From the NCBI GenBank assembly GCA_021647245.1, contig JAKIVC010000014.1, forward strand, positions 1-61,174: 61,174 bases of DNA, given 5' to 3'. Source of the DNA: Gammaproteobacteria bacterium (lineage in GTDB: Bacteria; Pseudomonadota; Gammaproteobacteria; RBG-16-57-12). Position numbers and translations under genes: made by a program. How positions within the stretch are numbered: the stretch's first letter is position 1; every line of letters begins with the position of its first letter. The notes under the pieces were generated by a model. The model was not told the origin of the DNA. It ran no database searches and was given only the letters and a program-made list of their open reading frames with translations. Positions 1 through 61,174 of this stretch are shown here, in pieces.

Positions 1-26
1 TGAGGATACTTGCCGACGATACCGAC

Positions 27-473
27 TTAAGAAACTCCCTGTCTCCACACCACTGCACCCCTGTCATTGGTCAATCTAGCACAATAGATACCGCTCGCAA
101 CCAGCATTTGAATTCCCGCTCTCATCAAAGAAACTAAATTCGCCAACCTTACCCGCTGTACTGGCGCAAGTGTGCTGTTGTTTATGCGCTTACAATCTAC
201 ACTCTCTTCACGACAAGGACGCAGGGTTTTAGCGATAGGTGCATTGGCGGTAAGCAAGGCTTCACGCTTACCAGGCCAGTTGAGGTGATAACGCTCTTGC
301 GGGCCTTCAACGATGTTGCTGGATAACTCCTGACGCAACAGATCAAAGTCGATGGCCTTTTTTGGTTGCCCTTTTTCGTCCTCTGCTTCGGTGACACAGC
401 CGGGAAACAGTTCAGCCAGCTTGGCAATATTCTCTTCGGTAAAATCCGGGCTGTGTAGTTTTAGCTTTTCCAT
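27..473 (-). pseudogene. Truncated type III restriction-modification methyltransferase (Mod), N-terminal fragment
   Basis: The first ~92 residues look like the N-terminal region of type III Mod DNA methyltransferases (opening MEKLKLHSPDFTEENIAKL, later YHLNWPGKREALL). In the family this precedes the catalytic domain with its SAM-binding and DPPY motifs. Here the frame leaves the Mod sequence just after 'REESVD', where family members enter the catalytic domain. It continues for ~55 unrelated residues to a stop. No DPPY or FxGxG motif is present, so the product cannot methylate DNA. It is the last gene of a minus-strand defence operon (WYL regulator, helicase, DUF4391, GxxExxY). I do not recognise the 3' sequence that replaces the Mod body. 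The deletion or insertion point is near 197-200. The family call is from memory of Mod N-termini and is fairly secure. Confidence 0.72.
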
Positions 474-488
474 TCAAACCTCTTTTTA

Positions 489-570
489 ACCACGAAACAC
501 ACTAAATACACGAAAATAAAACATCATTATTTTTGCTTTTACCTTTCGTGTTCTTCGTGTATTTCGTGGT
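489..570. repeat. Palindromic repeat, copy 1 (downstream of the GxxExxY gene)
   Basis: The 27-nt arms 489-515 and 544-570 are inverted copies matching at 23 of 27 positions, around a ~28-nt AT-rich centre. Outer arm sequence is ACCACGAAA and its complement TTTCGTGGT. A near-identical element lies at 974-1054, so the two frame the GxxExxY gene. Transcribed, each would fold into a long hairpin. Confidence 0.85.
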
Positions 571-578
571 CAATTATT

Positions 579-959
579 TTATAAAATAATTCGTTTAATC
601 TGCACCTTAGGATAATGCCCAAAGTTCACCAACAGCCCCAGCCTTAACCCTGAGGCCTTCAAGTAATTATGCAACTGCGCCTCATGCGCTGGCGCAATCT
701 CTTGAACCGCTTTCAGTTCAAGAATGATTTTGTCATAACAGATAACGTCTGGCTGATAACGCTGTTCAAGATTATTCCCTTTATAGCTAAGCGACAAAAT
801 GGGCTGGGTAACAAAAGGGATATTTCTGTCACTTAACTCACGCTGCAAACACTCCTGATAAACGGCCTCTAAAAAACCACAACCCATTTCACGATACACC
901 TCAAAAATCGCGCCCTGAATAGCATAAGCCTCGTCCTTAAATAATAATTTTTTATCCAC
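579..959 (-). CDS. GxxExxY family protein (PDDEXK-like fold)
   Basis: 126 residues, starting at GTG. The family signature is present as GCGFLEAVY (G-x-x-E-x-x-Y) near residues 26-34. It is followed by 'PDVICYDKIILELKAV', the D-x(n)-E-x-K arrangement of PDDEXK-type nucleases (PF13366/TIGR04256). The role of this widespread family is not established; a nuclease-like activity is inferred from the fold only. The gene sits between the DUF4391 gene and the broken mod gene on the same strand, with a copy of the same palindromic repeat hugging each end (489-570 and 974-1054). This suggests it entered the operon as a unit rather than being an original component. Length matches the family norm of about 130 residues, so it looks intact. 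Confidence 0.85.
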   Translation of the reverse strand: MDKKLLFKDEAYAIQGAIFEVYREMGCGFLEAVYQECLQRELSDRNIPFVTQPILSLSYKGNNLEQRYQPDVICYDKIILELKAVQEIAPAHEAQLHNYLKASGLRLGLLVNFGHYPKVQIKRIIL

Positions 960-973
960 TAAAATCTCTCTTG

Positions 974-1054
974 ACCACGAAATACACTAAATACACGAAA
1001 ACAAAACATAATATTCTTTGCTTTACCTTTCGTGTTCTTCGTGTATTTCGTGGT
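974..1054. repeat. Palindromic repeat, copy 2 (upstream of the GxxExxY gene)
   Basis: Inverted arms at 974-1000 and 1028-1054. The right arm is identical over 27 nt to that of copy 1, and the left arm differs by one base. It ends exactly where the stop codon of the DUF4391 gene begins (1055-1057) and lies 15 bp upstream of the GTG of the GxxExxY gene. Confidence 0.85.
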
Positions 1055-1744
1055 TCATGCTTTTAATCTTTCAATTGCTTGCTTTAGCTCTCGTAGTTCG
1101 GTATTCAGCTCGACCTTTCGATTAAACTGCTTCTCTCTGTTCATTCGTGTTTCCAGTTTTTTACAGGCTTGCTGCTGAGCGCACAGCGATTGTATCCGCG
1201 CCACCTGTTCTTTGAGGTTTTCACCTTGGCGCGGTGGATACGGTATAACCGCTTGCAGAAGCTGCTCATACAGCGCGGCTAAATTCAGCGCCACCGGCAG
1301 TTCAAATCTTGGGCTGTTTTCTGGCTGCCACTCGCTGGCAAAATAGGCCTCGACCACCCAGAGCTTGGCATCGGCATCGCTGGGGCGTTTATAGCCAACA
1401 ACCGTTTTAATCTGCTGGTTATAAAGCAGTTGATAGATGATAGGAATACGCACGCGTTTATCAATCGCATATAACACCGCGTCATCCAGCTCTGGCGTTT
1501 TGAGCCGTAATTCGATCACGGCAATTTCAGCAATGCCCTGCTTAGCGGGCAGATTGATGGTTTCAGGTGCCAACACATAGCGCCAAATGATTTTATCCAA
1601 CTGACGGACAAATTTTTCTTTTAACTTCTGCCCGACCTTGGCTTGCTGGTAAATTTTAGCCTTGGGGATCACTTTGTTATAGGCCGCTTTGGCGGGGAAT
1701 TGATAGAGCGGTGCTGTCATTTGGATTGGCATATTCATCGTCAT
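1055..1744 (-). CDS. DUF4391 domain protein of a defence operon
   Basis: 229 residues resembling DUF4391 (PF14335): a proline/tyrosine-rich start, the 'IAVIELRLKTPELDDAVLYAID' region, and a charged C-terminal helix (about residues 180-229) that may form a coiled coil. The family is known mainly from restriction-modification-like clusters, encoded between a helicase and a methyltransferase, as here. Its biochemical role is not established. The start codon overlaps the helicase stop (ATGA, 1741-1744), so the two are probably translationally coupled. The alternating start ATG-ACG-ATG-AAT-ATG leaves the exact first residue uncertain by up to four residues. Confidence 0.78.
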   Translation of the reverse strand: MTMNMPIQMTAPLYQFPAKAAYNKVIPKAKIYQQAKVGQKLKEKFVRQLDKIIWRYVLAPETINLPAKQGIAEIAVIELRLKTPELDDAVLYAIDKRVRIPIIYQLLYNQQIKTVVGYKRPSDADAKLWVVEAYFASEWQPENSPRFELPVALNLAALYEQLLQAVIPYPPRQGENLKEQVARIQSLCAQQQACKKLETRMNREKQFNRKVELNTELRELKQAIERLKA

Positions 1745-4700
1745 GGCGTGGCCTGTACCACCATAAAGCAGATCAACTCAAAATCATTCAAACCACTGAT
1801 GGTATTGCGTAGCGCAGTGCTAGCACTACTCCCCGAAAAAAGGCTGTCGATGTCTTTCTCTTCTTTTAGCTCAATGATGGAACCGATAGCTTGATCGAGC
1901 AACTCGGAATAGACCGCCATGTCGCGCCCATCCTGGGTGGCCTGATTAAAGATGGAACAGGCCGCTTGCAGTGGTTGATTTCGACCTTTGCTGGCAGCAC
2001 GCACTTTATCTAACAACGGTTTGACTTCGGTGTGGTTGATCAGTACCTCGCCGTCTTGCCCCATATAGACCAGATAATATGGGTGTAGGCGATTTTGCTG
2101 ATTGATGTTGATGCCGTGATTGCGATTACGCAGCACAAAAATCACCCCCGGCAGTAACCCCCGTTCAGGATCGGCGGGTAGCACCGCGTGCATACCGCTG
2201 GGCATATTGGCCAGATCGCCATTTTGCTTGATGTAGTTAAGCAGATCCATGCGGAAGTCATTCAAACCGAGGTCAGTAATGGAGACACCGGTTTTGAGGT
2301 CTTCCATCTCGATCACCTCATCCTGTAAACGACGTAGCTGCTCCTTGCGGTAGGAGACATCATTGGATTGGGTATTGAGCACATTATCATCTGCTGTGGC
2401 CGTGAGGTCGGTGATGACCATGCGATTTTCAACCCGCTCTTTGAGATTGATGTATTCATCAAGCGTGATGTCTGGCCAGTAGTTCACTAGCTGGATGCAC
2501 TTGTTTTTGGAACCGATACGGTCGATGCGCCCAAAGCGCTGAATGATACGCACCGGGTTCCAGTGAATATCGTAGTTAATCAGGTAATCACCATCTTGCA
2601 GATTTTGGCCTTCGGAGATGCAGTCGGTACCAATGAGAATATCTATCTCATCAGGTTCGTTAGGTAACACGGCGGCTTTTTCTTTGGAGATGGGTGAGAA
2701 CAGGGTTAACAGTGATTGAAAGTCGTAGCCTTTTTTAAGCGTCGATTTAGGGCTATCGCTGCCAGTGACTTTAGCCGTGTGCAGGCCACGTGTTTTGAGC
2801 GTGTGTGCTGCAATGTTGTCGTAAAGATAGTTTGCCGTGTCTGCAAAGGCGGTGAAGATGATGATCTTTTTATTACCGGGGTTAATCGGCGAGGCCAGCT
2901 TGCTTTCGATCTGTGTTTTGAGGTGTTGAAGTTTGGCATCATCCTGTGGTGTCACTTTGTGCATTTCATCCAGCAGGGCCTCAATAACCACTAAATCAGC
3001 GCTGAGGTCGTGCTGCCAGGCGGGCAAGTCCATATCATGCAGGCTGATTTTGATCTTTTTACCAATGGTCGTATCATCAAGGCTGGCATCGTCCAAATTC
3101 GGCAGGTCATCGTCGTCAAATTCAGCATTTTCAAACGCGGTGGCGATATCGTCAAAATCGGTGTCACTACCTGTTTTGTTGAATTCGTCTATTTTTTCTA
3201 GTGTGTTTAGGTGGCGACGTTGTAGATGTTGCAAAGTCATGCGGAAGGCGTGAACCGAACTTTCCAAACGTTTGAGAAGATTGGTGGTCATGAGTGCTTG
3301 CAGACTTCTTTCTCTGTCTACTTGGCGCAGTTTACCTCTGCCACCCTCTACCTCGGTGTCGTAAAGCGCTTCATATTTGGCTAAGCGACTCGGCAGGATA
3401 TAGCTAACCGGCGCATACACCGACAGATTCAACGATGAAAGTTGGGCAAAAATTTCATTGAAGCCAATAACATCTTCACGTTGTGTCAGTGGGCTATGAA
3501 CTGATATTGGCTTGAGGCGCTCAGGGAATTTCCCAATCTCAGCCGTATCGTAAAAAGTTTCAATATGTTTACGCGAACGGGCAATGGTGACGCTATCTAG
3601 CAGCTCGAAGAAATCAAAATCCAGGGCATTCAATATCGCCCCGGCGCTGCGATCTTCCGCTGGCAATGTCGTCCAATGGTTAAAAGCGGCTTGTGCCTTG
3701 CGAAAAACTTCATCGATACCCTTTTCGGTACGTAGTTTTTTGGTGAGATTTTCAGAATCGCCTTCATAGGCTAACGCGAGTTGGTTTTTTAAATCCGTAA
3801 AACGATTATTAACCGGCGTGGCCGAGAGCATCAAAACCTTGGTTTTTACCCCCGCCTTGATGACGGCATTCATCAACCGCTGATAACGGGTCTCACGATC
3901 TTTATAGACATCGTTGTTACGAAAGTTATGCGACTCATCGATCACCACCAGATCATAGTTGCCCCAGTTGATACGATTAAGCGGCATTCCAAAGGAGTCA
4001 CCCGAGGTGCGTTGTAGATCGGTATGGCAAAGCACATCGTAATTAAAACGATCTTTAGCAAAGATATTGGTGGTGAGATTGCTATTGTAGTTAAGCCAGT
4101 TGTCGGCCAATTTTTTAGGGCATAGCACCAGCACAGACTTGTTGCGCAGCTCGTAGTATTTAACCACCGCCAGTGCTGAAAAAGTTTTCCCTAAACCAAC
4201 ACTATCTGCCAATATGCAACCGCTGTATGTTTCCAGCTTGTTGATGATGCCGGTGGCCGCATCGCGCTGGAAGTTGAAAAGCTTGCTCCAGATAAGTGTG
4301 TCTTGATAACCGGTGCGCTCATTGGGTAATACATCTTCTGAAATATCTTCCAGAAACTCATTAAACAGGTTGTAAAGCATCAGGAAGTAGATGCGTTCAG
4401 GCGAGTTTTCACGGTAGACCGAGGCGATGTGGTCACGCAGCCTGTCGGTTACGTCATCCAGCTTGTCAGTATCATTCCAAATTTGATCAAACAGGGTGAT
4501 GTATCGCCCCGTCATGGATGGATCATCCATTTTATTCACAAAGTTGGAAACGGCATCGCCTTGCTGATAACCCAGATCTACTGCTGTAAACCCTTGCAAT
4601 GGTTGATAGACAGATTCAGCCTGTTGATTTTGTACGCTGGCGAATTGCTGCATAGGGGCTTGGGTGCGGTTGGAGCGAAAACGAGCTTTGCGCCGCATCC

Positions 4701-5031
4701 AGTCTGCACACTCTTTGGCTATGACCCGTTGAGTCAGTTTATTCTTGAGCTGTATTTCAAACTCGGTGCCGTAGATACTACGTTCCCGTTCATTCTTTGG
4801 GATAAGAAATTCTCGACGTTCTTTCTTGACCTTATCGGTAACTTCTTCTGGCACGAACGTAGGGGATGTGAATATAAATTCCAGTGATTCAATGCTTTCA
4901 AGCTCTCTCTTCAAGGCTTCATAGGCATAGATAGAAAAACAGGAGGCCGCAATTTTCAGCCTAGCACCCGGCTTGATGGTCTGCTTCAGGTTGTCTCCTA
5001 AGAGCTGGTTTATATTATCAATAAAATCCAT
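1741..5031 (-). CDS. Large SF2/SNF2-like DNA helicase of a defence operon
   Basis: 1,096 residues. Helicase motifs in order: motif I 'ADSVGLGKTF' near residue 278, Walker B 'VVIDESH' near 363, motif III 'LSATP' near 402, and motif VI 'QRFGRIDRIG' near 833. This gives an ATP-dependent SNF2-class translocase. The first ~60 residues ('LKIAASCFSIYAYEAL') resemble the phospholipase D-like N-terminal module of anti-phage helicases, but no full HKD motif is evident. A long insertion between the RecA lobes (about residues 540-720) is acidic. The gene follows the WYL regulator by 11 bp and overlaps the DUF4391 gene by 4 bp, forming one operon. By analogy with helicase-DUF4391-Mod-Res clusters, it probably acts on foreign DNA together with a methyltransferase that is now broken. 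It looks intact itself. Confidence 0.85.
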   Translation of the reverse strand: MDFIDNINQLLGDNLKQTIKPGARLKIAASCFSIYAYEALKRELESIESLEFIFTSPTFVPEEVTDKVKKERREFLIPKNERERSIYGTEFEIQLKNKLTQRVIAKECADWMRRKARFRSNRTQAPMQQFASVQNQQAESVYQPLQGFTAVDLGYQQGDAVSNFVNKMDDPSMTGRYITLFDQIWNDTDKLDDVTDRLRDHIASVYRENSPERIYFLMLYNLFNEFLEDISEDVLPNERTGYQDTLIWSKLFNFQRDAATGIINKLETYSGCILADSVGLGKTFSALAVVKYYELRNKSVLVLCPKKLADNWLNYNSNLTTNIFAKDRFNYDVLCHTDLQRTSGDSFGMPLNRINWGNYDLVVIDESHNFRNNDVYKDRETRYQRLMNAVIKAGVKTKVLMLSATPVNNRFTDLKNQLALAYEGDSENLTKKLRTEKGIDEVFRKAQAAFNHWTTLPAEDRSAGAILNALDFDFFELLDSVTIARSRKHIETFYDTAEIGKFPERLKPISVHSPLTQREDVIGFNEIFAQLSSLNLSVYAPVSYILPSRLAKYEALYDTEVEGGRGKLRQVDRERSLQALMTTNLLKRLESSVHAFRMTLQHLQRRHLNTLEKIDEFNKTGSDTDFDDIATAFENAEFDDDDLPNLDDASLDDTTIGKKIKISLHDMDLPAWQHDLSADLVVIEALLDEMHKVTPQDDAKLQHLKTQIESKLASPINPGNKKIIIFTAFADTANYLYDNIAAHTLKTRGLHTAKVTGSDSPKSTLKKGYDFQSLLTLFSPISKEKAAVLPNEPDEIDILIGTDCISEGQNLQDGDYLINYDIHWNPVRIIQRFGRIDRIGSKNKCIQLVNYWPDITLDEYINLKERVENRMVITDLTATADDNVLNTQSNDVSYRKEQLRRLQDEVIEMEDLKTGVSITDLGLNDFRMDLLNYIKQNGDLANMPSGMHAVLPADPERGLLPGVIFVLRNRNHGININQQNRLHPYYLVYMGQDGEVLINHTEVKPLLDKVRAASKGRNQPLQAACSIFNQATQDGRDMAVYSELLDQAIGSIIELKEEKDIDSLFSGSSASTALRNTISGLNDFELICFMVVQATP

Positions 5032-5042
5032 ACCAGCCTCCC

Positions 5043-5912
5043 TTAACCATCGTGCCCTGGAGCAAGCGTCAGGTTTCCCACGCCATACAATGCGGCTCTA
5101 TTACGTAACCACAATTGATACTCTCCACCCTTCAGGCTGTGGCCTTCAGTACAATCCACATTCCAACGCCGGAGCACATAACCTGCAACTGCCGCCCGCA
5201 CATTTTGTTTGAGCACCCCGTCAATCATGTCGTAATCCAACTCAATCGCTTGCGTGTGTTTAATGTTGGGGTGTGGTACCAACTCCATTTCAACAATGCG
5301 ATTCCACTGAATATCGTGCTTTAAGTCTTCATGTTCCTGAACAGGCTCATCCAACAGCTTCACCTTAGTGATCCGGGTGATAACAAAGTCTCCAAACCGG
5401 CCATTTTTCCGGTCATAGGTTCTCGCATGCCAGCGCAAACCGTTATCAACGAGCACATGAGGAACAACTTCTCGACTAGATGAGCCAGAACTCGTTGAGC
5501 AATACTCTATTTTCACCGCTTTGCGCTGATGAATAGCGCGGGTAATAACAGAAAGTACATCCAACTTTGGCTTATTGAGTTTTGACGGAGTTTCACAGGC
5601 AAGGATCGAATGCTGAGGCTCAACAAAGCCCTCACCGACCCCTTGTGATAGCGATGCTAATACCTGAGAGGAGTTGTATTCGAATAAAGGTTTAAAGCCA
5701 TCGGTACGCAGATAAGACTTTGTTTTTGTGTCATAACTTAAATTATCAGGCGCACACTCATTATAGATAATGATATCCCGCGTAGCCGCCGCCGACTTTA
5801 TTCCGAAGCGCTTGATTAAGTCACTCCGCCCCACATCCCCCAAAAAATAGGCTCGGAAGTCTATATGCAGCAGGCGCTCTCTTTGAGCTTGCTTAATGTC
5901 TGAAAGTATCAC
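5043..5912 (-). CDS. WYL-domain transcriptional regulator, CapW/BrxR type
   Basis: 289 residues from a GTG at 5912. I prefer this start because a strong SD (AGAGGGG) lies five bases upstream and CapW/BrxR proteins start near 'SDIKQAQRERL'. A longer frame begins at ATG 5960. The N-terminal winged helix is about residues 1-75 ('DVGRSDLIKRFGIKSAAATRDI'). The WYL domain is in the middle ('RKAVKIEYCS', 'PHVLVDNGLRWHARTYDR'), followed by a C-terminal WCX-like part. Family members repress CBASS, BREX and related defence operons and are thought to release DNA upon phage-associated ligands. Here it is first in the helicase operon and divergent from the 57-residue/YdjM/HNH-SAVED genes, so one regulator may have controlled both directions. 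Confidence 0.85.
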   Translation of the reverse strand: MILSDIKQAQRERLLHIDFRAYFLGDVGRSDLIKRFGIKSAAATRDIIIYNECAPDNLSYDTKTKSYLRTDGFKPLFEYNSSQVLASLSQGVGEGFVEPQHSILACETPSKLNKPKLDVLSVITRAIHQRKAVKIEYCSTSSGSSSREVVPHVLVDNGLRWHARTYDRKNGRFGDFVITRITKVKLLDEPVQEHEDLKHDIQWNRIVEMELVPHPNIKHTQAIELDYDMIDGVLKQNVRAAVAGYVLRRWNVDCTEGHSLKGGEYQLWLRNRAALYGVGNLTLAPGHDG

Positions 5913-6000
5913 TCTAACCCCTCTAATATCACTACCAGAGGTATTTTGCCCTAAAAACATCCGTCTTGCGAATCTTTTTTATCCTTGCATCTTTTTTGTT

Positions 6001-6058
6001 CTTTACAAGATCAATATGATCCTATTATGATTTGTAAAACTAAAGAAAGGCTTTAGTT
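6001..6058. promoter_or_regulatory. Divergent intergenic region with candidate regulator-binding dyads
   Basis: Between the WYL regulator and the small gene at 6087 lie two inverted repeats. TTTACAA (6002-6008) pairs with TTGTAAA (6032-6038). AACTAAAG (6038-6045) pairs with CTTTAGTT (6051-6058) around a 5-nt centre. Between them ATCATA-type hexamers recur. CapW/BrxR regulators bind palindromic operators in such positions. Assignment to this regulator is inference. Confidence 0.45.
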
Positions 6059-6086
6059 AACTCACAAAATATAGGAATCAAAAATC

Positions 6087-6260
6087 ATGGCTACCAATCC
6101 TCCCAAAGGTGACGATCACAGAAACGGCGCTGTTCGAGGCCGCTCCCAAACACAAACCCCTTCGGGGCACTACGTGAAGCGGGATAGCGACACTGGTCGT
6201 TTTATGGACGTTAAAACAACTGACAAGACACCTTTCAAGGGTGTTAGGAAAGAGAAGTAA
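6087..6260 (+). CDS. Small conserved basic protein, 57 residues
   Basis: An open frame from ATG 6087 to TAA 6258-6260 encodes 57 hydrophilic residues rich in Lys, Arg, Gly and Thr. Recognisable blocks are 'HRNGAVRGRSQTQTPSGHY' and 'VKRDSDTGRFMDVK', followed by 'TPFKGVRKEK'. I recall similarly short proteins, with the blocks HR-GAV--RSQ and KRD--TGRFMDVK, in accessory regions. No function is known to me. It has no membrane segment, no cysteine and no signal peptide. It lies 2 bp before the YdjM-like gene and is clearly co-transcribed with it and with the HNH-SAVED remnant. Conserved wording plus the tight operon make it a real gene despite its size. Confidence 0.75.
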   Translation: MATNPPKGDDHRNGAVRGRSQTQTPSGHYVKRDSDTGRFMDVKTTDKTPFKGVRKEK

Positions 6261-6262
6261 CC

Positions 6263-6637
6263 ATGGCGAATGGAAAAACACACCTAGTCGTTGGTGGACT
6301 AACAGGATTAGCCGTTGCACTAGCCGATCACCCTGCTAAATCAAACGCTATTAGCCATCATCCTCTTACGGCTGTGGGCGTCGGTGCATTTTTTGGGAAA
6401 CTGCCTGACACCATCGAGCCTTCTTTGAGAAACCCTCATCACAGGCAGTTCTTTCATAGCATTGCCTTTTTAAGCGCCACAGGATACGCGTTCAAAAAAG
6501 CCTATAACTGGGAATCTGAAAATGATTGGGAATCCTTACTTCGAGGCTTCGCGCTAGTCGCTACTGGTGCATATATTAGCCACTTGGTGGTTGATTCTTT
6601 CTCTAGTCGATCCCTTCCCGTTATTGGCAAGCTTTGA
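6263..6637 (+). CDS. YdjM-like membrane-associated metal-dependent hydrolase
   Basis: 124 residues resembling the PF04307 family (YdjM, LexA-regulated inner-membrane hydrolase). It has an N-terminal 'MANGKTHLVVGGLTG' with the conserved early histidine, a 'GKLPDTIEPSLRNPHHRQFFHS' block carrying Asp and His residues expected to bind metal, and a C-terminal 'GAYISHLVVDSFS' with another His-Asp pair. One or two hydrophobic segments (about residues 7-22 and 93-108) fit membrane association. It is shorter than E. coli YdjM. It is sandwiched between the 57-residue protein and the HNH-SAVED remnant, with a stop codon that almost touches the next start. An accessory role in a CBASS-like system is inferred from that neighbourhood only. 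Confidence 0.75.
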   Translation: MANGKTHLVVGGLTGLAVALADHPAKSNAISHHPLTAVGVGAFFGKLPDTIEPSLRNPHHRQFFHSIAFLSATGYAFKKAYNWESENDWESLLRGFALVATGAYISHLVVDSFSSRSLPVIGKL

Positions 6638-6648
6638 GGGATATCACT

Positions 6649-7067
6649 GTGAGCAAACAGGAAGTTACCCATAATCGCCATATCAAGCTTCCTGTTCAAT
6701 TGATGCTGTGGGGAAAATCAGCTGGGCGCTGTCAATTTGAGGGCTGCAACAAACGCCTATGGGAAAATGGAGTGACTAAAGAAATTGATGAGGAGCATAT
6801 CAACGACCTAAGAAACCTCATGTTGGCATGTCATGAATGCCATACATTAATCGACGAAGACAAGGATGGGGAAAAAATATTCTGTCTCGCTTCTCTTAAA
6901 GATGAAAAAAGATCACGAGGAGAGAGTCGATCTGGCGGCATCAATTACACCCAACAAAAAAAGCCATATTCTTCTATATGGGGCCAATATTGGAGAACAC
7001 ACCTCACCCATTAATTACAAGGCCGCCACTGAGGCAATATTCCCAGGCCACTACCCTGCCGAGCATC
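6649..7067 (+). pseudogene. HNH-SAVED (Cap5-like) CBASS effector, broken remnant
   Basis: GTG start at 6649 with SD GAGGG. The first residues 'SKQEVTHNRHIKLPVQLMLWGKSAGRCQF' then 'EGCNKRLWENGVTKEI' match the N-terminus of HNH endonucleases fused to SAVED domains. These cleave DNA when SAVED binds a cyclic oligonucleotide. Three lesions are visible. The segment carrying the catalytic 'AHI' histidine between 'VTKEI' and 'DEEHINDLRNLML' is missing. A homopolymer of six A near 6874-6880 shifts the frame: 'DGEKIFC' in one frame, 'GKKYSVSLLLKMKKDHEERV' in the next. The gene also stops being recognisable after 'FPGHYPAEHHA' near 7067, where the antisense neighbour begins. About 130 residues of an expected 400 or more remain. 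It must be inactive. No CD-NTase gene is present in the window. Confidence 0.75.
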
Positions 7068-7339
7068 ATGCACTCGGGCTTGTTCGCAGCCCAATTAAAT
7101 TGAAGCCGCTTTTGACCTGCCGAAACCGCCATCACTTTAGCCAGTACCTCGGAGACTTCTCCTTTCTTGATACCCGCACTTTTTGCCTTCCCTAGATAGT
7201 AGTTGCTACAAGGCGCGCAGTCGAGCGCCATAGCTGCCGCAAGCCCGACAAGCAGTTCTGTTTTCTCGTCCAGAAACTCATTATCGTGGGTGGACTCGTA
7301 GAACTGCTCATAGGCTTGTTGTTGTTTTTCCGTCAACAT
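7004..7339 (-). CDS. Carboxymuconolactone decarboxylase (AhpD-like) family protein, C-terminus altered
   Basis: 111 residues. The core 'TELLVGLAAAMALDCAPCSNYYLGKAKSAG' carries the CxxC of AhpD-like carboxymuconolactone decarboxylase family proteins, followed by the helical 'KKGEVSEVLAKVMAVSAGQKRLQ'. Such proteins often act as alkylhydroperoxidase-type thiol reductants; the substrate here is unknown. The last ~20 residues (after 'NWAANKPE') are read from the antisense of the HNH-SAVED remnant. The original C-terminus was therefore lost at the deletion junction near 7065-7075 and the gene now overlaps the remnant. The core with its CxxC is intact, so activity is possible. It is not obviously linked to the toxin-antitoxin pair upstream. 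Confidence 0.68.
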   Translation of the reverse strand: MLTEKQQQAYEQFYESTHDNEFLDEKTELLVGLAAAMALDCAPCSNYYLGKAKSAGIKKGEVSEVLAKVMAVSAGQKRLQFNWAANKPECMMLGRVVAWEYCLSGGLVING

Positions 7340-7351
7340 ACCCAGTAGCCA

Positions 7352-7660
7352 TTAACGAGAAGCGTGGCCGGTATCGGGCTGCACCTGAATTTTCAACCCA
7401 AGACCATGCACAAGCTTAACGAAGCTGGAAAGTTTTGGATTACCGCTGCTGGAGAGCATTTTATACATGCTCTCACGACCGAGCGAGGCTCGTTCCGCCA
7501 GACCGGAAATACCATCTTCTTGCGCTTCCGCAATATTGCGTAGCGCCATCAACACAACGGCAGGGTCATCACCTTCCAGTGCTTCATTTAGATATTCACT
7601 GGCAACATCCAGGTCTTTCAGCATCTCTGTATGTGTTTGTCGTACGTTACGGGTCGCCAT
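7352..7660 (-). CDS. Antitoxin of a HI1419/HI1420-type (HigBA-like) addiction module
   Basis: 102 residues from ATG 7660, preceded by SD GAGGTG. The longer in-frame start at 7681 would lie inside the toxin gene. The sequence 'ASEYLNEALEGDDPAVVLMALRNIAEAQEDG' followed by the helix-turn-helix 'GLAERASLGRESMYKMLSSSGNPKLSSFVKLV' is typical of the 'probable addiction module antidote' family (TIGR02684). It should bind and neutralise the adjacent toxin and repress the operon. Toxin-first order and the 10-bp gap fit this class. It lies in the eroded island, where such pairs often persist. Confidence 0.9.
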   Translation of the reverse strand: MATRNVRQTHTEMLKDLDVASEYLNEALEGDDPAVVLMALRNIAEAQEDGISGLAERASLGRESMYKMLSSSGNPKLSSFVKLVHGLGLKIQVQPDTGHASR

Positions 7661-7670
7661 TAATTTCACC

Positions 7671-8006
7671 TCACTTCTCACTTTTGTGCTCTGACCAATA
7701 CTTCAAAGCACGTTTGATATCTTTCTTTTGAGTGGATTTATCACCACCACACAGCAGAAGATAAATATTCACACCATCTTTTGCATAGTAGACGCGATAA
7801 CCTGGGCCATAGTGAATACGCAACTCACTCACGCCTTCACCAACGGGCTTGGAGTCACCAAATAGCCCTAGCTCCATCCGATCCACTTGCATGATGACCT
7901 TCGCTTTTGCCCGAGGGTCACTCAGCGATGCCAGCCAGATCCCATAAGGGGAACGGCCTCCAGAATCCAAATACTCGTGGATAATATCAGTTATCGGCAT
8001 AATCAA
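7671..8006 (-). CDS. RelE/HigB-superfamily toxin (Gp49-like)
   Basis: About 110 residues of the phage-derived Gp49-like/HigB toxin family (TIGR02683, RelE fold): 'WLASLSDPRAKAKVIMQVDRM', 'GVSELRIHYGPGYRVYY', 'LLLCGGDKSTQKKDIKRAL'. These toxins are ribosome-dependent mRNA interferases. The start is either TTG 8006, with AAAGGA five bases upstream, or ATG 8000. The SD lies inside the palindrome at 8009-8024, so repressor binding there would be well placed to shut off this gene. It is the first gene of the toxin-antitoxin operon and looks intact. Confidence 0.88.
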   Translation of the reverse strand: MIMPITDIIHEYLDSGGRSPYGIWLASLSDPRAKAKVIMQVDRMELGLFGDSKPVGEGVSELRIHYGPGYRVYYAKDGVNIYLLLCGGDKSTQKKDIKRALKYWSEHKSEK

Positions 8007-8008
8007 TT

Positions 8009-8024
8009 GTATCCTTTAGGATAC
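8009..8024. promoter_or_regulatory. Palindromic operator of the toxin-antitoxin operon
   Basis: GTATCC-TTTA-GGATAC is a perfect 6-bp inverted repeat directly upstream of the toxin start and contains its SD (AAAGGA on the minus strand). Position and symmetry fit an autorepression site for the antitoxin or toxin-antitoxin complex. The binding protein is inferred. Confidence 0.6.
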
Positions 8025-8159
8025 GAGTAACACAACCCCGCCATACCAACCAAACAATTCTCTTATAAATTAAATGGATAGCACTGGGATCCGCACATTC
8101 ACATCCCTTAGTCATGTAGACAGAACAGTTCTGCTCCTACTCATTCGTCAAAAATGCTT

Positions 8160-9435
8160 GGCTCTATGTGATTTGTAGTGGGTAGCTGTCATAATCGACA
8201 ACCATGAGCAGCGCACATTTATTCAGCATGGCGTTGAGCCTGCAAACTCCTTGGGAAGTTAAAGATATCTCCTTTACTGATAATGAAAACGGAAGCAGAG
8301 AGCTCCATTTACATATTGGTTTTATATCGGGAACTCGCTTTCCTGACAAGACGGGAGAACTGTGCTCAGTGCATGACACCGTCCCCAGAAAGTGGCAACA
8401 CCTCAGCTTCTTTGAGCACATTTGTTATCTTCATTGCGCCGTACCACGCATCATCACCACAGACAAAAAAGTGCAAACTATCGAGGTTCCTTGGTCACGA
8501 CCAGGCAGTGGCTTTGCCCTGCTATTCGAAGCATTGGCTCTGGCACTGATTGAGCGAGAAATGCCTGTCAATCGAGTCGCCGAGATGCTCCAGGTCAACC
8601 CTCAGCGAGTCTGTAATTTGTTCAACTACTGGATCAGTCAAGCAAAAGAAGTGGATGATGCATCCTCTATAAGTAAGCTCGGGGTTGATGAAACGTCATC
8701 AAAAAAAGGCCATAAATATCTGACACTGGGTGTTGATCTGGATGAGTCTCGAGTGATTCATGTCACCGAAGGCAAGGGTAAAGCAACCATCAAAAGCATC
8801 CAGAAGCACCTGGAGAGCAAAGGCGTTGAGAAAGAACAGGTTCAGCAGATCAGCATGGACTTATCCCCATCCTTCATTGCAGGAGCGGCGGTGTCATTTC
8901 CAAAGGCACAAATCACACTTGACCGATTTCATGTTGTTAAGATTCTCAATGAAGCAATGAACCAAGTTCGAATGGCCGAACGTAAAGAGCACGACCAGCT
9001 AAAAGGCCACAAATACACCTTTTTAAGAAATCGAAATAACTTATCAGACAAGCAGGAAAATGCGCTCTCTGAAATGATCACCCTCTATCCTACGTTAGGA
9101 AAAGCCTATCGTTTAAAAGAGCTTTTTAACGATCTTTGGGGCATGCCAGACAAACAAACAGCAGAGGCTTTTCTGGCGCAGTGGTGCGGCGAAGTAGGCT
9201 GCAAAAATACCTGCTTTTGAAAAATTCCCCAGGACGATCAAAGCACATTGGAGCGGGATTATTCATTTTGTTGAAAGCCGTATCACCAACGGAATTCTTG
9301 AAGGCATCAACAGCAAGGTTCAGCTCGCCAAACGTCGAGCAAGAGGTTATCGTAATATCGATAATTTCATCAATATGGTTTATTTTATTTGTGGAAAACT
9401 AAAGTTCAATTACCCACTCTATTTCACATAGAGCC
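8160..9435 (+). mobile_element. ISL3-family insertion sequence (1,276 bp), transposase frameshifted
   Basis: Imperfect terminal inverted repeats of about 25 bp: 8160-8184, beginning GGCTCTATGTGA, and 9411-9435, ending TCACATAGAGCC. They enclose one transposase gene. ISL3 elements usually make 8-bp target duplications; the flanks here (AAATGCTT on the left, AAAGGTTA on the right) do not match. The element may have taken part in a deletion after insertion. The right end sits directly on an integrase remnant. Confidence 0.9.
8204..9431 (+). pseudogene. ISL3-family transposase with a frameshift
   Basis: The first 338 codons give a DDE transposase of the ISL3 family: 'LGVDETSSKKGH', 'ISMDLSPSF', 'LDRFHVVKILN'. 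After 'AEAFLAQWCGEVG' the frame ends in a stop at 9220. The missing C-terminus resumes in the +1 frame from about 9200 ('KIPAFEKFPRTIKAHW', then 'NGILEGINSKVQLAKRRARGY' with the catalytic Glu) and runs to TAG 9429-9431 inside the right terminal repeat. One extra base near the AAAAA run at 9202-9206 explains the break. ISL3 transposases are normally read from a single frame, so this copy is probably dead, or the base is a sequencing error. Confidence 0.85.
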
Positions 9436-9754
9436 AAAGGTTATCGCGTGGGGAAAATGAATAACACAGGTTGGAAACGAGCTTGGAGGGAGGCTAAGCT
9501 TCCAGTCAGTAGAAATGTGACTAGAGGAGTACACAATCTAAAGCACACTTTTGGAAGACGGCTCCGATCCGTTGGTGTATCCAACGAAACAAGGAGAGTG
9601 CTGCTAGGGCACACAAATGGTGACATCACGACCGACTATTCGGCTTGAAGTCGCGGAACTACTTGAAGAGGTAAATCGACTTTGTTTGACTAAAGGTCAA
9701 CGGGGTGTCCACGAAACGCCCACGCTGACTTTAACCAAAAGAAAAGTCGGCTAG
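9436..9754 (+). pseudogene. Tyrosine-type site-specific integrase, C-terminal remnant
   Basis: Directly after the ISL3 right end, the frame reads 'KGYRVGKMNNTGWKRAWREAK', then 'HNLKHTFGRRLR' (H-x-x-R of the catalytic box; K replaces the usual R of HxLR) and 'LLGHTNGDITTDYSA' (LGH and the catalytic Tyr). A one-base shift after 'YSA' (near 9645) then gives 'LEVAELLEEVNRLC' and a complete C-terminus ending at TAG 9752-9754. Only the last ~105 residues of ~400 remain, so it is inactive. It points at and stops 38 bp short of the 3' end of tRNA-Arg, the classic position of an integrase beside its attachment site. The region to its left is therefore probably what remains of its island. Confidence 0.85.
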
Positions 9755-9792
9755 AGAATATCTCGTAACCGACTGTGTTTGTTACTAAAAAA

Positions 9793-9869
9793 TGGTGCGC
9801 TCGGCAGGATTCGAACCTGCGACCCCCTGGTTCGTAGCCAGGTACTCTATCCAGCTGAGCTACGAGCGC
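9793..9869 (-). tRNA. tRNA-Arg(ACG)
   Basis: 77-nt cloverleaf on the minus strand with encoded CCA. Acceptor stem GCGCTCG/CGAGCGC, anticodon arm CTGG-CTACGAA-CCAG giving anticodon ACG, and T-arm GTTCGAATC. A to I editing at the wobble position is expected. Its 3' end faces the integrase remnant and is the likely attachment site of the left-hand island. Confidence 0.97.
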
Positions 9870-9971
9870 ATTGTTCGCTGAGTTGCGCATTATGCTAATT
9901 TCACAAGCACATGTCAACTCATTATATCTTCTATTTATCGGGGGAGTTTTTCCAATAAAATCAATAAATAA

Positions 9972-10061
9972 TGGCGGAGAGCGAGGGATTCGAACCCTCG
10001 ATAGAGTTACCCCTATACACCCTTAGCAGGGGTGCGCCTTCAGCCACTCGGCCAGCTCTCC
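9972..10061 (-). tRNA. tRNA-Ser(GCT)
   Basis: 90-nt class II tRNA on the minus strand with encoded CCA. Acceptor stem GGAGAGC/GCTCTCC, anticodon loop CTGCTAA giving anticodon GCT, a long variable arm, and T-loop GGTTCGAATCC. It lies between csrA and tRNA-Arg, all on one strand, as in many gammaproteobacteria. Confidence 0.97.
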
Positions 10062-10134
10062 AACATGCGGCGTATTCTCGCAAAAAAACTACCAAGATAA
10101 AAGCTAAATCTCGAATTTATTTGATATTTTTTCA

Positions 10135-10161
10135 TAAAAAAGCGGAGTCTTGCGACTCCGC
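10135..10161 (-). terminator. Rho-independent terminator after csrA
   Basis: On the minus strand GCGGAGTC-GCAA-GACTCCGC, a perfect 8-bp stem, is followed by six T residues. It lies 45 bp past the csrA stop and separates csrA from the tRNA genes. Confidence 0.9.
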
Positions 10162-10205
10162 CGTTCAAACTACCTACTGACTGCCATAAAACCAGCGATC
10201 AAAAA

Positions 10206-10409
10206 CTAATCCTGTTCACCAGCTGCTGCAGTAGCCTGTTGTGCTTTCTCTTGCTGAATACGCTCATAAATCTCCTCACGATGAACTGATACATCCTTTG
10301 GAGCATTCACACCAATCCGTACTTGATTACCTTTTACACCGAGTACAGTCACGGTAACATCATCACCAATAATCAGGGTCTCGCCCACTCGACGGGTTAA
10401 AATCAACAT
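10206..10409 (-). CDS. csrA: Carbon storage regulator CsrA
   Basis: 67 residues beginning [18 protein letters not shown] and containing '[25 protein letters not shown]', the hallmark CsrA RNA-binding beta strands with the conserved late Arg in 'VHREEI'. As a dimer CsrA binds GGA motifs in mRNA leaders and controls carbon storage, motility and biofilm genes. The Ala/Gln-rich C-terminal tail (residues 52-67) is non-conserved, as usual. Its position between lysC and tRNA-Ser is the standard gammaproteobacterial arrangement. It is followed by its own terminator. Confidence 0.98.
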
Positions 10410-10638
10410 TTACATCTCTCCTTTACAACTACATCCAAAACTGTGATATCACCAAACGCAATATAACTATCGACTAATATAGCTCTTTTTCGAGCTTAAT
10501 GTCACAGCTTCATTGTCAACAATTGTTAACATTAAAATTTAGGGGCACCATCATCCTAATACTAGCTCCATCTTAGTGCCTTACAAATTATAGGTGAATT
10601 AATATAAAAAAACACCCGCCACCCTGATACAGCCACTC

Positions 10639-11859
10639 CTAGGCTGTCTTTTCCAGACCAAAACCATCGTGCAGTGCACGAACGCCCAGTTCCAGATATT
10701 TCTCATCGATAACCACTGAAATTTTAATTTCAGAGGTCGAAATCATCTTTATGTTAATACCTTCTTTTGCGAGAATTTCAAACATATTACTCGCAATGCC
10801 TGCGTGGGAGCGCATGCCAACACCCACCAGCGAAAGCTTAATAATTGAGTCATCGCTATTCACCTCCCGCGCACCGAGATCATTGGCTACTTTGTTGAGC
10901 ACTTCAACGGCCCGCTGCACATCATTTCGGTGCACGGTAAAGGTGAAATCTGTTGTTCCATCTCGGCCAACATTTTGAATAATCATATCCACTTCAATAT
11001 TAGCCTCACCAATGGGGCCTAATATTTGGTAAGCGACACCGGGATGATCGGGCACGCCCAATACGGTTAATTTTGCTTCATCCCGGTTAAATGCAATTCC
11101 TGCAATTCGTGCTTCTTCCACGCCATCTTCCTCATAGGTGATCAAGGTACCCTCGCCTTCAGTGAAGCTTGAAAGCACGCGTAACGGTACATTATATTTC
11201 CCTGCAAACTCTACCGCACGAATCTGCAACACCTTTGAACCCAGACTCGCCATTTCAAGCATCTCTTCAAAGGTGATACGTTCAAGTCGACGCGCCCGAG
11301 GCTCCACCCGGGGGTCGGTGGTGTAGACACCATCAACATCCGTATATATCTGGCACTCATCTGCCTTTAGTGCCGCCGCAATGGCAACCGCAGAGGTATC
11401 TGAACCGCCACGCCCAAGCGTTGTGATATTGCCGTTACCATCCATACCTTGAAAACCGGCAACGACAACTACCCGGCCCGATGATAAATCGCGGCTGATA
11501 CGTGAACCGTCGATCTCTTTGATTCTCGCTTTACTGTGCGTGCTATCGGTCAAGATACGCACTTGTGAACCGGTATATGATATTGCGGGGCAACCACGCG
11601 CACTCAACGCCATTGTCAACAGCGCAATGGTCACTTGCTCACCCGTGGAGACCAGCACATCCATTTCTCGTGCCGCTGGCTGCGCAGATATATCACTGGC
11701 AAGTTCGATCAAGCGATTTGTCTCTCCACTCATGGCAGAGACCACAACCACTACATCATTCCCTTGCATCTTGGCTTTAATTACCTTTTCAGCAACACTT
11801 ACGATGCGTTCTGTGGTGCCAACCGAGGTGCCGCCATATTTTTGAACTATCAGAGCCAT
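10639..11859 (-). CDS. lysC: Aspartate kinase (lysine-sensitive type, with ACT domains)
   Basis: 406 residues. It catalyses phosphorylation of aspartate, the first step of the lysine, threonine, methionine and diaminopimelate pathway. The kinase domain starts 'VQKYGGTSVGTTERI' and includes 'GFQGMDGNGNITTLGRGGSDTSAVA', the substrate/ATP loop. Two ACT domains occupy about residues 265-406 ('VLGVPDHPGVAYQILGPIGEANIEVDMI', 'HAGIASNMFEILAKEGINIKMISTSEIKISVVI') and provide feedback control. Length matches the monofunctional alpha-type enzyme of non-enteric bacteria. It lies 72 bp downstream of alaS on the same strand, and no lysine riboswitch fits in that gap. Confidence 0.97.
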   Translation of the reverse strand: MALIVQKYGGTSVGTTERIVSVAEKVIKAKMQGNDVVVVVSAMSGETNRLIELASDISAQPAAREMDVLVSTGEQVTIALLTMALSARGCPAISYTGSQVRILTDSTHSKARIKEIDGSRISRDLSSGRVVVVAGFQGMDGNGNITTLGRGGSDTSAVAIAAALKADECQIYTDVDGVYTTDPRVEPRARRLERITFEEMLEMASLGSKVLQIRAVEFAGKYNVPLRVLSSFTEGEGTLITYEEDGVEEARIAGIAFNRDEAKLTVLGVPDHPGVAYQILGPIGEANIEVDMIIQNVGRDGTTDFTFTVHRNDVQRAVEVLNKVANDLGAREVNSDDSIIKLSLVGVGMRSHAGIASNMFEILAKEGINIKMISTSEIKISVVIDEKYLELGVRALHDGFGLEKTA

Positions 11860-11931
11860 GATCTGTTTTTACATGGTAAGGGTCTTCCCTTCCATCCTTT
11901 GCCGGTATTGTAGGAAATTTCCTACACAATT

Positions 11932-14562
11932 TCACGAAATAATTTGTTGTTTTGCCCAATTTTGAACAGATAGTAGTGCTTGGTCCAGGTTTTCAGGCTG
12001 ATTTCCGCCCGCCATGGCCATATCAGGACGACCACCCCCTTTACCGCCCACCTGCTGAGCCACCTGATTTACCAGCTCGCCAGCTTTGATGCGATCTATC
12101 GCATTTTTTGTAACACCGGCTGCCAAGCTGATTTTTCCGTCATTAACACAAGCGACGACGACGGCCGCACAGTCGAGCTTATTTTTTAATTGATCAACGA
12201 TTTCACGCAACCCTTTGGCATCAGCCCCTTCAAGCTTTGCAGCTAGCACCTTAACCCCTCCAACATCAACTGCCTGTGAGGCCAAATCAGAACCTGCTGC
12301 GCTCGCCAGCTTTGCTTTAACCGTGGTAAGGCTCTTCTCCAAGCCCCGAGTACGTTCCAACAGCTGCTCTACTTTTGCGACAACATCATCACGACCCGCT
12401 GCTTTTACCCGCGCCGCAACTTCAACCAGTATGGCATCACTTTCGTTTGCCCACCGCAGAGCACCCTCTGCTGTAACGGCTTCGATTCGGCGCACACCCG
12501 CCGCAACACCGCCTTCTGAGACGATTTTGAAAAAACCAATGTCACCGGCACGCTCTACATGCGTACCGCCGCATAGCTCCATTGAGAAGTCACTTATCCG
12601 TAAGACACGCACTGAGTCGCCATACTTTTCACCAAAGAGCGCCATGGCACCTTCAGCGACCGCATCATCGGGGGTCATCACCTTGGTTTCAATGGGATAA
12701 TTCGCACGAATCTGGCTATTCACGAGCACTTCAATAGCCGACAGCTGTTCGGTATTTATCGCTTCGAAGTGTGAAAAATCAAAACGTAAGCGCTCTGCTT
12801 CAACCAGTGACCCTTTCTGTGCAACATGTTCGCCCAGGGTCACACGTAACGCCGCATGCAACAGGTGAGTTGAGGTGTGGTTACACTCGATGCGACGACG
12901 AGTAGCCGCATTGACATCAGCATCTATTTTGTCACCTATTTTTAGCGATCCACTCAGCTGCTTACCCAGATGCCCGAACACCGCTGCACCCTGTTTTTGG
13001 GTGTCAATTACTTCGAAGCGCACACCCTTTCGACTCAGCAGCCCAGCGTCACCCGCTTGCCCGCCCGACTCTGCATAAAAGGGGGTTCTATCCAACACCA
13101 CCATCCCCTGCTCACCTTCGTCTAGCGTATCAACTGACCTCCCCGACTTGTAGATGGAGAGCACCTTGGCCTCAACCGTTAAGCGCTCATAGCCTAAAAA
13201 ATCGGTATGGCCTTGCAACTCAATTTTCTTACCAAAGCTCCCCTCAAATGAACTGGCGGCCCGGGCACGTTCACGCTGGGCTGTCATCGCAACGTCGAAC
13301 CCCGCCTCATCAACCCCCAATTGGTGCTCTCGTGCAATATCCGCGGTTAAGTCGACAGGGAAGCCATAGGTGTCATATAGACGGAACAACACATCACCCG
13401 GAATAATATCACCGTCAAGTTTGCTTATTTCTGATTCGAGAATTTGCAATCCTTGCTCAAGGGTCTCCGCAAAGCGTGCCTCCTCCATACTCAAAATACG
13501 TTCAATATGTTCGCGAAGCTTATTCAGCTCAGGATAGGCCTCCCCCATCTCCTCGCAGAGTGGACCCACCAGCTTATTAAAAAAAGGCCCTTTGGTGCCT
13601 AATTTGTTACCGTGGCGAATGGCGCGACGAATAATCCGGCGCAACACATAGCCACGCCCCTCATTGGAAGGTACCACTCCGTCAACCACCAAAAATGAGC
13701 AAGCACGAATATGGTCTGCAATTACACGCAGTGATTTATGGCTATGGTCTTCAGTATGAGTTAACTTTGCGGCCGCATGAATGAGGTTGCGAAACAGGTC
13801 AATGTCATAATTGTTATGCTCACCCTGCATAATTGCTGCGAGACGCTCAAGCCCCATACCCGTATCGATTGAGGGCTTGGGCAGTGGGCGCAGAGTACCG
13901 TCCGCATCACGCTCATACTGCATGAAGACCAGGTTCCATATTTCAATATAGCGATCACCATCCTCTTCCGGTGTACCTGGTGGGCCACCCGCAACATCAG
14001 GGCCGTGGTCATAAAATATTTCTGAGCAAGGGCCGCAAGGGCCAGTATCACCCATTGACCAGAAGTTATCCGACTCATATTTTTTTCCACCAGGCTTATC
14101 GCCGATTCGACTCAGCCGCTCTTCACTAATACCCATTTTTTTAATCCAGATATCAGCCGCTTCACTGTCTTCGCTATAGACTGTCACCCAAAGTTTCTCC
14201 TTGGGCAGCTTCAGCTCCTCTGTCAGAAATTCCCACGCATACTGTATCGCCTCTTCCTTGAAGTAATCGCCAAAGCTGAAATTACCCAGCATCTCAAAAA
14301 AAGTATGGTGACGTGCGGTATAGCCTACATTTTCCAAATCATTGTGCTTACCACCTGCGCGTACACATCGCTGCGAAGAGACCGCACGATGGTAAGTTCT
14401 ATCCTCTAGGCCTAAAAATGTCTCTTTAAACTGAACCATACCCGCATTGGTAAAAAGCAGTGTGGGGTCATTACCCGGCACCAATGAACTGCTCGCCACC
14501 GGCTTATGCCCGCGTTTATGGAAAAACTCCAGAAATGCCTTACGTATTGCTGCACTCTTCAT
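11932..14562 (-). CDS. alaS: Alanine--tRNA ligase
   Basis: 876 residues, the normal length. The class II catalytic core starts '[19 protein letters not shown]' with '[23 protein letters not shown]' (motif 1/2 region). The editing domain has the zinc-binding pairs '[11 protein letters not shown]' and '[15 protein letters not shown]'. The C-Ala domain is at the end, with '[15 protein letters not shown]'. It charges tRNA-Ala and hydrolyses Ser- and Gly-tRNA-Ala. It sits 68 bp downstream of recX, in the usual order recX-alaS-lysC-csrA. Confidence 0.98.
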
Positions 14563-14630
14563 TTCACAACTCTCTTGGTTTGTGGCGTATGCCTACAGCG
14601 CTCTGCATCCACTTACTACAAAGTTCTCGC

Positions 14631-15083
14631 CTAATCATCCTGCCGTATCGCGGCGTTTATCTGCTCTGAGCTAAAGCCGCGATATTGCAAAAAGCGCTGC
14701 TGTTTCGCTCGCATCTTTATATCTGTCACTGGCACATCACCAAAACGTTTCCTACGCACTTCGATAATCCGCTCACCCCAGTCCCAACCGTGGTACAAAA
14801 GCTCATTTACAATTTCATCATCAACTTGGCGCGCTTGCAACTCCATGCGAATGCGGTATGGCCCATACCCTTTGTTAACTCGGGAACGAATGTAGCACTC
14901 TGCAAAACGTTTATCACTCAATAAATTTTCACTCTCGAGACTGTTCAAAGTAGACTCGATGTGTGATGACTCAAAGCCTTTAGCCGACAGCTTTACAACC
15001 AATTCAAAACGCGCATGCTCTCGACGAGCCAATAGCAACATGGCATGCTGGCGAGCCTCGGCCTGTTGTTGGGGTTGTCCCAT
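14631..15083 (-). CDS. recX: RecA regulator RecX
   Basis: 150 residues with the three-helix RecX repeats: 'AMLLLARREHARFELVVKLSAKGF', 'LLSDKRFAECYIRSRVNKGYGPYRIRMELQARQV' and 'RFLQYRGFSSEQINAAI'. RecX caps and inhibits RecA filaments. In relatives it follows recA directly. Here the upstream 578 bp contain no recA, only a MITE-like repeat and then mscS, so its own promoter must lie in that gap. Length is normal and nothing suggests damage. Confidence 0.95.
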   Translation of the reverse strand: MGQPQQQAEARQHAMLLLARREHARFELVVKLSAKGFESSHIESTLNSLESENLLSDKRFAECYIRSRVNKGYGPYRIRMELQARQVDDEIVNELLYHGWDWGERIIEVRRKRFGDVPVTDIKMRAKQQRFLQYRGFSSEQINAAIRQDD

Positions 15084-15109
15084 TTAATTACACCCTTTGA
15101 AGGGTACTC

Positions 15110-15260
15110 CCTGATATGTATTAACTCGCAACTCATTATTCCAGAAGTCTTTTTTTATGGAATAATGATTGTCTAATACCATCGGACTTTATGTATTTAC
15201 TCGCCAACAATCCATATTATGGATAATTAAGCTGGTGGCGAGTTAATACATAAAGTCTAG
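15110..15260. repeat. 151-bp MITE-like palindromic repeat, copy A
   Basis: Its reverse complement recurs at 21132-21282 with only two substitutions. The ends are inverted repeats of each other (TATGTATTAACTCGC on the left and its complement on the right). The element holds two hairpins: ATTATTCCA/TGGAATAAT around a T-run, and a ~69-bp palindrome from 15187 to 15255 (arms match at 19 of 20). It has no coding potential. It occupies the place upstream of recX where recA would be expected. Confidence 0.9.
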
Positions 15261-15661
15261 GGTAGCTGCAAAGAGGGCAAATAGACGACAAATGGGTGCA
15301 AGCGGGAATAACTCATACATTGCGTACAACTTAACTTGTCTATTGATTTAACAGCAAATGTTACCGCCACCACCGGTAGGTTCGGCGACTTTTTTTGGTT
15401 TTAATGTGTAATTAGCAGCTTGTATGCGTATTTCTGTCTGGGGAGTAGGCGTTATTAGGGATGGTCATTAGAAAAAGAGAAAAAAAAGCGGCGAGGAGGA
15501 GCCGCTAAGTATCCGGGGGAGGATGTGGTAGTTACTTTTTTGTTCTTCTTTTGTTAAATAGACGTTAGCATATTTTTATCTATTAAGAAACAGCCGTAGA
15601 ACGAGGTGACATAGCGCGGGTTCTCACGAAGAATCGCGGGAACCCGGAAACCCAGCCAAAC
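15261..15661. other. Intergenic region between the 151-bp repeat and mscS
   Basis: 400 bp without a gene. The only clear structures are a terminator-like hairpin at 15481-15506 and an imperfect stem CGGGTTC/GAACCCG at 15617-15646. I see no recA fragment. Confidence 0.6.
15481..15506 (-). terminator. Rho-independent terminator downstream of mscS
   Basis: On the minus strand AGCGGC-(8 nt)-GCCGCT is followed by seven or eight T residues. It is 155 bp past the mscS stop and is the only T-tailed hairpin in the gap. Confidence 0.75.
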
Positions 15662-16513
15662 TTACTCTGGGAGCGCGCCAGGTTTAATCAAATGCACATC
15701 GCGCTGTGGGAAGGGGATGGTGATGCTATTTTGATCCAGCGATACTTTCATCTTTTCATTAACATCAAAGAAAACATCCCAGTAGTGCTCAGGCAAACAG
15801 TGGGGCCTTACGGCAAGGTTGACTGAGCTATCTGCCAGTTCCAGTACGCCGACGAAAGGAGCAGGCTCTGCAATGACTTTGTCATGCTTGGTCAAGACCT
15901 CCATCAGTACTGATTTGGCCTGGTTAATATCCGCATCGTAAGCGATGCCAATGGTCAGATCGACACGTATTTTTCCTTCAACGGTATAGTTAATAATCGA
16001 GCCATTTGAGACAGCACCGTTTGGAATAATAACCTGCTTGTTCTCCGGTGAGGTGAGTATGGTATTGAAGATTTGAACCTCTTTTACCACGCCCAAAAGC
16101 CCTTGTGATTCGATCAGATCCCCCACTTTGTAGGGCTTAAAGATCATGATCAAAACACCCCCAGCGAAGTTAGCAAGGCTGCCTTGCAGTGCCAAGCCAA
16201 TCGCCAAACCAGCCGCACCCAAAACTGCGATAAAGGAGGTGGTGGCGATGCCGATCATCGAGGCCACAGAGATGAACAGCAGTAGCTTGAGTATCCAACC
16301 CACTAGGCTGGTTATAAAGGGAACCAGGGTGGGGTCTACCTTTGACCTCTCCATTGAAGCCCGCAGCACCTTGCCGACACCTCTGATAACGAGCAGGCCA
16401 ATAATCAGCGTTATAATGGCCAGAGCCAGCTTGGGAGCATACTCCAGACCTAACTCATAAGCCTTTGATGTGAGAACTTCCATCTGTTGTACGGCACTAT
16501 CGATTTCACTCAT
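15662..16513 (-). CDS. mscS: Small-conductance mechanosensitive channel MscS
   Basis: 283 residues, typical MscS length. Two N-terminal membrane helices are at about residues 25-45 and 65-90. The pore-lining TM3 follows ('AVLGAAGLAIGLALQGSLANFAGG', Gly/Ala-packed), then the signature 'FKPYKVGDLIE' and the beta domain 'ENKQVIIPNGAVSNGSIINYT'. The heptameric inner-membrane channel opens under membrane tension to release solutes on hypo-osmotic shock. It is followed by a terminator and preceded by a lipoprotein gene 43 bp away. It belongs to the block framed by the inverted 151-bp repeats. Confidence 0.95.
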   Translation of the reverse strand: MSEIDSAVQQMEVLTSKAYELGLEYAPKLALAIITLIIGLLVIRGVGKVLRASMERSKVDPTLVPFITSLVGWILKLLLFISVASMIGIATTSFIAVLGAAGLAIGLALQGSLANFAGGVLIMIFKPYKVGDLIESQGLLGVVKEVQIFNTILTSPENKQVIIPNGAVSNGSIINYTVEGKIRVDLTIGIAYDADINQAKSVLMEVLTKHDKVIAEPAPFVGVLELADSSVNLAVRPHCLPEHYWDVFFDVNEKMKVSLDQNSITIPFPQRDVHLIKPGALPE

Positions 16514-16556
16514 TTTGTCGCCTCCACTGCCATTATTTTAATAGATTTTTTAATGT

Positions 16557-17051
16557 TTACTTCCAGACACTTTTTAGCAGATTCATAACACTATCACCGC
16601 CATTAGATTGAGCGTAATCCATGATAACTGGGGCGAACTTTCCCGCCATATCCGGGCTTAACCCTAACTTTGAAAAGCTACCCGCAGCAGCGCCCAACCC
16701 AGTGGCTTTTTTAGCGCTGCCACCTAACATATCACCCACGCCCCCAAGCTTATCGCTCAGTTCTGAACTCTTTGGAGCAGCCGCCAACAGGGAACTCATA
16801 CCGGGAATGGAGTCACTGACCTGAGCAAAATCGCTGGAGCTCAAAGAATTTTTGGCCAAGCCAAGCAGCGCGCCCGCACCACCCGTCGCTTGGTCATTAG
16901 AGACACCCAACTGACTAGTCAGCAAATTGACCAGACCCATATTGCTTGCGGCTGAATCACCCCCACCGCCTAATCCTGGGATAGAGGAGCATCCGTTAAC
17001 CGTCATGATCAGCGCCAGAATGAAAAAGCTGCCTAATAGTTTTCTTTTCAT
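16557..17051 (-). CDS. DUF2780 (VcgC/VcgE-like) lipoprotein
   Basis: 164 residues. The signal peptide 'MKRKLLGSFFILALIMTVNGC' ends in a lipobox-like VNGC, so the mature protein should be lipid-anchored at Cys21. The rest is low-complexity Gly/Ser/Ala/Leu with 'LVNLLTSQLGVSNDQATGGAGALLGLAKNSLS' and 'GLSPDMAGKFAPVIMDYAQSNGG', as in the DUF2780 family. Function is not known. It lies upstream of mscS on the same strand (43-bp gap) and may be co-transcribed with it. Confidence 0.85.
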   Translation of the reverse strand: MKRKLLGSFFILALIMTVNGCSSIPGLGGGGDSAASNMGLVNLLTSQLGVSNDQATGGAGALLGLAKNSLSSSDFAQVSDSIPGMSSLLAAAPKSSELSDKLGGVGDMLGGSAKKATGLGAAAGSFSKLGLSPDMAGKFAPVIMDYAQSNGGDSVMNLLKSVWK

Positions 17052-17241
17052 AGTGTTCCCTTTATTGGTTCGGTTTTTTAAGATTGACTCCCAGAGCCTC
17101 TTTTTCTCGGGGAAAAATTGTGAGCTATTCCTACATATTACCTAATGCGTGAGCTTAGGTCATACCTCAAAAAACACGTGGTAAAATATGGTGCAGGCAT
17201 TTCTATCTGAAGTTATATTATGACTCACGTATAGAGAGGCG

Positions 17242-18957
17242 TTATTTCAACAACAGATAGAGCAGCACCAGATTGCTAGTCAGTAGCGCTAACGCACTGG
17301 CTCGCCAGAAGGCCAGCGGGTTTCTTTTCAGTAGAGGCTGAAACTCTTTCGATTGCAGCGAGGCGTTGGGGTGCCACAGGTCGTGGGTAAATTCAGAGAG
17401 TAGCGGGTAACGGCGTTGCGGGTTGATCATGCACGCTTTTTCCAGCGCGGCATCCATCCAACGCGGGACTTTGCTGTTAATTTCATGGGCTGGATGGTAG
17501 CGGATTCGCTTGAGTGCGCGCTGTGAGAGTGCGCGGCCATAAGGGAGCTGGCCGGTCAGCATTTCGTAGCTGATGGCACCCAGTGAGTAGATATCTGAGC
17601 AGTTACTACTGGGTTGATCGATAAAATATTCTGGCGCGGCGTAATCATAGGTGCCCAGTAGTTTGCCGTGCTCTATCGGGCTGGCAATCTCCTGAATACC
17701 GGCAATACGGGTAGAGCCAAAATCGATAATTTTCACTACACCATCTTTGTTTATCATGATGTTTTCAGGCTTAAGATCCTGGTGCAACATCTCCAGTCGG
17801 TGAAAGGCTCGAACACCTGAGCAAACCTGCTCCATGATACGGCGCACATCATCCAGTGGCGGATCGGGGTTATCATTCATCCACTGGCGCAGATTTTGCC
17901 CTTCAATGAATTCGCTTACATAGTAGAGAAAGCGGCGTGGTTTTTTGGGTTCGATCATTTTTAAAACATGGTTACTATTAATACGTTTTCCTGCCCACTC
18001 TTCATGCAGAAAGCCATCGATATACTCAGCATCATCTTCAAAATTAACGGATGGGGTTTTAATCACAACCGACTCGCCACTCTCTTCATCACGCGCCAGA
18101 TAGACCTGACTGCGACTGCTGGCGTGCAGCTCACGAAGAATTCGGTAACCCTCCAAAATCATGCCGTTTTCCAGCGTAGGGGGGAACGGGAGCTCAGTGA
18201 GATGCTGGTAAAACTCCTGCTGATTTTGGCAAGGTAGTGCTGCAATGTCGATCACCTGGCAGGTGACATTATCATGACTGCCGTGCTCCAGTGCGCGGGT
18301 CACGATGGTGCGCGCCGCTCGCTCGGGGTGGCTGCGCAACTCGGTGAGCAGCTGTTTTAGCTCTTTGTGGCTGATAAACTCATGCACGCCATCGGTGCTG
18401 AGAAAAAACAGGTCACCCTCTTCCAATGGCTCACTGCGATAATCAATTTCAACGCCCGAATCTGCACCCATGGCACGGCTTAAAAAAGCCTTTTCAGCCC
18501 CTCCCCAGCTTTGGTGGTCGCGGGTAAGCTGCTCCAAATCGCCATCGCGCAGGCGATAGATGCGGCTGTCACCCACATGAAACAGGTGTGCGGTAGTCGA
18601 TTTAAGAATCAGGCCACAAAAAGTAGTGAGCATCCCCTGCCCGGAGAGTGCACTTTGCCCCTGCCCATACAACCAGCGATTAATCGCTCCCAGCACTTTT
18701 CGGCCCGAGTTTTTGGCTGTCCAGGAGTCGGCGGTGCTGTAGTAGTCATTAATAAAACCGGTTACACACGATTCTGCCGCTTCTCGTCCATGATCCGCAC
18801 TACTCACACCATCGGCAATCGCCACCACGATCCCCTTGTTAATCAATTGCGTCTCTTCGGGAATGAGTATGCCGCAGGCATCTTCGTTTTGCTCTTTAAT
18901 GCCTTTTTCGCTGTATTGCCCGGCGTTGATAGTGAGCTGTGTCATTTGGGTTGTCAT
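17242..18957 (-). CDS. Bifunctional PP2C phosphatase / Ser-Thr protein kinase, membrane-anchored
   Basis: 571 residues. The PP2C domain (about 1-240) has 'AIADGVSSADHG', 'HVGDSRIYRL', 'FLSTDGVHEF' and 'SHDNVTC'. The kinase domain (about 270-535) has the lysine in 'VVIKTP', the catalytic loop 'HQDLKPENIM' near 390 (HQD for HRD), 'DFGSTR' near 411 and 'YAAPEYF'. A hydrophobic helix at about 549-571 anchors it in the inner membrane. Phosphatase-kinase fusions of this kind sit next to nasA-type nitrate transporters in several gammaproteobacteria, as here (nasA is 96 bp upstream). A terminator between them reduces read-through. A role in nitrogen assimilation is inferred from context. All key catalytic residues appear present. 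Confidence 0.92.
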   Translation of the reverse strand: MTTQMTQLTINAGQYSEKGIKEQNEDACGILIPEETQLINKGIVVAIADGVSSADHGREAAESCVTGFINDYYSTADSWTAKNSGRKVLGAINRWLYGQGQSALSGQGMLTTFCGLILKSTTAHLFHVGDSRIYRLRDGDLEQLTRDHQSWGGAEKAFLSRAMGADSGVEIDYRSEPLEEGDLFFLSTDGVHEFISHKELKQLLTELRSHPERAARTIVTRALEHGSHDNVTCQVIDIAALPCQNQQEFYQHLTELPFPPTLENGMILEGYRILRELHASSRSQVYLARDEESGESVVIKTPSVNFEDDAEYIDGFLHEEWAGKRINSNHVLKMIEPKKPRRFLYYVSEFIEGQNLRQWMNDNPDPPLDDVRRIMEQVCSGVRAFHRLEMLHQDLKPENIMINKDGVVKIIDFGSTRIAGIQEIASPIEHGKLLGTYDYAAPEYFIDQPSSNCSDIYSLGAISYEMLTGQLPYGRALSQRALKRIRYHPAHEINSKVPRWMDAALEKACMINPQRRYPLLSEFTHDLWHPNASLQSKEFQPLLKRNPLAFWRASALALLTSNLVLLYLLLK

Positions 18958-18984
18958 AGGCTGGCTACATCATTGTTTGGGTTG

Positions 18985-19024
18985 ATAAAAAACGCGGCTG
19001 CCTCTTGCCGAGGCAACCGCGTTT
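18985..19024 (-). terminator. Rho-independent terminator between nasA and the kinase gene
   Basis: A strong hairpin with inner stem TGCCTC/GAGGCA and outer stem AACGCGG/CCGCGTT (18991-19023), followed by six T residues on the minus strand. It ends the nasA transcript 30 bp after its stop. Confidence 0.88.
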
Positions 19025-19053
19025 TCTGGTTTATGCATCGATGGGTGAAATGT

Positions 19054-20526
19054 TTATTTCACATCGATCATCTGCACGGTGCCATCGGGCAGGGTCTCTG
19101 CAATTTGCCCGGCAGGCTCTTCCAAGACAAACAGTATCAGAAAAAGCACCACCGCTGATACGATGCCAATCACCATAAAAAACACATCGTAATCAACCAA
19201 TGAGTTGACGGTTAGGAAGGTGACCGCACCCACATTGCCAAAAGCACCCGCCATACCGGCGATCTGCCCCGTCATGCGGCGCTGCACCAACGGCACCATG
19301 GCATAGACCGCACCCGAACCCGCTTTGGAGAAGATGCCCGCAAAGATCGTTATCGCTACCACCACCCAAACAGGCCACTCCTGGCTAACCGTGCCCAGCA
19401 TCAAAAAGCCCGCCGTGATACCGGTAAAGACAATGATCAGAGTCTTTTTGCGCCCAATAACATCACTGGCCCAACCACCACCTGGGCGCGCTACCAGGTT
19501 AATAAAGGGGTAGATACCCGCCAACAGTGCAGCCGTCACTTTCGGAATATCAAACCACTCCACATAAAACATTGCCAACATTGACACCACCGCCAGCTCC
19601 GTTCCAAAGGTAACAAAGTAGGCCCAGTTTAATACCGCCACCTGCTTGAATTTGTAACGGTGCAACTCAGGCACCGGCTGCTTGATGATGTGACCGTTCA
19701 CGTGCCATATCTTCCATACCTGAATCAGATAAGTGCCCACCAGCGCAGCATATATAAGGTAAGTAGTTAGCGGGTCAATCATACCCATTTGTGCGGGGGA
19801 GAGCTTCCAAGTGAGCACCGCCAACGCCAGAAACAGTGGGATGTTCATCAGAATATAGAGGATCAAATCACCGGTACTGGTTACCTCCATAGCCCCCATC
19901 TTTTTCGGCTTGAAATAGGTGGAGCCTTTCGGAGTATCACTCACAATAAAGAAGTAGAGAAGACCGTAAGCAATGGCGGCAATACTGGCGAAGGTCAAAG
20001 CATAGCGCCAGCCATCGGCATCACCAATCGCAACGGCAATAAAGGGTAGAGTCATGGCTGCACCCGCAGAACCAAAATTACCCCAACCACCGTAGATGCC
20101 TTGAGCCAGACCGGTCTGTTTCGCCGGGAACCACTCGCCAATCATGCGAATACCCACCACAAAACCAGCGCCGATGAAACCCGCAAGAAAGCGTAACAGC
20201 GCCAGCTCTTGATAGTCATCGGCCCAAGCGAAGGCGATGCTAACCAAGCCACCCAGAACCAGAATGCTGGTATACATAATGCGTGGTCCTAGCCGGTCCA
20301 CCAACATACCCACCACAATACGTGCAGGAATAGTCATCGCCACATTCAGGATCAACAGCACCTTGGCTTGTTGGTCGGTAAGGTCAAGCGCCTCCTTGAT
20401 AAAAGGCATCATCGGGCCAAGCCCCAGCCAGACCACAAAGGTCATAAAAAAGGCAAACCATGTATAGTGCAGTATTCGGATATTCTCCTGCCCCAGCTTT
20501 AGTATATTCAGTCTGTTCCCGGCCAT
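19054..20526 (-). CDS. nasA: MFS nitrate/nitrite transporter, NarK/NasA family
   Basis: 490 residues with about 12 membrane helices. It opens 'YTWFAFFMTFVVWLGLGPMMPFI' and has the NNP-family nitrate signature around 'GWGNFGSAGAA' plus the second half 'FAGIFSKAGSGAVYAMVP'. It moves nitrate (or exchanges nitrate and nitrite) across the inner membrane. A sigma-54 promoter (20572-20587) and the adjoining PP2C-kinase point to assimilatory use, so nasA is preferred over narK. No nitrate reductase gene is in the window. The SD AGGA precedes the ATG. Confidence 0.88.
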   Translation of the reverse strand: MAGNRLNILKLGQENIRILHYTWFAFFMTFVVWLGLGPMMPFIKEALDLTDQQAKVLLILNVAMTIPARIVVGMLVDRLGPRIMYTSILVLGGLVSIAFAWADDYQELALLRFLAGFIGAGFVVGIRMIGEWFPAKQTGLAQGIYGGWGNFGSAGAAMTLPFIAVAIGDADGWRYALTFASIAAIAYGLLYFFIVSDTPKGSTYFKPKKMGAMEVTSTGDLILYILMNIPLFLALAVLTWKLSPAQMGMIDPLTTYLIYAALVGTYLIQVWKIWHVNGHIIKQPVPELHRYKFKQVAVLNWAYFVTFGTELAVVSMLAMFYVEWFDIPKVTAALLAGIYPFINLVARPGGGWASDVIGRKKTLIIVFTGITAGFLMLGTVSQEWPVWVVVAITIFAGIFSKAGSGAVYAMVPLVQRRMTGQIAGMAGAFGNVGAVTFLTVNSLVDYDVFFMVIGIVSAVVLFLILFVLEEPAGQIAETLPDGTVQMIDVK

Positions 20527-20571
20527 TTAAAAATTCCTGCAAAAAGTTAAAAGTCACTTCTGAGCAAAAAA

Positions 20572-20587
20572 AGCAAATATCGTGCCA
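20572..20587 (-). promoter_or_regulatory. Sigma-54 promoter of nasA
   Basis: On the minus strand TGGCACG-ATAT-TTGCT matches the -24/-12 RpoN consensus (TGGCACG-N4-TTGCW) at every defined position. It lies 46 bp upstream of the nasA ATG, giving an expected leader of about 35 nt. NtrC-type activation is expected for such a promoter, but I found no clear NtrC palindrome further upstream. Confidence 0.88.
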
Positions 20588-21131
20588 TGATTTAATTTTC
20601 AAACAAAACAATGAATTACAGAGGATCTACAGGGAAAAACCCCACTACAGGAGCCATATTGGTGCGCTTAGCTGGCCTACCACATGGGCCATGCTCGATT
20701 ATGGAATAATGATGCAGTACAGTAGATTTAATGGAATGGTCGAAAGCTATCGGTAAATACCACTCTCGACTCTTTGGGCAAAGAGCTTGAGAAATACAGT
20801 CATCGCAATTGAGGCGCATCGATGAAATATCAGCTCTTCAAAATCAGCTAATATCTACGGGGCTGGAGGGCGTATAGGGAAATGCGAACACCGTGATGGC
20901 AGGGATGCAATAGAGCGGTAAATTATTTTGGTCTTGCCAGCGATTGTCAACGCTGTGTTGATCTGAATCACTGGATTCGGCGTAGGCCACGTACCAAGGT
21001 AAGAAGTATGATGAGACTCGGTGCGCATTTTCGATCGGCAATGGCCGGTAGTATTACCCGCGCCAATAGTAGCGTTTTGGGCGAAGGCCCACGGCGTAGC
21101 TCTAACCCCCTGAAATACAGCAGGCTGTTAT
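20588..21131. other. Long intergenic region upstream of nasA
   Basis: About 540 bp with no convincing gene. It holds a small perfect hairpin CTCTTT-GGGC-AAAGAG (20770-20785) and must carry whatever activator sites serve the sigma-54 promoter. Short open frames here have no recognisable product. Confidence 0.5.
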
Positions 21132-21282
21132 CTAGACTTTATGTATTAACTCGCCACCAGCTTAATTATCCATAATATGGATTGTTGGCGAGTAAATACA
21201 TAAAGACCGATGGTATTAGACAATCATTATTCCAGAAAAAAAGACTTCTGGAATAATGAGTTGCGAGTTAATACATATCAGG
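21132..21282. repeat. 151-bp MITE-like palindromic repeat, copy B (inverted)
   Basis: Reverse complement of 15110-15260 with two mismatches. With copy A it frames 5.9 kb containing mscS, the DUF2780 gene, the PP2C-kinase gene and nasA. Its outer end overlaps the start of a second repeat family at 21280, so one element probably inserted at the edge of the other. Confidence 0.9.
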
Positions 21283-21442
21283 AGGCTGTCGGACTGAGGG
21301 TGAATCTACTGCAGAAAAGCCATTCAGGCCCATTTCTCCGATCATTTTCGTTGAATATGCTCAATATTCGCCTCAAACAATCAAAAAAATGGACTCAAAA
21401 TGGCTTTCCCTCGCTACGATCACCTAAGCCCGACAGCCTCCT
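21280..21442. mobile_element. MITE-like element with AGGAGGCTGTCGG termini, full copy
   Basis: 163 bp bounded by AGGAGGCTGTCGG and its exact complement. It contains a small hairpin (GAATAT-GCTC-AATATTC) and no gene. A 68-bp internally deleted copy is at 35797-35864 with the same right half, and a lone terminus is at 40481-40498. A non-autonomous transposable element is the simplest reading; the parent transposase is not in the window. Confidence 0.8.
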
Positions 21443-21516
21443 AGGCGTGGTAATTATAACTCATTGATGTGTATGCTAAAAAAATAAAACTATTACCATG
21501 CGACAGCTTGCGAAAT

Positions 21517-21939
21517 TTATGCAGCTGATTGAAGTTGGGCTATGGTTTTTTCTTTTATTTTTGTGGATGAAGTAAGGGGGTGGTAGGTAACTTGAATGAT
21601 GGACTTGCCTCTTGCCTGCAAAAAAGACTCTACTTCAAGGTTGTGAGGTTCCTTGCCCCAATCCTCTCCAATAACAAAAACATCTACACCCAGCTCTTTA
21701 CAGGCAGATGCGTATTCCAGTTCATAGTAGGGACGTACAATGTCAACACAGCGCAAAGCTTTTAGCATGCTCATCCGCTGTTCAAGAGGAACAACAGGGG
21801 TATTCTTCTTATAGCTGGCGACCACTTCATCTGAAGCAACGCCAACGGCAACGGTGTCACCTAATGTTTTACAATGCTGGAGTAATTCCAAGTGACCGAC
21901 ATGTAATAGATCCCACGTACCTACCGTGTATATAAGCAT
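21517..21939 (-). CDS. Cytidylyltransferase-like protein (TagD/glycerol-3-phosphate cytidylyltransferase family)
   Basis: 140 residues of the HxGH nucleotidyltransferase superfamily: 'VGTWDLLHVGHLELLQHC' near residue 6 carries HVGH, 'PYYELEYASACKELGVDVFVIGEDW' follows, and the C-terminal 'SSTKIKEK' replaces the classic ISSTxIR. These enzymes form CDP-alcohols (such as CDP-glycerol) from CTP. The gene is divergent from a CDP-alcohol phosphatidyltransferase 110 bp away, suggesting that it supplies the activated alcohol. The real substrate is not determined; ADP-forming relatives also exist. Confidence 0.8.
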   Translation of the reverse strand: MLIYTVGTWDLLHVGHLELLQHCKTLGDTVAVGVASDEVVASYKKNTPVVPLEQRMSMLKALRCVDIVRPYYELEYASACKELGVDVFVIGEDWGKEPHNLEVESFLQARGKSIIQVTYHPLTSSTKIKEKTIAQLQSAA

Positions 21940-22049
21940 TCATTATTCCCACCTAAGATTGAGTTAAGAGTGGTAGTATACCACGTCTTCAGATCTACTT
22001 TTTCACGGATTCAAGGTCTAAGTTATAAATCACCCTGATTAATTAAGGT

Positions 22050-22712
22050 ATGCCAATGACCACGAAAAACGCCGAACCTCATGAGTTACAGCCCAACTCC
22101 ATTCTCTCCTACGCTAAAGATTTACCTAATATTTGTTCGCTGTTTGGATTGGCTTGTACCCTTTTGGCTATTTACTTCAGTATTTCAGGGCTTTACGCCG
22201 CAGCAATGATTGGAATGATATGGGCGGTTGCTTTTGACTGGGCAGACGGCCTAATTGCGCGCAGGATGAAAGGGCGTACCGGTGATGACCGTATTTTTGG
22301 CGGCCAACTTGATGTGTTGATAGATATTGTTAGCTATGGTGTCACGCCTGCTATTCTGCTTTTAAGCTATGGAAATTTCGAGACTATCTATCTGCTAGGT
22401 GCATTTTTGATACTGGCCGCTAGTGCGCTGCGACTCAGTTATTTTTCCACCTTCGGTCTTGCTGGCGGCACCAAATATACGGGACTGGCTCTTGATAACA
22501 ACAACATAATACTTGTGTTCATATTTCTGTTTGAGGGGCTGTTTAGTCACGGTGCTTTTTCCATCATTGTCTATGTCAGCGTGGTCGGGCTGGCGGCCTT
22601 GAATGTGTCACAGATAAAAACACCTAAACTGTCTGGAAACCCGACCAATGTCTTCATTCTTGCGGCCTATACTCTCGGAATAACCGCTATCTATGGCTGG
22701 ATGATGTGGTAG
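22050..22712 (+). CDS. CDP-alcohol phosphatidyltransferase family membrane protein
   Basis: 220 residues with about six membrane helices. The family motif D-x2-D-G-x2-A-R-x(n)-G-x3-D-x3-D is complete: 'DWADGLIARRMKGR' followed by 'GGQLDVLIDIVSYG' (about residues 67-100). Such enzymes transfer a phospho-group from a CDP-alcohol to a second alcohol, making phospholipid head groups or polar osmolytes. The closest flavour is the phosphatidylserine-synthase-like branch. The stop overlaps the convergent nitroreductase gene by 26 bp. The start ATG at 22050 is followed by a second ATG two codons later. Confidence 0.88.
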   Translation: MPMTTKNAEPHELQPNSILSYAKDLPNICSLFGLACTLLAIYFSISGLYAAAMIGMIWAVAFDWADGLIARRMKGRTGDDRIFGGQLDVLIDIVSYGVTPAILLLSYGNFETIYLLGAFLILAASALRLSYFSTFGLAGGTKYTGLALDNNNIILVFIFLFEGLFSHGAFSIIVYVSVVGLAALNVSQIKTPKLSGNPTNVFILAAYTLGITAIYGWMMW

Positions 22713-23373
22713 GAAACCACTGAACAATATCATCTATACCTTGACGGGTTTTGATTCGTTGCTCATCCACTCTATAACCAAAAGCCACCATACAGGTCAC
22801 GCCAAACTCAGTGCAATCTATACCAAAATCATCGGTCATAAGACTTTCCATTTCTTTGGCTTTATAGCCCTCAATAGGGCAACTATCGACACCTATCATA
22901 GCAGCTGATGTCATCATATTAGCTAATGCAATATAAGTCTGCTTACTTGACCAATCAAATATTGCTCGCTCACTTTCCAGAAGGTTGAAATCAGATTCTT
23001 GAAATTTTTTATAAAAACCACGCCGTGTTTTTATAACCTCATCAGGTAAGTGATGAACATCTTGCATCATATGTTTAATATACGGGCTGTCGTAATGCAT
23101 GCTCTTTTGCTTGCGAGCCAAGATAACAATAAAGTGACTAGCGGTTGGCAAGGTGCCTTGTGCGCCCCAAGTGACCCGTTTAAGTTTTTCCCGTAACCCC
23201 ATATTTTGTACGACTAAAAATTTCCACGGCTCAAAACCGAAGGAACTGGGACTTAAGCGGGCAGTTTCCAAGATAAAAGAAAAGTCTTCATCATTTATCT
23301 TTTGATTAGCATCAAATACTTTACAAGCATGCCTATAATTGTAAGCTTCAATAATTTTATTTTTATCGATCAT
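22687..23373 (-). CDS. NAD(P)H-dependent nitroreductase family protein
   Basis: 228 residues. The FMN-binding nitroreductase fold is indicated by 'YNYRHACKVFDANQKI' (R-H in place of the usual R-S/RR), 'ILETARLSPSSFGFEPWKFLVV', and 'YIALANMMTSAAMIGVDSCPIEGY'. Family members (NfsB-like) reduce nitroaromatics, quinones or flavins with NAD(P)H. The true physiological substrate cannot be told from sequence. The 3' end overlaps the CDP-alcohol transferase gene tail-to-tail. A dead IS1595 transposase lies upstream. Confidence 0.9.
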   Translation of the reverse strand: MIDKNKIIEAYNYRHACKVFDANQKINDEDFSFILETARLSPSSFGFEPWKFLVVQNMGLREKLKRVTWGAQGTLPTASHFIVILARKQKSMHYDSPYIKHMMQDVHHLPDEVIKTRRGFYKKFQESDFNLLESERAIFDWSSKQTYIALANMMTSAAMIGVDSCPIEGYKAKEMESLMTDDFGIDCTEFGVTCMVAFGYRVDEQRIKTRQGIDDIVQWFPTTSSSHR

Positions 23374-23499
23374 ATTATAGTCCTTGTTATTGGCGCGTTA
23401 GGAAAGCAGGGTTGATTTAATATCATGACCATAAACCTTAACTGATTTAGTAGTGTCCGGTTAGAAACTTGCAGTAATTTAAAGGAAAAATATTCCTGA

Positions 23500-24375
23500 T
23501 TACCCATAATTCTCAGCCAGCTTTAGAAGCCTATTTGGCATAGGCGGCGTTCTCGCGGCAATATAACCAAACCTTGGTAGCATATCCATTGATCGTTTTA
23601 CATTCGCAATCAGGGTGTTCACCCCAGTAAAGCTCTCAAGGCTGACACAGTCCGGGCCACCACCCGTGACAATGACGGTATGATCACCCCCTGCTTTTTT
23701 GACCGCTAAAAAACAAGCCAATCCATCAGAGACAATGAGATTACCTGGCTGTAAGTGTCTCTTAGCCCCGCGTTCAATTTCATTGGATCGAAAGCCCTTA
23801 ACAACATTCATATTCATTGCGATAGGGTGGCCTTCTGTATCAACGGATACAGCGGCAACAAAAGGAGTTTTGTTGGGAGAGCCACGGCCTCGTTTTCCTC
23901 CCCTGAATTCACCACCCCAATACACGTCATCTAACTGAATGATACCTGAAAGCGGCTTACTATCACCTCACTCTTTCATGACTTGCATCAGCTTGTGTTT
24001 AATACTCCAAGCCGTCTTGTAGTTGACCCCCAATTGACGGTGCAGCGCAAGCGCCGAGAGACCCGTTTTAGCCTGTGTGAGTAGATGGATAGCAATAAAC
24101 CAAGTGGTCAGGGGGAGCTTGGTTGAAGCAAAAAGAGTTCCCCCGGTTAGCGTATGCTGATGGTGGCAGCGATTGCATTGAAAAGCACGGCATACTTTGA
24201 GCTGGCAGTAGCGCTCATTATTACATTTAGGGCAGTGATAACCTTGCGGCCATCGCCATTCAAACAACGCTTTCCGACATTGCTCCGCTACCCCATACTC
24301 CTTCAAAAACCGAGGTAAACTGTAGCCTTTTTTAAATTTAATTTTATTTTTCATGGGCTTATCCTCACTCGACAC
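23500..24375 (-). pseudogene. IS1595-family (ISXO2-like) transposase, inactivated
   Basis: The 5' part (24375 down to 23971) has the zinc ribbon 'CPKCNNERYCQLKVCRAFQCNRC' and 'TLFASTKLPLTTWFIAIHLL', typical of IS1595 transposases. An in-frame TGA at 23968-23970 follows 'QVMKE'. Reading continues in the same frame through 'GDSKPLSGIIQLDDVYWGGEFRGGKRGRG' (ISXO2 domain, DD-x-E/N). The C-terminus is damaged as well: 'VNTLIANVKRSM' jumps to 'RTPPMPNRLLKLAENYG', losing the conserved segment with 'PRYLAEF' and 'FNRR'. A single stop plus an internal deletion make it non-functional. I could not define the terminal repeats. Confidence 0.85.
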
Positions 24376-24440
24376 CTACCCATTTAAGAATAGAACCTCT
24401 TGGGAGAATAGCTGAGGATTGGGGGTGATCAGGTAACTCT

Positions 24441-24500
24441 AAATAATGCATAACCTGACATTTCCCATAACTGTACAGCGTGTTTAGGCTTTGCCTCTAA
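24441..24500. repeat. 60-nt direct repeat upstream of the cas3 remnant
   Basis: Aligns without gaps to 24961-25020 at 45 of 60 positions, with most differences being transitions. It lies 130 bp before the cas3 start, where the cas promoter or leader would be. Confidence 0.7.
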
Positions 24501-24628
24501 CATCAAGACGCTGTAACCGAGCGGGTGGAGTAGGCGAGGGAGGTGGACGAACGGGTAGAGTCGTTGTTGTAGGTTGACCTATACCCTTTGTGGTAATGTT
24601 TTCCGAGAACATGGAAAGGGAGCGTGTA

Positions 24629-24955
24629 ATGGAAAATGTTACCGATCAATTCATTGCCCATAGAAAAGGGAATGATGAACAGCTTTTAATCACACACCTG
24701 ACAGAGGTCGGAGATATTTCTGCGCAGCTAGCCTCAAAACTTGGCGCCCCATGTGCTGGAAGATTAATCGGTCTGCTCCATGACTTCGGTAAATTTAGTG
24801 CGGACTTTCAATCATACATAGGCTCAGCCACTGGGAAAATCAAATTAGGCGAAGAAAATTACGTTGATTTTGATGGCCTAAAGGGCAAGATTATCCTCGT
24901 CGCACCCTCCACGGGTGCGTGGATTGAAATCAGACGATTCCCCTGCTCTGAGTAA
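24629..24955 (+). pseudogene. CRISPR Cas3 N-terminal (HD domain) remnant fused to a CRISPR repeat
   Basis: The ATG at 24629 is preceded by SD AAGGGAG. Residues 1-~85 read as a Cas3 HD domain: 'FIAHRKGNDEQLLITHLTEV' with the metal-binding His of 'HL', and 'GRLIGLLHDFGKFSADFQSYI' with the HD pair. Then come 'YVDFDGLKGKI' and an abrupt end near 24890. The next residues (VAPSTGAWIEI) are just translation of a CRISPR repeat. The Cas3 helicase, Cas5, Cas8, Cas7, Cas4, Cas1 and Cas2 are all absent. With repeat type and orientation considered, a type I-C locus appears to have been deleted from inside cas3 to the far end of its array. The protein cannot function as a nuclease-helicase. Confidence 0.85.
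24899..24930 (+). CRISPR. Single residual CRISPR repeat, type I-C-like
   Basis: 32 nt, GTCGCACCC...GGATTGAAAT, with the internal dyad GCACCC/GGGTGC. This is the form of type I-C repeats (GTCGC...GTGGATTGAAAC). The final T instead of C is typical of the degenerate last repeat of an array. No second repeat follows at 65-70 nt, so no array remains. The few bases before it (about 24892-24898) may be the end of a spacer. Confidence 0.85.
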
Positions 24956-24960
24956 TTCAT

Positions 24961-25020
24961 AAATGATGCGCAACCTGATATCTCTAATAGCGATACAGTG
25001 TGTTTAGGTTTTGTCTAAAA
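24961..25020. repeat. 60-nt direct repeat downstream of the CRISPR repeat
   Basis: Partner of 24441-24500 (75% identical, ungapped, same orientation). It begins 30 nt after the CRISPR repeat. The two copies bracket the cas3/CRISPR scar. Confidence 0.7.
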
Positions 25021-25077
25021 TAGGGTGTTGGGGCAAAAGGCGAATACCCTGGGTAGTTCGAAATATCTGGGCTATAA

Positions 25078-25104
25078 GCCAGCCACCAATGGGTGATGGC
25101 TGGC
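25078..25104. terminator. Hairpin between the CRISPR scar and the 74-residue gene
   Basis: GCCAGCCA (25078-25085) pairs perfectly with TGGCTGGC (25097-25104). There is no clean T-run on either strand, so terminator activity is only possible. It lies just past the stop of the minus-strand gene 25113-25337. Confidence 0.45.
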
Positions 25105-25112
25105 ATGTTCGT

Positions 25113-25337
25113 CTATTTTGTGTGATGGGTTGCGCTTGCATAGTGGCTATCTTGCCAGCAGAGTGGCAGGGGTTCGCCTGACGGGAAAATCAGTTCTGAT
25201 TTTGCATAATTAGCAGGTTCTTGCAGCTCTTCGCCGCAGTGAGAGCGAGCGGATACCGTGGATTTGAACGGATCAAATAGCTCAGTTACATCGAGTACCT
25301 CAAGCAGATCATCTGACTTGTTATATTTAAGAAACAT
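25113..25337 (-). CDS. Small conserved acidic protein, 74 residues
   Basis: Begins 'MFLKYNKSDDLLEVLDVTELFDPF' and includes 'HCGEELQEPANYAKSELIFPSGEPLPLCW'. I recognise this pattern (LVEVLD--ALFDP, GEE-QEPE, FPSGE-LP-CW) from short proteins in pseudomonads and other gammaproteobacteria, sometimes mislabelled as acetyltransferases. No catalytic function is established. It has two cysteines (residues 34 and 60) and no membrane segment or signal peptide. It stands alone on the minus strand between the CRISPR scar and plsC. A good SD (AGGG) precedes the ATG. Confidence 0.72.
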   Translation of the reverse strand: MFLKYNKSDDLLEVLDVTELFDPFKSTVSARSHCGEELQEPANYAKSELIFPSGEPLPLCWQDSHYASATHHTK

Positions 25338-25473
25338 GACACCCTCCCATTATTGAACAAGTTAATGAGGCTGGCTGTTTCAAGCAGCGGTTGCTTGTTT
25401 GTTTAGCGCCTCACTTTAAGCCTAGGCTATGCTTTGGAAGTTTGTTAACAAATAGTAGGGTGATCAGTGGTCT

Positions 25474-26193
25474 CTATTTAGGTTGGGGGCTGTTTAAGAT
25501 CTCTGTTGCTTTGGCTTCCATCCACGCTTTAGCCTCTTCATTGATCTCTTGCGCCTCCTTTCCCTTGCTATCAATCAGTGGGCCAAACACCAGGCGGACG
25601 GTGCCGGGGGTTTTTACAAACTGCTTTTTGCGCCAGAACTCCCCGGCGTTGTGTGCCACGGGGAGTACTGGGTAGCCACTTTTATTCGCTAGGATGGCAC
25701 CACCCATTCCATATTTTTTCTTTTCACCTGGTGCGACTCGGGTTCCTTCAGGGAAAATTAGTACCCATTGCCCCTGTTGTAACCGCTCAGTACCCTGCTC
25801 AATAATTTGCTTTACTGCTTTGCGACCTGCGCCACGGTCAATCGCAATCGGGCGGCAGAGGGCTAGCCCCCAGCCAAATATCGGTACCCATAGCAGCTCT
25901 CGTTTTAATACCCATGCCTGGGGGGGGAGGATCACTTGCAGTGCGTAGGTTTCAAAGGTGGATTGGTGTTTGCTGAAGACGATGCAGGGCTTTTCTGGCA
26001 CATTTTCCCACCCTTCAATCACGTAGTTAATGCCGCAGGTGATGCGTAGCCAGTGTAGGTTGAACCAGGCCCAGCGGGTAATCCAGGCGTAGCGTATTTT
26101 GAAGGGCAGTGGAAACAGTAAGAGACCCACAAGGGAGATAACCACTAACGCAAGCAGTGAGCCTAGGGTGAACATCAATGAACGTAAAAACAT
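25474..26193 (-). CDS. plsC: 1-acyl-sn-glycerol-3-phosphate acyltransferase
   Basis: 239 residues from ATG 26193 (SD GGAGAAG). N-terminal membrane helix at about 5-28. Acyltransferase motifs: block I 'SKHQSTFET' (H-x4-E in place of the common H-x4-D), block III 'VLIFPEGTRVAPGE', and block IV 'YPVLPVAHN'. It acylates lysophosphatidate to phosphatidate in the inner membrane. It is the last gene of glyQ-glyS-gmhB-plsC, with the previous stop only a few bases away, so it is surely co-transcribed. Confidence 0.93.
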   Translation of the reverse strand: MFLRSLMFTLGSLLALVVISLVGLLLFPLPFKIRYAWITRWAWFNLHWLRITCGINYVIEGWENVPEKPCIVFSKHQSTFETYALQVILPPQAWVLKRELLWVPIFGWGLALCRPIAIDRGAGRKAVKQIIEQGTERLQQGQWVLIFPEGTRVAPGEKKKYGMGGAILANKSGYPVLPVAHNAGEFWRKKQFVKTPGTVRLVFGPLIDSKGKEAQEINEEAKAWMEAKATEILNSPQPK

Positions 26194-26199
26194 GATCAA

Positions 26200-26757
26200 C
26201 TACTTCTCCTCAGCTAGCAGTGCATCGACGGCGGCAGCCAGGTCATCATAGATGGGAATGCCTTCAAGACCCTCTCCTTGTGCGATGGTGCGCAGCCCCT
26301 TGCCGGTACGCACCAGTAGGGGGCGGGCGGTTACTTGCTGGGCGGCCTGTAGGTCTCGCAGTGAGTCGCCAATCACCGGTACCCCTGCCAGTGCAAAGTG
26401 GTGGCGCTGTGCCAATGTTTGGTAGAGGCCCGGTTTGGGCTTGCGACAAGCGCAGTTGTCATTGGGGAGGTGAGGGCAGTAGGCGATGTCTTTGATTTTA
26501 CCGCCTCGTTTTTCCAGTTCACGGTGCAGCGTGGCGTGCATGGTATTTAGTGTGGCTATGTCATAATAGCCGCGGGCGATACCCGATTGGTTGGTGGCGA
26601 CTACAACCTGATAACCCGCCTGGCAGAGTCGTGCAATGGCTGCCAGGCTGTTGGGGATGAAGATAAACTCATCCAGTGATTTGATGTAATTATCAGAGTC
26701 CTGATTAATGACACCGTCACGATCCAAAATAACCCATTTCTGTTTCATGCTCATCAC
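26200..26757 (-). CDS. gmhB: D-glycero-beta-D-manno-heptose 1,7-bisphosphate 7-phosphatase
   Basis: 185 residues of the HAD superfamily: nucleophile motif 'ILDRDGVINQDSDNYI' (DxD), 'VVVATNQSGIARGYYD', the zinc-binding loop 'CPHLPNDNCACRKPKPG' (Cys-x-His, Cys-x-Cys), and 'VIGDSLRDLQAA'. It removes the 7-phosphate in the ADP-heptose pathway of LPS inner core. Possible starts GTG 26757, ATG 26754 and ATG 26748 all lie just after the glyS stop. Order glyS-gmhB-plsC is standard. Confidence 0.95.
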   Translation of the reverse strand: MMSMKQKWVILDRDGVINQDSDNYIKSLDEFIFIPNSLAAIARLCQAGYQVVVATNQSGIARGYYDIATLNTMHATLHRELEKRGGKIKDIAYCPHLPNDNCACRKPKPGLYQTLAQRHHFALAGVPVIGDSLRDLQAAQQVTARPLLVRTGKGLRTIAQGEGLEGIPIYDDLAAAVDALLAEEK

Positions 26758-26761
26758 TCAG

Positions 26762-28864
26762 TTACTGCAAGCGAGAGAGGTCGGCGACCCGTAAAAACAG
26801 TGTTTGCAGGCGGTTTAATAGCGCTAAGCGGTTGTTTCGCAACGCTTCATCTTCTGCCATCACCATGACATGGTCGAAGAAGTTATCCACCGGCTCACGC
26901 AAGCGGGCTAACCGGCTCAGTGCGGCGGGATAGTCTCGGTTATCAAAGAGTTTATGAACCTCATCACTCAACTCGTCAACTGCATCCGCTAGCGCCTGTT
27001 CTTGCGTTTCAACCAGTAGCGCAGCATCCAGTTTTTCGGGCAGTGTGCCGGCTACTTTTTTCAGGATATTGTGTATGCGTTTATTGGCAGCGGCCAGGCT
27101 CGTCGCTTCTGGCAGGGTGCGAAACAGGCGTACCGCTTCTATGCGTTGTGCAAAATCATGGGGGCGGGTCGGGCGTACGCCTGAGACCGCTTCAAACTCA
27201 TCGATCTGATACCCCTTATCATGAAAATAGCCTCGCAGGCGCTCCATCATAAAGTCAAATACGGCAGTCGCTACCTTTTCACTTGTGTCTGTGGTGGCAA
27301 ATAGATCATGGGTGCCCTGTTGTGCATGGAAGGTGGCGCAGGCTTTTCTCAATGTCGCCATTAAGTCGATATCCCGCTCTTTTTCAATCAATATGCGCAG
27401 TACACCCAGCGCTGCGCGCCGCAGTGCAAATGGATCTTTATCGCCGGTGGGTACTTCGCCTATGGCAAAAATGCCGACCAGGGTGTCGAGCTTATCGGCA
27501 ATGGCCACCGCTTGTCCTACGCCACCCTCTGGTAGCTGGTCACCGGCAAAGCGTGGTCGGTACTGTTCATCCAGGGCGCAAGCCACTTCGTTGCTCTCGC
27601 CATCATGGGTCGCGTAATAGCGCCCCATAACGCCTTGTAGGTCAGGGAACTCGCCTACCATATTGGTCATTAAGTCACACTTGGATAGCAGCGCCGCACG
27701 CGCTGCCTGCTCGGAGTCACAGCCAATATCAGCGGCAAGCTCACGGGCTAAATTTTCGATACGTCGGGATTTGTCATAGAGCGTGCCTAGCTTGTTCTGA
27801 AAAACCACACTCTCTAAGCTCTGGAGATGGCTTTGCAGTGTGTGCTTGCGATCCTGCTTCCAGAAAAAGTCAGCATCTGCCAAGCGTGGGCGAATCACAC
27901 GCTCATTGCCCTCTTTTACGGCATTCGGGTTGTTACTGGCAATGTTGCTGATGGTGATGAAGTGCGGCATCAATTTGCCCTGTTCATCCACGAGGTGAAA
28001 ATATTTTTGGTTACTCTTCATGGTGGTGATCAGCGCTTCGGCAGGTACTTCCAGGAAGCGGGCATCAAAGTCACCGGCTACAGCTCTGGGCCACTCAACC
28101 ATTGAGGTCACTTCATCCAGCAGTTCTTCATCGATTACGGCACTACCGTTTAATTTGGCAGCGGCGGAAAGAATTTGCGCACGCACCGCCTCGCGACGTA
28201 CTGCGAAGTCGGCCACGACATAGCCTTCGCTCTCCAGCAGCGGCGCATACGCTTCCGGCTCACTAATGGATAGAGTAGCTGGATGATGAAAACGGTGGCC
28301 ACGGCTCTCTCGGCCCGCTTTAATGCCCAATATTTCAGCCGCCAGCACGTCACTTCCTAGCAGCATCACAACCCAGTGCGCGGGGCGCACAAATTCGGTA
28401 TTGAGACTCCCCCAGCGCATACGTTTGGGAATAGGCAGTTTATCAAGCGATGACTGAACAATCGCTGGAATCAACTTTGCGGTGGCTTCCCCCTTCTGTT
28501 CGCTGCGATATACCAGCCAATCTCCTTTGGCTGTCTCTATCTGTTCAAGCTGAGCCACTTCTACCCCACAGCCACGCGCAAAGCCTTGTACCGCTTTGGT
28601 TGGGTTGCCATCGGCATCAAAGGCCGCTTTTACTGCCGGGCCACGGCGCTCGGTCTGTTTGTCGGGCTGCTGAAGATCCACGTTTTTTACAAGCATCGCC
28701 AGGCGACGGGGTGTGGCATACAGTGTGACCTCACCAAAATGGAGGTTGGCATCACGCATCCCTTCAACAACACCGGCCCCCAGTGCATCCGATAACCGTT
28801 TTAACGATTTGGGTGGTAACTCTTCGGTGCCAATTTCAATTAGCAGGCTACGTTTTTCACTCAT
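26762..28864 (-). CDS. glyS: Glycine--tRNA ligase beta subunit
   Basis: 700 residues from ATG 28864, whose first base is the last base of the glyQ stop (TAATG). The longer frame to 28885 would run into glyQ. It begins '[22 protein letters not shown]' and contains 'RGPAVKAAF', an HD-like region and the C-terminal anticodon-binding part 'FDHVMVMAEDEALRNNRLALL'. With GlyQ it forms the alpha2beta2 enzyme; the beta subunit binds tRNA-Gly. Length is normal. Confidence 0.97.
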   Translation of the reverse strand: MSEKRSLLIEIGTEELPPKSLKRLSDALGAGVVEGMRDANLHFGEVTLYATPRRLAMLVKNVDLQQPDKQTERRGPAVKAAFDADGNPTKAVQGFARGCGVEVAQLEQIETAKGDWLVYRSEQKGEATAKLIPAIVQSSLDKLPIPKRMRWGSLNTEFVRPAHWVVMLLGSDVLAAEILGIKAGRESRGHRFHHPATLSISEPEAYAPLLESEGYVVADFAVRREAVRAQILSAAAKLNGSAVIDEELLDEVTSMVEWPRAVAGDFDARFLEVPAEALITTMKSNQKYFHLVDEQGKLMPHFITISNIASNNPNAVKEGNERVIRPRLADADFFWKQDRKHTLQSHLQSLESVVFQNKLGTLYDKSRRIENLARELAADIGCDSEQAARAALLSKCDLMTNMVGEFPDLQGVMGRYYATHDGESNEVACALDEQYRPRFAGDQLPEGGVGQAVAIADKLDTLVGIFAIGEVPTGDKDPFALRRAALGVLRILIEKERDIDLMATLRKACATFHAQQGTHDLFATTDTSEKVATAVFDFMMERLRGYFHDKGYQIDEFEAVSGVRPTRPHDFAQRIEAVRLFRTLPEATSLAAANKRIHNILKKVAGTLPEKLDAALLVETQEQALADAVDELSDEVHKLFDNRDYPAALSRLARLREPVDNFFDHVMVMAEDEALRNNRLALLNRLQTLFLRVADLSRLQ

Positions 28865-29799
28865 TATTTCGACTCCTGCTGGCACATGGGAAAGCCCAGG
28901 GCTTCACGTCGTTCGTAGTAGCTTTTAGCCACCGCCCGGGAGAGTGTTCTCACTCGGCCAATAAAGCGGGCGCGCTCAGTAACCGAGATGGCGTGACGGG
29001 CATCCAGTAAATTGAAGGTGTGTGATGCTTTCAAAACCATCTCATATGCGGGTAGTGGTAAACCCAGTTCAATGAGCTTTTTACTCTCTTTTTCACAACG
29101 ATCAAATTGAGAAAATAGCCACTCAACATCGGCATGTTCAAAGTTATAGGCGGAGTTTTCCACTTCATTTTGATGGAAAACATCACCATAACTGATCACA
29201 CCCTGGGGGCCGTTTGTCCAAACCAGATCATAAACACTCTCAACCCCTTGCAGGTACATCGCGATACGTTCCAGTCCATAGGTGATTTCGCCGGTAATGG
29301 GTGTGCATTCGAGGCCACCCACCTGCTGGAAATAGGTGAACTGAGTCACCTCCATGCCATTCAACCACACCTCCCAGCCTAATCCCCAAGCCCCCAGCGT
29401 GGGTGACTCCCAGTTGTCTTCAACAAAACGAATATCATGTTCTAAAGGGTCGATTCCGCAGAGCCGTAACGAGGCCAGGTAGAGCTCCTGAATATTCAAC
29501 GGCGAGGGTTTAATAACCACCTGAAACTGGTAGTAGTGTTGTAGGCGGTTGGGGTTTTCGCCGTAGCGGCCATCCGTTGGGCGGCGAGAGGGCTGAACGT
29601 AGGCTGCTGCCCACGGTTCGGGGCCAATAGAGCGTAAAAAAGTGGCGGGGTGGAAGGTGCCCGCTCCCACTTCCATATCCAGGGGCTGTAAAATGGCACA
29701 CCCTTGGGCGGCCCAATACTCCTGTAGGGCAAAAATCAGCCCTTGGAAAGTCTTTACATCATGCCTTGGTTTGCACGCTTCACCGGTGTCCGCACTCAC
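28864..29799 (-). CDS. glyQ: Glycine--tRNA ligase alpha subunit
   Basis: Catalytic class II subunit with '[19 protein letters not shown]', '[29 protein letters not shown]', and '[16 protein letters not shown]'. It activates glycine. The start is uncertain: the family begins shortly before '[14 protein letters not shown]'. I chose GTG 29799, which has AGGG upstream. A TTG at 29829 opens the same frame but has no SD. Overlap with glyS implies translational coupling. It is complete at the C-terminus ('[14 protein letters not shown]'). Confidence 0.95.
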
Positions 29800-29959
29800 A
29801 ATCACTACCCTTATGGTTGATTCTGTCAAAAATAGTGGCCTAGTATAGCCTGAGCGGCATGGCCTTGATAAGGGAGTTAAGCCGCCAAGCCATCGATTTT
29901 TATTAAAAACCCGCTAACCTTTTAAAGAAGCCGCTAAATTCAGGGTATTTGAGAGCCAT

Positions 29960-31396
29960 ATGGGACAAGAGATTGAGCAGGCACATTTTAAGCGGTGCGA
30001 CTTTCAACGCTTTAACAAGGCGCTGCGAGATGAGACGGCTCTTTTGCACTCTCTACAGCAAAACCGGCAACTCGCAGACAATGGCTTTGTCATGGGTTTT
30101 GAGCTTGAGGGGTGGTTGCTGGATCAAGCGCAACAACCCGCCCCCCTCAACCAACGATTTGTCGAGCAGTTCAATAGCCCACTGGTTACTCTGGAGCTGG
30201 CCAAGTTCAATGTTGAATTGAACACTAAGCCATGGCCACTTACCGGTAACGCCCTCTGCAAAGCGGAGAGAGCGTTGCAACGGCATTGGCAAAAAGGGCA
30301 GCAAATTGCACGACAGATAAACGGTGGAAACCTGCTGGCAATTGGTATTTTACCCACCGTCACGCCGCAACATCTCTCAAACAAAAATATGAGCGAGATG
30401 AAACGTTATCGGGCGTTGTGTGAGCAGGTATTACGACTACGCAAGGGCGAGCCGTTGAAGCTGGACATCCAGGGCCACCAGCACCTGAAACACACACATA
30501 ACGACCTGATGTTGGAGTCCGCAGCCACCTCTTTTCAGATACACCTTCAAACGTCACCCGCATTGGCGGTTCGCCACTATAATGCCAGTAAAATGGTCTC
30601 CGCACCGTTGGTCGCTATCGCAGCCAACTCCCCCTTTCTGTTCAACCATCAACTGTGGGATGAGTCACGGATACCACTCTTTGAGCAGGCTGTTGATGTG
30701 GTTGCTCACCCCAACTCGCCTCACCAGGCCATGCGCCGGGTGACGTTTGGCCATGGATACCTTGCGGACTCATTAGTGGAGACTTTTCAGCATAATCTGG
30801 ATAATTATGAGGTGCTACTTCCCCTTGCACTCTCACCATCAAAACAGCGGTTAGAGCACCTCGCCCTGCATAACGGTACTATTTGGCGTTGGAACCGGCC
30901 CCTGGTCGGTGTTGATAAACAGGGGAGTGTCCACTTGCGTATTGAACATCGCCCGCTCCCTGCTGGCCCGACTATTGTGGATATGATCGCTAATGCAGCT
31001 TTCTATTTTGGATTGGTCAGAGCGCTGGCCGATCAACTTGATGCGCCAGAAAAACAGCTCCCTTTTGCAGCGGCAAAGAAGAATTTTTACCAAGCTGCTC
31101 AACACGGGCTGGATGCTGAGGTTTTGTGGTTAGATGGCAAGCTGCATCCGGTGCAAACACTTATTTTGCAGCAGCTGCTACCACTTGCTTATCAGGGGTT
31201 AGCACGGCTGGGTATTGATGAAAAAGATCAACAACGGTTGCTGGGCATCATTGAGCAACGCACTCTCAACAAACAAAATGGTGCCGCTTGGCAGCGACAA
31301 TTTAGGCAGAAGTATCAACGGGACATGGTGCAACTTACTGCCCGCTATGCCGAGCGACAACAGAGCAACATACCTGTCCACCAATGGACACTATAG
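29960..31396 (+). CDS. Glutamate-cysteine ligase-like (GCS2/YbdK-type) carboxylate-amine ligase
   Basis: 478 residues of the glutamine-synthetase-fold amidoligase group. Visible blocks are 'GFVMGFELEGWLLDQ' (metal-binding Glu pair), 'LVTLELAKFNVELNT', 'QIHLQTSPALAVRHYNASKMVSAPLVAIAANSPF', and 'IEHRPLPAGPTIVDMIANAAFYFGL'. Relatives ligate amino acids through ATP-activated carboxylates. The classic GshA role (gamma-glutamylcysteine) is possible but not certain, since this branch differs from E. coli GshA. It is followed 10 bp later by an M14/aspartoacylase-type hydrolase, which suggests a make-and-cut pair for an unknown amide. Confidence 0.8.
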   Translation: MGQEIEQAHFKRCDFQRFNKALRDETALLHSLQQNRQLADNGFVMGFELEGWLLDQAQQPAPLNQRFVEQFNSPLVTLELAKFNVELNTKPWPLTGNALCKAERALQRHWQKGQQIARQINGGNLLAIGILPTVTPQHLSNKNMSEMKRYRALCEQVLRLRKGEPLKLDIQGHQHLKHTHNDLMLESAATSFQIHLQTSPALAVRHYNASKMVSAPLVAIAANSPFLFNHQLWDESRIPLFEQAVDVVAHPNSPHQAMRRVTFGHGYLADSLVETFQHNLDNYEVLLPLALSPSKQRLEHLALHNGTIWRWNRPLVGVDKQGSVHLRIEHRPLPAGPTIVDMIANAAFYFGLVRALADQLDAPEKQLPFAAAKKNFYQAAQHGLDAEVLWLDGKLHPVQTLILQQLLPLAYQGLARLGIDEKDQQRLLGIIEQRTLNKQNGAAWQRQFRQKYQRDMVQLTARYAERQQSNIPVHQWTL

Positions 31397-31406
31397 CGAG
31401 CCAACC

Positions 31407-32417
31407 ATGTTGAATGTTATTGAGCAAATTCCGGCAGGACTTCTTAGCTGCCGCCATGACGAGCTTTATGAGCTACTCGGTGGCCCGACGCTGATTCACC
31501 TAGCAGGTCGCCGCGAGCAGCCGCTCTTTATCTCGGTGCTGCTGCATGGTAACGAGCACGCCAGCTTTTACGCCTTGCAACAGCTACTTAAAAAGTATCA
31601 GCACAGAGCGCTGCCACGGGCACTCTCACTCTTTATCGGTAATGTAGAAGCAGCCAAACATAATCTGCGCCACCTCGACGGCCAGCCAGATTATAACCGC
31701 GTATGGCCGGGTTGCGAAGAGCTCGATATTGTCACTCCAGAGCAAGCGGCTGTGCAGACGGTGTATAACGAGATGGAGAGTCGTACCCCCTTCGCCAGTA
31801 TCGATATACACAACAACACGGGGCTTAACCCCCACTACGGCTGCATTAACCGGCTGGATGCACCCTTTATGCACCTGGCGGCGATGTTCAGCCGAACTTG
31901 CGTCTACTTTACACGTCCAAAGGGGGTGCAATCCCTCGCATTTTCGACACTCTGCCCCTCAATCACCTTGGAGTGCGGAAAAGTGGGTGATCGCCACGGC
32001 ATCGAGCACGCCTTTGAGTATATTGATGCCTGCTTACATCTTGCAGAGCACCCGCAGCACCCGGTAGCCAAAAATGACATCGACCTTTTTCATACGGTCG
32101 CCCAAGTGCGTATTCCCCTAAAAACCACATTTGGCTTCCAATGCCATGAGAGTGACCTGAGATTCAGCAATGATCTTGAGTACCTTAATTTTCAAGAGTT
32201 ACCCGCAGGTACTCGCATCGCCCACAGTGACACACTACAGCACTTAGATGTGATCAATGAACAGGGAGAGGAGGTGACAGAGCAGTTTTTCACCCTGCAA
32301 AATGGAGAGATTCACACCAACCGGAGAGTGATGCCTTCAATGTTGACCATGGATAGAGAAGTTATACGGCAAGATTGTCTCTGTTATCTGATGGAGCGTC
32401 TGTCACGGTTGAAATAA
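31407..32417 (+). CDS. M14-family zinc hydrolase (succinylglutamate desuccinylase/aspartoacylase-like)
   Basis: 336 residues from ATG 31407; a longer frame overlaps the ligase gene and lacks family similarity. Zinc ligands are visible as 'LLHGNEHASF' (H-x2-E) and 'SIDIHNNTG' (distal His), with 'PDYNRVWPG' nearby supplying an arginine. The C-terminal half has a beta-barrel feel ('RIAHSDTLQHLDVINEQGEEV'), as in aspartoacylases. It would cleave an acyl-amino acid or peptide amide. Coupling to the GCS2-like ligase 10 bp upstream suggests that it processes or recycles that enzyme's product. Confidence 0.82.
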   Translation: MLNVIEQIPAGLLSCRHDELYELLGGPTLIHLAGRREQPLFISVLLHGNEHASFYALQQLLKKYQHRALPRALSLFIGNVEAAKHNLRHLDGQPDYNRVWPGCEELDIVTPEQAAVQTVYNEMESRTPFASIDIHNNTGLNPHYGCINRLDAPFMHLAAMFSRTCVYFTRPKGVQSLAFSTLCPSITLECGKVGDRHGIEHAFEYIDACLHLAEHPQHPVAKNDIDLFHTVAQVRIPLKTTFGFQCHESDLRFSNDLEYLNFQELPAGTRIAHSDTLQHLDVINEQGEEVTEQFFTLQNGEIHTNRRVMPSMLTMDREVIRQDCLCYLMERLSRLK

Positions 32418-32636
32418 CAACAAAACTTGTGACGCGCATCTCAAAACAGTGACTATTGTCGTTACTACTCTCAATATGGGTTTGTATGGATATACCTTAT
32501 TGTGATAGATATAATGAATAAAAATAATATATACGCATAAACAGAAACACCATACCACTTACTAGGCTAACCTGGATATTTCGTGGAGTTGCACAAAGAG
32601 TATTGGCCTTACAGGTAAATTACCGAGTAAGCACAC
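32418..32636. other. AT-rich intergenic region upstream of the IscR-like gene
   Basis: Together with the repeat arm at 32637-32686 this makes a 344-bp gap. It is AT-rich around 32485-32540 and may hold a promoter, but I see no confident -35/-10 pair or IscR-type operator. Confidence 0.4.
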
Positions 32637-32686
32637 CGTATTACTGAATTACGGACGATAGCGGAAATAGCTCCTGTGGAGTCAAT
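32637..32686. repeat. Inverted repeat arm, left of the IscR-like gene
   Basis: The reverse complement aligns to 33345-33393 with about 80% identity and one gap. Both share the blocks TCCACAGGA and CCGCTATCGTCCGT. The arms point at each other across the 495-bp regulator gene. Confidence 0.75.
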
Positions 32687-32761
32687 GAACAAGCGAAATT
32701 GTGCGGAATTTATGAAATATTCAGGCTAGGGTAAGATATATATAGGAACATGGGGGAAGTC

Positions 32762-33256
32762 ATGAAGCTGTCTAAAAAAGGACGATACGCAGTTACTGCG
32801 ATTATGGATTTGGTACTAAAAGCACCTTTTGGTCCAACAACACTCAATAACATATCGGTTAGCCAGGAAATTTCCATGTCATACATGGAGCAACTCTTTG
32901 CGCGACTACGCAAGCATGATCTTGTTCAGGGTACTCGTGGCCCAGGTGGAGGTTACCGCCTCGCACGGCCTGCGAATGAGATCACCATTGCACAAGTGCT
33001 GGAAGCCGTAGATGATGATGCTGGTGCGCTTAACAATGGTAATAAAAGTGTTACCGATCTCAGTCATCTACTCTGGGATGAGCTTAGCCGAAAAGTCGCA
33101 CGTTATCTGGATAGCATTACCATTCAGGATCTTCTAGACCAATCAGGCTACGCCGAAGAGGCAGCACGCGCCGAGCAATCCACTGAAAAACCACTGGTGG
33201 GCGTAACAGATCAGTCCAGCACTTTAAATCAAACTAAACGTCTTAGCTCCCACTAA
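32762..33256 (+). CDS. Rrf2/IscR-like transcriptional regulator lacking cysteines
   Basis: 164 residues from ATG 32762 (SD GGGGGAAG). It has the IscR winged helix: 'MKLSKKGRYAVTAIMDLVL', 'ISVSQEISMSYMEQLFARLRKHDLVQGTRGPGGGYRLAR', and 'EITIAQVLEAVDDDAG'. In IscR the following loop holds three cysteines for a [2Fe-2S] cluster. Here it reads 'ALNNGNKSVTDLSHLLWDELS', and the whole protein has no cysteine. It cannot bind the cluster in the usual way and would act like apo-IscR or respond to something else. No isc/suf genes are adjacent. The gene stands alone, framed by a ~50-bp inverted repeat. Confidence 0.88.
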   Translation: MKLSKKGRYAVTAIMDLVLKAPFGPTTLNNISVSQEISMSYMEQLFARLRKHDLVQGTRGPGGGYRLARPANEITIAQVLEAVDDDAGALNNGNKSVTDLSHLLWDELSRKVARYLDSITIQDLLDQSGYAEEAARAEQSTEKPLVGVTDQSSTLNQTKRLSSH

Positions 33257-33344
33257 ATACCGCTTAAAAGGGTGGTCTTTAGCGCACCCCATTCATCGGA
33301 AGGGGTGCTTGGCTGTTCAGTAACTTATCCTCTCTTACTTATCT

Positions 33345-33393
33345 ATTGATTCCACAGGAACTACTCCGCTATCGTCCGTCACTCAGTGATGCG
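33345..33393. repeat. Inverted repeat arm, right of the IscR-like gene
   Basis: Partner of 32637-32686. The spacing of the two arms (about 660 bp) just encloses the regulator gene. Confidence 0.75.
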
Positions 33394-33580
33394 AATCCAG
33401 GGGCTGCCACAGTGCCACGAAATGAACAGATATGAGTTGTGCCTGTCGGTGCGGTGATTATTATTTTTTATTGTGGAATCGGCAGTTTGTGTAGCATGCG
33501 TGCGGCTATTTAAGCGTTAGGGTGGTGGTTAGGGATTTACATTATTGTTATATCCGATATAAAATGGTGGATTAACGGAT
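33394..33580. other. Intergenic region upstream of argD
   Basis: Part of a 414-bp gap between the IscR-like gene and argD. Besides the repeat arm it has a hairpin GCACCCC/GGGGTGC at 33284-33308 after the regulator and a T-tailed hairpin at 33581-33605. No ArgR box is obvious. Confidence 0.4.
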
Positions 33581-33605
33581 AGGCAGCTTTTAGCGCTGCC
33601 TTTTG
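33581..33605 (+). terminator. Terminator or attenuator hairpin before argD
   Basis: GGCAGC-TTTTAGC-GCTGCC followed by TTTTGT on the plus strand, 66 bp before the argD start. It may end transcription from upstream or act as a leader attenuator. Confidence 0.65.
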
Positions 33606-33670
33606 TCATTTTAGGGGATACGGAAGGGCACAGCTTGTCCCGCTCTTGGTGTGTCCTTGGGGAGAGACCT

Positions 33671-34843
33671 TTGCATGATTCAATAATGCCAACCTATGCA
33701 CGGCTACCGGTTAGCTTTGAGCGGGGAGAAGGGCCGTGGCTCTGGGATAGTGAAGGCGATAGATACTTTGATGCGATCAGTGGCATCGCGGTGTGCAGCA
33801 TAGGTCATGCCCATCCGCAGGTTGCCAAAGCGATTAGCGACCAGGCGAGCCGCCTGCTACATACTTCAAACCTCTACAGCATTCCTGCCCAACAACAGCT
33901 GGCGGATAATTTAACCCGTCTTGCGGGTATGCAGCAGGTGTTTTTTGGCAACTCGGGTGCCGAGGCTAATGAAGCAGCGATTAAAATTGCCCGTCTTTTT
34001 GGCCATAATAATGGGATCGACAACCCCACCATTATTGTTGCCGATGGTAGTTTTCATGGCCGCACCATGGCGACGCTATCCGCAACCGGAAACCCCAAAG
34101 TACAGGATGGGTTTGCCCCTTTGCTGGAAGGCTTTGTGCGGGTTCCTTATGACGATATTGCTGCTATTGAGGCGGTTGCCAACAATAATCCCAATATAGT
34201 CGCGGTACTCTTTGAGCCGGTGCAGGGAGAGGGGGGCGTTAATATCCCCAGTAGTGATTTTCTTGGTAAGCTACGAACAATTTGTGACCGGCATAATTGG
34301 TTGATGATGTTGGATGAGGTGCAAACTGGCATGTGTCGAACGGGAGAGTGGTTTGCATTCCAGCACAGCGATATTACCCCTGATGTTATGACGCTGGCTA
34401 AAGCGCTAGGTAATGGCGTGCCGATTGGTGCTTGCCTTACCCATGGCAAAGCAACGGGTGTGATGGGGGCTGGCAATCACGCCTCCACTTTTGGCGGTAA
34501 CCCGCTTGTTTGCCAGGCCGCATTGGCGGTTATTGATGTGATGACAAAAAGCGATGCCAAGCAACGCGCCGAGCAAGGTAGCCAGCGGATTGTTGATGGG
34601 CTTCAAGCCGAGCTGGGTGCAGTGGCGGGTATTATCGATATTCGCCACCACGGCATGATGATCGGTATTCAGTTGGGCCGGCCCTGTGCAGCGTTGGTCA
34701 AGCAGGCACTGGCGCAGAAGCTTTTGATTAATGTAACCGCTGGCAACGTCATACGTTTATTACCCGTGTTGTTATTAAGCGACAGTGAAATAGAACAACT
34801 CATCACCGACGTTAGTACGCTGGTGAAGAGCTTTCTACGTTAA
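33671..34843 (+). CDS. argD: Acetylornithine aminotransferase
   Basis: 390 residues from TTG 33671, six bases after SD GGGGAG; family proteins begin near 'DSIMPTYARLPVSFERGEG'. A longer frame starts at 33635. Class III PLP aminotransferase: 'FDAISGIAVCSIGHAHP', 'FFGNSGAEANEAAIKIAR', 'SFHGRTMATLSATG', 'LMMLDEVQTGMCRTG', and the PLP lysine in 'TLAKALGNGVPIGA'. It converts N-acetylglutamate semialdehyde to N-acetylornithine and often serves in DAP synthesis. argF follows 21 bp later. Confidence 0.95.
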   Translation: MHDSIMPTYARLPVSFERGEGPWLWDSEGDRYFDAISGIAVCSIGHAHPQVAKAISDQASRLLHTSNLYSIPAQQQLADNLTRLAGMQQVFFGNSGAEANEAAIKIARLFGHNNGIDNPTIIVADGSFHGRTMATLSATGNPKVQDGFAPLLEGFVRVPYDDIAAIEAVANNNPNIVAVLFEPVQGEGGVNIPSSDFLGKLRTICDRHNWLMMLDEVQTGMCRTGEWFAFQHSDITPDVMTLAKALGNGVPIGACLTHGKATGVMGAGNHASTFGGNPLVCQAALAVIDVMTKSDAKQRAEQGSQRIVDGLQAELGAVAGIIDIRHHGMMIGIQLGRPCAALVKQALAQKLLINVTAGNVIRLLPVLLLSDSEIEQLITDVSTLVKSFLR

Positions 34844-34864
34844 AACCGACCCAAGGAAGCATCG

Positions 34865-35788
34865 ATGGCACCTCGTCATTTTCTAACCCTGATGGACTTC
34901 AGCTCTGATGAACTCAACGGCTTAATTTCTCGCGCCATTGAGTTAAAAGCGATGCAGCGCCGTGGTGAAATCCACGAACCAATGAAAAACAGAGTGCTGG
35001 GGATGATTTTTGAAAAATCATCCACTCGTACCCGTGTCTCATTTGAGGCGGGCACCGCTCAATTTGGTGGTCATGCCATCTTCTTATCTCCCCGCGACAC
35101 TCAACTGGGCCGCGGTGAACCGATAGAGGACTCTTCGCGGGTTTTGTCGAGCATGGTTGATATCATCATGATCCGAACCTTTGAGCATGAGAAAATCGAG
35201 CTTTTTGCGGCCTACTCCCAAGTCCCTGTTATCAACGGGCTAACCGACATGTATCACCCTTGCCAGCTGCTGGCTGATATTCAGGCCTACGTTGAGCAGC
35301 GTGGCTCGATCAAAGGGCGCACCGTCACCTGGATTGGTGATGGCAACAATATGTGTCACTCCTACATCAATGCCGCACGCCAATTTAACTTTAAACTGAA
35401 GATTGCGACTCCTGTAGGTTATGAGCCGGATAGTGCCCTGGTCGCCACTGCCGGTGATCGGGTTAGTTTAAGCAACGATCCACTGGTAGCCGCACATGAC
35501 AGCGACCTAATTGTAACCGATGTGTGGGCAAGCATGGGTCAAGAGGAGGAGCAGAAGGCGCGTGAAGCCAGCTTTGCTGATTTCCAGGTCAATGAGTCAT
35601 TAATGCGCGCAGCAAAAGCCGATGCGCTCTTCATGCACTGCCTGCCCGCCCATCGAGGCGAAGAGGTGAGTGCTGGGGTGATTGATGGCCCGCAAAGCGC
35701 TGTTTGGAATGAAGCAGAAAACCGCCTTCATGCGCAAAAGGCATTAATGGAGTTTCTGCTTAAAGAGGCTCTGAACAAGCCCGGTTAG
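34865..35788 (+). CDS. argF: Ornithine carbamoyltransferase
   Basis: 307 residues, normal length. The carbamoyl-phosphate site '[10 protein letters not shown]' is near residue 47. The ornithine site and loops include '[11 protein letters not shown]', '[11 protein letters not shown]', '[11 protein letters not shown]' and the catalytic '[12 protein letters not shown]'. It forms citrulline from ornithine and carbamoyl phosphate in arginine biosynthesis. It is in an operon with argD. A short copy of the AGGAGGCTGTCGG element begins 9 bp after its stop. Confidence 0.98.
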
Positions 35789-35796
35789 GTTTAGCT

Positions 35797-35864
35797 AGGA
35801 GGCTGTCGGGGGTTAGGGCAAATGGCTTTCCCTCGCTACGATCACCTCAGCCCGATAGCCTCCT
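35797..35864. repeat. MITE-like element with AGGAGGCTGTCGG termini, internally deleted copy
   Basis: 68 bp. The left terminus is identical to 21280-21292. The right half (from AATGGCTTTCC onward) matches the right end of the 163-bp copy with two or three changes. The middle ~95 bp are missing. As a stem-loop just after argF it could also act in 3'-end formation. Confidence 0.8.
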
Positions 35865-36140
35865 AGCGTAAAATACCATGGGGTGCTCACCCTCTTAAGG
35901 TCATTAACACCCTTGAAGCAACCCGTCAGGGTGTCTAACACGCCATCATCACCCCAGTGTGGATTCACTCCAGTCGCGGCAGAGGCTCTTTGTGCCTCAA
36001 TTAAAATAATATCCCGCAAGCAAAATGTTAAAATTACTTTACAAATGTCATTGGTATGCCGTTAGCCTAGCAGGGAGCACCTCTAGAAGTGCACTCCCTA
36101 CCATAAAAACAAGTGTTACCAGTTAAAATACGGAGTCTTC
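35865..36140. other. Intergenic region upstream of the PilZ-like gene
   Basis: 276 bp with no recognisable gene and no clear promoter motif. Confidence 0.4.
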
Positions 36141-37685
36141 ATGTGCGCAGTTAAGAGTGATACCGTTCAAAAAGTGACCATCGACAAAAAACAAGTTGAA
36201 GAGCATCTATCATGGCTAGATGATGTTGACTCGATGAAAACGCAGCAGATAAAACAGAGTATGATAAAAAGCCTGCGTTACCTCAACAACGTGGCACTCT
36301 CCACGCCTTATCGCTATCAGCTGATGATAAAGCTCTACAAGCAGAGCAATGCGCTACTCAACACCTCAGAGGGCGATGCCAAAAAAGCGCGCAATAGCAT
36401 CTCTGTGAAGCTCACTCGACATCTCATTCAAGAGAGTATTAACGGTTACGACATTATCATCAAAGAACTCATGTCCAGCGGTGATCCTGGTCTCTATCAA
36501 GAGCTGCTTTCACAAAGTTTTTGCCACATGTTGCGGCTTGAATCACGCTATTTAATGGAGCACTATCTTAACTACGAACCTATTAGCAATGATATCTGGG
36601 ATAAAATAAAGCTGCTCTATCGCCAGGCACTGGAGTTAAAGCTTGCCAGCATGCCTCTTTATGATAAAACCGGTGCGGTGCAAACGGTCGAAGAGGCGTT
36701 TATTGCGGTACTGCTTTTTGCCGCTATCAACCCATTTCGCCTTAAGCAGAATGAGATTCTCACCAGCTATCATATCCTCAGTGAGTGGGCTCATCAGTGT
36801 CGTGTTGAACCATGTGATGATAAGTGGCACTCCGGTGGCGAGTGGGTTATTTGCCTTAAATCAGACCGTCCACCCGAATACCTCCCGCTAGAACAACAGC
36901 CTGAAGAGACAGAGGATCTATTGAAAATCAACATTGACTCAATCCTCGACAAAGACATACTGCAGGCGGAAAAGAGTGACCAGGGAGATAAAAATTCCGA
37001 ACATACAAAACTTAAGCAGGTGCTGCTGGATCGGTTGCGTAATGGTTGGACAATAATGCCACCCCGCAGTTACGAGCGCCGCAGGAATTTTCAGGAGATG
37101 AGCGTTGCCGTTGGTTTGAAGAACTGCCATCAACTGCTGATTGATGATGAGGTTCAGCTTTCAACCAACCACAGCTCTACCTGGTCTCTGCACCTGGCTA
37201 ACCGCTGGCTAGAGGCGGAGGTTGAGCCTCAAAAACGCATACTAAAAGAGATAAACCAGATCGATGTGGGCATCGGTGGCTATGGTTTAAGCTGCCCACA
37301 ACAGCACACTGACAAGCTGGCAAAGGGGAGTCTGCTATTGATTCGGAATGCCGATGATAAAGAGAAGCCGTGGAGTGTTGGCAAGGCGTGTTGGAAGCAG
37401 ATTTATGATGATAACACTGATTCTATACTCGGCGTTTCGCTGCTCGCCAAGGATGCTGCGCCCCTGATTATTACACGCCCCAAAGGCGAGGAAAACAGTG
37501 GTGGTTTACTTTTACCCCGTGGGAGTTTTGATAATCCACTGGCAACACTGATATTGCCCGCAGAGTATCAGGAGGGTGACACGATAGAGTGTATGACTGC
37601 CCACTCCCAGGTAAAAATTGAGCTACTCAAGGCATTGAAGCCAGGGCCAGATTTTCAACAGTTCAGCTACCGGGTTGTTGCGTAA
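36141..37685 (+). CDS. Conserved protein with a PilZ-like C-terminal region
   Basis: 514 residues, soluble. The N-terminal ~250 residues are helical ('MKTQQIKQSMIKSLRYLNNVAL' and similar). Then comes a linker rich in Glu/Asp. The C-terminal part has 'RSYERRRNF' (R-x3-R) near residue 312 and 'INQIDVGIGGYGLSC' near 375. Together these resemble the two halves of the c-di-GMP binding signature of PilZ domains (RxxxR and D/NxSxxG), but the serine is replaced by glycine. I cannot name a function; c-di-GMP sensing is a guess. The gene is monocistronic, with a strong terminator 35 bp after its stop. Confidence 0.55.
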   Translation: MCAVKSDTVQKVTIDKKQVEEHLSWLDDVDSMKTQQIKQSMIKSLRYLNNVALSTPYRYQLMIKLYKQSNALLNTSEGDAKKARNSISVKLTRHLIQESINGYDIIIKELMSSGDPGLYQELLSQSFCHMLRLESRYLMEHYLNYEPISNDIWDKIKLLYRQALELKLASMPLYDKTGAVQTVEEAFIAVLLFAAINPFRLKQNEILTSYHILSEWAHQCRVEPCDDKWHSGGEWVICLKSDRPPEYLPLEQQPEETEDLLKINIDSILDKDILQAEKSDQGDKNSEHTKLKQVLLDRLRNGWTIMPPRSYERRRNFQEMSVAVGLKNCHQLLIDDEVQLSTNHSSTWSLHLANRWLEAEVEPQKRILKEINQIDVGIGGYGLSCPQQHTDKLAKGSLLLIRNADDKEKPWSVGKACWKQIYDDNTDSILGVSLLAKDAAPLIITRPKGEENSGGLLLPRGSFDNPLATLILPAEYQEGDTIECMTAHSQVKIELLKALKPGPDFQQFSYRVVA

Positions 37686-37719
37686 CGTCTGGCCACACAG
37701 ACGACCACCTCTACATAAC

Positions 37720-37759
37720 AAAAAGGACACACCTGCAAAAATCAGGTGTGTCCTTTTTT
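37720..37759 (+). terminator. Strong bidirectional Rho-independent terminator
   Basis: A 15-bp perfect stem (37721-37735 with 37743-37757; GGACACACCTG/CAGGTGTGTCC core) with an A-tract before and a T-tract after. It separates the PilZ-like gene from the convergent cytochrome c4 gene. Confidence 0.92.
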
Positions 37760-37812
37760 ATGCTGCGCCCAAAAATGGAAGCGGCAACAGCACATCTTTT
37801 CGACTAGCGAGA

Positions 37813-38403
37813 TTACAAGCCAGTGATATAATCAGCCAGCGCTTCGATCTGCTCATCCGTCAATTTTTTAGCGATCGGCGCCATCATGCCGGTGCGGTCT
37901 GAAGTGCGCTCTCCAGAACGAAAATCCTGTAGTGTTTTAGCCAAATAATCAAGGTGCTGCCCGCCAATACGGGGGAACAGGTTACCTTTGCCTTCGCCGC
38001 CTTTACCATGACAGCTTGCACAGGCAAGATCGGCATATATTTTAGCGCCTTTCTGAGTGATTTTACTACCCGTTGCTTCACCTTTCATAGCGCTTTGTGC
38101 TTCAAAGTAGGCACCAATATCCAGCGCATCCTGCTTGCTGGCAACCATGTAAGACATGCCAACCATTGTCTCGTCCGTTCGCTTACCGTTTTGAAAGTCG
38201 AAAATTTGTTTGGCAGTATAATCAGCTTGCAGTCCAGCCAGCTTGGGGAAGCTGGGCACTACACTGTGACCATCTTCACCGTGACAACCAAAGCAACCGG
38301 CAGCCAGTTCCGCACCATTTTCCGCATTGCCCGCTGCACCTGCCACTGTCGATAACGATAATAGAGCTGCCCCCATTAAGCCTAATAGATGACGCTTGTT
38401 CAT
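37813..38403 (-). CDS. Dihaem cytochrome c4
   Basis: 196 residues from ATG 38403 (SD GGAG; an upstream in-frame GTG has no room for an SD). The Sec signal peptide is 'MNKRHLLGLMGAALLSLSTVAGA'. The mature part is two homologous class I cytochrome domains with haem sites CFGCH and CASCH and methionine ligands in 'TMVGMSYM' and 'DRTGMMAP'. Cytochrome c4 is a periplasmic or membrane-associated electron carrier feeding terminal oxidases. It stands alone, convergent with the PilZ-like gene. Confidence 0.93.
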   Translation of the reverse strand: MNKRHLLGLMGAALLSLSTVAGAAGNAENGAELAAGCFGCHGEDGHSVVPSFPKLAGLQADYTAKQIFDFQNGKRTDETMVGMSYMVASKQDALDIGAYFEAQSAMKGEATGSKITQKGAKIYADLACASCHGKGGEGKGNLFPRIGGQHLDYLAKTLQDFRSGERTSDRTGMMAPIAKKLTDEQIEALADYITGL

Positions 38404-38555
38404 TCTCTCCACCCTCAGTAATATTTTTTTGATTTATTCTGTAAACTCAGCCCGCCCCTTGTACGAGCCACGAAGTGAACCCAATATACCCAACAAATAT
38501 AAACGGGTCAAAAGTGATCAAGCAGTGCGGATCACTCAGGTTCAAAACTGACCTT

Positions 38556-40415
38556 TTATTTGTGGCTCTTTTCCAGCTGAGAAAGGTCACGCACCGCACC
38601 CCGAGAAGCACTTGTGGTCATTGCTGCATATGCTTGCAGCGCCACACTGACCTGACGATTTCGATCAACCGGCATCCAGGCTTTATCACCTTGCGCATCC
38701 ATTGCGGTGCGGCGATGGGTCAACTCATCATCACTCAGTTCCAGATGAATCGATCGATTGGGAATATCAATTTTAATACAATCACCCTCTTCCACTAACC
38801 CGATGGCACCACCCTCAGCCGCTTCGGGCGAGGCGTGGCCTATTGAGAGGCCTGAGGTGCCCCCAGAAAATCGACCATCCGTCAACAGAGCGCACGCCTT
38901 GCCCAGCCCTTTTGATTTTAGATATGAGGTAGGGTAAAGCATCTCCTGCATACCGGGGCCACCCTTCGGCCCTTCATAACGAATAATCAACACATCGCCT
39001 TCATTGATACGGTCATCAAGAATTGCTTCGACGGCGGCATCCTGGCTCTCAAAAATACGAGCGGGGCCGGAAAAAACATGAATGCTCTCATCCACACCGG
39101 CGGTTTTGACAATGCACCCCTCCTCCGCAATGTTGCCAAACAATATTGCCAAGCCACCCTCTTGGCTGAAAGCGTGGGCCTGATCACGAATACAACCCGA
39201 CTGACGATCATCATCTAGGCTGTCAAAGCGCTCAGACTGACTAAAAGCCTGCTGGGTTGGCACACCACCGGGGGCGGCGCGATAGAACGTCTTTATAGTT
39301 TCATCATCACTGCGCATGACATCCCACTTTTGCAGCGCCTCAGCCAATGTGGCGCTGTGCACGGTGGGAATGTCAGTATGCAGCAATCCCGCACGGTCAA
39401 TCTCACCTAGAATGCCAAACACACCACCTGCGCGGTGCACATCTTCCATATGGTACTCCTGGGTGCTGGGAGCCACCTTGCAAAACTGCGGTACTTTGCG
39501 TGACAGGCGGTCAATATCCGCCACGGTAAAGTCAATACCCGCCTCTTGGGTGGCCGCGAGTAGATGCAGAATGGTATTGGTTGATCCACCCATGGCAATA
39601 TCCAGACTCATGGCATTCTCAAACGCTTTAAAGCTGGCCACTTCGCGGGGTAGCACTGAGTGGTCATCCTGTTCATAGTAGCTCTTCGCCATGCTGACAA
39701 TTTCACGCCCTGCACGCAAAAAAAGCTCTTTACGATCGGCATGGGTTGCCAGCAGTGAGCCGTTACCGGGCAAGGATAATCCCAGCGCTTCCGTAAGGCA
39801 GTTCATCGAGTTAGCCGTAAACATACCGGAGCAAGAGCCACAGGTCGGACAGGCTGAGCGCTCCATAATAGCGACATCTTCATCTGTCTCGTTGGGGTCA
39901 GCGGCAGAGACCATGGCATCCACCAAGTCCAGCGCCACAACTTTGCCTTTAATCGTCGCTTTACCGGCCTCCATCGGCCCACCGGAGACAAAAATTGCCG
40001 GGATATTCAGGCGCATCGCTGCCATCAACATACCCGGGGTGATTTTGTCACAGTTAGAGATACAGACCAGTGCATCGGCACAATGGGCGTTACACATATA
40101 CTCAACCGAGTCAGCGATCAAGTCGCGAGAAGGGAGGGAATAGAGCATGCCACTGTGGCCCATGGCGATACCGTCATCGATGGCAATGGTATTAAACTCC
40201 TTTGCCACTCCGCCTGCTTTCTCAATTTCACGGGCCACCAGCTGCCCCATATCCTTGAGGTGTACATGGCCAGGTACAAACTGGGTAAAGGAGTTGGCCA
40301 CCGCAATAATCGGCTTGCCAAAATCGTCATCTTTCATGCCAGTGGCACGCCACAACGAACGGGCTCCTGCCATATTGCGACCGTGGGTGGATGTTTTAGA
40401 ACGATAGTCAGGCAT
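38556..40415 (-). CDS. ilvD: Dihydroxy-acid dehydratase
   Basis: 619 residues from ATG 40415 (SD AGAGGA); the longer frame to 40511 overlaps the next gene and lacks family similarity. Iron-sulfur cysteines are in '[13 protein letters not shown]' and '[18 protein letters not shown]'. The C-terminal '[23 protein letters not shown]' is diagnostic. It catalyses the third common step of valine, isoleucine and leucine synthesis with a [4Fe-4S] cluster (long-type enzyme). Nothing is unusual. Confidence 0.97.
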
Positions 40416-40480
40416 GAAAAATCCTCTATTTAAATCTTTTAAAATATACACCCGCTTGTCATTAACCGCAGAGGTGCTGT

Positions 40481-40498
40481 GGAGGCTGTCGGGCTTAG
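40481..40498. repeat. Solitary terminus of the AGGAGGCTGTCGG element
   Basis: 18 nt (GGAGGCTGTCGG plus GCTTAG) identical to the complement of the right end of the 163-bp element. It covers the stop codon of the DUF302 gene. There is no second terminus nearby. Confidence 0.6.
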
Positions 40499-40887
40499 CC
40501 GATAATCGCATCGCGTACTTTAATCAGTTTCCCCCGAACTTCGGCAGCCAGCGCTTCAACGCCGGGCTTCTCCACTAAGCCCAATACCGCTGCCGGATCC
40601 ATAAAGGCGACGGTAATCGAACCATCTTCTTCGGTTCGTACCACTACATTGCAGGGCAGTAGCAGGCCAATGTCAGCATCTGCCTCAATCGCCATCTTGG
40701 CTAATGTTGGATTACAGGCTCCCAAAATACGGTAGGGAAGGCGGTCATGATCAAGCTTCTTTTTCATTGTGGCCTGAAAATCAATCTCGGTGATAATGCC
40801 GAAACCCTCAACGGCCAGTGCCTTGGTGACATTATCAACCACTTCATCAAACTGCCCAGAAACATTTGTTGCATGAAAACCGTACAT
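40495..40887 (-). CDS. DUF302 domain protein
   Basis: 130 residues from ATG 40887, six bases after SD GGAGAG (the longer frame to 40965 runs into the cytochrome gene). The DUF302 fold is seen in '[33 protein letters not shown]', '[31 protein letters not shown]' and '[11 protein letters not shown]'. The conserved Cys in 'GACNP' and 'LPCNV' is typical. Biochemical function is not established. It is probably co-transcribed with the c-type cytochrome 19 bp upstream, a pairing seen in lithotrophs. Confidence 0.88.
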
Positions 40888-40906
40888 AATCATCTCTCCA
40901 AAGCGG

Positions 40907-41365
40907 TTAAGTATCTTTATTGTAAGCGTGCTCATATTGATACCATATCTGGTACGCCCGTTCACTCCAGAGCGACTGAAACCAGATAATCAGTGCTTCT
41001 ATTTCATCATCACTGATTTTGTTGCCCATTGCGGGCATGTTTCCCATGCCTCCGGGGCTACCATTTTTGATCACATTGATCAAAACAGCTTTGGGATGGT
41101 GCCAAGTATGACCGGTGCCATTTAAGGGTGGTGCAGGATATTTACCATCCGGCCCCTGTACCTGCCAGTTTTTAGAGCCAACGGCATCAACACCATGGCA
41201 GCGTTTGCAATGCTTCTCGTAAACCATCTTTCCGGTCTCCAGAAGCTCGGGGTTCAAGTTTCTGGGGGGGGCTTCTGCTTGAACCTCTGTCGTGTGGTTA
41301 GTGTGGTCAACACTATCACAGGCCAGCAATAGCGTGCCTATGACCACTAAAAAAACAACTCGCAT
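40907..41365 (-). CDS. Mono-haem c-type cytochrome lipoprotein
   Basis: 152 residues. The signal peptide 'MRVVFLVVIGTLLLAC' ends in a lipobox (LLAC), so the protein should be membrane-anchored at Cys16. The haem site is CKRCH near residues 53-57. The likely axial Met is in 'GNMPAMG'. It resembles c5/cytochrome-cbb3-type small cytochromes. The C-terminal 'WSERAYQIWYQYEHAYNKDT' is aromatic-rich and unusual. It precedes the DUF302 gene. Redox partner unknown. Confidence 0.85.
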   Translation of the reverse strand: MRVVFLVVIGTLLLACDSVDHTNHTTEVQAEAPPRNLNPELLETGKMVYEKHCKRCHGVDAVGSKNWQVQGPDGKYPAPPLNGTGHTWHHPKAVLINVIKNGSPGGMGNMPAMGNKISDDEIEALIIWFQSLWSERAYQIWYQYEHAYNKDT

Positions 41366-41608
41366 CTCATCTCACCTCATAACTGTTACCCAACCCGAAT
41401 AATTCATAATCTCCGCGTCTAAATGAACTTTTTGATGCTTCTCCGGCGTATGTTGAGATCTCTGTAAGCACCCCACTTGTCCTTATAATTATCTGTTGAA
41501 TAGTTACGAATCAGTGACTGCTGGCACCCCCATGCCATGCCCTATCCGAATTAATCCTTACCATTCTACGCTGGCAATAACTCATCGACCACAAAAAAAT
41601 ATCTCCCC

Positions 41609-43120
41609 CTACAGTGCGCGGTCCAACCGTCGATAGGAGATCGCCTCACTCAAGTGAGCTGTTTGAATCTCTTCACACAGCGCCAGATCAGCAATGGTAC
41701 GGGCCACCTTAAGGATGCGGTAGTAGGCCCGAGCAGAGAGCCCCAGTCGATCAATCGCTCGAATCAGTAGCGCTTGGTCTGCTTCACTTAGGAGGCAGTA
41801 CTTTTCAATCACCTTGTTGTTCATGCGGCTGTTAACCACGCCACGCAACTGCATACGCAGGCGTGCGGTAACGACGCGCTCTCTTACCTCTACGCTGCTC
41901 TCTGATACGGCACTACTCTGGGTGCCTTGTAGTTGTGATGGCGGTAACGCCGGGACTTCGATATGAATATCCAGACGATCCAGCAGTGGTCCCGATATTT
42001 TGCTGCGGTAGCGTTGAACCTGTTCACCGGTGCAGCGGCAACGGCCATTATAGTGGCCGTGATATCCGCAAGGGCAGGGGTTCATTGCGGTGATCAACTG
42101 AAAGCGGGCAGGGTATTCCGCCTGACGAGCCGCTCGGGAGATGGTGATGCACCCAGACTCCAGTGGTTCTCGCAACACTTCCAGTACCTTGCGGTCAAAT
42201 TCAGGCAGCTCATCCAAAAATAGCACACCGTGGTGCGCCAACGATATTTCCCCCGGCTGGGGATTACTACCGCCCCCCACTAATGCGACGGCTGAGGCGG
42301 TGTGGTGGGGTGACCGGAAAGGGCGTTGTCCCCACTTTTTTGTCTCCAGATGTGCGCTGCGCAGTGAGTTTATCGCGGCACTCTCCAACGCTTCTTGCTC
42401 GGTCAATAGCGGCAGTATGCCGGGCAGTCGAGAAGCCAGCATTGTCTTACCCGTTCCGGGGGGCCCTACCATCAATAAACTGTGCCCACCTGCGGCGGCA
42501 ATCTCTAGTGCTCGCTTGGCATGTGATTGCCCGCGCACCTCAGCCAGATCATGCAGTGACTCAACCGGCTCTGCCATCAACCCCGACCCCTCAGCAATCG
42601 GCAGGGGCTTTGCCCCTGATAGATGTGCACATAAGGTCAGCAGGTGTTCCGCTACTAAGACTCGGCAGCCGCTGACCAGTAGTGCCTCGGCTTGGTTCTC
42701 TTTGGGTACCACTAATGTGCGGCTAGCATCTCGCGCTGCAATTGCCGCTGCCAGCAAGCCGGTGACTGGGCGTATGATGCCCGAGAGCGCCAGTTCACCT
42801 ATAAATTCATATTGATCCAGTTGTTGAGCGGGAATCTGCTCAGATGAGGCGAGAATGCCGATGGCGATGGAGAGGTCAAAGCGAGCACCCTCTTTGGGCA
42901 GATCAGCCGGGGCAAGATTAATGGTGATGCGTCGTGCGGGAAAGTCGTATTGACTATTTAGTAGCGCTCCGCGTACACGGTCTTTGCTCTCTTTTACGGC
43001 CGCCTCTGGCAGCCCCACAATGGAGAGGCTCGGCAGGCCGTTAGAGAGATGAGCCTCCACGGTCACCAAGGGGGCATCCACACCCACCTGTGCGCGGCTA
43101 TAAACAACTGCAAGTGACAA
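41609..43120 (-). CDS. comM: YifB/ComM family Mg-chelatase-like AAA+ ATPase
   Basis: 503 residues from TTG 43120, six bases after SD GGAGGG; family members start 'MSLA/SxVxxRA', here 'SLAVVYSRAQVGVDAP'. The Lon-like N-terminal domain has 'SNGLPSLSIVGLPEAAVKESKDRVRGAL'. The AAA+ core has Walker A 'VGPPGTGKTM' and Walker B 'LFLDELPEF'. The Mg-chelatase C-terminus contains a cysteine cluster 'CPCGYHGHYNGRCRC'. ComM is a hexameric helicase for branch migration during natural transformation. The gene follows ubiK on the same strand. Confidence 0.95.
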   Translation of the reverse strand: MSLAVVYSRAQVGVDAPLVTVEAHLSNGLPSLSIVGLPEAAVKESKDRVRGALLNSQYDFPARRITINLAPADLPKEGARFDLSIAIGILASSEQIPAQQLDQYEFIGELALSGIIRPVTGLLAAAIAARDASRTLVVPKENQAEALLVSGCRVLVAEHLLTLCAHLSGAKPLPIAEGSGLMAEPVESLHDLAEVRGQSHAKRALEIAAAGGHSLLMVGPPGTGKTMLASRLPGILPLLTEQEALESAAINSLRSAHLETKKWGQRPFRSPHHTASAVALVGGGSNPQPGEISLAHHGVLFLDELPEFDRKVLEVLREPLESGCITISRAARQAEYPARFQLITAMNPCPCGYHGHYNGRCRCTGEQVQRYRSKISGPLLDRLDIHIEVPALPPSQLQGTQSSAVSESSVEVRERVVTARLRMQLRGVVNSRMNNKVIEKYCLLSEADQALLIRAIDRLGLSARAYYRILKVARTIADLALCEEIQTAHLSEAISYRRLDRAL

Positions 43121-43168
43121 AGGAATCCCTCCCAAAAGCCCGGCTTATCAGATAGAAACGCGGGCTGA

Positions 43169-43420
43169 TTATTTATTCAGTACTGTTTTTTCAAGCGCTG
43201 CAACCTGCTTCTCCAACAACTCCAACTTGCTGCGGGTACGGGACAAAACTTCACTCTGCACATCAAACTCTTCACGGGTTACCAGCTCCATGCGGGAAAA
43301 AGCGGATTGAAGAACCCCTTGAACACTCTTCTCAATATCCTCCTGAATCCCTTTTACACCGGGCGGAACCAGGCCTGAAATTTTACTTGCCAACTCATCC
43401 ATCACCTTATGATCTATCAT
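43169..43420 (-). CDS. ubiK: Ubiquinone biosynthesis accessory factor UbiK
   Basis: 83 residues from ATG 43420 ('MIDHKVMDELASKISGLVPPG'); the longer frame to 43504 is not family-like. The BMFP (YqiC) signature is an amphipathic N-terminal half and a C-terminal coiled coil ('RTRSKLELLEKQVAALEKTV'). UbiK binds lipids and helps the UbiJ/Ubi complex in aerobic ubiquinone synthesis. Divergent from glnK and upstream of comM, the usual gammaproteobacterial order. Confidence 0.93.
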   Translation of the reverse strand: MIDHKVMDELASKISGLVPPGVKGIQEDIEKSVQGVLQSAFSRMELVTREEFDVQSEVLSRTRSKLELLEKQVAALEKTVLNK

Positions 43421-43608
43421 GTAAACTCGATCCTGCTGCGTTAACTGAACCGCTAGTGTACGCAACTTTCCCCTCTCTCTGCCAGTACTGAATAGGCGCA
43501 CCATTTCAAGTCAGCCACCCCCCATGGTGCACCGTGAAAGGGCCGCTTATCACCTGGTGATTGCGGCCTTGTCTTGTAACCTGTTGTATATAAAGCAATA
43601 ATAACAAT

Positions 43609-43624
43609 TGGCACACCGACTGCT
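43609..43624 (+). promoter_or_regulatory. Sigma-54-like promoter of glnK-amtB
   Basis: TGGCACA-CCGA-CTGCT keeps the -24 GG and -12 GC with the right spacing; it differs from consensus at the last base of the -24 box and first base of the -12 box. It lies 54 bp before the glnK ATG. A half-palindrome TGGTGCACC at ~43534 could be an NtrC site (weak). Confidence 0.72.
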
Positions 43625-43668
43625 ATAAACCTATAATGGGCAGGCTCATAAAATTTTGTATTCGCTAG

Positions 43669-44016
<348 letters not shown>

Positions 44017-44034
44017 TTTCTTGGGGGGCACAAC

Positions 44035-45279
44035 GTGGAAGATTTACTGCAGTTAAGTTATGCACTGGATACATTTTATTTTTTGATTTCCGGTGTACTG
44101 GTCATGTGGATGGCCGCAGGCTTTGCGATGCTGGAAGCGGGTATGGTTCGCGCCAAAAATACCGCTGAAATATTAACCAAGAACATCACACTTTATGCTA
44201 TCGCCTGCATCATGTACATGCTGGTGGGCTATAACATAATGTATGGTGGTTCAGACAGCTCCATCATCCCCGGCATCAGCTTTCTGATTGGCGGTGATAA
44301 CAGTGTTGCCGATGTCATTGCCGGTGGTGATGATGCGCCATACTACTCAGGCATGTCTGACTTCTTCTTTCAGGTCGTCTTTGTTGCTACCGCAATGTCT
44401 ATCGTTTCGGGCGCGGTTGCCGAGCGCATGAAGTTGTGGGCTTTCCTGGCCTTCGCTGTTGTTATGACAGGCTTTATCTATCCGGTACAAGGCTACTGGA
44501 AATGGGGCGGTGGCTTCCTGGACGGAATGGGCTTCCTAGATTTTGCTGGCTCAGGTGTGGTTCACATGGCGGGAGCCGCTGCGGCACTTGCAGGTGTGCT
44601 GCTGTTGGGTGCTCGCAAAGGGAAGTATGGTAAGGATGGCTCTGTAAACGCTATTCCAGGCTGTAACATGCCATTGGCTACACTCGGTACATTCATTCTC
44701 TGGATGGGCTGGTTCGGCTTTAACGGTGGCTCAGAACTTAAGATCTCTGATGTTGGCGAAGCCAATGCGGTTGCGCAGGTATTTGTTAATACCAACATGG
44801 CTGCAGCCGGTGGTGTTATCGCTGCTCTGGTCACCTCTCGCTTGTTGTTTGGCAAGGCAGATTTGACCATGGCACTGAATGGCGCATTAGCGGGTCTGGT
44901 TGCCATTACCGCCGAGCCGCTTACCGGTTCGCCACTCGCATCAACCCTAGTGGGTGCTATCGGTGGTGTGCTGGTTGTTTTCTCTATTCTCGGTATGGAT
45001 AAAGTTAAAATCGATGACCCGGTGGGTGCCATCTCTGTTCACGGTGTTGTGGGTATCTGGGGTCTTATCGCAGTCTCCTTTACCAACCCGGATGCAAGCC
45101 TGGTAACACAGCTGATTGGTGCTGCGGTGATCTTCGCTTGGGTATTTATCGCTTCACTGGTGGTATGGGGCATTATCAAGGCGGTGATGGGTATCCGTGT
45201 CACTGAAGAAGAAGAGTACGAAGGTGTCGACCTTGCCGAGTGTGGCATGGAAGCCTACCCGGAGTTTACTAACAAATAG
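44035..45279 (+). CDS. amtB: Ammonium transporter AmtB
   Basis: 414 residues from GTG 44035, with a G-rich SD. Eleven membrane helices are expected. Landmarks are 'FAMLEAGMVRAKNTAEIL', 'FSSGAVAERMKL'-like 'VSGAVAERMKLWAF', 'GSGVVHMAGAAAALAG' (first pore His) and 'VGAISVHGVVGIWG' (second pore His). The C-terminal 'GVDLAECGMEAYPEF' is the GlnK-docking tail. It starts directly with the first helix, without the cleaved signal peptide of E. coli AmtB. Trimer in the inner membrane, importing ammonium under nitrogen limitation. Confidence 0.97.
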   Translation: MEDLLQLSYALDTFYFLISGVLVMWMAAGFAMLEAGMVRAKNTAEILTKNITLYAIACIMYMLVGYNIMYGGSDSSIIPGISFLIGGDNSVADVIAGGDDAPYYSGMSDFFFQVVFVATAMSIVSGAVAERMKLWAFLAFAVVMTGFIYPVQGYWKWGGGFLDGMGFLDFAGSGVVHMAGAAAALAGVLLLGARKGKYGKDGSVNAIPGCNMPLATLGTFILWMGWFGFNGGSELKISDVGEANAVAQVFVNTNMAAAGGVIAALVTSRLLFGKADLTMALNGALAGLVAITAEPLTGSPLASTLVGAIGGVLVVFSILGMDKVKIDDPVGAISVHGVVGIWGLIAVSFTNPDASLVTQLIGAAVIFAWVFIASLVVWGIIKAVMGIRVTEEEEYEGVDLAECGMEAYPEFTNK

Positions 45280-45303
45280 TCCACCATTCGGTGGTTCTAC
45301 TTG

Positions 45304-45331
45304 AGGGGCGCTTTATGCGCCCCTTTTTTTT
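45304..45331 (+). terminator. Rho-independent terminator after amtB
   Basis: GGGGCGC-TTTAT-GCGCCCC followed by eight T residues, 25 bp past the amtB stop. Confidence 0.95.
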
Positions 45332-45384
45332 ATGCCTAAAATTATTTGAGATAAAGCCTTTCACCCTTGAAAAGTGGGCGGCTT

Positions 45385-46224
45385 TTATGACTCTTTAAGG
45401 AAGTGCAATATGGCATCTAAGCCGCCATAGTTGATAGCGGTGGAGGCTTTAGCCTGCACCGCCGGTTTAGCATGGTAGGCAATGCTTAGGCCAGCCTGCT
45501 GCATCATCAGCAGGTCGTTAGCCCCATCACCGACCGAGATCACTTGGCTGGGTGAGATGCCGAGCTGCTTGCAGTGTGAGAGCAGTCGGTCCGCTTTGGC
45601 CTTTCCATCCACAATATTGCCGAGCAGTTTGCCGGTCAGTTTATTCTCTTTAATTTCAAGCTGGTTGGCGTGGGCGTAGTCGAGTTTGAGGTGTTTTTGC
45701 AGGCGATGGGTGAAGAAGGTAAAACCACCTGAAACGAGGCAAAATTTAATACGTTCTTTTTTCAGCCCGGAGATCAGCTGTTCAGCGCCTGGGTTAAGTT
45801 GTAGTCGCTCGTTGTAAACCAGCTCCAGTGCTGCTGCACTGACACCTTTGAGCAGTGCCACGCGCTGGAGAAGCGAGGTGGTGAAGTCAATTTCCCCACA
45901 CATGGCGGATTCGGTAATCGCGGCTATTTGCGGCTTAATGCCGAGGTGGTCTGCAATCTCGTCGATACACTCAATGCTAATCAGCGTTGAGTCCATATCG
46001 CTGACCAGTAGCTTTGTTGTGGCCGGGTTAAAATCGACGGGCAAGGTGTTGATATCGATGCGCAGTTGATCGCTTAATAACTGGATATTTTGGCGGTTTA
46101 CCGGCTGTGGATGGCGGATGCGGTGGTAGCCGCTGCGTGCCTCAAGTGTGGCGACGAAGCGTTCTTCTATATTGAGGCGTGCCGCTTGATTGAGCTGGCT
46201 GGCGTGAATGATGGTTGTGTACAT
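45385..46224 (-). CDS. serB: Phosphoserine phosphatase
   Basis: 279 residues. The HAD motif 'LLVSDMDSTLISIECIDEIA' (nucleophile Asp and DST) is near residue 90, 'LVSGGFTFF' carries the motif II serine, and 'VISVGDGANDLLMMQQAGL' is motif III. The ~80-residue N-terminal extension is the ACT-like domain seen in gammaproteobacterial SerB. It performs the last step of serine synthesis. It lies 5 bp after lysA on the same strand. Confidence 0.96.
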   Translation of the reverse strand: MYTTIIHASQLNQAARLNIEERFVATLEARSGYHRIRHPQPVNRQNIQLLSDQLRIDINTLPVDFNPATTKLLVSDMDSTLISIECIDEIADHLGIKPQIAAITESAMCGEIDFTTSLLQRVALLKGVSAAALELVYNERLQLNPGAEQLISGLKKERIKFCLVSGGFTFFTHRLQKHLKLDYAHANQLEIKENKLTGKLLGNIVDGKAKADRLLSHCKQLGISPSQVISVGDGANDLLMMQQAGLSIAYHAKPAVQAKASTAINYGGLDAILHFLKES

Positions 46225-46229
46225 AGCGG

Positions 46230-47486
46230 TTATTCCGGAAGTAGGGATTCATTGGCAAACAGTTCTGGGATGCTTTCACGCTTGCGAATAACATGGAAAT
46301 TATCGCCATCCACCATCACTTCAACAGGACGTGGACGGCTATTGTAGTTAGAGCTCATAGTGAATCCATATGCTCCGGATGAGCGCACCGCCAGCAGGTC
46401 GCCTGCTTGCAGGGCCAAGGTGCGCTCCTTGCCAATGAAGTCGCCGGTCTCGCAAATGGGGCCGACGATGTCGTACTGTTGTGGCTCCGATTTCTGGCTG
46501 CGGTTAACGGGTTCAATGGCCTGCCACGCTTGATAGAGTGCCGGGCGAATCAGATCATTCATGGCCGCATCAACGATTGCGAAATTTTTATGCGCGGTAT
46601 GTTTAAGGTACTGCACCTGGGTCAGCATAATACCGGCATTGCCCGCAATGGCCCGGCCCGGCTCAAGAATTAACTCGATTTGTAAGCCGTGCTGTTGCAG
46701 CTTTTGCTTGAGTGCGACCGCATATTCTCGGGGTTCTGGAGGTGTTTCGTTGTTATATTGGATGCCAAGGCCGCCACCTAAATCAAGGTGTTTGAGTTCA
46801 ATGCCTTGCGCTTTAAGCTGTGCGATAAGCGCTAGTACACGCTCAAGTGCGTCAATGAAAGGGGTGACACTGGTGAGTTGAGAGCCAATATGACAATCGA
46901 CACCCTGAATGGTGATGTTATCCATAGCGGCGGCTTGTTGATAGATCTCTGCAGCTTGCTGAATATCAATGCCGAATTTGTTCTCTTTCAAGCCCGTGGA
47001 GATGTAGGGGTGAGTGTCCGCATCGACATCCGGGTTCACCCGGAGCGAAACCGGTGCCGTGGTATTACAGCGGGCAGCCACTTGGTTGAGCAGCTCTAAT
47101 TCGGCAACTGACTCCACATTGAAACAGCGAATACCGACTTCTAGAGCACGCTGCATCTCTGCGGCTTTTTTCCCTACACCTGAAAAGAGGACTTTTTTTG
47201 CATCGCCACCTGCAGCCAACACGCGCTCAAGCTCGCCCACGGAGACGATATCAAACCCTGATCCCAAGCGAGCCAGTAGATTAAGAACAGCCAGATTAGA
47301 GTTTGCTTTGACTGCGTAGCAGATGAGGTGAGGCCACTCACCCAACGCCTGATCAAAGGCGTGCCAGTGACGCTCCAAGGTGGCTCGTGAATAGACGTAA
47401 GCGGGCGTGCCGAGTTGTTGGGCAATTTCACGTAGGGGTACATCTTCGGCAAACAGTTGTTCGCTACGGTATTCAAAATGGTTCAT
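46230..47486 (-). CDS. lysA: Diaminopimelate decarboxylase
   Basis: 418 residues, fold type III PLP enzyme. The PLP lysine is in 'LICYAVKANSNLAVL', the phosphate-binding part is 'HLDLGGGLGIQY', 'ELILEPGRAIAGNAG' follows, and the catalytic Cys is in 'GPICETGDFIGKERTL'. It converts meso-diaminopimelate to lysine. It lies 8 bp after the lptM stop, an arrangement typical of proteobacteria (lptM-lysA). dapF, often next, is replaced here by serB. Confidence 0.97.
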   Translation of the reverse strand: MNHFEYRSEQLFAEDVPLREIAQQLGTPAYVYSRATLERHWHAFDQALGEWPHLICYAVKANSNLAVLNLLARLGSGFDIVSVGELERVLAAGGDAKKVLFSGVGKKAAEMQRALEVGIRCFNVESVAELELLNQVAARCNTTAPVSLRVNPDVDADTHPYISTGLKENKFGIDIQQAAEIYQQAAAMDNITIQGVDCHIGSQLTSVTPFIDALERVLALIAQLKAQGIELKHLDLGGGLGIQYNNETPPEPREYAVALKQKLQQHGLQIELILEPGRAIAGNAGIMLTQVQYLKHTAHKNFAIVDAAMNDLIRPALYQAWQAIEPVNRSQKSEPQQYDIVGPICETGDFIGKERTLALQAGDLLAVRSSGAYGFTMSSNYNSRPRPVEVMVDGDNFHVIRKRESIPELFANESLLPE

Positions 47487-47494
47487 GGTGATCT

Positions 47495-47614
47495 CTATGC
47501 AGGTTGCATTGTTTGCTGTTGTTGTTCGGGGAGCTCTAGGCTGCCCTTTAAGCCGCAGCCGGTGATATGGAGTATGAGTATTACCACTACCAGCTGTTTT
47601 AACGATTTTTTCAT
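47495..47614 (-). CDS. lptM: LPS translocon maturation chaperone LptM (YifL)
   Basis: 39 residues from ATG 47614 to TAG 47495-47497. 'MKKSLKQLVVVILILHITGC' is a lipoprotein signal peptide with Cys20 as the lipidated residue, followed by the family hallmark 'GLKGSLELPE' (GLKGPLYxP in relatives). LptM helps correct disulfide formation in LptD. It directly precedes lysA. The rest of the tail is Gln-rich. Confidence 0.88.
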   Translation of the reverse strand: MKKSLKQLVVVILILHITGCGLKGSLELPEQQQQTMQPA

Positions 47615-47682
47615 TGGCGGCTCCGGGGTTTATCAGCCTTGCTCACTCATCGGCCATTATAAACGGTATTGTGCCATTGTGC

Positions 47683-50511
47683 TCAACCGCTGTGCGGCGC
47701 GTCGTTTTTATGTGGGTTCAGCTGCACCTCATTAAGTTGAGCTTCTATTCGTTTTTTATAGTTGAGATAGTGAATAGTCTGAATCGTGCCACCCGCCTCA
47801 ACCCCTAGAACACGCTCAGGCAGGTCAATATCGGTGATATAGATGGGATAGTTCGCACCACTCTTGCGTTGCGAAAGAATGTGCTTAGCCACCACCTCGA
47901 AGACATGCTGGCCATATTCAAATGAGGAGAACTCCCGGTCGTTGCAGTAGACAGTGATCTGTTCGCTCTCTTCAGCACTATCACCAATCACCTGCACATT
48001 GTAGTACGGGTTCGGTAGTGAGAAGTGTATCTGGCGGTGTTCAAGTGTTAACGGGCCTTTTTTAGGCTCCAGGATCTGATAACAAAATAGATTACCCAAC
48101 GCCTCCATGGTGTGGTTCAACATGGCTGTTTGGCGTTTTATAATGGCACTTAGGAAGGAGTGATAGTGCTGAAGTATCAGCTTAGGCTCAAACAGTGGCA
48201 GTGTATGGAAGAACAGCGAGCCTCGCTCATCGATTACGAAGATCTCCAGCGCGCCCCCTTTAGGGTAGAAATAGAACTGAATGCGATTGGGTCGAGCGTT
48301 ATTGTAGATAAGTTTCAGTAGCGGCTGCTGCGCTTGGGTATCAAAGATCAGAGTGCTGTAGTGAGATCGTGGTTGGGCGAGTGCTTTGAGCAGTTGCGAG
48401 TCACCGTTAAAAACAGGGTGTCTGATCACGCCATCCTCTTCAGCGAGCATCGCATACCCTTTGCGCAGGGGGAAGAGATAGCGCAGATGTTGCTGGCTGT
48501 TGTGTAGGCCATGAAATGCCCCTCTTGCCTCCTGAAATAGGTGCTGCATACGCTGGGTTATTTTTGAGTGGTAGCTTGAGGAGAAGCAGTAAATATCAGG
48601 TGCGGGTGGAGCCGTATGCTCTTCGAGTGGCGACCACTGGAGATATTGGCTGATGCAGTCGAGAAGGCCCTGATCACCCTTGTAGTGAAATAGCAGCGCC
48701 TCTTCCCAAGAGGTGATAAAGATAGCGCTGACGGACTGCACCAGGTTTTCACCCAGATTGCTATAGCTGAAAGCATCATCTCGGTCGGTAATCAAGTGGC
48801 CCAGGTGGCCGATTTTTATGGGGTTGCTGATACCTACATTAACAAATAGCAGCACTTTGAGTAGCTTGGACTTGGCAGAAAAGTCATTAATATCAGCACA
48901 GGGTAGGTCACCTTCCGGAAAGTGCTGTTCAAGGGTGTCGATAATTGAGCTGATTTCACGGTCAGTGAGTGTGTTCTCTTCTCCTTTAATCGCAAAAGAG
49001 GTGCAGCGGTTAATCAGCTTGTTAAAATAACCCCAGCTGATTAGCTCCAGAGCAGATGTGGCTCGCTTAAGTGGCGGGTTATCACTGTCATCGGTATGTA
49101 AGCCATTGCCACGAAACATAAACCAGGAGCTTCGACTGCCCGCTGAGTTTTGCTGCGACAAGCCGATGAGTGGCTCATGCAGGTTAGCGGTAAACCCTTT
49201 CACTAAAATCTCAAGCTTGCCCGTTTTACGCTCAAAGGCCGCGAAAAGTTTACGCCCAAGAATGTGCAGATCCTGCTTGCTGATCATGAGGCCTTTGTTG
49301 GCGCGGGCAAACTCCGAAAGCTTAAAGTAGCTCTGATTAAGTTCACTCACCAGAATCTTCTTCTCGCGGCTTATGGTATCTATTTTCCAGGTATTTCGAT
49401 TGTCATTTTCTCGCAGATCTTCCATCTCCCAGCCCCAGCTATGGATCATCTGCATGAGCAGGTCTTGCTGCCAGTTAGCGCCGGAATGGTAGCGCATTCT
49501 AGAGAGTGGCATATCAATTTTGAAGTAGAGGCAGCGGTGTACCAACTCAAGCCGCTGCTGGTCGCCCTGGGTGCGGAGGTAGTTGATCAGCTTGTTCGCC
49601 AGCATGATGTAAGGGTCCACTTCATTGAGATCAAAGTCATCATCATACTCTTCGTAGATTTCTCGCTTGAACATCAGACTGAGAAAGTTAATGCGGGGGT
49701 ATTCGCTGGCGTATATCTCCATCAACAATATTTTTAACAATGACTTATAGGGCGAATCGACCCCTTTATATATTTGCCAGACCGCCGCGCCAAAAAATTC
49801 CGATGCCGGCATATTGCCCAAGCCGCCAAAGTCGATAAATTCGCTCGACTCAACAAAGCGTTTTTGAAACAGATTATTCGCATATTGATCGTAATGATGC
49901 TCTTGATCGGGTGGTATTAACCACCAGATGGGGTAGTTTCCCGCCAGCCAGAGTGCCGTTCGGTAGAACTCATCGAGCAACAGATCATGTTGCGCGGTAC
50001 CACTGCTCTCAGCACTCAGGTCCAGCACTTCGCCACGCTTAAAGCGCTGGGCATCCATCAGGAAAAAATGGACCTCTATGTTGTAACCATCGGCCCACCT
50101 CTCTATCTCAATGCTCTTTTCTCGCAGCTCAGAAAGCTGCTGCTTACTTAAATTGGGGGTGTGACAGAGCCAGACATCAAAGTCACTCTTGTTAGACTGA
50201 GCAATGGTGCCACTGCTGCCGATTAAAAAGAGCGACTGAATGTCATAGCTGCTGTAGATGCTGCGATGGTAATCAAACTGCTTAAACAGATGCCGCCCCG
50301 CCTGAATAGCCTGCCCCTCTTTGCGGTAGTTGGAGATGCCGCTCGGTGTTTCATCAGAGATATAGCCGGGCAGACTCGGGTGGTTAACATGGAAAAGCAG
50401 AGGTAAAACATCAATAACATCTTGCTGCACCGGGCGCAGTGCATCCCGAGCGCGCATTAAGCGTGCCTGATTTAGGTGAAGGAACCGTTTCAGTATTGCT
50501 TTCACATCCAT
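47683..50511 (-). CDS. cyaA: Class I adenylate cyclase
   Basis: 942 residues. The N-terminal catalytic domain has the nucleotidyltransferase motif 'FLIGSSGTIAQSNKSDFDVWLCH' near residue 100, plus 'YNIEVHFFLMD'. The long C-terminal half ('FYFYPKGGALEIFVIDERGSLFFHTLP') corresponds to the glucose-regulated part of enterobacterial CyaA. It makes cAMP for CRP. Length is slightly above E. coli CyaA (848). The downstream neighbour lptM starts 68 bp after the stop. Confidence 0.95.
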   Translation of the reverse strand: MDVKAILKRFLHLNQARLMRARDALRPVQQDVIDVLPLLFHVNHPSLPGYISDETPSGISNYRKEGQAIQAGRHLFKQFDYHRSIYSSYDIQSLFLIGSSGTIAQSNKSDFDVWLCHTPNLSKQQLSELREKSIEIERWADGYNIEVHFFLMDAQRFKRGEVLDLSAESSGTAQHDLLLDEFYRTALWLAGNYPIWWLIPPDQEHHYDQYANNLFQKRFVESSEFIDFGGLGNMPASEFFGAAVWQIYKGVDSPYKSLLKILLMEIYASEYPRINFLSLMFKREIYEEYDDDFDLNEVDPYIMLANKLINYLRTQGDQQRLELVHRCLYFKIDMPLSRMRYHSGANWQQDLLMQMIHSWGWEMEDLRENDNRNTWKIDTISREKKILVSELNQSYFKLSEFARANKGLMISKQDLHILGRKLFAAFERKTGKLEILVKGFTANLHEPLIGLSQQNSAGSRSSWFMFRGNGLHTDDSDNPPLKRATSALELISWGYFNKLINRCTSFAIKGEENTLTDREISSIIDTLEQHFPEGDLPCADINDFSAKSKLLKVLLFVNVGISNPIKIGHLGHLITDRDDAFSYSNLGENLVQSVSAIFITSWEEALLFHYKGDQGLLDCISQYLQWSPLEEHTAPPAPDIYCFSSSYHSKITQRMQHLFQEARGAFHGLHNSQQHLRYLFPLRKGYAMLAEEDGVIRHPVFNGDSQLLKALAQPRSHYSTLIFDTQAQQPLLKLIYNNARPNRIQFYFYPKGGALEIFVIDERGSLFFHTLPLFEPKLILQHYHSFLSAIIKRQTAMLNHTMEALGNLFCYQILEPKKGPLTLEHRQIHFSLPNPYYNVQVIGDSAEESEQITVYCNDREFSSFEYGQHVFEVVAKHILSQRKSGANYPIYITDIDLPERVLGVEAGGTIQTIHYLNYKKRIEAQLNEVQLNPHKNDAPHSG

Positions 50512-50657
50512 GGGCGGGGCGGCTTTTGGTTGTCGGGTTGAGGGGTCTACATTACCAGAAGATATTCGGCAGATCCTGGATAACTTAACTCAGAATCTCT
50601 GAGCAGCTGACATCGATGGGCAAAGGGATTTGGGCTTGAGAACGGGAATATGGCAAT

Positions 50658-50685
50658 AAAAAAGGGAAGCCCCTGCGGACCTCCC
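50658..50685 (-). terminator. Rho-independent terminator after fbp
   Basis: On the minus strand GGGAGGTCC-GCAG-GGGCTTCCC (with wobble pairs) is followed by six T residues, 40 bp past the fbp stop. Confidence 0.8.
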
Positions 50686-50725
50686 TCTCTTAATACAGCA
50701 CAATCATGGCTTGTTCAGAACTTAT

Positions 50726-51730
50726 TTAAGCCTCATCGTGGTATGAGATAATACGCCCAACTTCGTTTTTGGAGCCCAGGATAACCGGCACACGCATATG
50801 CAGACCGGTTGGTTTGATCTCCATGATGCGCTCACGACCGGTTGAGCATGCGCCACCTGCTTGCTCAACAATGAAGCCCATTGGGTTGGCTTCATACATC
50901 AGGCGCAGTTTGCCGCCCTGTGCGCGCATTTTCTCATCCATGGGATACAAAAAGACACCGCCACGGGTCAGAATGCGATAAACCTCGGCAACCATTGAGG
51001 CGACCCAGCGCATGTTGAAGTTCTCACCACGGGGGCCTTCAGCGCCCTGCAGGCACTCATCAACATAACGCTGTACAGGTGCTTCCCAAAAGCGCTGATT
51101 AGAGGCGTTGATGGCAAACTCACGGGTATCCGCCGGAATTTGAATGTCGGGTTGAGTAAGGACGAACTCACCGATATTGCGATCCAGAGTGAAGCCGTGT
51201 GAGCCGTTGCCCAGCGTCAGAACTAACAGTGTGGATTGACCATAAACAACGGCACCTGCTGCGACTTGAGTGGTTCCCGCTTGCAGGAAATCCTCATCTG
51301 TCGGGTTCTCAACCCCTTCAGGAGAGTTGAGTACAGAGAAAATCGTACCGACCGAGATATTAACATCGATGTTTGAAGAGCCATCTAACGGATCAAACAA
51401 CAGCATGTATTTGCCACGGGGCGCATCAGCTGGAAGCGTGTAAGCGGTCTCTTCTTCCTCAGAAGCCATGCCGGAGACATAACCTGAGCGATTGTTGGCC
51501 TCAATCATCACGTCATTGGAGATAATATCCATCTTCTTCTGGTCTTCACCCTGAACATTCTCAGAACCGGCCATGCCCAGAATGCCCATCAATGCGCCTT
51601 GGCTCAGATCGTAGGAGATCTGTTTGCATGCGGTCATGGTGTCACCGAGTAGGCCCACCAGATCAGCGTCAATGTTGCCTTTACGCAGTTCGTCAGCCAA
51701 GTATTGTTTCAGACTAATAGCATTTGCCAT
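50726..51730 (-). CDS. fbp: Fructose-1,6-bisphosphatase class 1
   Basis: 334 residues. Metal and substrate motifs: '[11 protein letters not shown]', '[24 protein letters not shown]' (DPLDGSSN), and '[21 protein letters not shown]'. It hydrolyses fructose 1,6-bisphosphate in gluconeogenesis or the Calvin cycle. It is monocistronic with its own terminator and divergent from hemC. Confidence 0.97.
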
Positions 51731-51975
51731 AGGTTCTATCCCTTAAAGATTGATGGAATCGTTCAAAAAATGTGCTGGTATTCTAGCAGACTCAAAGCAA
51801 ATCTTGAAAATATCAGGAGGTTTAATTTTTAAAGGCTTCGTGCTTAACTGGGTTTTGCCGGGGATTTAGCCGGTAGAACTGGGTAAACCGTGGCTGATAC
51901 GTTATTATCAGGATACCTCTAATATGTATCGCTGCAAGCGCCCAACAACAATAAGATTAAGATAGTGGAATTAAA

Positions 51976-52905
51976 ATGTCAGAAAAAATTGTAGTCGCAA
52001 CCCGTAGAAGCCCGCTGGCCATGTGGCAGGCCGAATTTGTTAAGGCCGAGTTGGAGAGGTTCCACGACGGGCTTCAGGTTGAGTTTAATAAAATGGAGAC
52101 TCAAGGGGATAAGATTCTTGATACACCATTAGCAAAAGTGGGGGGTAAGGGACTGTTTGTAAAAGAGCTGGAAGTGGGCATGCTGGAAGGCGCGGCTGAT
52201 ATTGCCGTCCACTCAATGAAAGATGTACCGGTCGAGTTTCCAGAGGGTTTACACCTGGCGGTTATTTGTGAGCGGGAAGATCCACGAGATGCTTTTGTCT
52301 CCAATCGTTACCAGTCACTGGAGCAGTTGCCGCAAGGGGCCAAGGTAGGCACCTCATCACTACGCCGCTCAGTACAGCTCAAGGCGATGCGCCCCGACCT
52401 ACAGATAGCAGATCTGCGCGGCAATGTGAATACTCGCTTACGCAAGCTGGATGAGGGGCAATATGATGCGATTATTCTTGCGGCGGCTGGTTTGATTCGC
52501 TTGAAATTTGAGGCGCGTATTGCCAGCTTTATCGAACCGGAGCAATCATTGCCGGCGGTCGGCCAGGGCGCGGTTGGCATTGAGTGTCGGATAGATGACC
52601 CACGCATCAACAGTGCCATTGCCCACTTAAAACATCAAGAGACCATGACGCGTGTTTTGGCAGAACGTGCCATGAATAATCGCCTTGAGGGTGGCTGTCA
52701 GGTGCCGATTGGTGGGCATGCCATTCTGGAGGGAGATCAAATCTGGTTGCGTGGCCTGGTCGGTAGCCTAGATGGCAAGACCATTATTCGCGCAGAGGCG
52801 CGTGGCCCGGTTACAGATCCAGAGGCGCTGGGCATTAAGGTGGCGGATGAGCTGTTGGCCAAAGGTGCCAAAGAGATTCTGGCAGAAGTCTATGGGCGCG
52901 ACTGA
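51976..52905 (+). CDS. hemC: Hydroxymethylbilane synthase (porphobilinogen deaminase)
   Basis: 309 residues. '[18 protein letters not shown]' opens the enzyme; '[11 protein letters not shown]' is the substrate loop; '[18 protein letters not shown]' is the arginine cluster; '[14 protein letters not shown]' has the cysteine that holds the dipyrromethane cofactor. It polymerises four porphobilinogens. The end overlaps the start of hemDX by 14 bp. Confidence 0.98.
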
Positions 52906-54826
52906 TCTAAAAGGTATTCATGTGCTGGTCACCCGACCAGCACACCAGGCACAAGGTGTCTGCCAGGCACTTGAGAAACTGGGTGCCACTACACTCTCAT
53001 TTCCTGTTCTGGAAATAACGGACCCCCAGGATCTAGCCCTTGCTGAGAAAACAGTGCAGCAACTGGATCGCTATCACTGGCTTATCTTCATTAGTGCCAA
53101 TGCCGTAGATTACGCCTTTTCCCTGCTGAAGAAGCGCGGAGTAACCCTTCCTGAGGGTTGCAAAATTGCCGCCGTTGGCCGCAGCACCGCCAACAAACTT
53201 CAACAAATGAGCATCAAAAATGTAGTGCTGCCCGCACAGCAGTTTGATAGCGAAGGGTTACTGGCGCTGCCAGAGTTTGCAGATGTTAGCGATCAAAAAA
53301 TATTAATTGTTCGTGGTGAAGGTGGCCGGGAAACACTGGCTGAAATATTGCGCCAGCGGGGTGCTGAAGTTGATTATCTGGCGGTCTATCGCCGAGTAAA
53401 GCCCAATACTAAGCTGGATGGAATTGAAAAAAAATCGATTGATATTGCCATTGTCACCAGCAACCAAAGTGTACAAAATCTGTGGCAGATGGCGGGCAAA
53501 CGCCACCAGCGCTGGTTAAAGTCGCTTCCTCTGGTCGTTATGAGCGAACGCAATCGTGAGTGTGCCAAAAAAATCGGTTATCAGGGCGATATTATCGTCG
53601 CCGCAACGCAAAGTGATGAAGGGTTGCTGGCTGCCGTTGTGCAGTGGCAAAAAATTGAGAGGGCCAGGAAAAGCGCTATGGCAGATAAAAAAGATGATGC
53701 TTCAATTAAGGCAAACAAGCCATCACCGGCTAAAGCCGGGCAACCACAATTAACCACGAGCAAAACAAAAAAGCCGCCTCAAAAAGGGCTAATTACTCTT
53801 TTGGTATGGCTTGTTACCATCGTTTTGATCAGCGTGGCGGGCTATTTTATATGGCAGCAACAGCAAAAAATTGAAAGTAGCATTATTCAGAAGGCAGATG
53901 AAAACCGCCTGTTTGTCACCGAGCAGATTGAACAACTGGAGCAAGCGCTTTCAAATAAATTAACCAATGAGCTAAAAAACAGCAATGAGCAGCTGGCAGC
54001 GCTCCGTCAAGTACTCGACACCCTACAACAGGAAAACAGTCTGCTCTGGCAAAACTTAAGAAAAATGGAGCAAAAAAACGGTGCGGATAAACGCCCCTGG
54101 CAACTGGCCGAAGCGGCTTATCTTTTGCGCCTGGCAAACCACCGTCTACAACTGCAAGGTGATACAGAGGGGGCGTTAATTGGCTTGCAGAGTGCAGACC
54201 TCATTCTAAAGCAAATGGCTGACCCGGTGCTGCTACCGGTGCGTGAGCAGATTGCCCGTGAACTGACCCAGCTGAAAATGGTTGAAGAGGTTGATATAGA
54301 AGGGATTTCTGCCCAGCTGATGGGGTTGGCCGAGAGCGCCCGCAAACTGCCCATTAAGGGGGCTCAGTTAGTTGAGTCACAGCAGAGTGAAGAGGTATCC
54401 ACAGAGCCTACAGGTGAGGGCTGGCAAGGTATCGTCTCGCGGGTTTGGGGGGAGCTGCGTTCACTTGTGGTGATTACCCATCACGACAAGCTGATTGCAC
54501 CGTTGATTCCAGCCGCTCAGCAGAGCTATCTCTACCACAACATCGAGCTACAGCTGGAAACGGCACGGATGGCACTGTTTAAGGGTGACCAGCAGATATG
54601 GCTATCAAGCCTAAGCCATGCGCGCAACTGGCTCAATGACTACTTTGACCATGAAGTCGCCTCAGTCAAAAGCACCCTTGAGTCGATTAACCAGCTCGAA
54701 AAAATAGAGATATCGCCTGCATTGCCTGATATTTCAAGGTCACTCAGAACATTGCAACAGCAGCGTGAGCAGTTGAAAAAAAGCAGTAGCCCGGTTATAT
54801 CAACCGAGGGTGAGGCGGCCCTATGA
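52892..54826 (+). CDS. hemD: Fused uroporphyrinogen-III synthase HemD / membrane protein HemX
   Basis: 644 residues from ATG 52892. Residues 1-~260 are HemD ('[24 protein letters not shown]', '[14 protein letters not shown]', 'VGRSTANKL', '[17 protein letters not shown]'), closing hydroxymethylbilane to uroporphyrinogen III. A lysine/alanine-rich linker (about 263-300) leads to a membrane helix ('[19 protein letters not shown]', ~307-325), a coiled coil ('[13 protein letters not shown]') and the periplasmic HemX domain of unknown function. The frame is continuous with no stop between the halves, so the fusion is real. It overlaps hemY by 4 bp (ATGA). Confidence 0.93.
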
Positions 54827-56004
54827 CATGGCTAATAATATTGTTGATCGTTCTGATCGGCTCAGTGCTGCTGGCCTTAGTGGCAACGCAGGAGCCGGGC
54901 TATGTTTTAATTGTCTATCAAGGGTGGAGTATCGAGACTTCACTCACACTGCTGGTTGCTACAATAGCGGTGAGTATGATCATCGGTTACTACACCATTC
55001 GATCACTGGCCGGTATGCTGGGTGCGCCTCAGCGTTTCGGTGCATGGCGCTGCAATAAACAGGCTATTCGTTCTGAAACAGCGCTTAATAACGGTATACT
55101 TGCGCTTTTTGAGGGGGATTGGAAACGGGCAGAAAAACAGCTGATCAAATATATAAAACAGAGCCACTCGCCACAACTCAGTTATCTGGGAGCCGCCCGC
55201 GCTGCTCATGAGCTGGGCGCTTTTGAGCGCCGTGATAAATACTTGAATCAGGCAGCACAAGTAGAGGCGACCTCAAACATTGTGGTAGGGCTCACCCGGG
55301 CGCGTTTGCAATTAGAGCATAAGCAGTATGAAGAGGCGCTCGCCTTGTTGGAAAACATCTACCACAAAGTGCCCAAACACCCCTCAGTATTACGGCTACT
55401 GGCACCACTCTATCAACAACTTAACGAGTGGCAGCGGCTGGAAGATCTGTTGCCAGCACTTCAGCGCCACCAGGTTTTTAGTAGTAACGAGTTGCAACAG
55501 CTGCAACATGGCTGCTACTCACATCTATTGACCCACTACGCAAAAATACACGACTACCCTACACTCAATCAATTGTGGCACCGTATCCCTAAATCGCTGC
55601 GCCAGGACCCCGGTATTATTCAACACTATGTCGGCATACTACTGAGCCTGAAAAGAGAAGATGAAGCAGAGCAGCTACTCCGCACAGTGTTGCAAAAACA
55701 GTGGCATGGCGAGCTGCTGACACTCTATGGGCGAATTAAGACCAGTAAGAGTCAAGCACAGTTAATCCACGCTGAGCAGTGGCTTCTCACTCACAAAAAT
55801 GACCCCCAGCTGTTGTTAGCCCTAGGCCGTATCTGCATCAACAACCAGTTATGGGGTAAAGCCAAAGAGTATCTGCAGAAGGCGGTCGACTTGGGTCAGC
55901 AAGAGGCCTTTCCGCTGCTGGCCGAAGTATTGGAGCAGCTGGGCGATGATGAACTGGCACAGGAGTATTGCCGAAAAGGGGTGAAGCTGCTGACTAAGGG
56001 TTAG
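54823..56004 (+). CDS. hemY: Haem biosynthesis-associated TPR protein HemY
   Basis: 393 residues. Two N-terminal membrane helices are at about 3-20 and 40-62, with 'GYVLIVYQGWSIETSLTLLVA' between and within them. A TPR-rich soluble part follows ('AYAALKRNDW'-type repeats, here 'LALFEGDWKRAEKQLIKYIKQ', 'YLGAARAAHELGAFERRDKYL'). HemY of this type is not the protoporphyrinogen oxidase of Bacillus; its exact role in haem synthesis is unsettled. Last gene of the hemC-hemDX-hemY operon. Confidence 0.94.
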   Translation: MTWLIILLIVLIGSVLLALVATQEPGYVLIVYQGWSIETSLTLLVATIAVSMIIGYYTIRSLAGMLGAPQRFGAWRCNKQAIRSETALNNGILALFEGDWKRAEKQLIKYIKQSHSPQLSYLGAARAAHELGAFERRDKYLNQAAQVEATSNIVVGLTRARLQLEHKQYEEALALLENIYHKVPKHPSVLRLLAPLYQQLNEWQRLEDLLPALQRHQVFSSNELQQLQHGCYSHLLTHYAKIHDYPTLNQLWHRIPKSLRQDPGIIQHYVGILLSLKREDEAEQLLRTVLQKQWHGELLTLYGRIKTSKSQAQLIHAEQWLLTHKNDPQLLLALGRICINNQLWGKAKEYLQKAVDLGQQEAFPLLAEVLEQLGDDELAQEYCRKGVKLLTKG

Positions 56005-56288
56005 TGCAGCAACCTATCGCATCAAGGCATAGCTCGCAGGTAATGGTTACTCCCTTGACAAGCGCTATAACGCCGAGGCGGAGTGCCACAGAATCGCCCG
56101 AAGGAGTGAGCTTCGAGCCTTATGTAATGCCAATGCGTTACCTATCACCCCGCGCTTCTATTCGGGGGTCAGGGTAGTCATTGAGTGCAGAGTGGTTGAG
56201 CTCTATCTGGGCTTTTTGATTTCAGTGGTTATTCCCCTTTATGGTATTAAAATGCGGCATTGATAATAACTCTTTCAAAGGAGGCTAA

Positions 56289-56774
56289 ATGGTCCTGTTA
56301 TGTCGTGATTTAGACCGGTCTGTATTTGAGGCGCTATTGGCACGCTATCATCTGGTGATCGAGTGGGTACCCGACGGTGCGGCTATTCCCGGGAGCTATT
56401 GGGGGGAGTGTGAGGCGGGTTTGATAGGTAATCGACTGCTGATACGGGGCGATACGCCACTACACTCTGCATTTCATGAGGCGTGTCACTACGTCTGTAT
56501 GGATCAGCCGCGCCGTGATGGACTGCACACCGATGCGGGGGGTGATTATGATGAAGAGAACGGGGTGAACTATCTGCAGATTCTGCTCGCTGAATATATT
56601 CCTCAGTGTGGTCGTGGGCGAATGTTTGCAGATATGGATACGTGGGGCTACAGTTTTCGCCTTGGTTCAGCACAAGCATGGTTTGAGCAGGATGCTGAAG
56701 ATACACAACAGTGGATGTTGAGTCGTGGGCTGATTGATCAGCAGCAGCAACCCACTTGGCGCTTGCGTGAATAG
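56289..56774 (+). CDS. Conserved protein with an HExxH motif (putative zincin)
   Basis: 161 residues with a very strong SD (AAAGGAGG). Near residue 60 it reads 'LHSAFHEACHYVCMD', whose HEACH is the HExxH zinc motif of metallopeptidases. A downstream 'DYDEENGVNYLQILLAEYI' may supply the third ligand (Glu). No signal peptide or membrane segment. I do not recognise a named family. It is followed 27 bp later by a membrane-anchored glutaredoxin-like gene. Proteolytic activity is inferred from the motif only. Confidence 0.7.
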   Translation: MVLLCRDLDRSVFEALLARYHLVIEWVPDGAAIPGSYWGECEAGLIGNRLLIRGDTPLHSAFHEACHYVCMDQPRRDGLHTDAGGDYDEENGVNYLQILLAEYIPQCGRGRMFADMDTWGYSFRLGSAQAWFEQDAEDTQQWMLSRGLIDQQQQPTWRLRE

Positions 56775-56801
56775 TGGATCTATTTTCAGAAGAGGAATGG
56801 A

Positions 56802-57173
56802 ATGAAACGTAAATTTTATATTGTGATATTAACTTTCGCGGCACTGGTTGTTTACCTCGCGCTGGATAATTTGATGGTTGAGCATCCCGAAGTGCAACTA
56901 ACGCAGCATGATCAGCTGATTATGTACTCACTGACCGGTTGTAGCTCTTGTGAGGAGAAACGGGGCGAGTTACAGCGTGCGAATATTCCGTATGTTGAAT
57001 ATGTGGTGGACCGTCAACAGTTCGCCAGTGATGAGTTAACCGGCAAATTGAATCAGGCCGGTTTCTCTGTGGGCGGTACTGGTTTTCCAAGCTTTGATGT
57101 TAAAGGGACGCTTATTCCCAATAATCCACCGCTATTCCAGATCATCAAGCATATGGAAAAGAACGAAACCTAA
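56802..57173 (+). CDS. Membrane-anchored glutaredoxin-like protein
   Basis: 123 residues. The N-terminal hydrophobic segment (residues 5-20, 'YIVILTFAALVVYLAL') should be an uncleaved membrane anchor. The soluble part has a thioredoxin fold with the redox motif CSSC in 'YSLTGCSSCEEKRGEL' and the cis-Pro region 'VGGTGFPSFDVKG'. It probably acts as a periplasmic disulfide reductase or carrier. Partner unknown; co-transcribed with the HExxH gene. Confidence 0.78.
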   Translation: MKRKFYIVILTFAALVVYLALDNLMVEHPEVQLTQHDQLIMYSLTGCSSCEEKRGELQRANIPYVEYVVDRQQFASDELTGKLNQAGFSVGGTGFPSFDVKGTLIPNNPPLFQIIKHMEKNET

Positions 57174-57200
57174 AAAAGGGCTGCTAAGGCAGCCCTTTTT
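57173..57200 (+). terminator. Bidirectional Rho-independent terminator
   Basis: AAAAAGGGCTGC-TAAG-GCAGCCCTTTTT, a 12-bp perfect stem with A and T tracts, serving both the glutaredoxin-like gene and the convergent purH. Confidence 0.95.
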
Positions 57201-57220
57201 GCGGTGGCGCTGTCAGTGAT

Positions 57221-58786
57221 TTAGTGGCGAAAGTGACGCATTCCGGTGAGTACCATGGCTAAGCCGTGCTCATCAGCGGCGGCGATAACCTCTTCATCAC
57301 GCATTGACCCCCCCGGCTGAATCACGGCGCTGATGCCCGCAGCGGCGGCAGCATCGATGCCGTCACGGAAGGGGAAAAAGGCATCGGATGCCATGACCGA
57401 TCCCGGTACTTCAAGTCCTTCGTCAGCCGCTTTAATGCCGGCAATTTTGGCACTATAGACTCGGCTCATCTGACCGGCACCCACGCCGATAGTTGATCCA
57501 TCTTTTACGTAGACAATGGCGTTTGATTTTACAAATTTTGCTACTTTCCATGCAAACATAAGGTCTTGCAGCTGCTGCTCAGTGGGTTGGCGTTTTGAGA
57601 CCACTTTAAGGTCACTCATCTCGACCATACCCAGGTCACGATCTTGTACTAACAGACCGCTATTGACACGTTTATAATCGTAGCCTTTACCATATGCTTC
57701 AGGCCACTGCCCGCACTCAAGCAGGCGTAGGTTTTTCTTGGTAGCAATAATCGCTTTGGCGTCGTTTGAGATGCTCGGTGCAATAATCACCTCCACAAAC
57801 TGGCGCTCAACAATGGCTTGAGCGGTTTTGGCATCCAGTGGTTGGTTAAAGGCGATGATGCCGCCAAAGGCCGAGGTTGGGTCGGTCTTATAGGCGCGGT
57901 CATAGGCTTCATAGAGCGTGCCGGCAGTTGCTACACCGCAGGGGTTGGCGTGCTTGACGATGACACAAGCGGGGTGCTCAATAAACTGTTTTACGCACTC
58001 CAGTGCCGCGTCGGTGTCGGCTATGTTGTTGAAAGAGAGTGCTTTGCCTTGTAGCTGTGTTGCACTGCTAACGCTACCACCCTCTGCATGATGTTCTGTA
58101 TAGAATGCAGCGCTTTGGTGTGGGTTTTCGCCGTAGCGCATCTCTTGTGCTTTATTAAATTGTAGATTGAAGGTGCGGGGGTACTCTATTTTACTGCCAT
58201 CTTCTTGCAGAGTGCCTAAGTAGTTGGCAATGGCACCATCATAGTTTGAGGTGTGCTCGAAGGCTTTGACCGCGAGAGAGAAGCGCATAGCATCATTGAT
58301 ACCATCACGGCTATCCATGGCAGATATGATATTGGCGTAGTCGCTTGGGTAGACCACAATTGAGACATCTTTGTGGTTTTTAGCTGCCGCACGCACCATA
58401 GTAGGGCCGCCGATGTCGATGTTTTCGATTGCGCTGGTAAGGTCGCAGTCAGGGCTTGCTATGGTAGCCTCAAAGGGGTAGAGGTTAACCACAACCATGT
58501 CGATGGCTTTAATGTTGTGCTGTGTCATAATGGCATCATCGATGCCACGACGACCTAAAATACCACCATGTATCAGTGGGTTGAGTGTTTTAACCCGGCC
58601 ATCCATCATCTCTGGGAAACCGGTGTAGTCTGAGACCTCGGTCACCGCAATGCCTTCAGTGCTAAGTAGCTTCGCTGTGCCTCCGGTTGAGAGGATATCA
58701 ACCCCGCGCTCACTTAGTTGACGGGCGAAATCAACAATGCCGGTTTTGTCTGAAACACTGATAAGGACTCGGGTAATTTTGTTCAT
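57221..58786 (-). CDS. purH: Bifunctional AICAR formyltransferase / IMP cyclohydrolase
   Basis: 521 residues. The IMP cyclohydrolase domain is N-terminal ('[15 protein letters not shown]'-type start, here '[19 protein letters not shown]', and '[16 protein letters not shown]'). The AICAR transformylase domain is C-terminal ('[12 protein letters not shown]', '[23 protein letters not shown]', '[15 protein letters not shown]'). It performs the last two steps of IMP synthesis. It follows fis at a distance of ~160 bp, the usual dusB-fis-purH order. Confidence 0.98.
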
Positions 58787-58944
58787 TTAGCTTCTCTGTT
58801 GGCGGTCGTTGGATGTCGGGTTGCTGCAAGGGTTTGGTGTGCTAAGACAAGGGGGCTGGCGGCAAAGCGCCGCTTTACGGGCGAAGCGTGGCACTGTCAG
58901 TGCCCGCTATTAATGCGATGCCACATGGGCTGCGCAACATTTTT

Positions 58945-59232
58945 CTAGTCCATGTTATACATTTTTAGCTTTTTACGCAGGGTACCGCGATTAATGCCAA
59001 GAATTTTTGCTGCCTTGGATTGGTTGCCTCGGCTATGGCGCATTACATTTTCCAAAAGCGGTGGTTCAACCTCTTGCAAAACAAGATCATAGAGGCCGGC
59101 CATCTCATGCCCATCCATGGTTTTAAAGTAATCGCTGAGTGCCATATTGACGCAGCTTCGAATGGAGTCTTGATTGTTAAAGCTGGCGGAACAGGCTGTA
59201 TCTGTATCCAGAGACTCTTCAGTTGTTGTCAT
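58945..59232 (-). CDS. fis: DNA-binding protein Fis
   Basis: 95 residues. The C-terminal helix-turn-helix 'VMRHSRGNQSKAAKILGINRGTLRKKLKMYNMD' is diagnostic; the dimer/beta-hairpin part is N-terminal. Fis bends DNA, activates rRNA promoters and shapes the nucleoid. The start overlaps the dusB stop by 4 bp (ATGA), so expression is coupled to dusB. Confidence 0.97.
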   Translation of the reverse strand: MTTTEESLDTDTACSASFNNQDSIRSCVNMALSDYFKTMDGHEMAGLYDLVLQEVEPPLLENVMRHSRGNQSKAAKILGINRGTLRKKLKMYNMD

Positions 59233-60215
59233 GCCGCGACTTCCTTCATGGTTTGGAGGTGGTCAAAAAACAGTTTGGTCTGTACCCGCTGCTCTTCGGC
59301 ACTCTCAATTTGGTTTATTATTTTGCGGAACGAAGCCCCCTCAGGCTGTCCTTTGGTGTACCAGGCGATATGTTTTCTGGCAAAACGAACCCCACTGTAC
59401 TCCCCATAAAAATCATATAGGTTGGTTAGGTGGCCTAGCATTATTTCGCGTATTTCAGAAATTTCGGGTGGGGGAAGCTCCTCACCGGTCTCTAAGAAAT
59501 GGTTAATTTCACGAAAAATCCACGGCCTGCCCATGGCGGCACGCCCAATCATGACGGCATCTGCGCCGGTTAGTTCAAGTACACGCTGGGCTTTTTGCGG
59601 TGTTGAAATATCACCATTGGCAATGACCGGGATGGTGATGCGGCGTTTTACTGCGGCAATGGTGCTGTACTCGGCCTCACCCGAAAAACGGCAGGCACGC
59701 GTCCGACCATGAATGGTGAGCGCCTGGACACCCGCTTGTTCAGCTATCTGTGCAATGGTTTCTGCGTTACGGCTGTCAAGATCCCAGCCAGTGCGAATTT
59801 TTAGCGTCACCGGGATCTCTACAGCGTTAACGACGGCATCTAATATCCGCGCAACCAGGGGTTCGTCTCTTAGTAGTGCCGACCCAGAGTGAGCCTTACA
59901 TACCTTCTTTGCCGGGCAGCCCATGTTGATGTCGATGATCTGCGCACCGTGCTCAACATTAAAGCGCGCAGCAGCGGCCATCATGTGTGGGTCGCTTCCG
60001 GCAATCTGTACTGCCCGTGGTGATGCCTCATCTTTGTGGTCAATGCGGCGCAGGGTTTTTTCATTTTTCCACAGCAAGGCGTTTGAAGAGACCATCTCTG
60101 AGACGGTCATGCCCGCACCCATGCGGCGGCATAGCTGCCGATAGGGCAGGTCTGTTACTCCCGCCATTGGCGCGAGTATGAGTGGGTTGGCCAGTGAATA
60201 GGGACCGATTTGCAT
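59229..60215 (-). CDS. dusB: tRNA-dihydrouridine synthase B
   Basis: 328 residues from ATG 60215 ('MQIGPYSLANPLILAPMAGVTD', matching the family start; a longer frame to 60254 exists). FMN-barrel motifs: 'APMAGVTDLPYRQLCRRMGAG', 'QIAGSDPHMMAAAARF', 'DINMGCPAKKVCKAHSGSALL' with the catalytic Cys, and 'IPVIANGDISTPQKA'. It reduces uridine in tRNA D-loops. First gene of dusB-fis. Confidence 0.97.
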   Translation of the reverse strand: MQIGPYSLANPLILAPMAGVTDLPYRQLCRRMGAGMTVSEMVSSNALLWKNEKTLRRIDHKDEASPRAVQIAGSDPHMMAAAARFNVEHGAQIIDINMGCPAKKVCKAHSGSALLRDEPLVARILDAVVNAVEIPVTLKIRTGWDLDSRNAETIAQIAEQAGVQALTIHGRTRACRFSGEAEYSTIAAVKRRITIPVIANGDISTPQKAQRVLELTGADAVMIGRAAMGRPWIFREINHFLETGEELPPPEISEIREIMLGHLTNLYDFYGEYSGVRFARKHIAWYTKGQPEGASFRKIINQIESAEEQRVQTKLFFDHLQTMKEVAA

Positions 60216-60328
60216 GCCAGTTGATTGCCTAGTTTTTAACCAGAATGGGCGCAAATGATACCTGCTCGTGGGGCGATGATAAAGCGGTTTTTTCTCTTTT
60301 GTAGTGGTTTTTTATCCACCGTCCATAA

Positions 60329-61174
60329 TCACTGGAATGAGAAGAGGAAGTTGACCGCTTCACTGCCTGGATCGACAATGTCAAACTGCACGAAAATACG
60401 AGCACCTGCCGCCACCCCTTTGTCTATGTTGGTTTTTTCTTTGAGGTACTGCTCTGGTTGGAAGTGCCGTTGGGCGATGATGTTGCCATTAATATCTGTA
60501 AATTTCAGGTGCAGTTGAGGGTACTCCTGCTCAAAGCTCGCGTTGTTGCGGTAAATTAAATTAACCGTGAGCAGGTGATCCTGGCTAGGGTGGCTGCGAA
60601 TCTCCCGGTCGATCACCTCAAAGGCGCGGTTATCCTTCTGCCGGGGAATATCACATGACAGGTAGGGCTCGGCAAGTGCACAGCTCTGTAGCACAAGCGG
60701 GCGTAGCTCAGTTATTTTGGCAAGCTCAAAGCGGTTAAAGTAGGCCAATTGCAAGACTAAGGCGGTGATCAATGAGAGGGTGATCAACGCATAAAACAGC
60801 GTAAGTAGCGGGTGCCTGCGCTGGGGGCGCTGTTTGAGCTGGACGATCTCCTCTTCGATCAGTTCGCGAGCACTGGGACTCTCTGGCGGTGGTGGTGGGC
60901 CAATGAAATATTGGGGTCCTTGCTCTTGCTCTTGCTCTTGCTCTTGCTCTTGCTCTTGCTCGGGTGAAGAGGTTGGGTTTTTAGTGTCATCGAGGCCGTC
61001 GAAGGTTATATAGCGAAAATTTTCAGGTTCGTCATTTAAAGGCTTGCTTTCGGTTTTTTCGGGGGTCACGCTTGCCTGCGGCTCCTGCGGCTCCTGCGGC
61101 TCCTGCGGCTCCTGCGGCTCCTGCGGCTCCTGCGGCTCCTGCGGCTCCTGCGGCTCCTGCGGCTCCTGCGGCTC
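60329..61174 (-). CDS. DUF3426 domain protein, 5' end outside the window
   Basis: The frame is open to the right edge, so the start is not seen. From 61174 inward it encodes an EPQ tripeptide repeat, then a Glu-Gln repeat, a proline-rich stretch, one membrane helix ('LLTLFYALITLSLITALVLQLAYF') and a DUF3426 domain ('FEVIDREIRSHPSQDHLLTVNLIYRNNASFEQEYPQLHLKFTDINGN'). Relatives carry an N-terminal MJ0042 zinc ribbon, presumably beyond the edge, and sit between prmA and dusB as here. Function unknown. A GTG at 61069 is not a likely start because the frame continues upstream. Confidence 0.85.
   Translation of the reverse strand, partial: EPQEPQEPQEPQEPQEPQEPQEPQEPQEPQEPQASVTPEKTESKPLNDEPENFRYITFDGLDDTKNPTSSPEQEQEQEQEQEQEQGPQYFIGPPPPPESPSARELIEEEIVQLKQRPQRRHPLLTLFYALITLSLITALVLQLAYFNRFELAKITELRPLVLQSCALAEPYLSCDIPRQKDNRAFEVIDREIRSHPSQDHLLTVNLIYRNNASFEQEYPQLHLKFTDINGNIIAQRHFQPEQYLKEKTNIDKGVAAGARIFVQFDIVDPGSEAVNFLFSFQ
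60918..60959. repeat. Hexanucleotide tandem repeat encoding Glu-Gln
   Basis: About seven copies of TGCTCT (minus strand AGAGCA, read as GAG-CAA) encode a run of alternating E and Q in the DUF3426 protein. Unit length is a multiple of three, so slippage changes length, not frame. Confidence 0.9.
61077..61174. repeat. Nine-base tandem repeat encoding Glu-Pro-Gln, running off the window
   Basis: More than ten copies of CTCCTGCGG (minus strand CCGCAGGAG) with no visible variation. It encodes an EPQ spacer ahead of the membrane helix. The right boundary is beyond the window; an assembly may have ended here because of the repeat. Confidence 0.92.

Follow-up and report, generated by a model that had tools for sequence, protein, structure and literature searches.

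IscR is the textbook regulator whose cluster decides which DNA is read. In Escherichia coli, apo-IscR binds type 2 and not type 1 sites, with E43 as the discriminator (PMC5411485), and IscR with substituted cysteines continues to bind and regulate type 2 targets (PMC4055776). The IscR of Rhodobacter sphaeroides has one cysteine and still ligates its cluster (PMC4618611), and a survey of the Rrf2 family says only that the three cysteines are present in the majority of homologues (PMC9973013). Rrf2 proteins without a cofactor also exist; one of them, CymR, is in complex with an enzyme when it binds DNA (PMC9338935, PMC5411485). No description of a cysteine-less IscR paralog or of a ligandless IscR group was found in the open literature searched.

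The window, by which we mean the whole stretch of 61,174 nucleotides that was analyzed, corresponds to contig 14 of a draft genome (G000, 2.57 Mb, 99.5% complete) whose nearest named genomes are those of uncultured Chromatiales/Gammaproteobacteria. An ORF spans 32750-33256, and its likely start is the ATG at 32762, which has GGGGGA upstream and opens the MKLSKKGRYA segment kept in relatives. The gene and the candidate signals around it are:

32762..33256, + strand: gene for a cysteine-less IscR-type (Rrf2) regulator of 164 aa (ORF, PF02082, TIGR00738, PDB matches, no cysteine, dN/dS)
32487..32515, + strand: candidate promoter TGGATA-17-TATAAT, upstream of the first of two MITE-like repeat copies (consensus scan)
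33581..33601, + strand: terminator-like hairpin of seven pairs followed by a T-rich tail, between the window gene and the argD-type gene (consensus scan)

The number of promoter-like consensus matches was not above that in shuffles, and the candidate promoter region is conserved in one congeneric genome (G002) and weakly in the other (G001) in the flank alignment. The leader of the gene gave no Rfam match to a riboswitch or other RNA structure.

The protein is a genuine Rrf2 member (PF02082, 106.3 bits against a cut-off of 30; TIGR00738 for the superfamily, 109 against 73.3), and its top PDB matches are the E. coli apo-IscR structures 4hf0, 4chu and 4hf1, in which the ligand cysteines are replaced. 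It scored below the IscR equivalog cut-off (TIGR02010, 147.1 against 207.55), as did, slightly, the canonical IscR of the same genome (204.2), which makes this cut-off by itself a poor guide. The base-reading residues S40, E43 and Q44 and the wing residue R59 are all present. None of the 164 residues is a cysteine, and of the Cys3His ligand set only the His107 equivalent is kept; hence an IscR-type [2Fe-2S] cluster cannot be held. The cluster loop has been replaced, beyond mere mutation. The C-terminal region, whose evolution is faster than that of the winged helix, ends in a tail that E. coli IscR does not have, and something else could be bound there. An AlphaFold model built from a four-row alignment was poor (mean pLDDT 51), with the helices in the expected order.

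The gene is an orphan, unlinked to isc genes and flanked by an uncharacterized ORF and genes for an AstE-like protein, an ArgD-type aminotransferase and an OTCase. The isc operon lies on contig 16, in the order cysE-iscR (three cysteines)-cysteine desulfurase-iscS-iscU-[IscA-type gene]-hscB-hscA-fdx (names from Pfam matches, the remainder read from the sequences). Two different cysteine desulfurase genes stand in tandem between iscR and iscU (L108, 5029-7458), a pair also found in G001 and G002. A third Rrf2 protein is encoded on contig 1, and the window gene has no second copy in its own genome. An earlier note on this DNA, made from its letters alone, had described an IscR-like DNA-binding domain free of cysteine and isolated from isc genes, both of which are confirmed by these results; its view that the protein does not sense through a [2Fe-2S] cluster is supported, and the normal iscR-isc locus that it proposed looking for is the one on contig 16.

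Orthologs are present in G002 (93% identity), G001 (82%) and the same-family genome G003 (58%). The G001 and G002 proteins also have no cysteine, and that of G003 has a single one, in "EILCAV", outside the ligand positions. Of 97 IscR-type sequences sampled across the class, 27, from many families, have zero or one cysteine in the ligand region and are called ligandless here. S40, E43, Q44, R59, G60 and G63-Y65 are identical in all 27, C92, C98 and C104 are lost, and H107 is missing from 20 and kept in seven, the window lineage among the latter. Wherever both IscR types were read in one genome (17 of 17), a three-cysteine copy coexists with the ligandless one. The tree has two label changes (1-3 across bootstraps, a single origin in 38%), pointing to one or few ligand losses; G003 and the window lineage form a group (99/91) whose deeper placement is poorly supported. 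The window protein belongs to a large and widespread ligandless IscR group of its class and is not the oddity it was first taken for; its locus is one lineage-specific, orphaned case.

Elsewhere in the group the gene neighborhoods recur. iscU lies directly downstream at seven ligandless loci (L015, L024, L055, L149, L154, L157 and L158), and a DUF1249 gene lies upstream of seven others, in most cases with an intervening rhodanese gene (L025, L059, L060, L065, L144, L145 and L151); DUF1249 and rhodanese at L025 and NifU_N at L055 were assigned by Pfam, the other loci by sequence similarity. Three-cysteine relatives at L125, L126 and L142 show the order DUF1249-IscR-iscS-iscU, which suggests where the ligandless group originated. 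The conserved cluster of DUF1249, rhodanese-type sulfurtransferase and ligandless IscR (L025/L113, L059/L110, L144, L151 and L065) points to a link with sulfur metabolism. A small, apparently secreted protein is encoded near it in L025, L059, L144 and L151, the one in L025 without a Pfam match. In two families, related genes with a GELEPCGC motif lie beside ligandless iscR-type genes (L036, 7025-7831; L075, 2400-3824), and the one in L075 includes a cytochrome c554-like region.

Type 1 operators were sought with the E. coli consensus, and an upstream site was called type-1-like at P<=0.05 (the floor of P being 0.005). Such a site precedes 58 of the 69 three-cysteine genes, among them the canonical iscR of the window genome (P=0.005), and 14 of the 27 ligandless genes, near-perfect palindromes being among the sites, for example ATACTTGACTAAAAGAGTCAAGTAT at L149. 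Clear sites within ~160 nt upstream were seen at L149, L150, L154, L158, L055, L015, L024 and L146, and in most of these cases iscU comes directly after the ligandless gene. At loci with such operators, holo-IscR is suggested to repress a second, apo-locked IscR. No type-1-like site was found before the window gene, its two congeneric orthologs or the G003 gene (P 0.55-0.995), nor within 420 nt upstream of the regulator genes of the three genus members.

Genome-wide operator scans, which are pattern searches, gave no match to the strict type 2 consensus in G000 and G002 (reversed control pattern, three and one), and type 2 operators were not above chance upstream of all ligandless genes or across three genomes. 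None was found before erpA or the window gene. SufB/D and with it a suf operon are absent from the three genomes of the genus, and we rejected suf as a target of the window protein. No expected target was thus found, which keeps some weight on another kind of signal or on heterodimers.

With the reading residues intact and the ligands gone, we lean, if only slightly, towards the window gene encoding a cluster-independent, apo-IscR-like DNA-binding IscR paralog, that is, a natural apo-locked IscR. By analogy with the E. coli protein, an IscR reading head without ligands should act as apo-IscR at all times, and the apo-IscR mimic proposed earlier fits the intact recognition residues. The protein would dimerize through the Rrf2 dimerization helix and would bind apo-IscR/type-2-like sites regardless of the cell's Fe-S status; with binding blind to the cluster, output would be set by the amount made and not by cluster occupancy. 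In related lineages, a type-1-like operator, the site of holo-IscR, stands before many ligandless genes, often with iscU next, so that a shortage of clusters would derepress the factor. In the genus of the window no type 1 operator is detectable, and the protein is therefore probably made more constitutively or under other control. Put together as a circuit, in which apo-locked paralogs widespread in Gammaproteobacteria, often placed before iscU, are kept down by holo-IscR acting at type 1 operators and supply a cluster-blind IscR when clusters run short, with the window lineage freed from this control, the idea is tentative and possible rather than probable.

The C-terminal region, remodeled as it is, could instead be where a metabolite or a partner enzyme switches DNA binding, as in a cofactor-free, CymR-like Rrf2 regulator; cysteine, arginine or glutathione metabolism would be examples of the signal. 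The precedent of CymR and the replacement, beyond point mutation, of the cluster loop speak for this, and the missing type 1 operator, which means that the window gene has left the isc circuit, counts on the same side. However, the CymR equivalog score (NF047409) is 86.5, well under its cut-off of 195, the recognition residues are those of IscR, and the neighbors vary between species and so indicate no pathway. We regard this explanation as unlikely, though worth keeping in mind.

A second explanation stays closer to the isc circuit: the protein could modulate canonical IscR, by forming heterodimers with the three-cysteine protein or competing for its sites, and so dampen holo-IscR repression of isc. 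The winged helix common to both proteins, their consistent co-occurrence and the type-1-like operators before ligandless genes elsewhere would suit such a role. E43, however, which bars E. coli apo-IscR from type 1 sites (PMC5411485), is conserved throughout the ligandless proteins. We consider this role improbable.

In each of the three species of the genus the regulator gene is close to glyQS, the interval differing by two genes inserted or lost. Its dN/dS within the genus is 0.04-0.07 overall and 0-0.03 over the winged helix (residues 1-85), comparable to canonical iscR. The window gene is a vertically inherited second IscR-type gene under purifying selection. The lost operator, the orphan position and the repeat inserted in the leader could be taken for signs of a decaying paralog without function, but purifying selection is strong at near-saturated synonymous distances and the ORF is intact in the genus (three species) and in G003, making decay very improbable; a pseudogene was rejected on dN/dS.

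The inverted arms around the gene (32637-32686 and 33345-33393), reported earlier as 50 bp and ~80% identical, are real: they share 84% identity over 50 columns with one gap, and their local alignment scored 58 against a maximum of 31 in 300 shuffles. Searching the genome with either arm, as had been proposed, led to many other places. With a full-length family member of ~169 bp, the three genus genomes gave 30, 14 and 24 matches; G003 gave none. The repeat is imperfectly palindromic, with the ends YTAACCCGGAYAATTCAT...ATGAAATRTCCGGGTTAR, and its copies carry TTAA/CTAA-like ends. It is short and non-coding, has many dispersed copies and terminal inverted repeats, and is MITE-like in these respects. 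The two copies at the locus are:

32567..32729, - strand: MITE-like repeat copy 1, 163 bp, holding the left arm (G002 alignment, G001 empty site, family consensus and termini)
33320..33430, + strand: MITE-like repeat copy 2, truncated/diverged, holding the right arm (family match 33333-33385; outer limits approximate)

Copy 1 sits in the 5′ leader, between the promoter-like region and the ribosome-binding site, and is shared with G002, G001 having the empty site. Copy 2, which is in the opposite orientation to copy 1, aligns with dispersed copies and is absent downstream of the G002 ortholog. The dispersed matches and this distribution identify the arms as parts of two independent insertions in opposite orientation, MITE-like and unrelated to carriage of the gene; the leader copy may modulate expression of the window gene. 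That the arms delimit a small mobile element with the gene as cargo, as the earlier note had suggested, is given next to no credence and was rejected: the arms do enclose the gene, but they are internal to two repeat copies with their own termini, the gene is present both in G002, where the left copy stands alone, and in G001, where both copies are missing, the gene is single-copy in its genome, and it was inherited in three species and, more diverged, in G003. The same note had named, as speaking against its picture, a sole IscR of the genome conserved at this site without the repeats in all relatives; a three-cysteine copy exists in the genome, the repeats are missing in G001, and G002 has the left one.

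A further partial copy of the repeat lies at 15308-15365 of the window. The canonical iscR, too, has an apparent short deletion derivative in its 5′ leader (contig 16, L001, ~1355-1415); none is seen at the corresponding position of G001 and G002. Another family of dispersed repeats, containing GGCTGTCGGACT (L035 upstream of the ortholog, L041 and L052), adjoins several MITE-like copies.

A conserved group in many families that has the reading surface and no cluster would separate in nature the two functions of IscR. It would be the native counterpart of the laboratory apo-locked mutants and would show how circuits of Fe-S homeostasis are rewired after duplication; it would also be a warning for annotation, many "IscR" genes being unable to sense clusters.

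Compared with E. coli IscR (4hf0, 4hf1 and 4chu, apo-locked Cys variants), the window protein has the same winged helix, dimerization helix and S40/E43/Q44/R59, at 38% identity over the aligned length. It differs in lacking C92, C98 and C104, in its replaced cluster loop and in a longer, unrelated tail, and its gene is an orphan without a type 1 operator. Its closest cysteine-bearing relatives are the three-cysteine second IscR proteins of Gammaproteobacteria (e.g., L125, L126 and L142; 47-53% identity for L009 and L062), which are likewise the second IscR of their genomes but keep the three ligands, have type-1-like operators and in many cases are linked to isc genes, none of which holds for the window gene. 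With CymR of Bacillus/Staphylococcus it shares the absence of an Fe-S cofactor in an Rrf2 regulator, whereas its recognition helix is of the IscR type and it falls below the CymR equivalog cut-off. Like the IscR of R. sphaeroides, it is without the usual three cysteines; unlike that protein, it has none at all.
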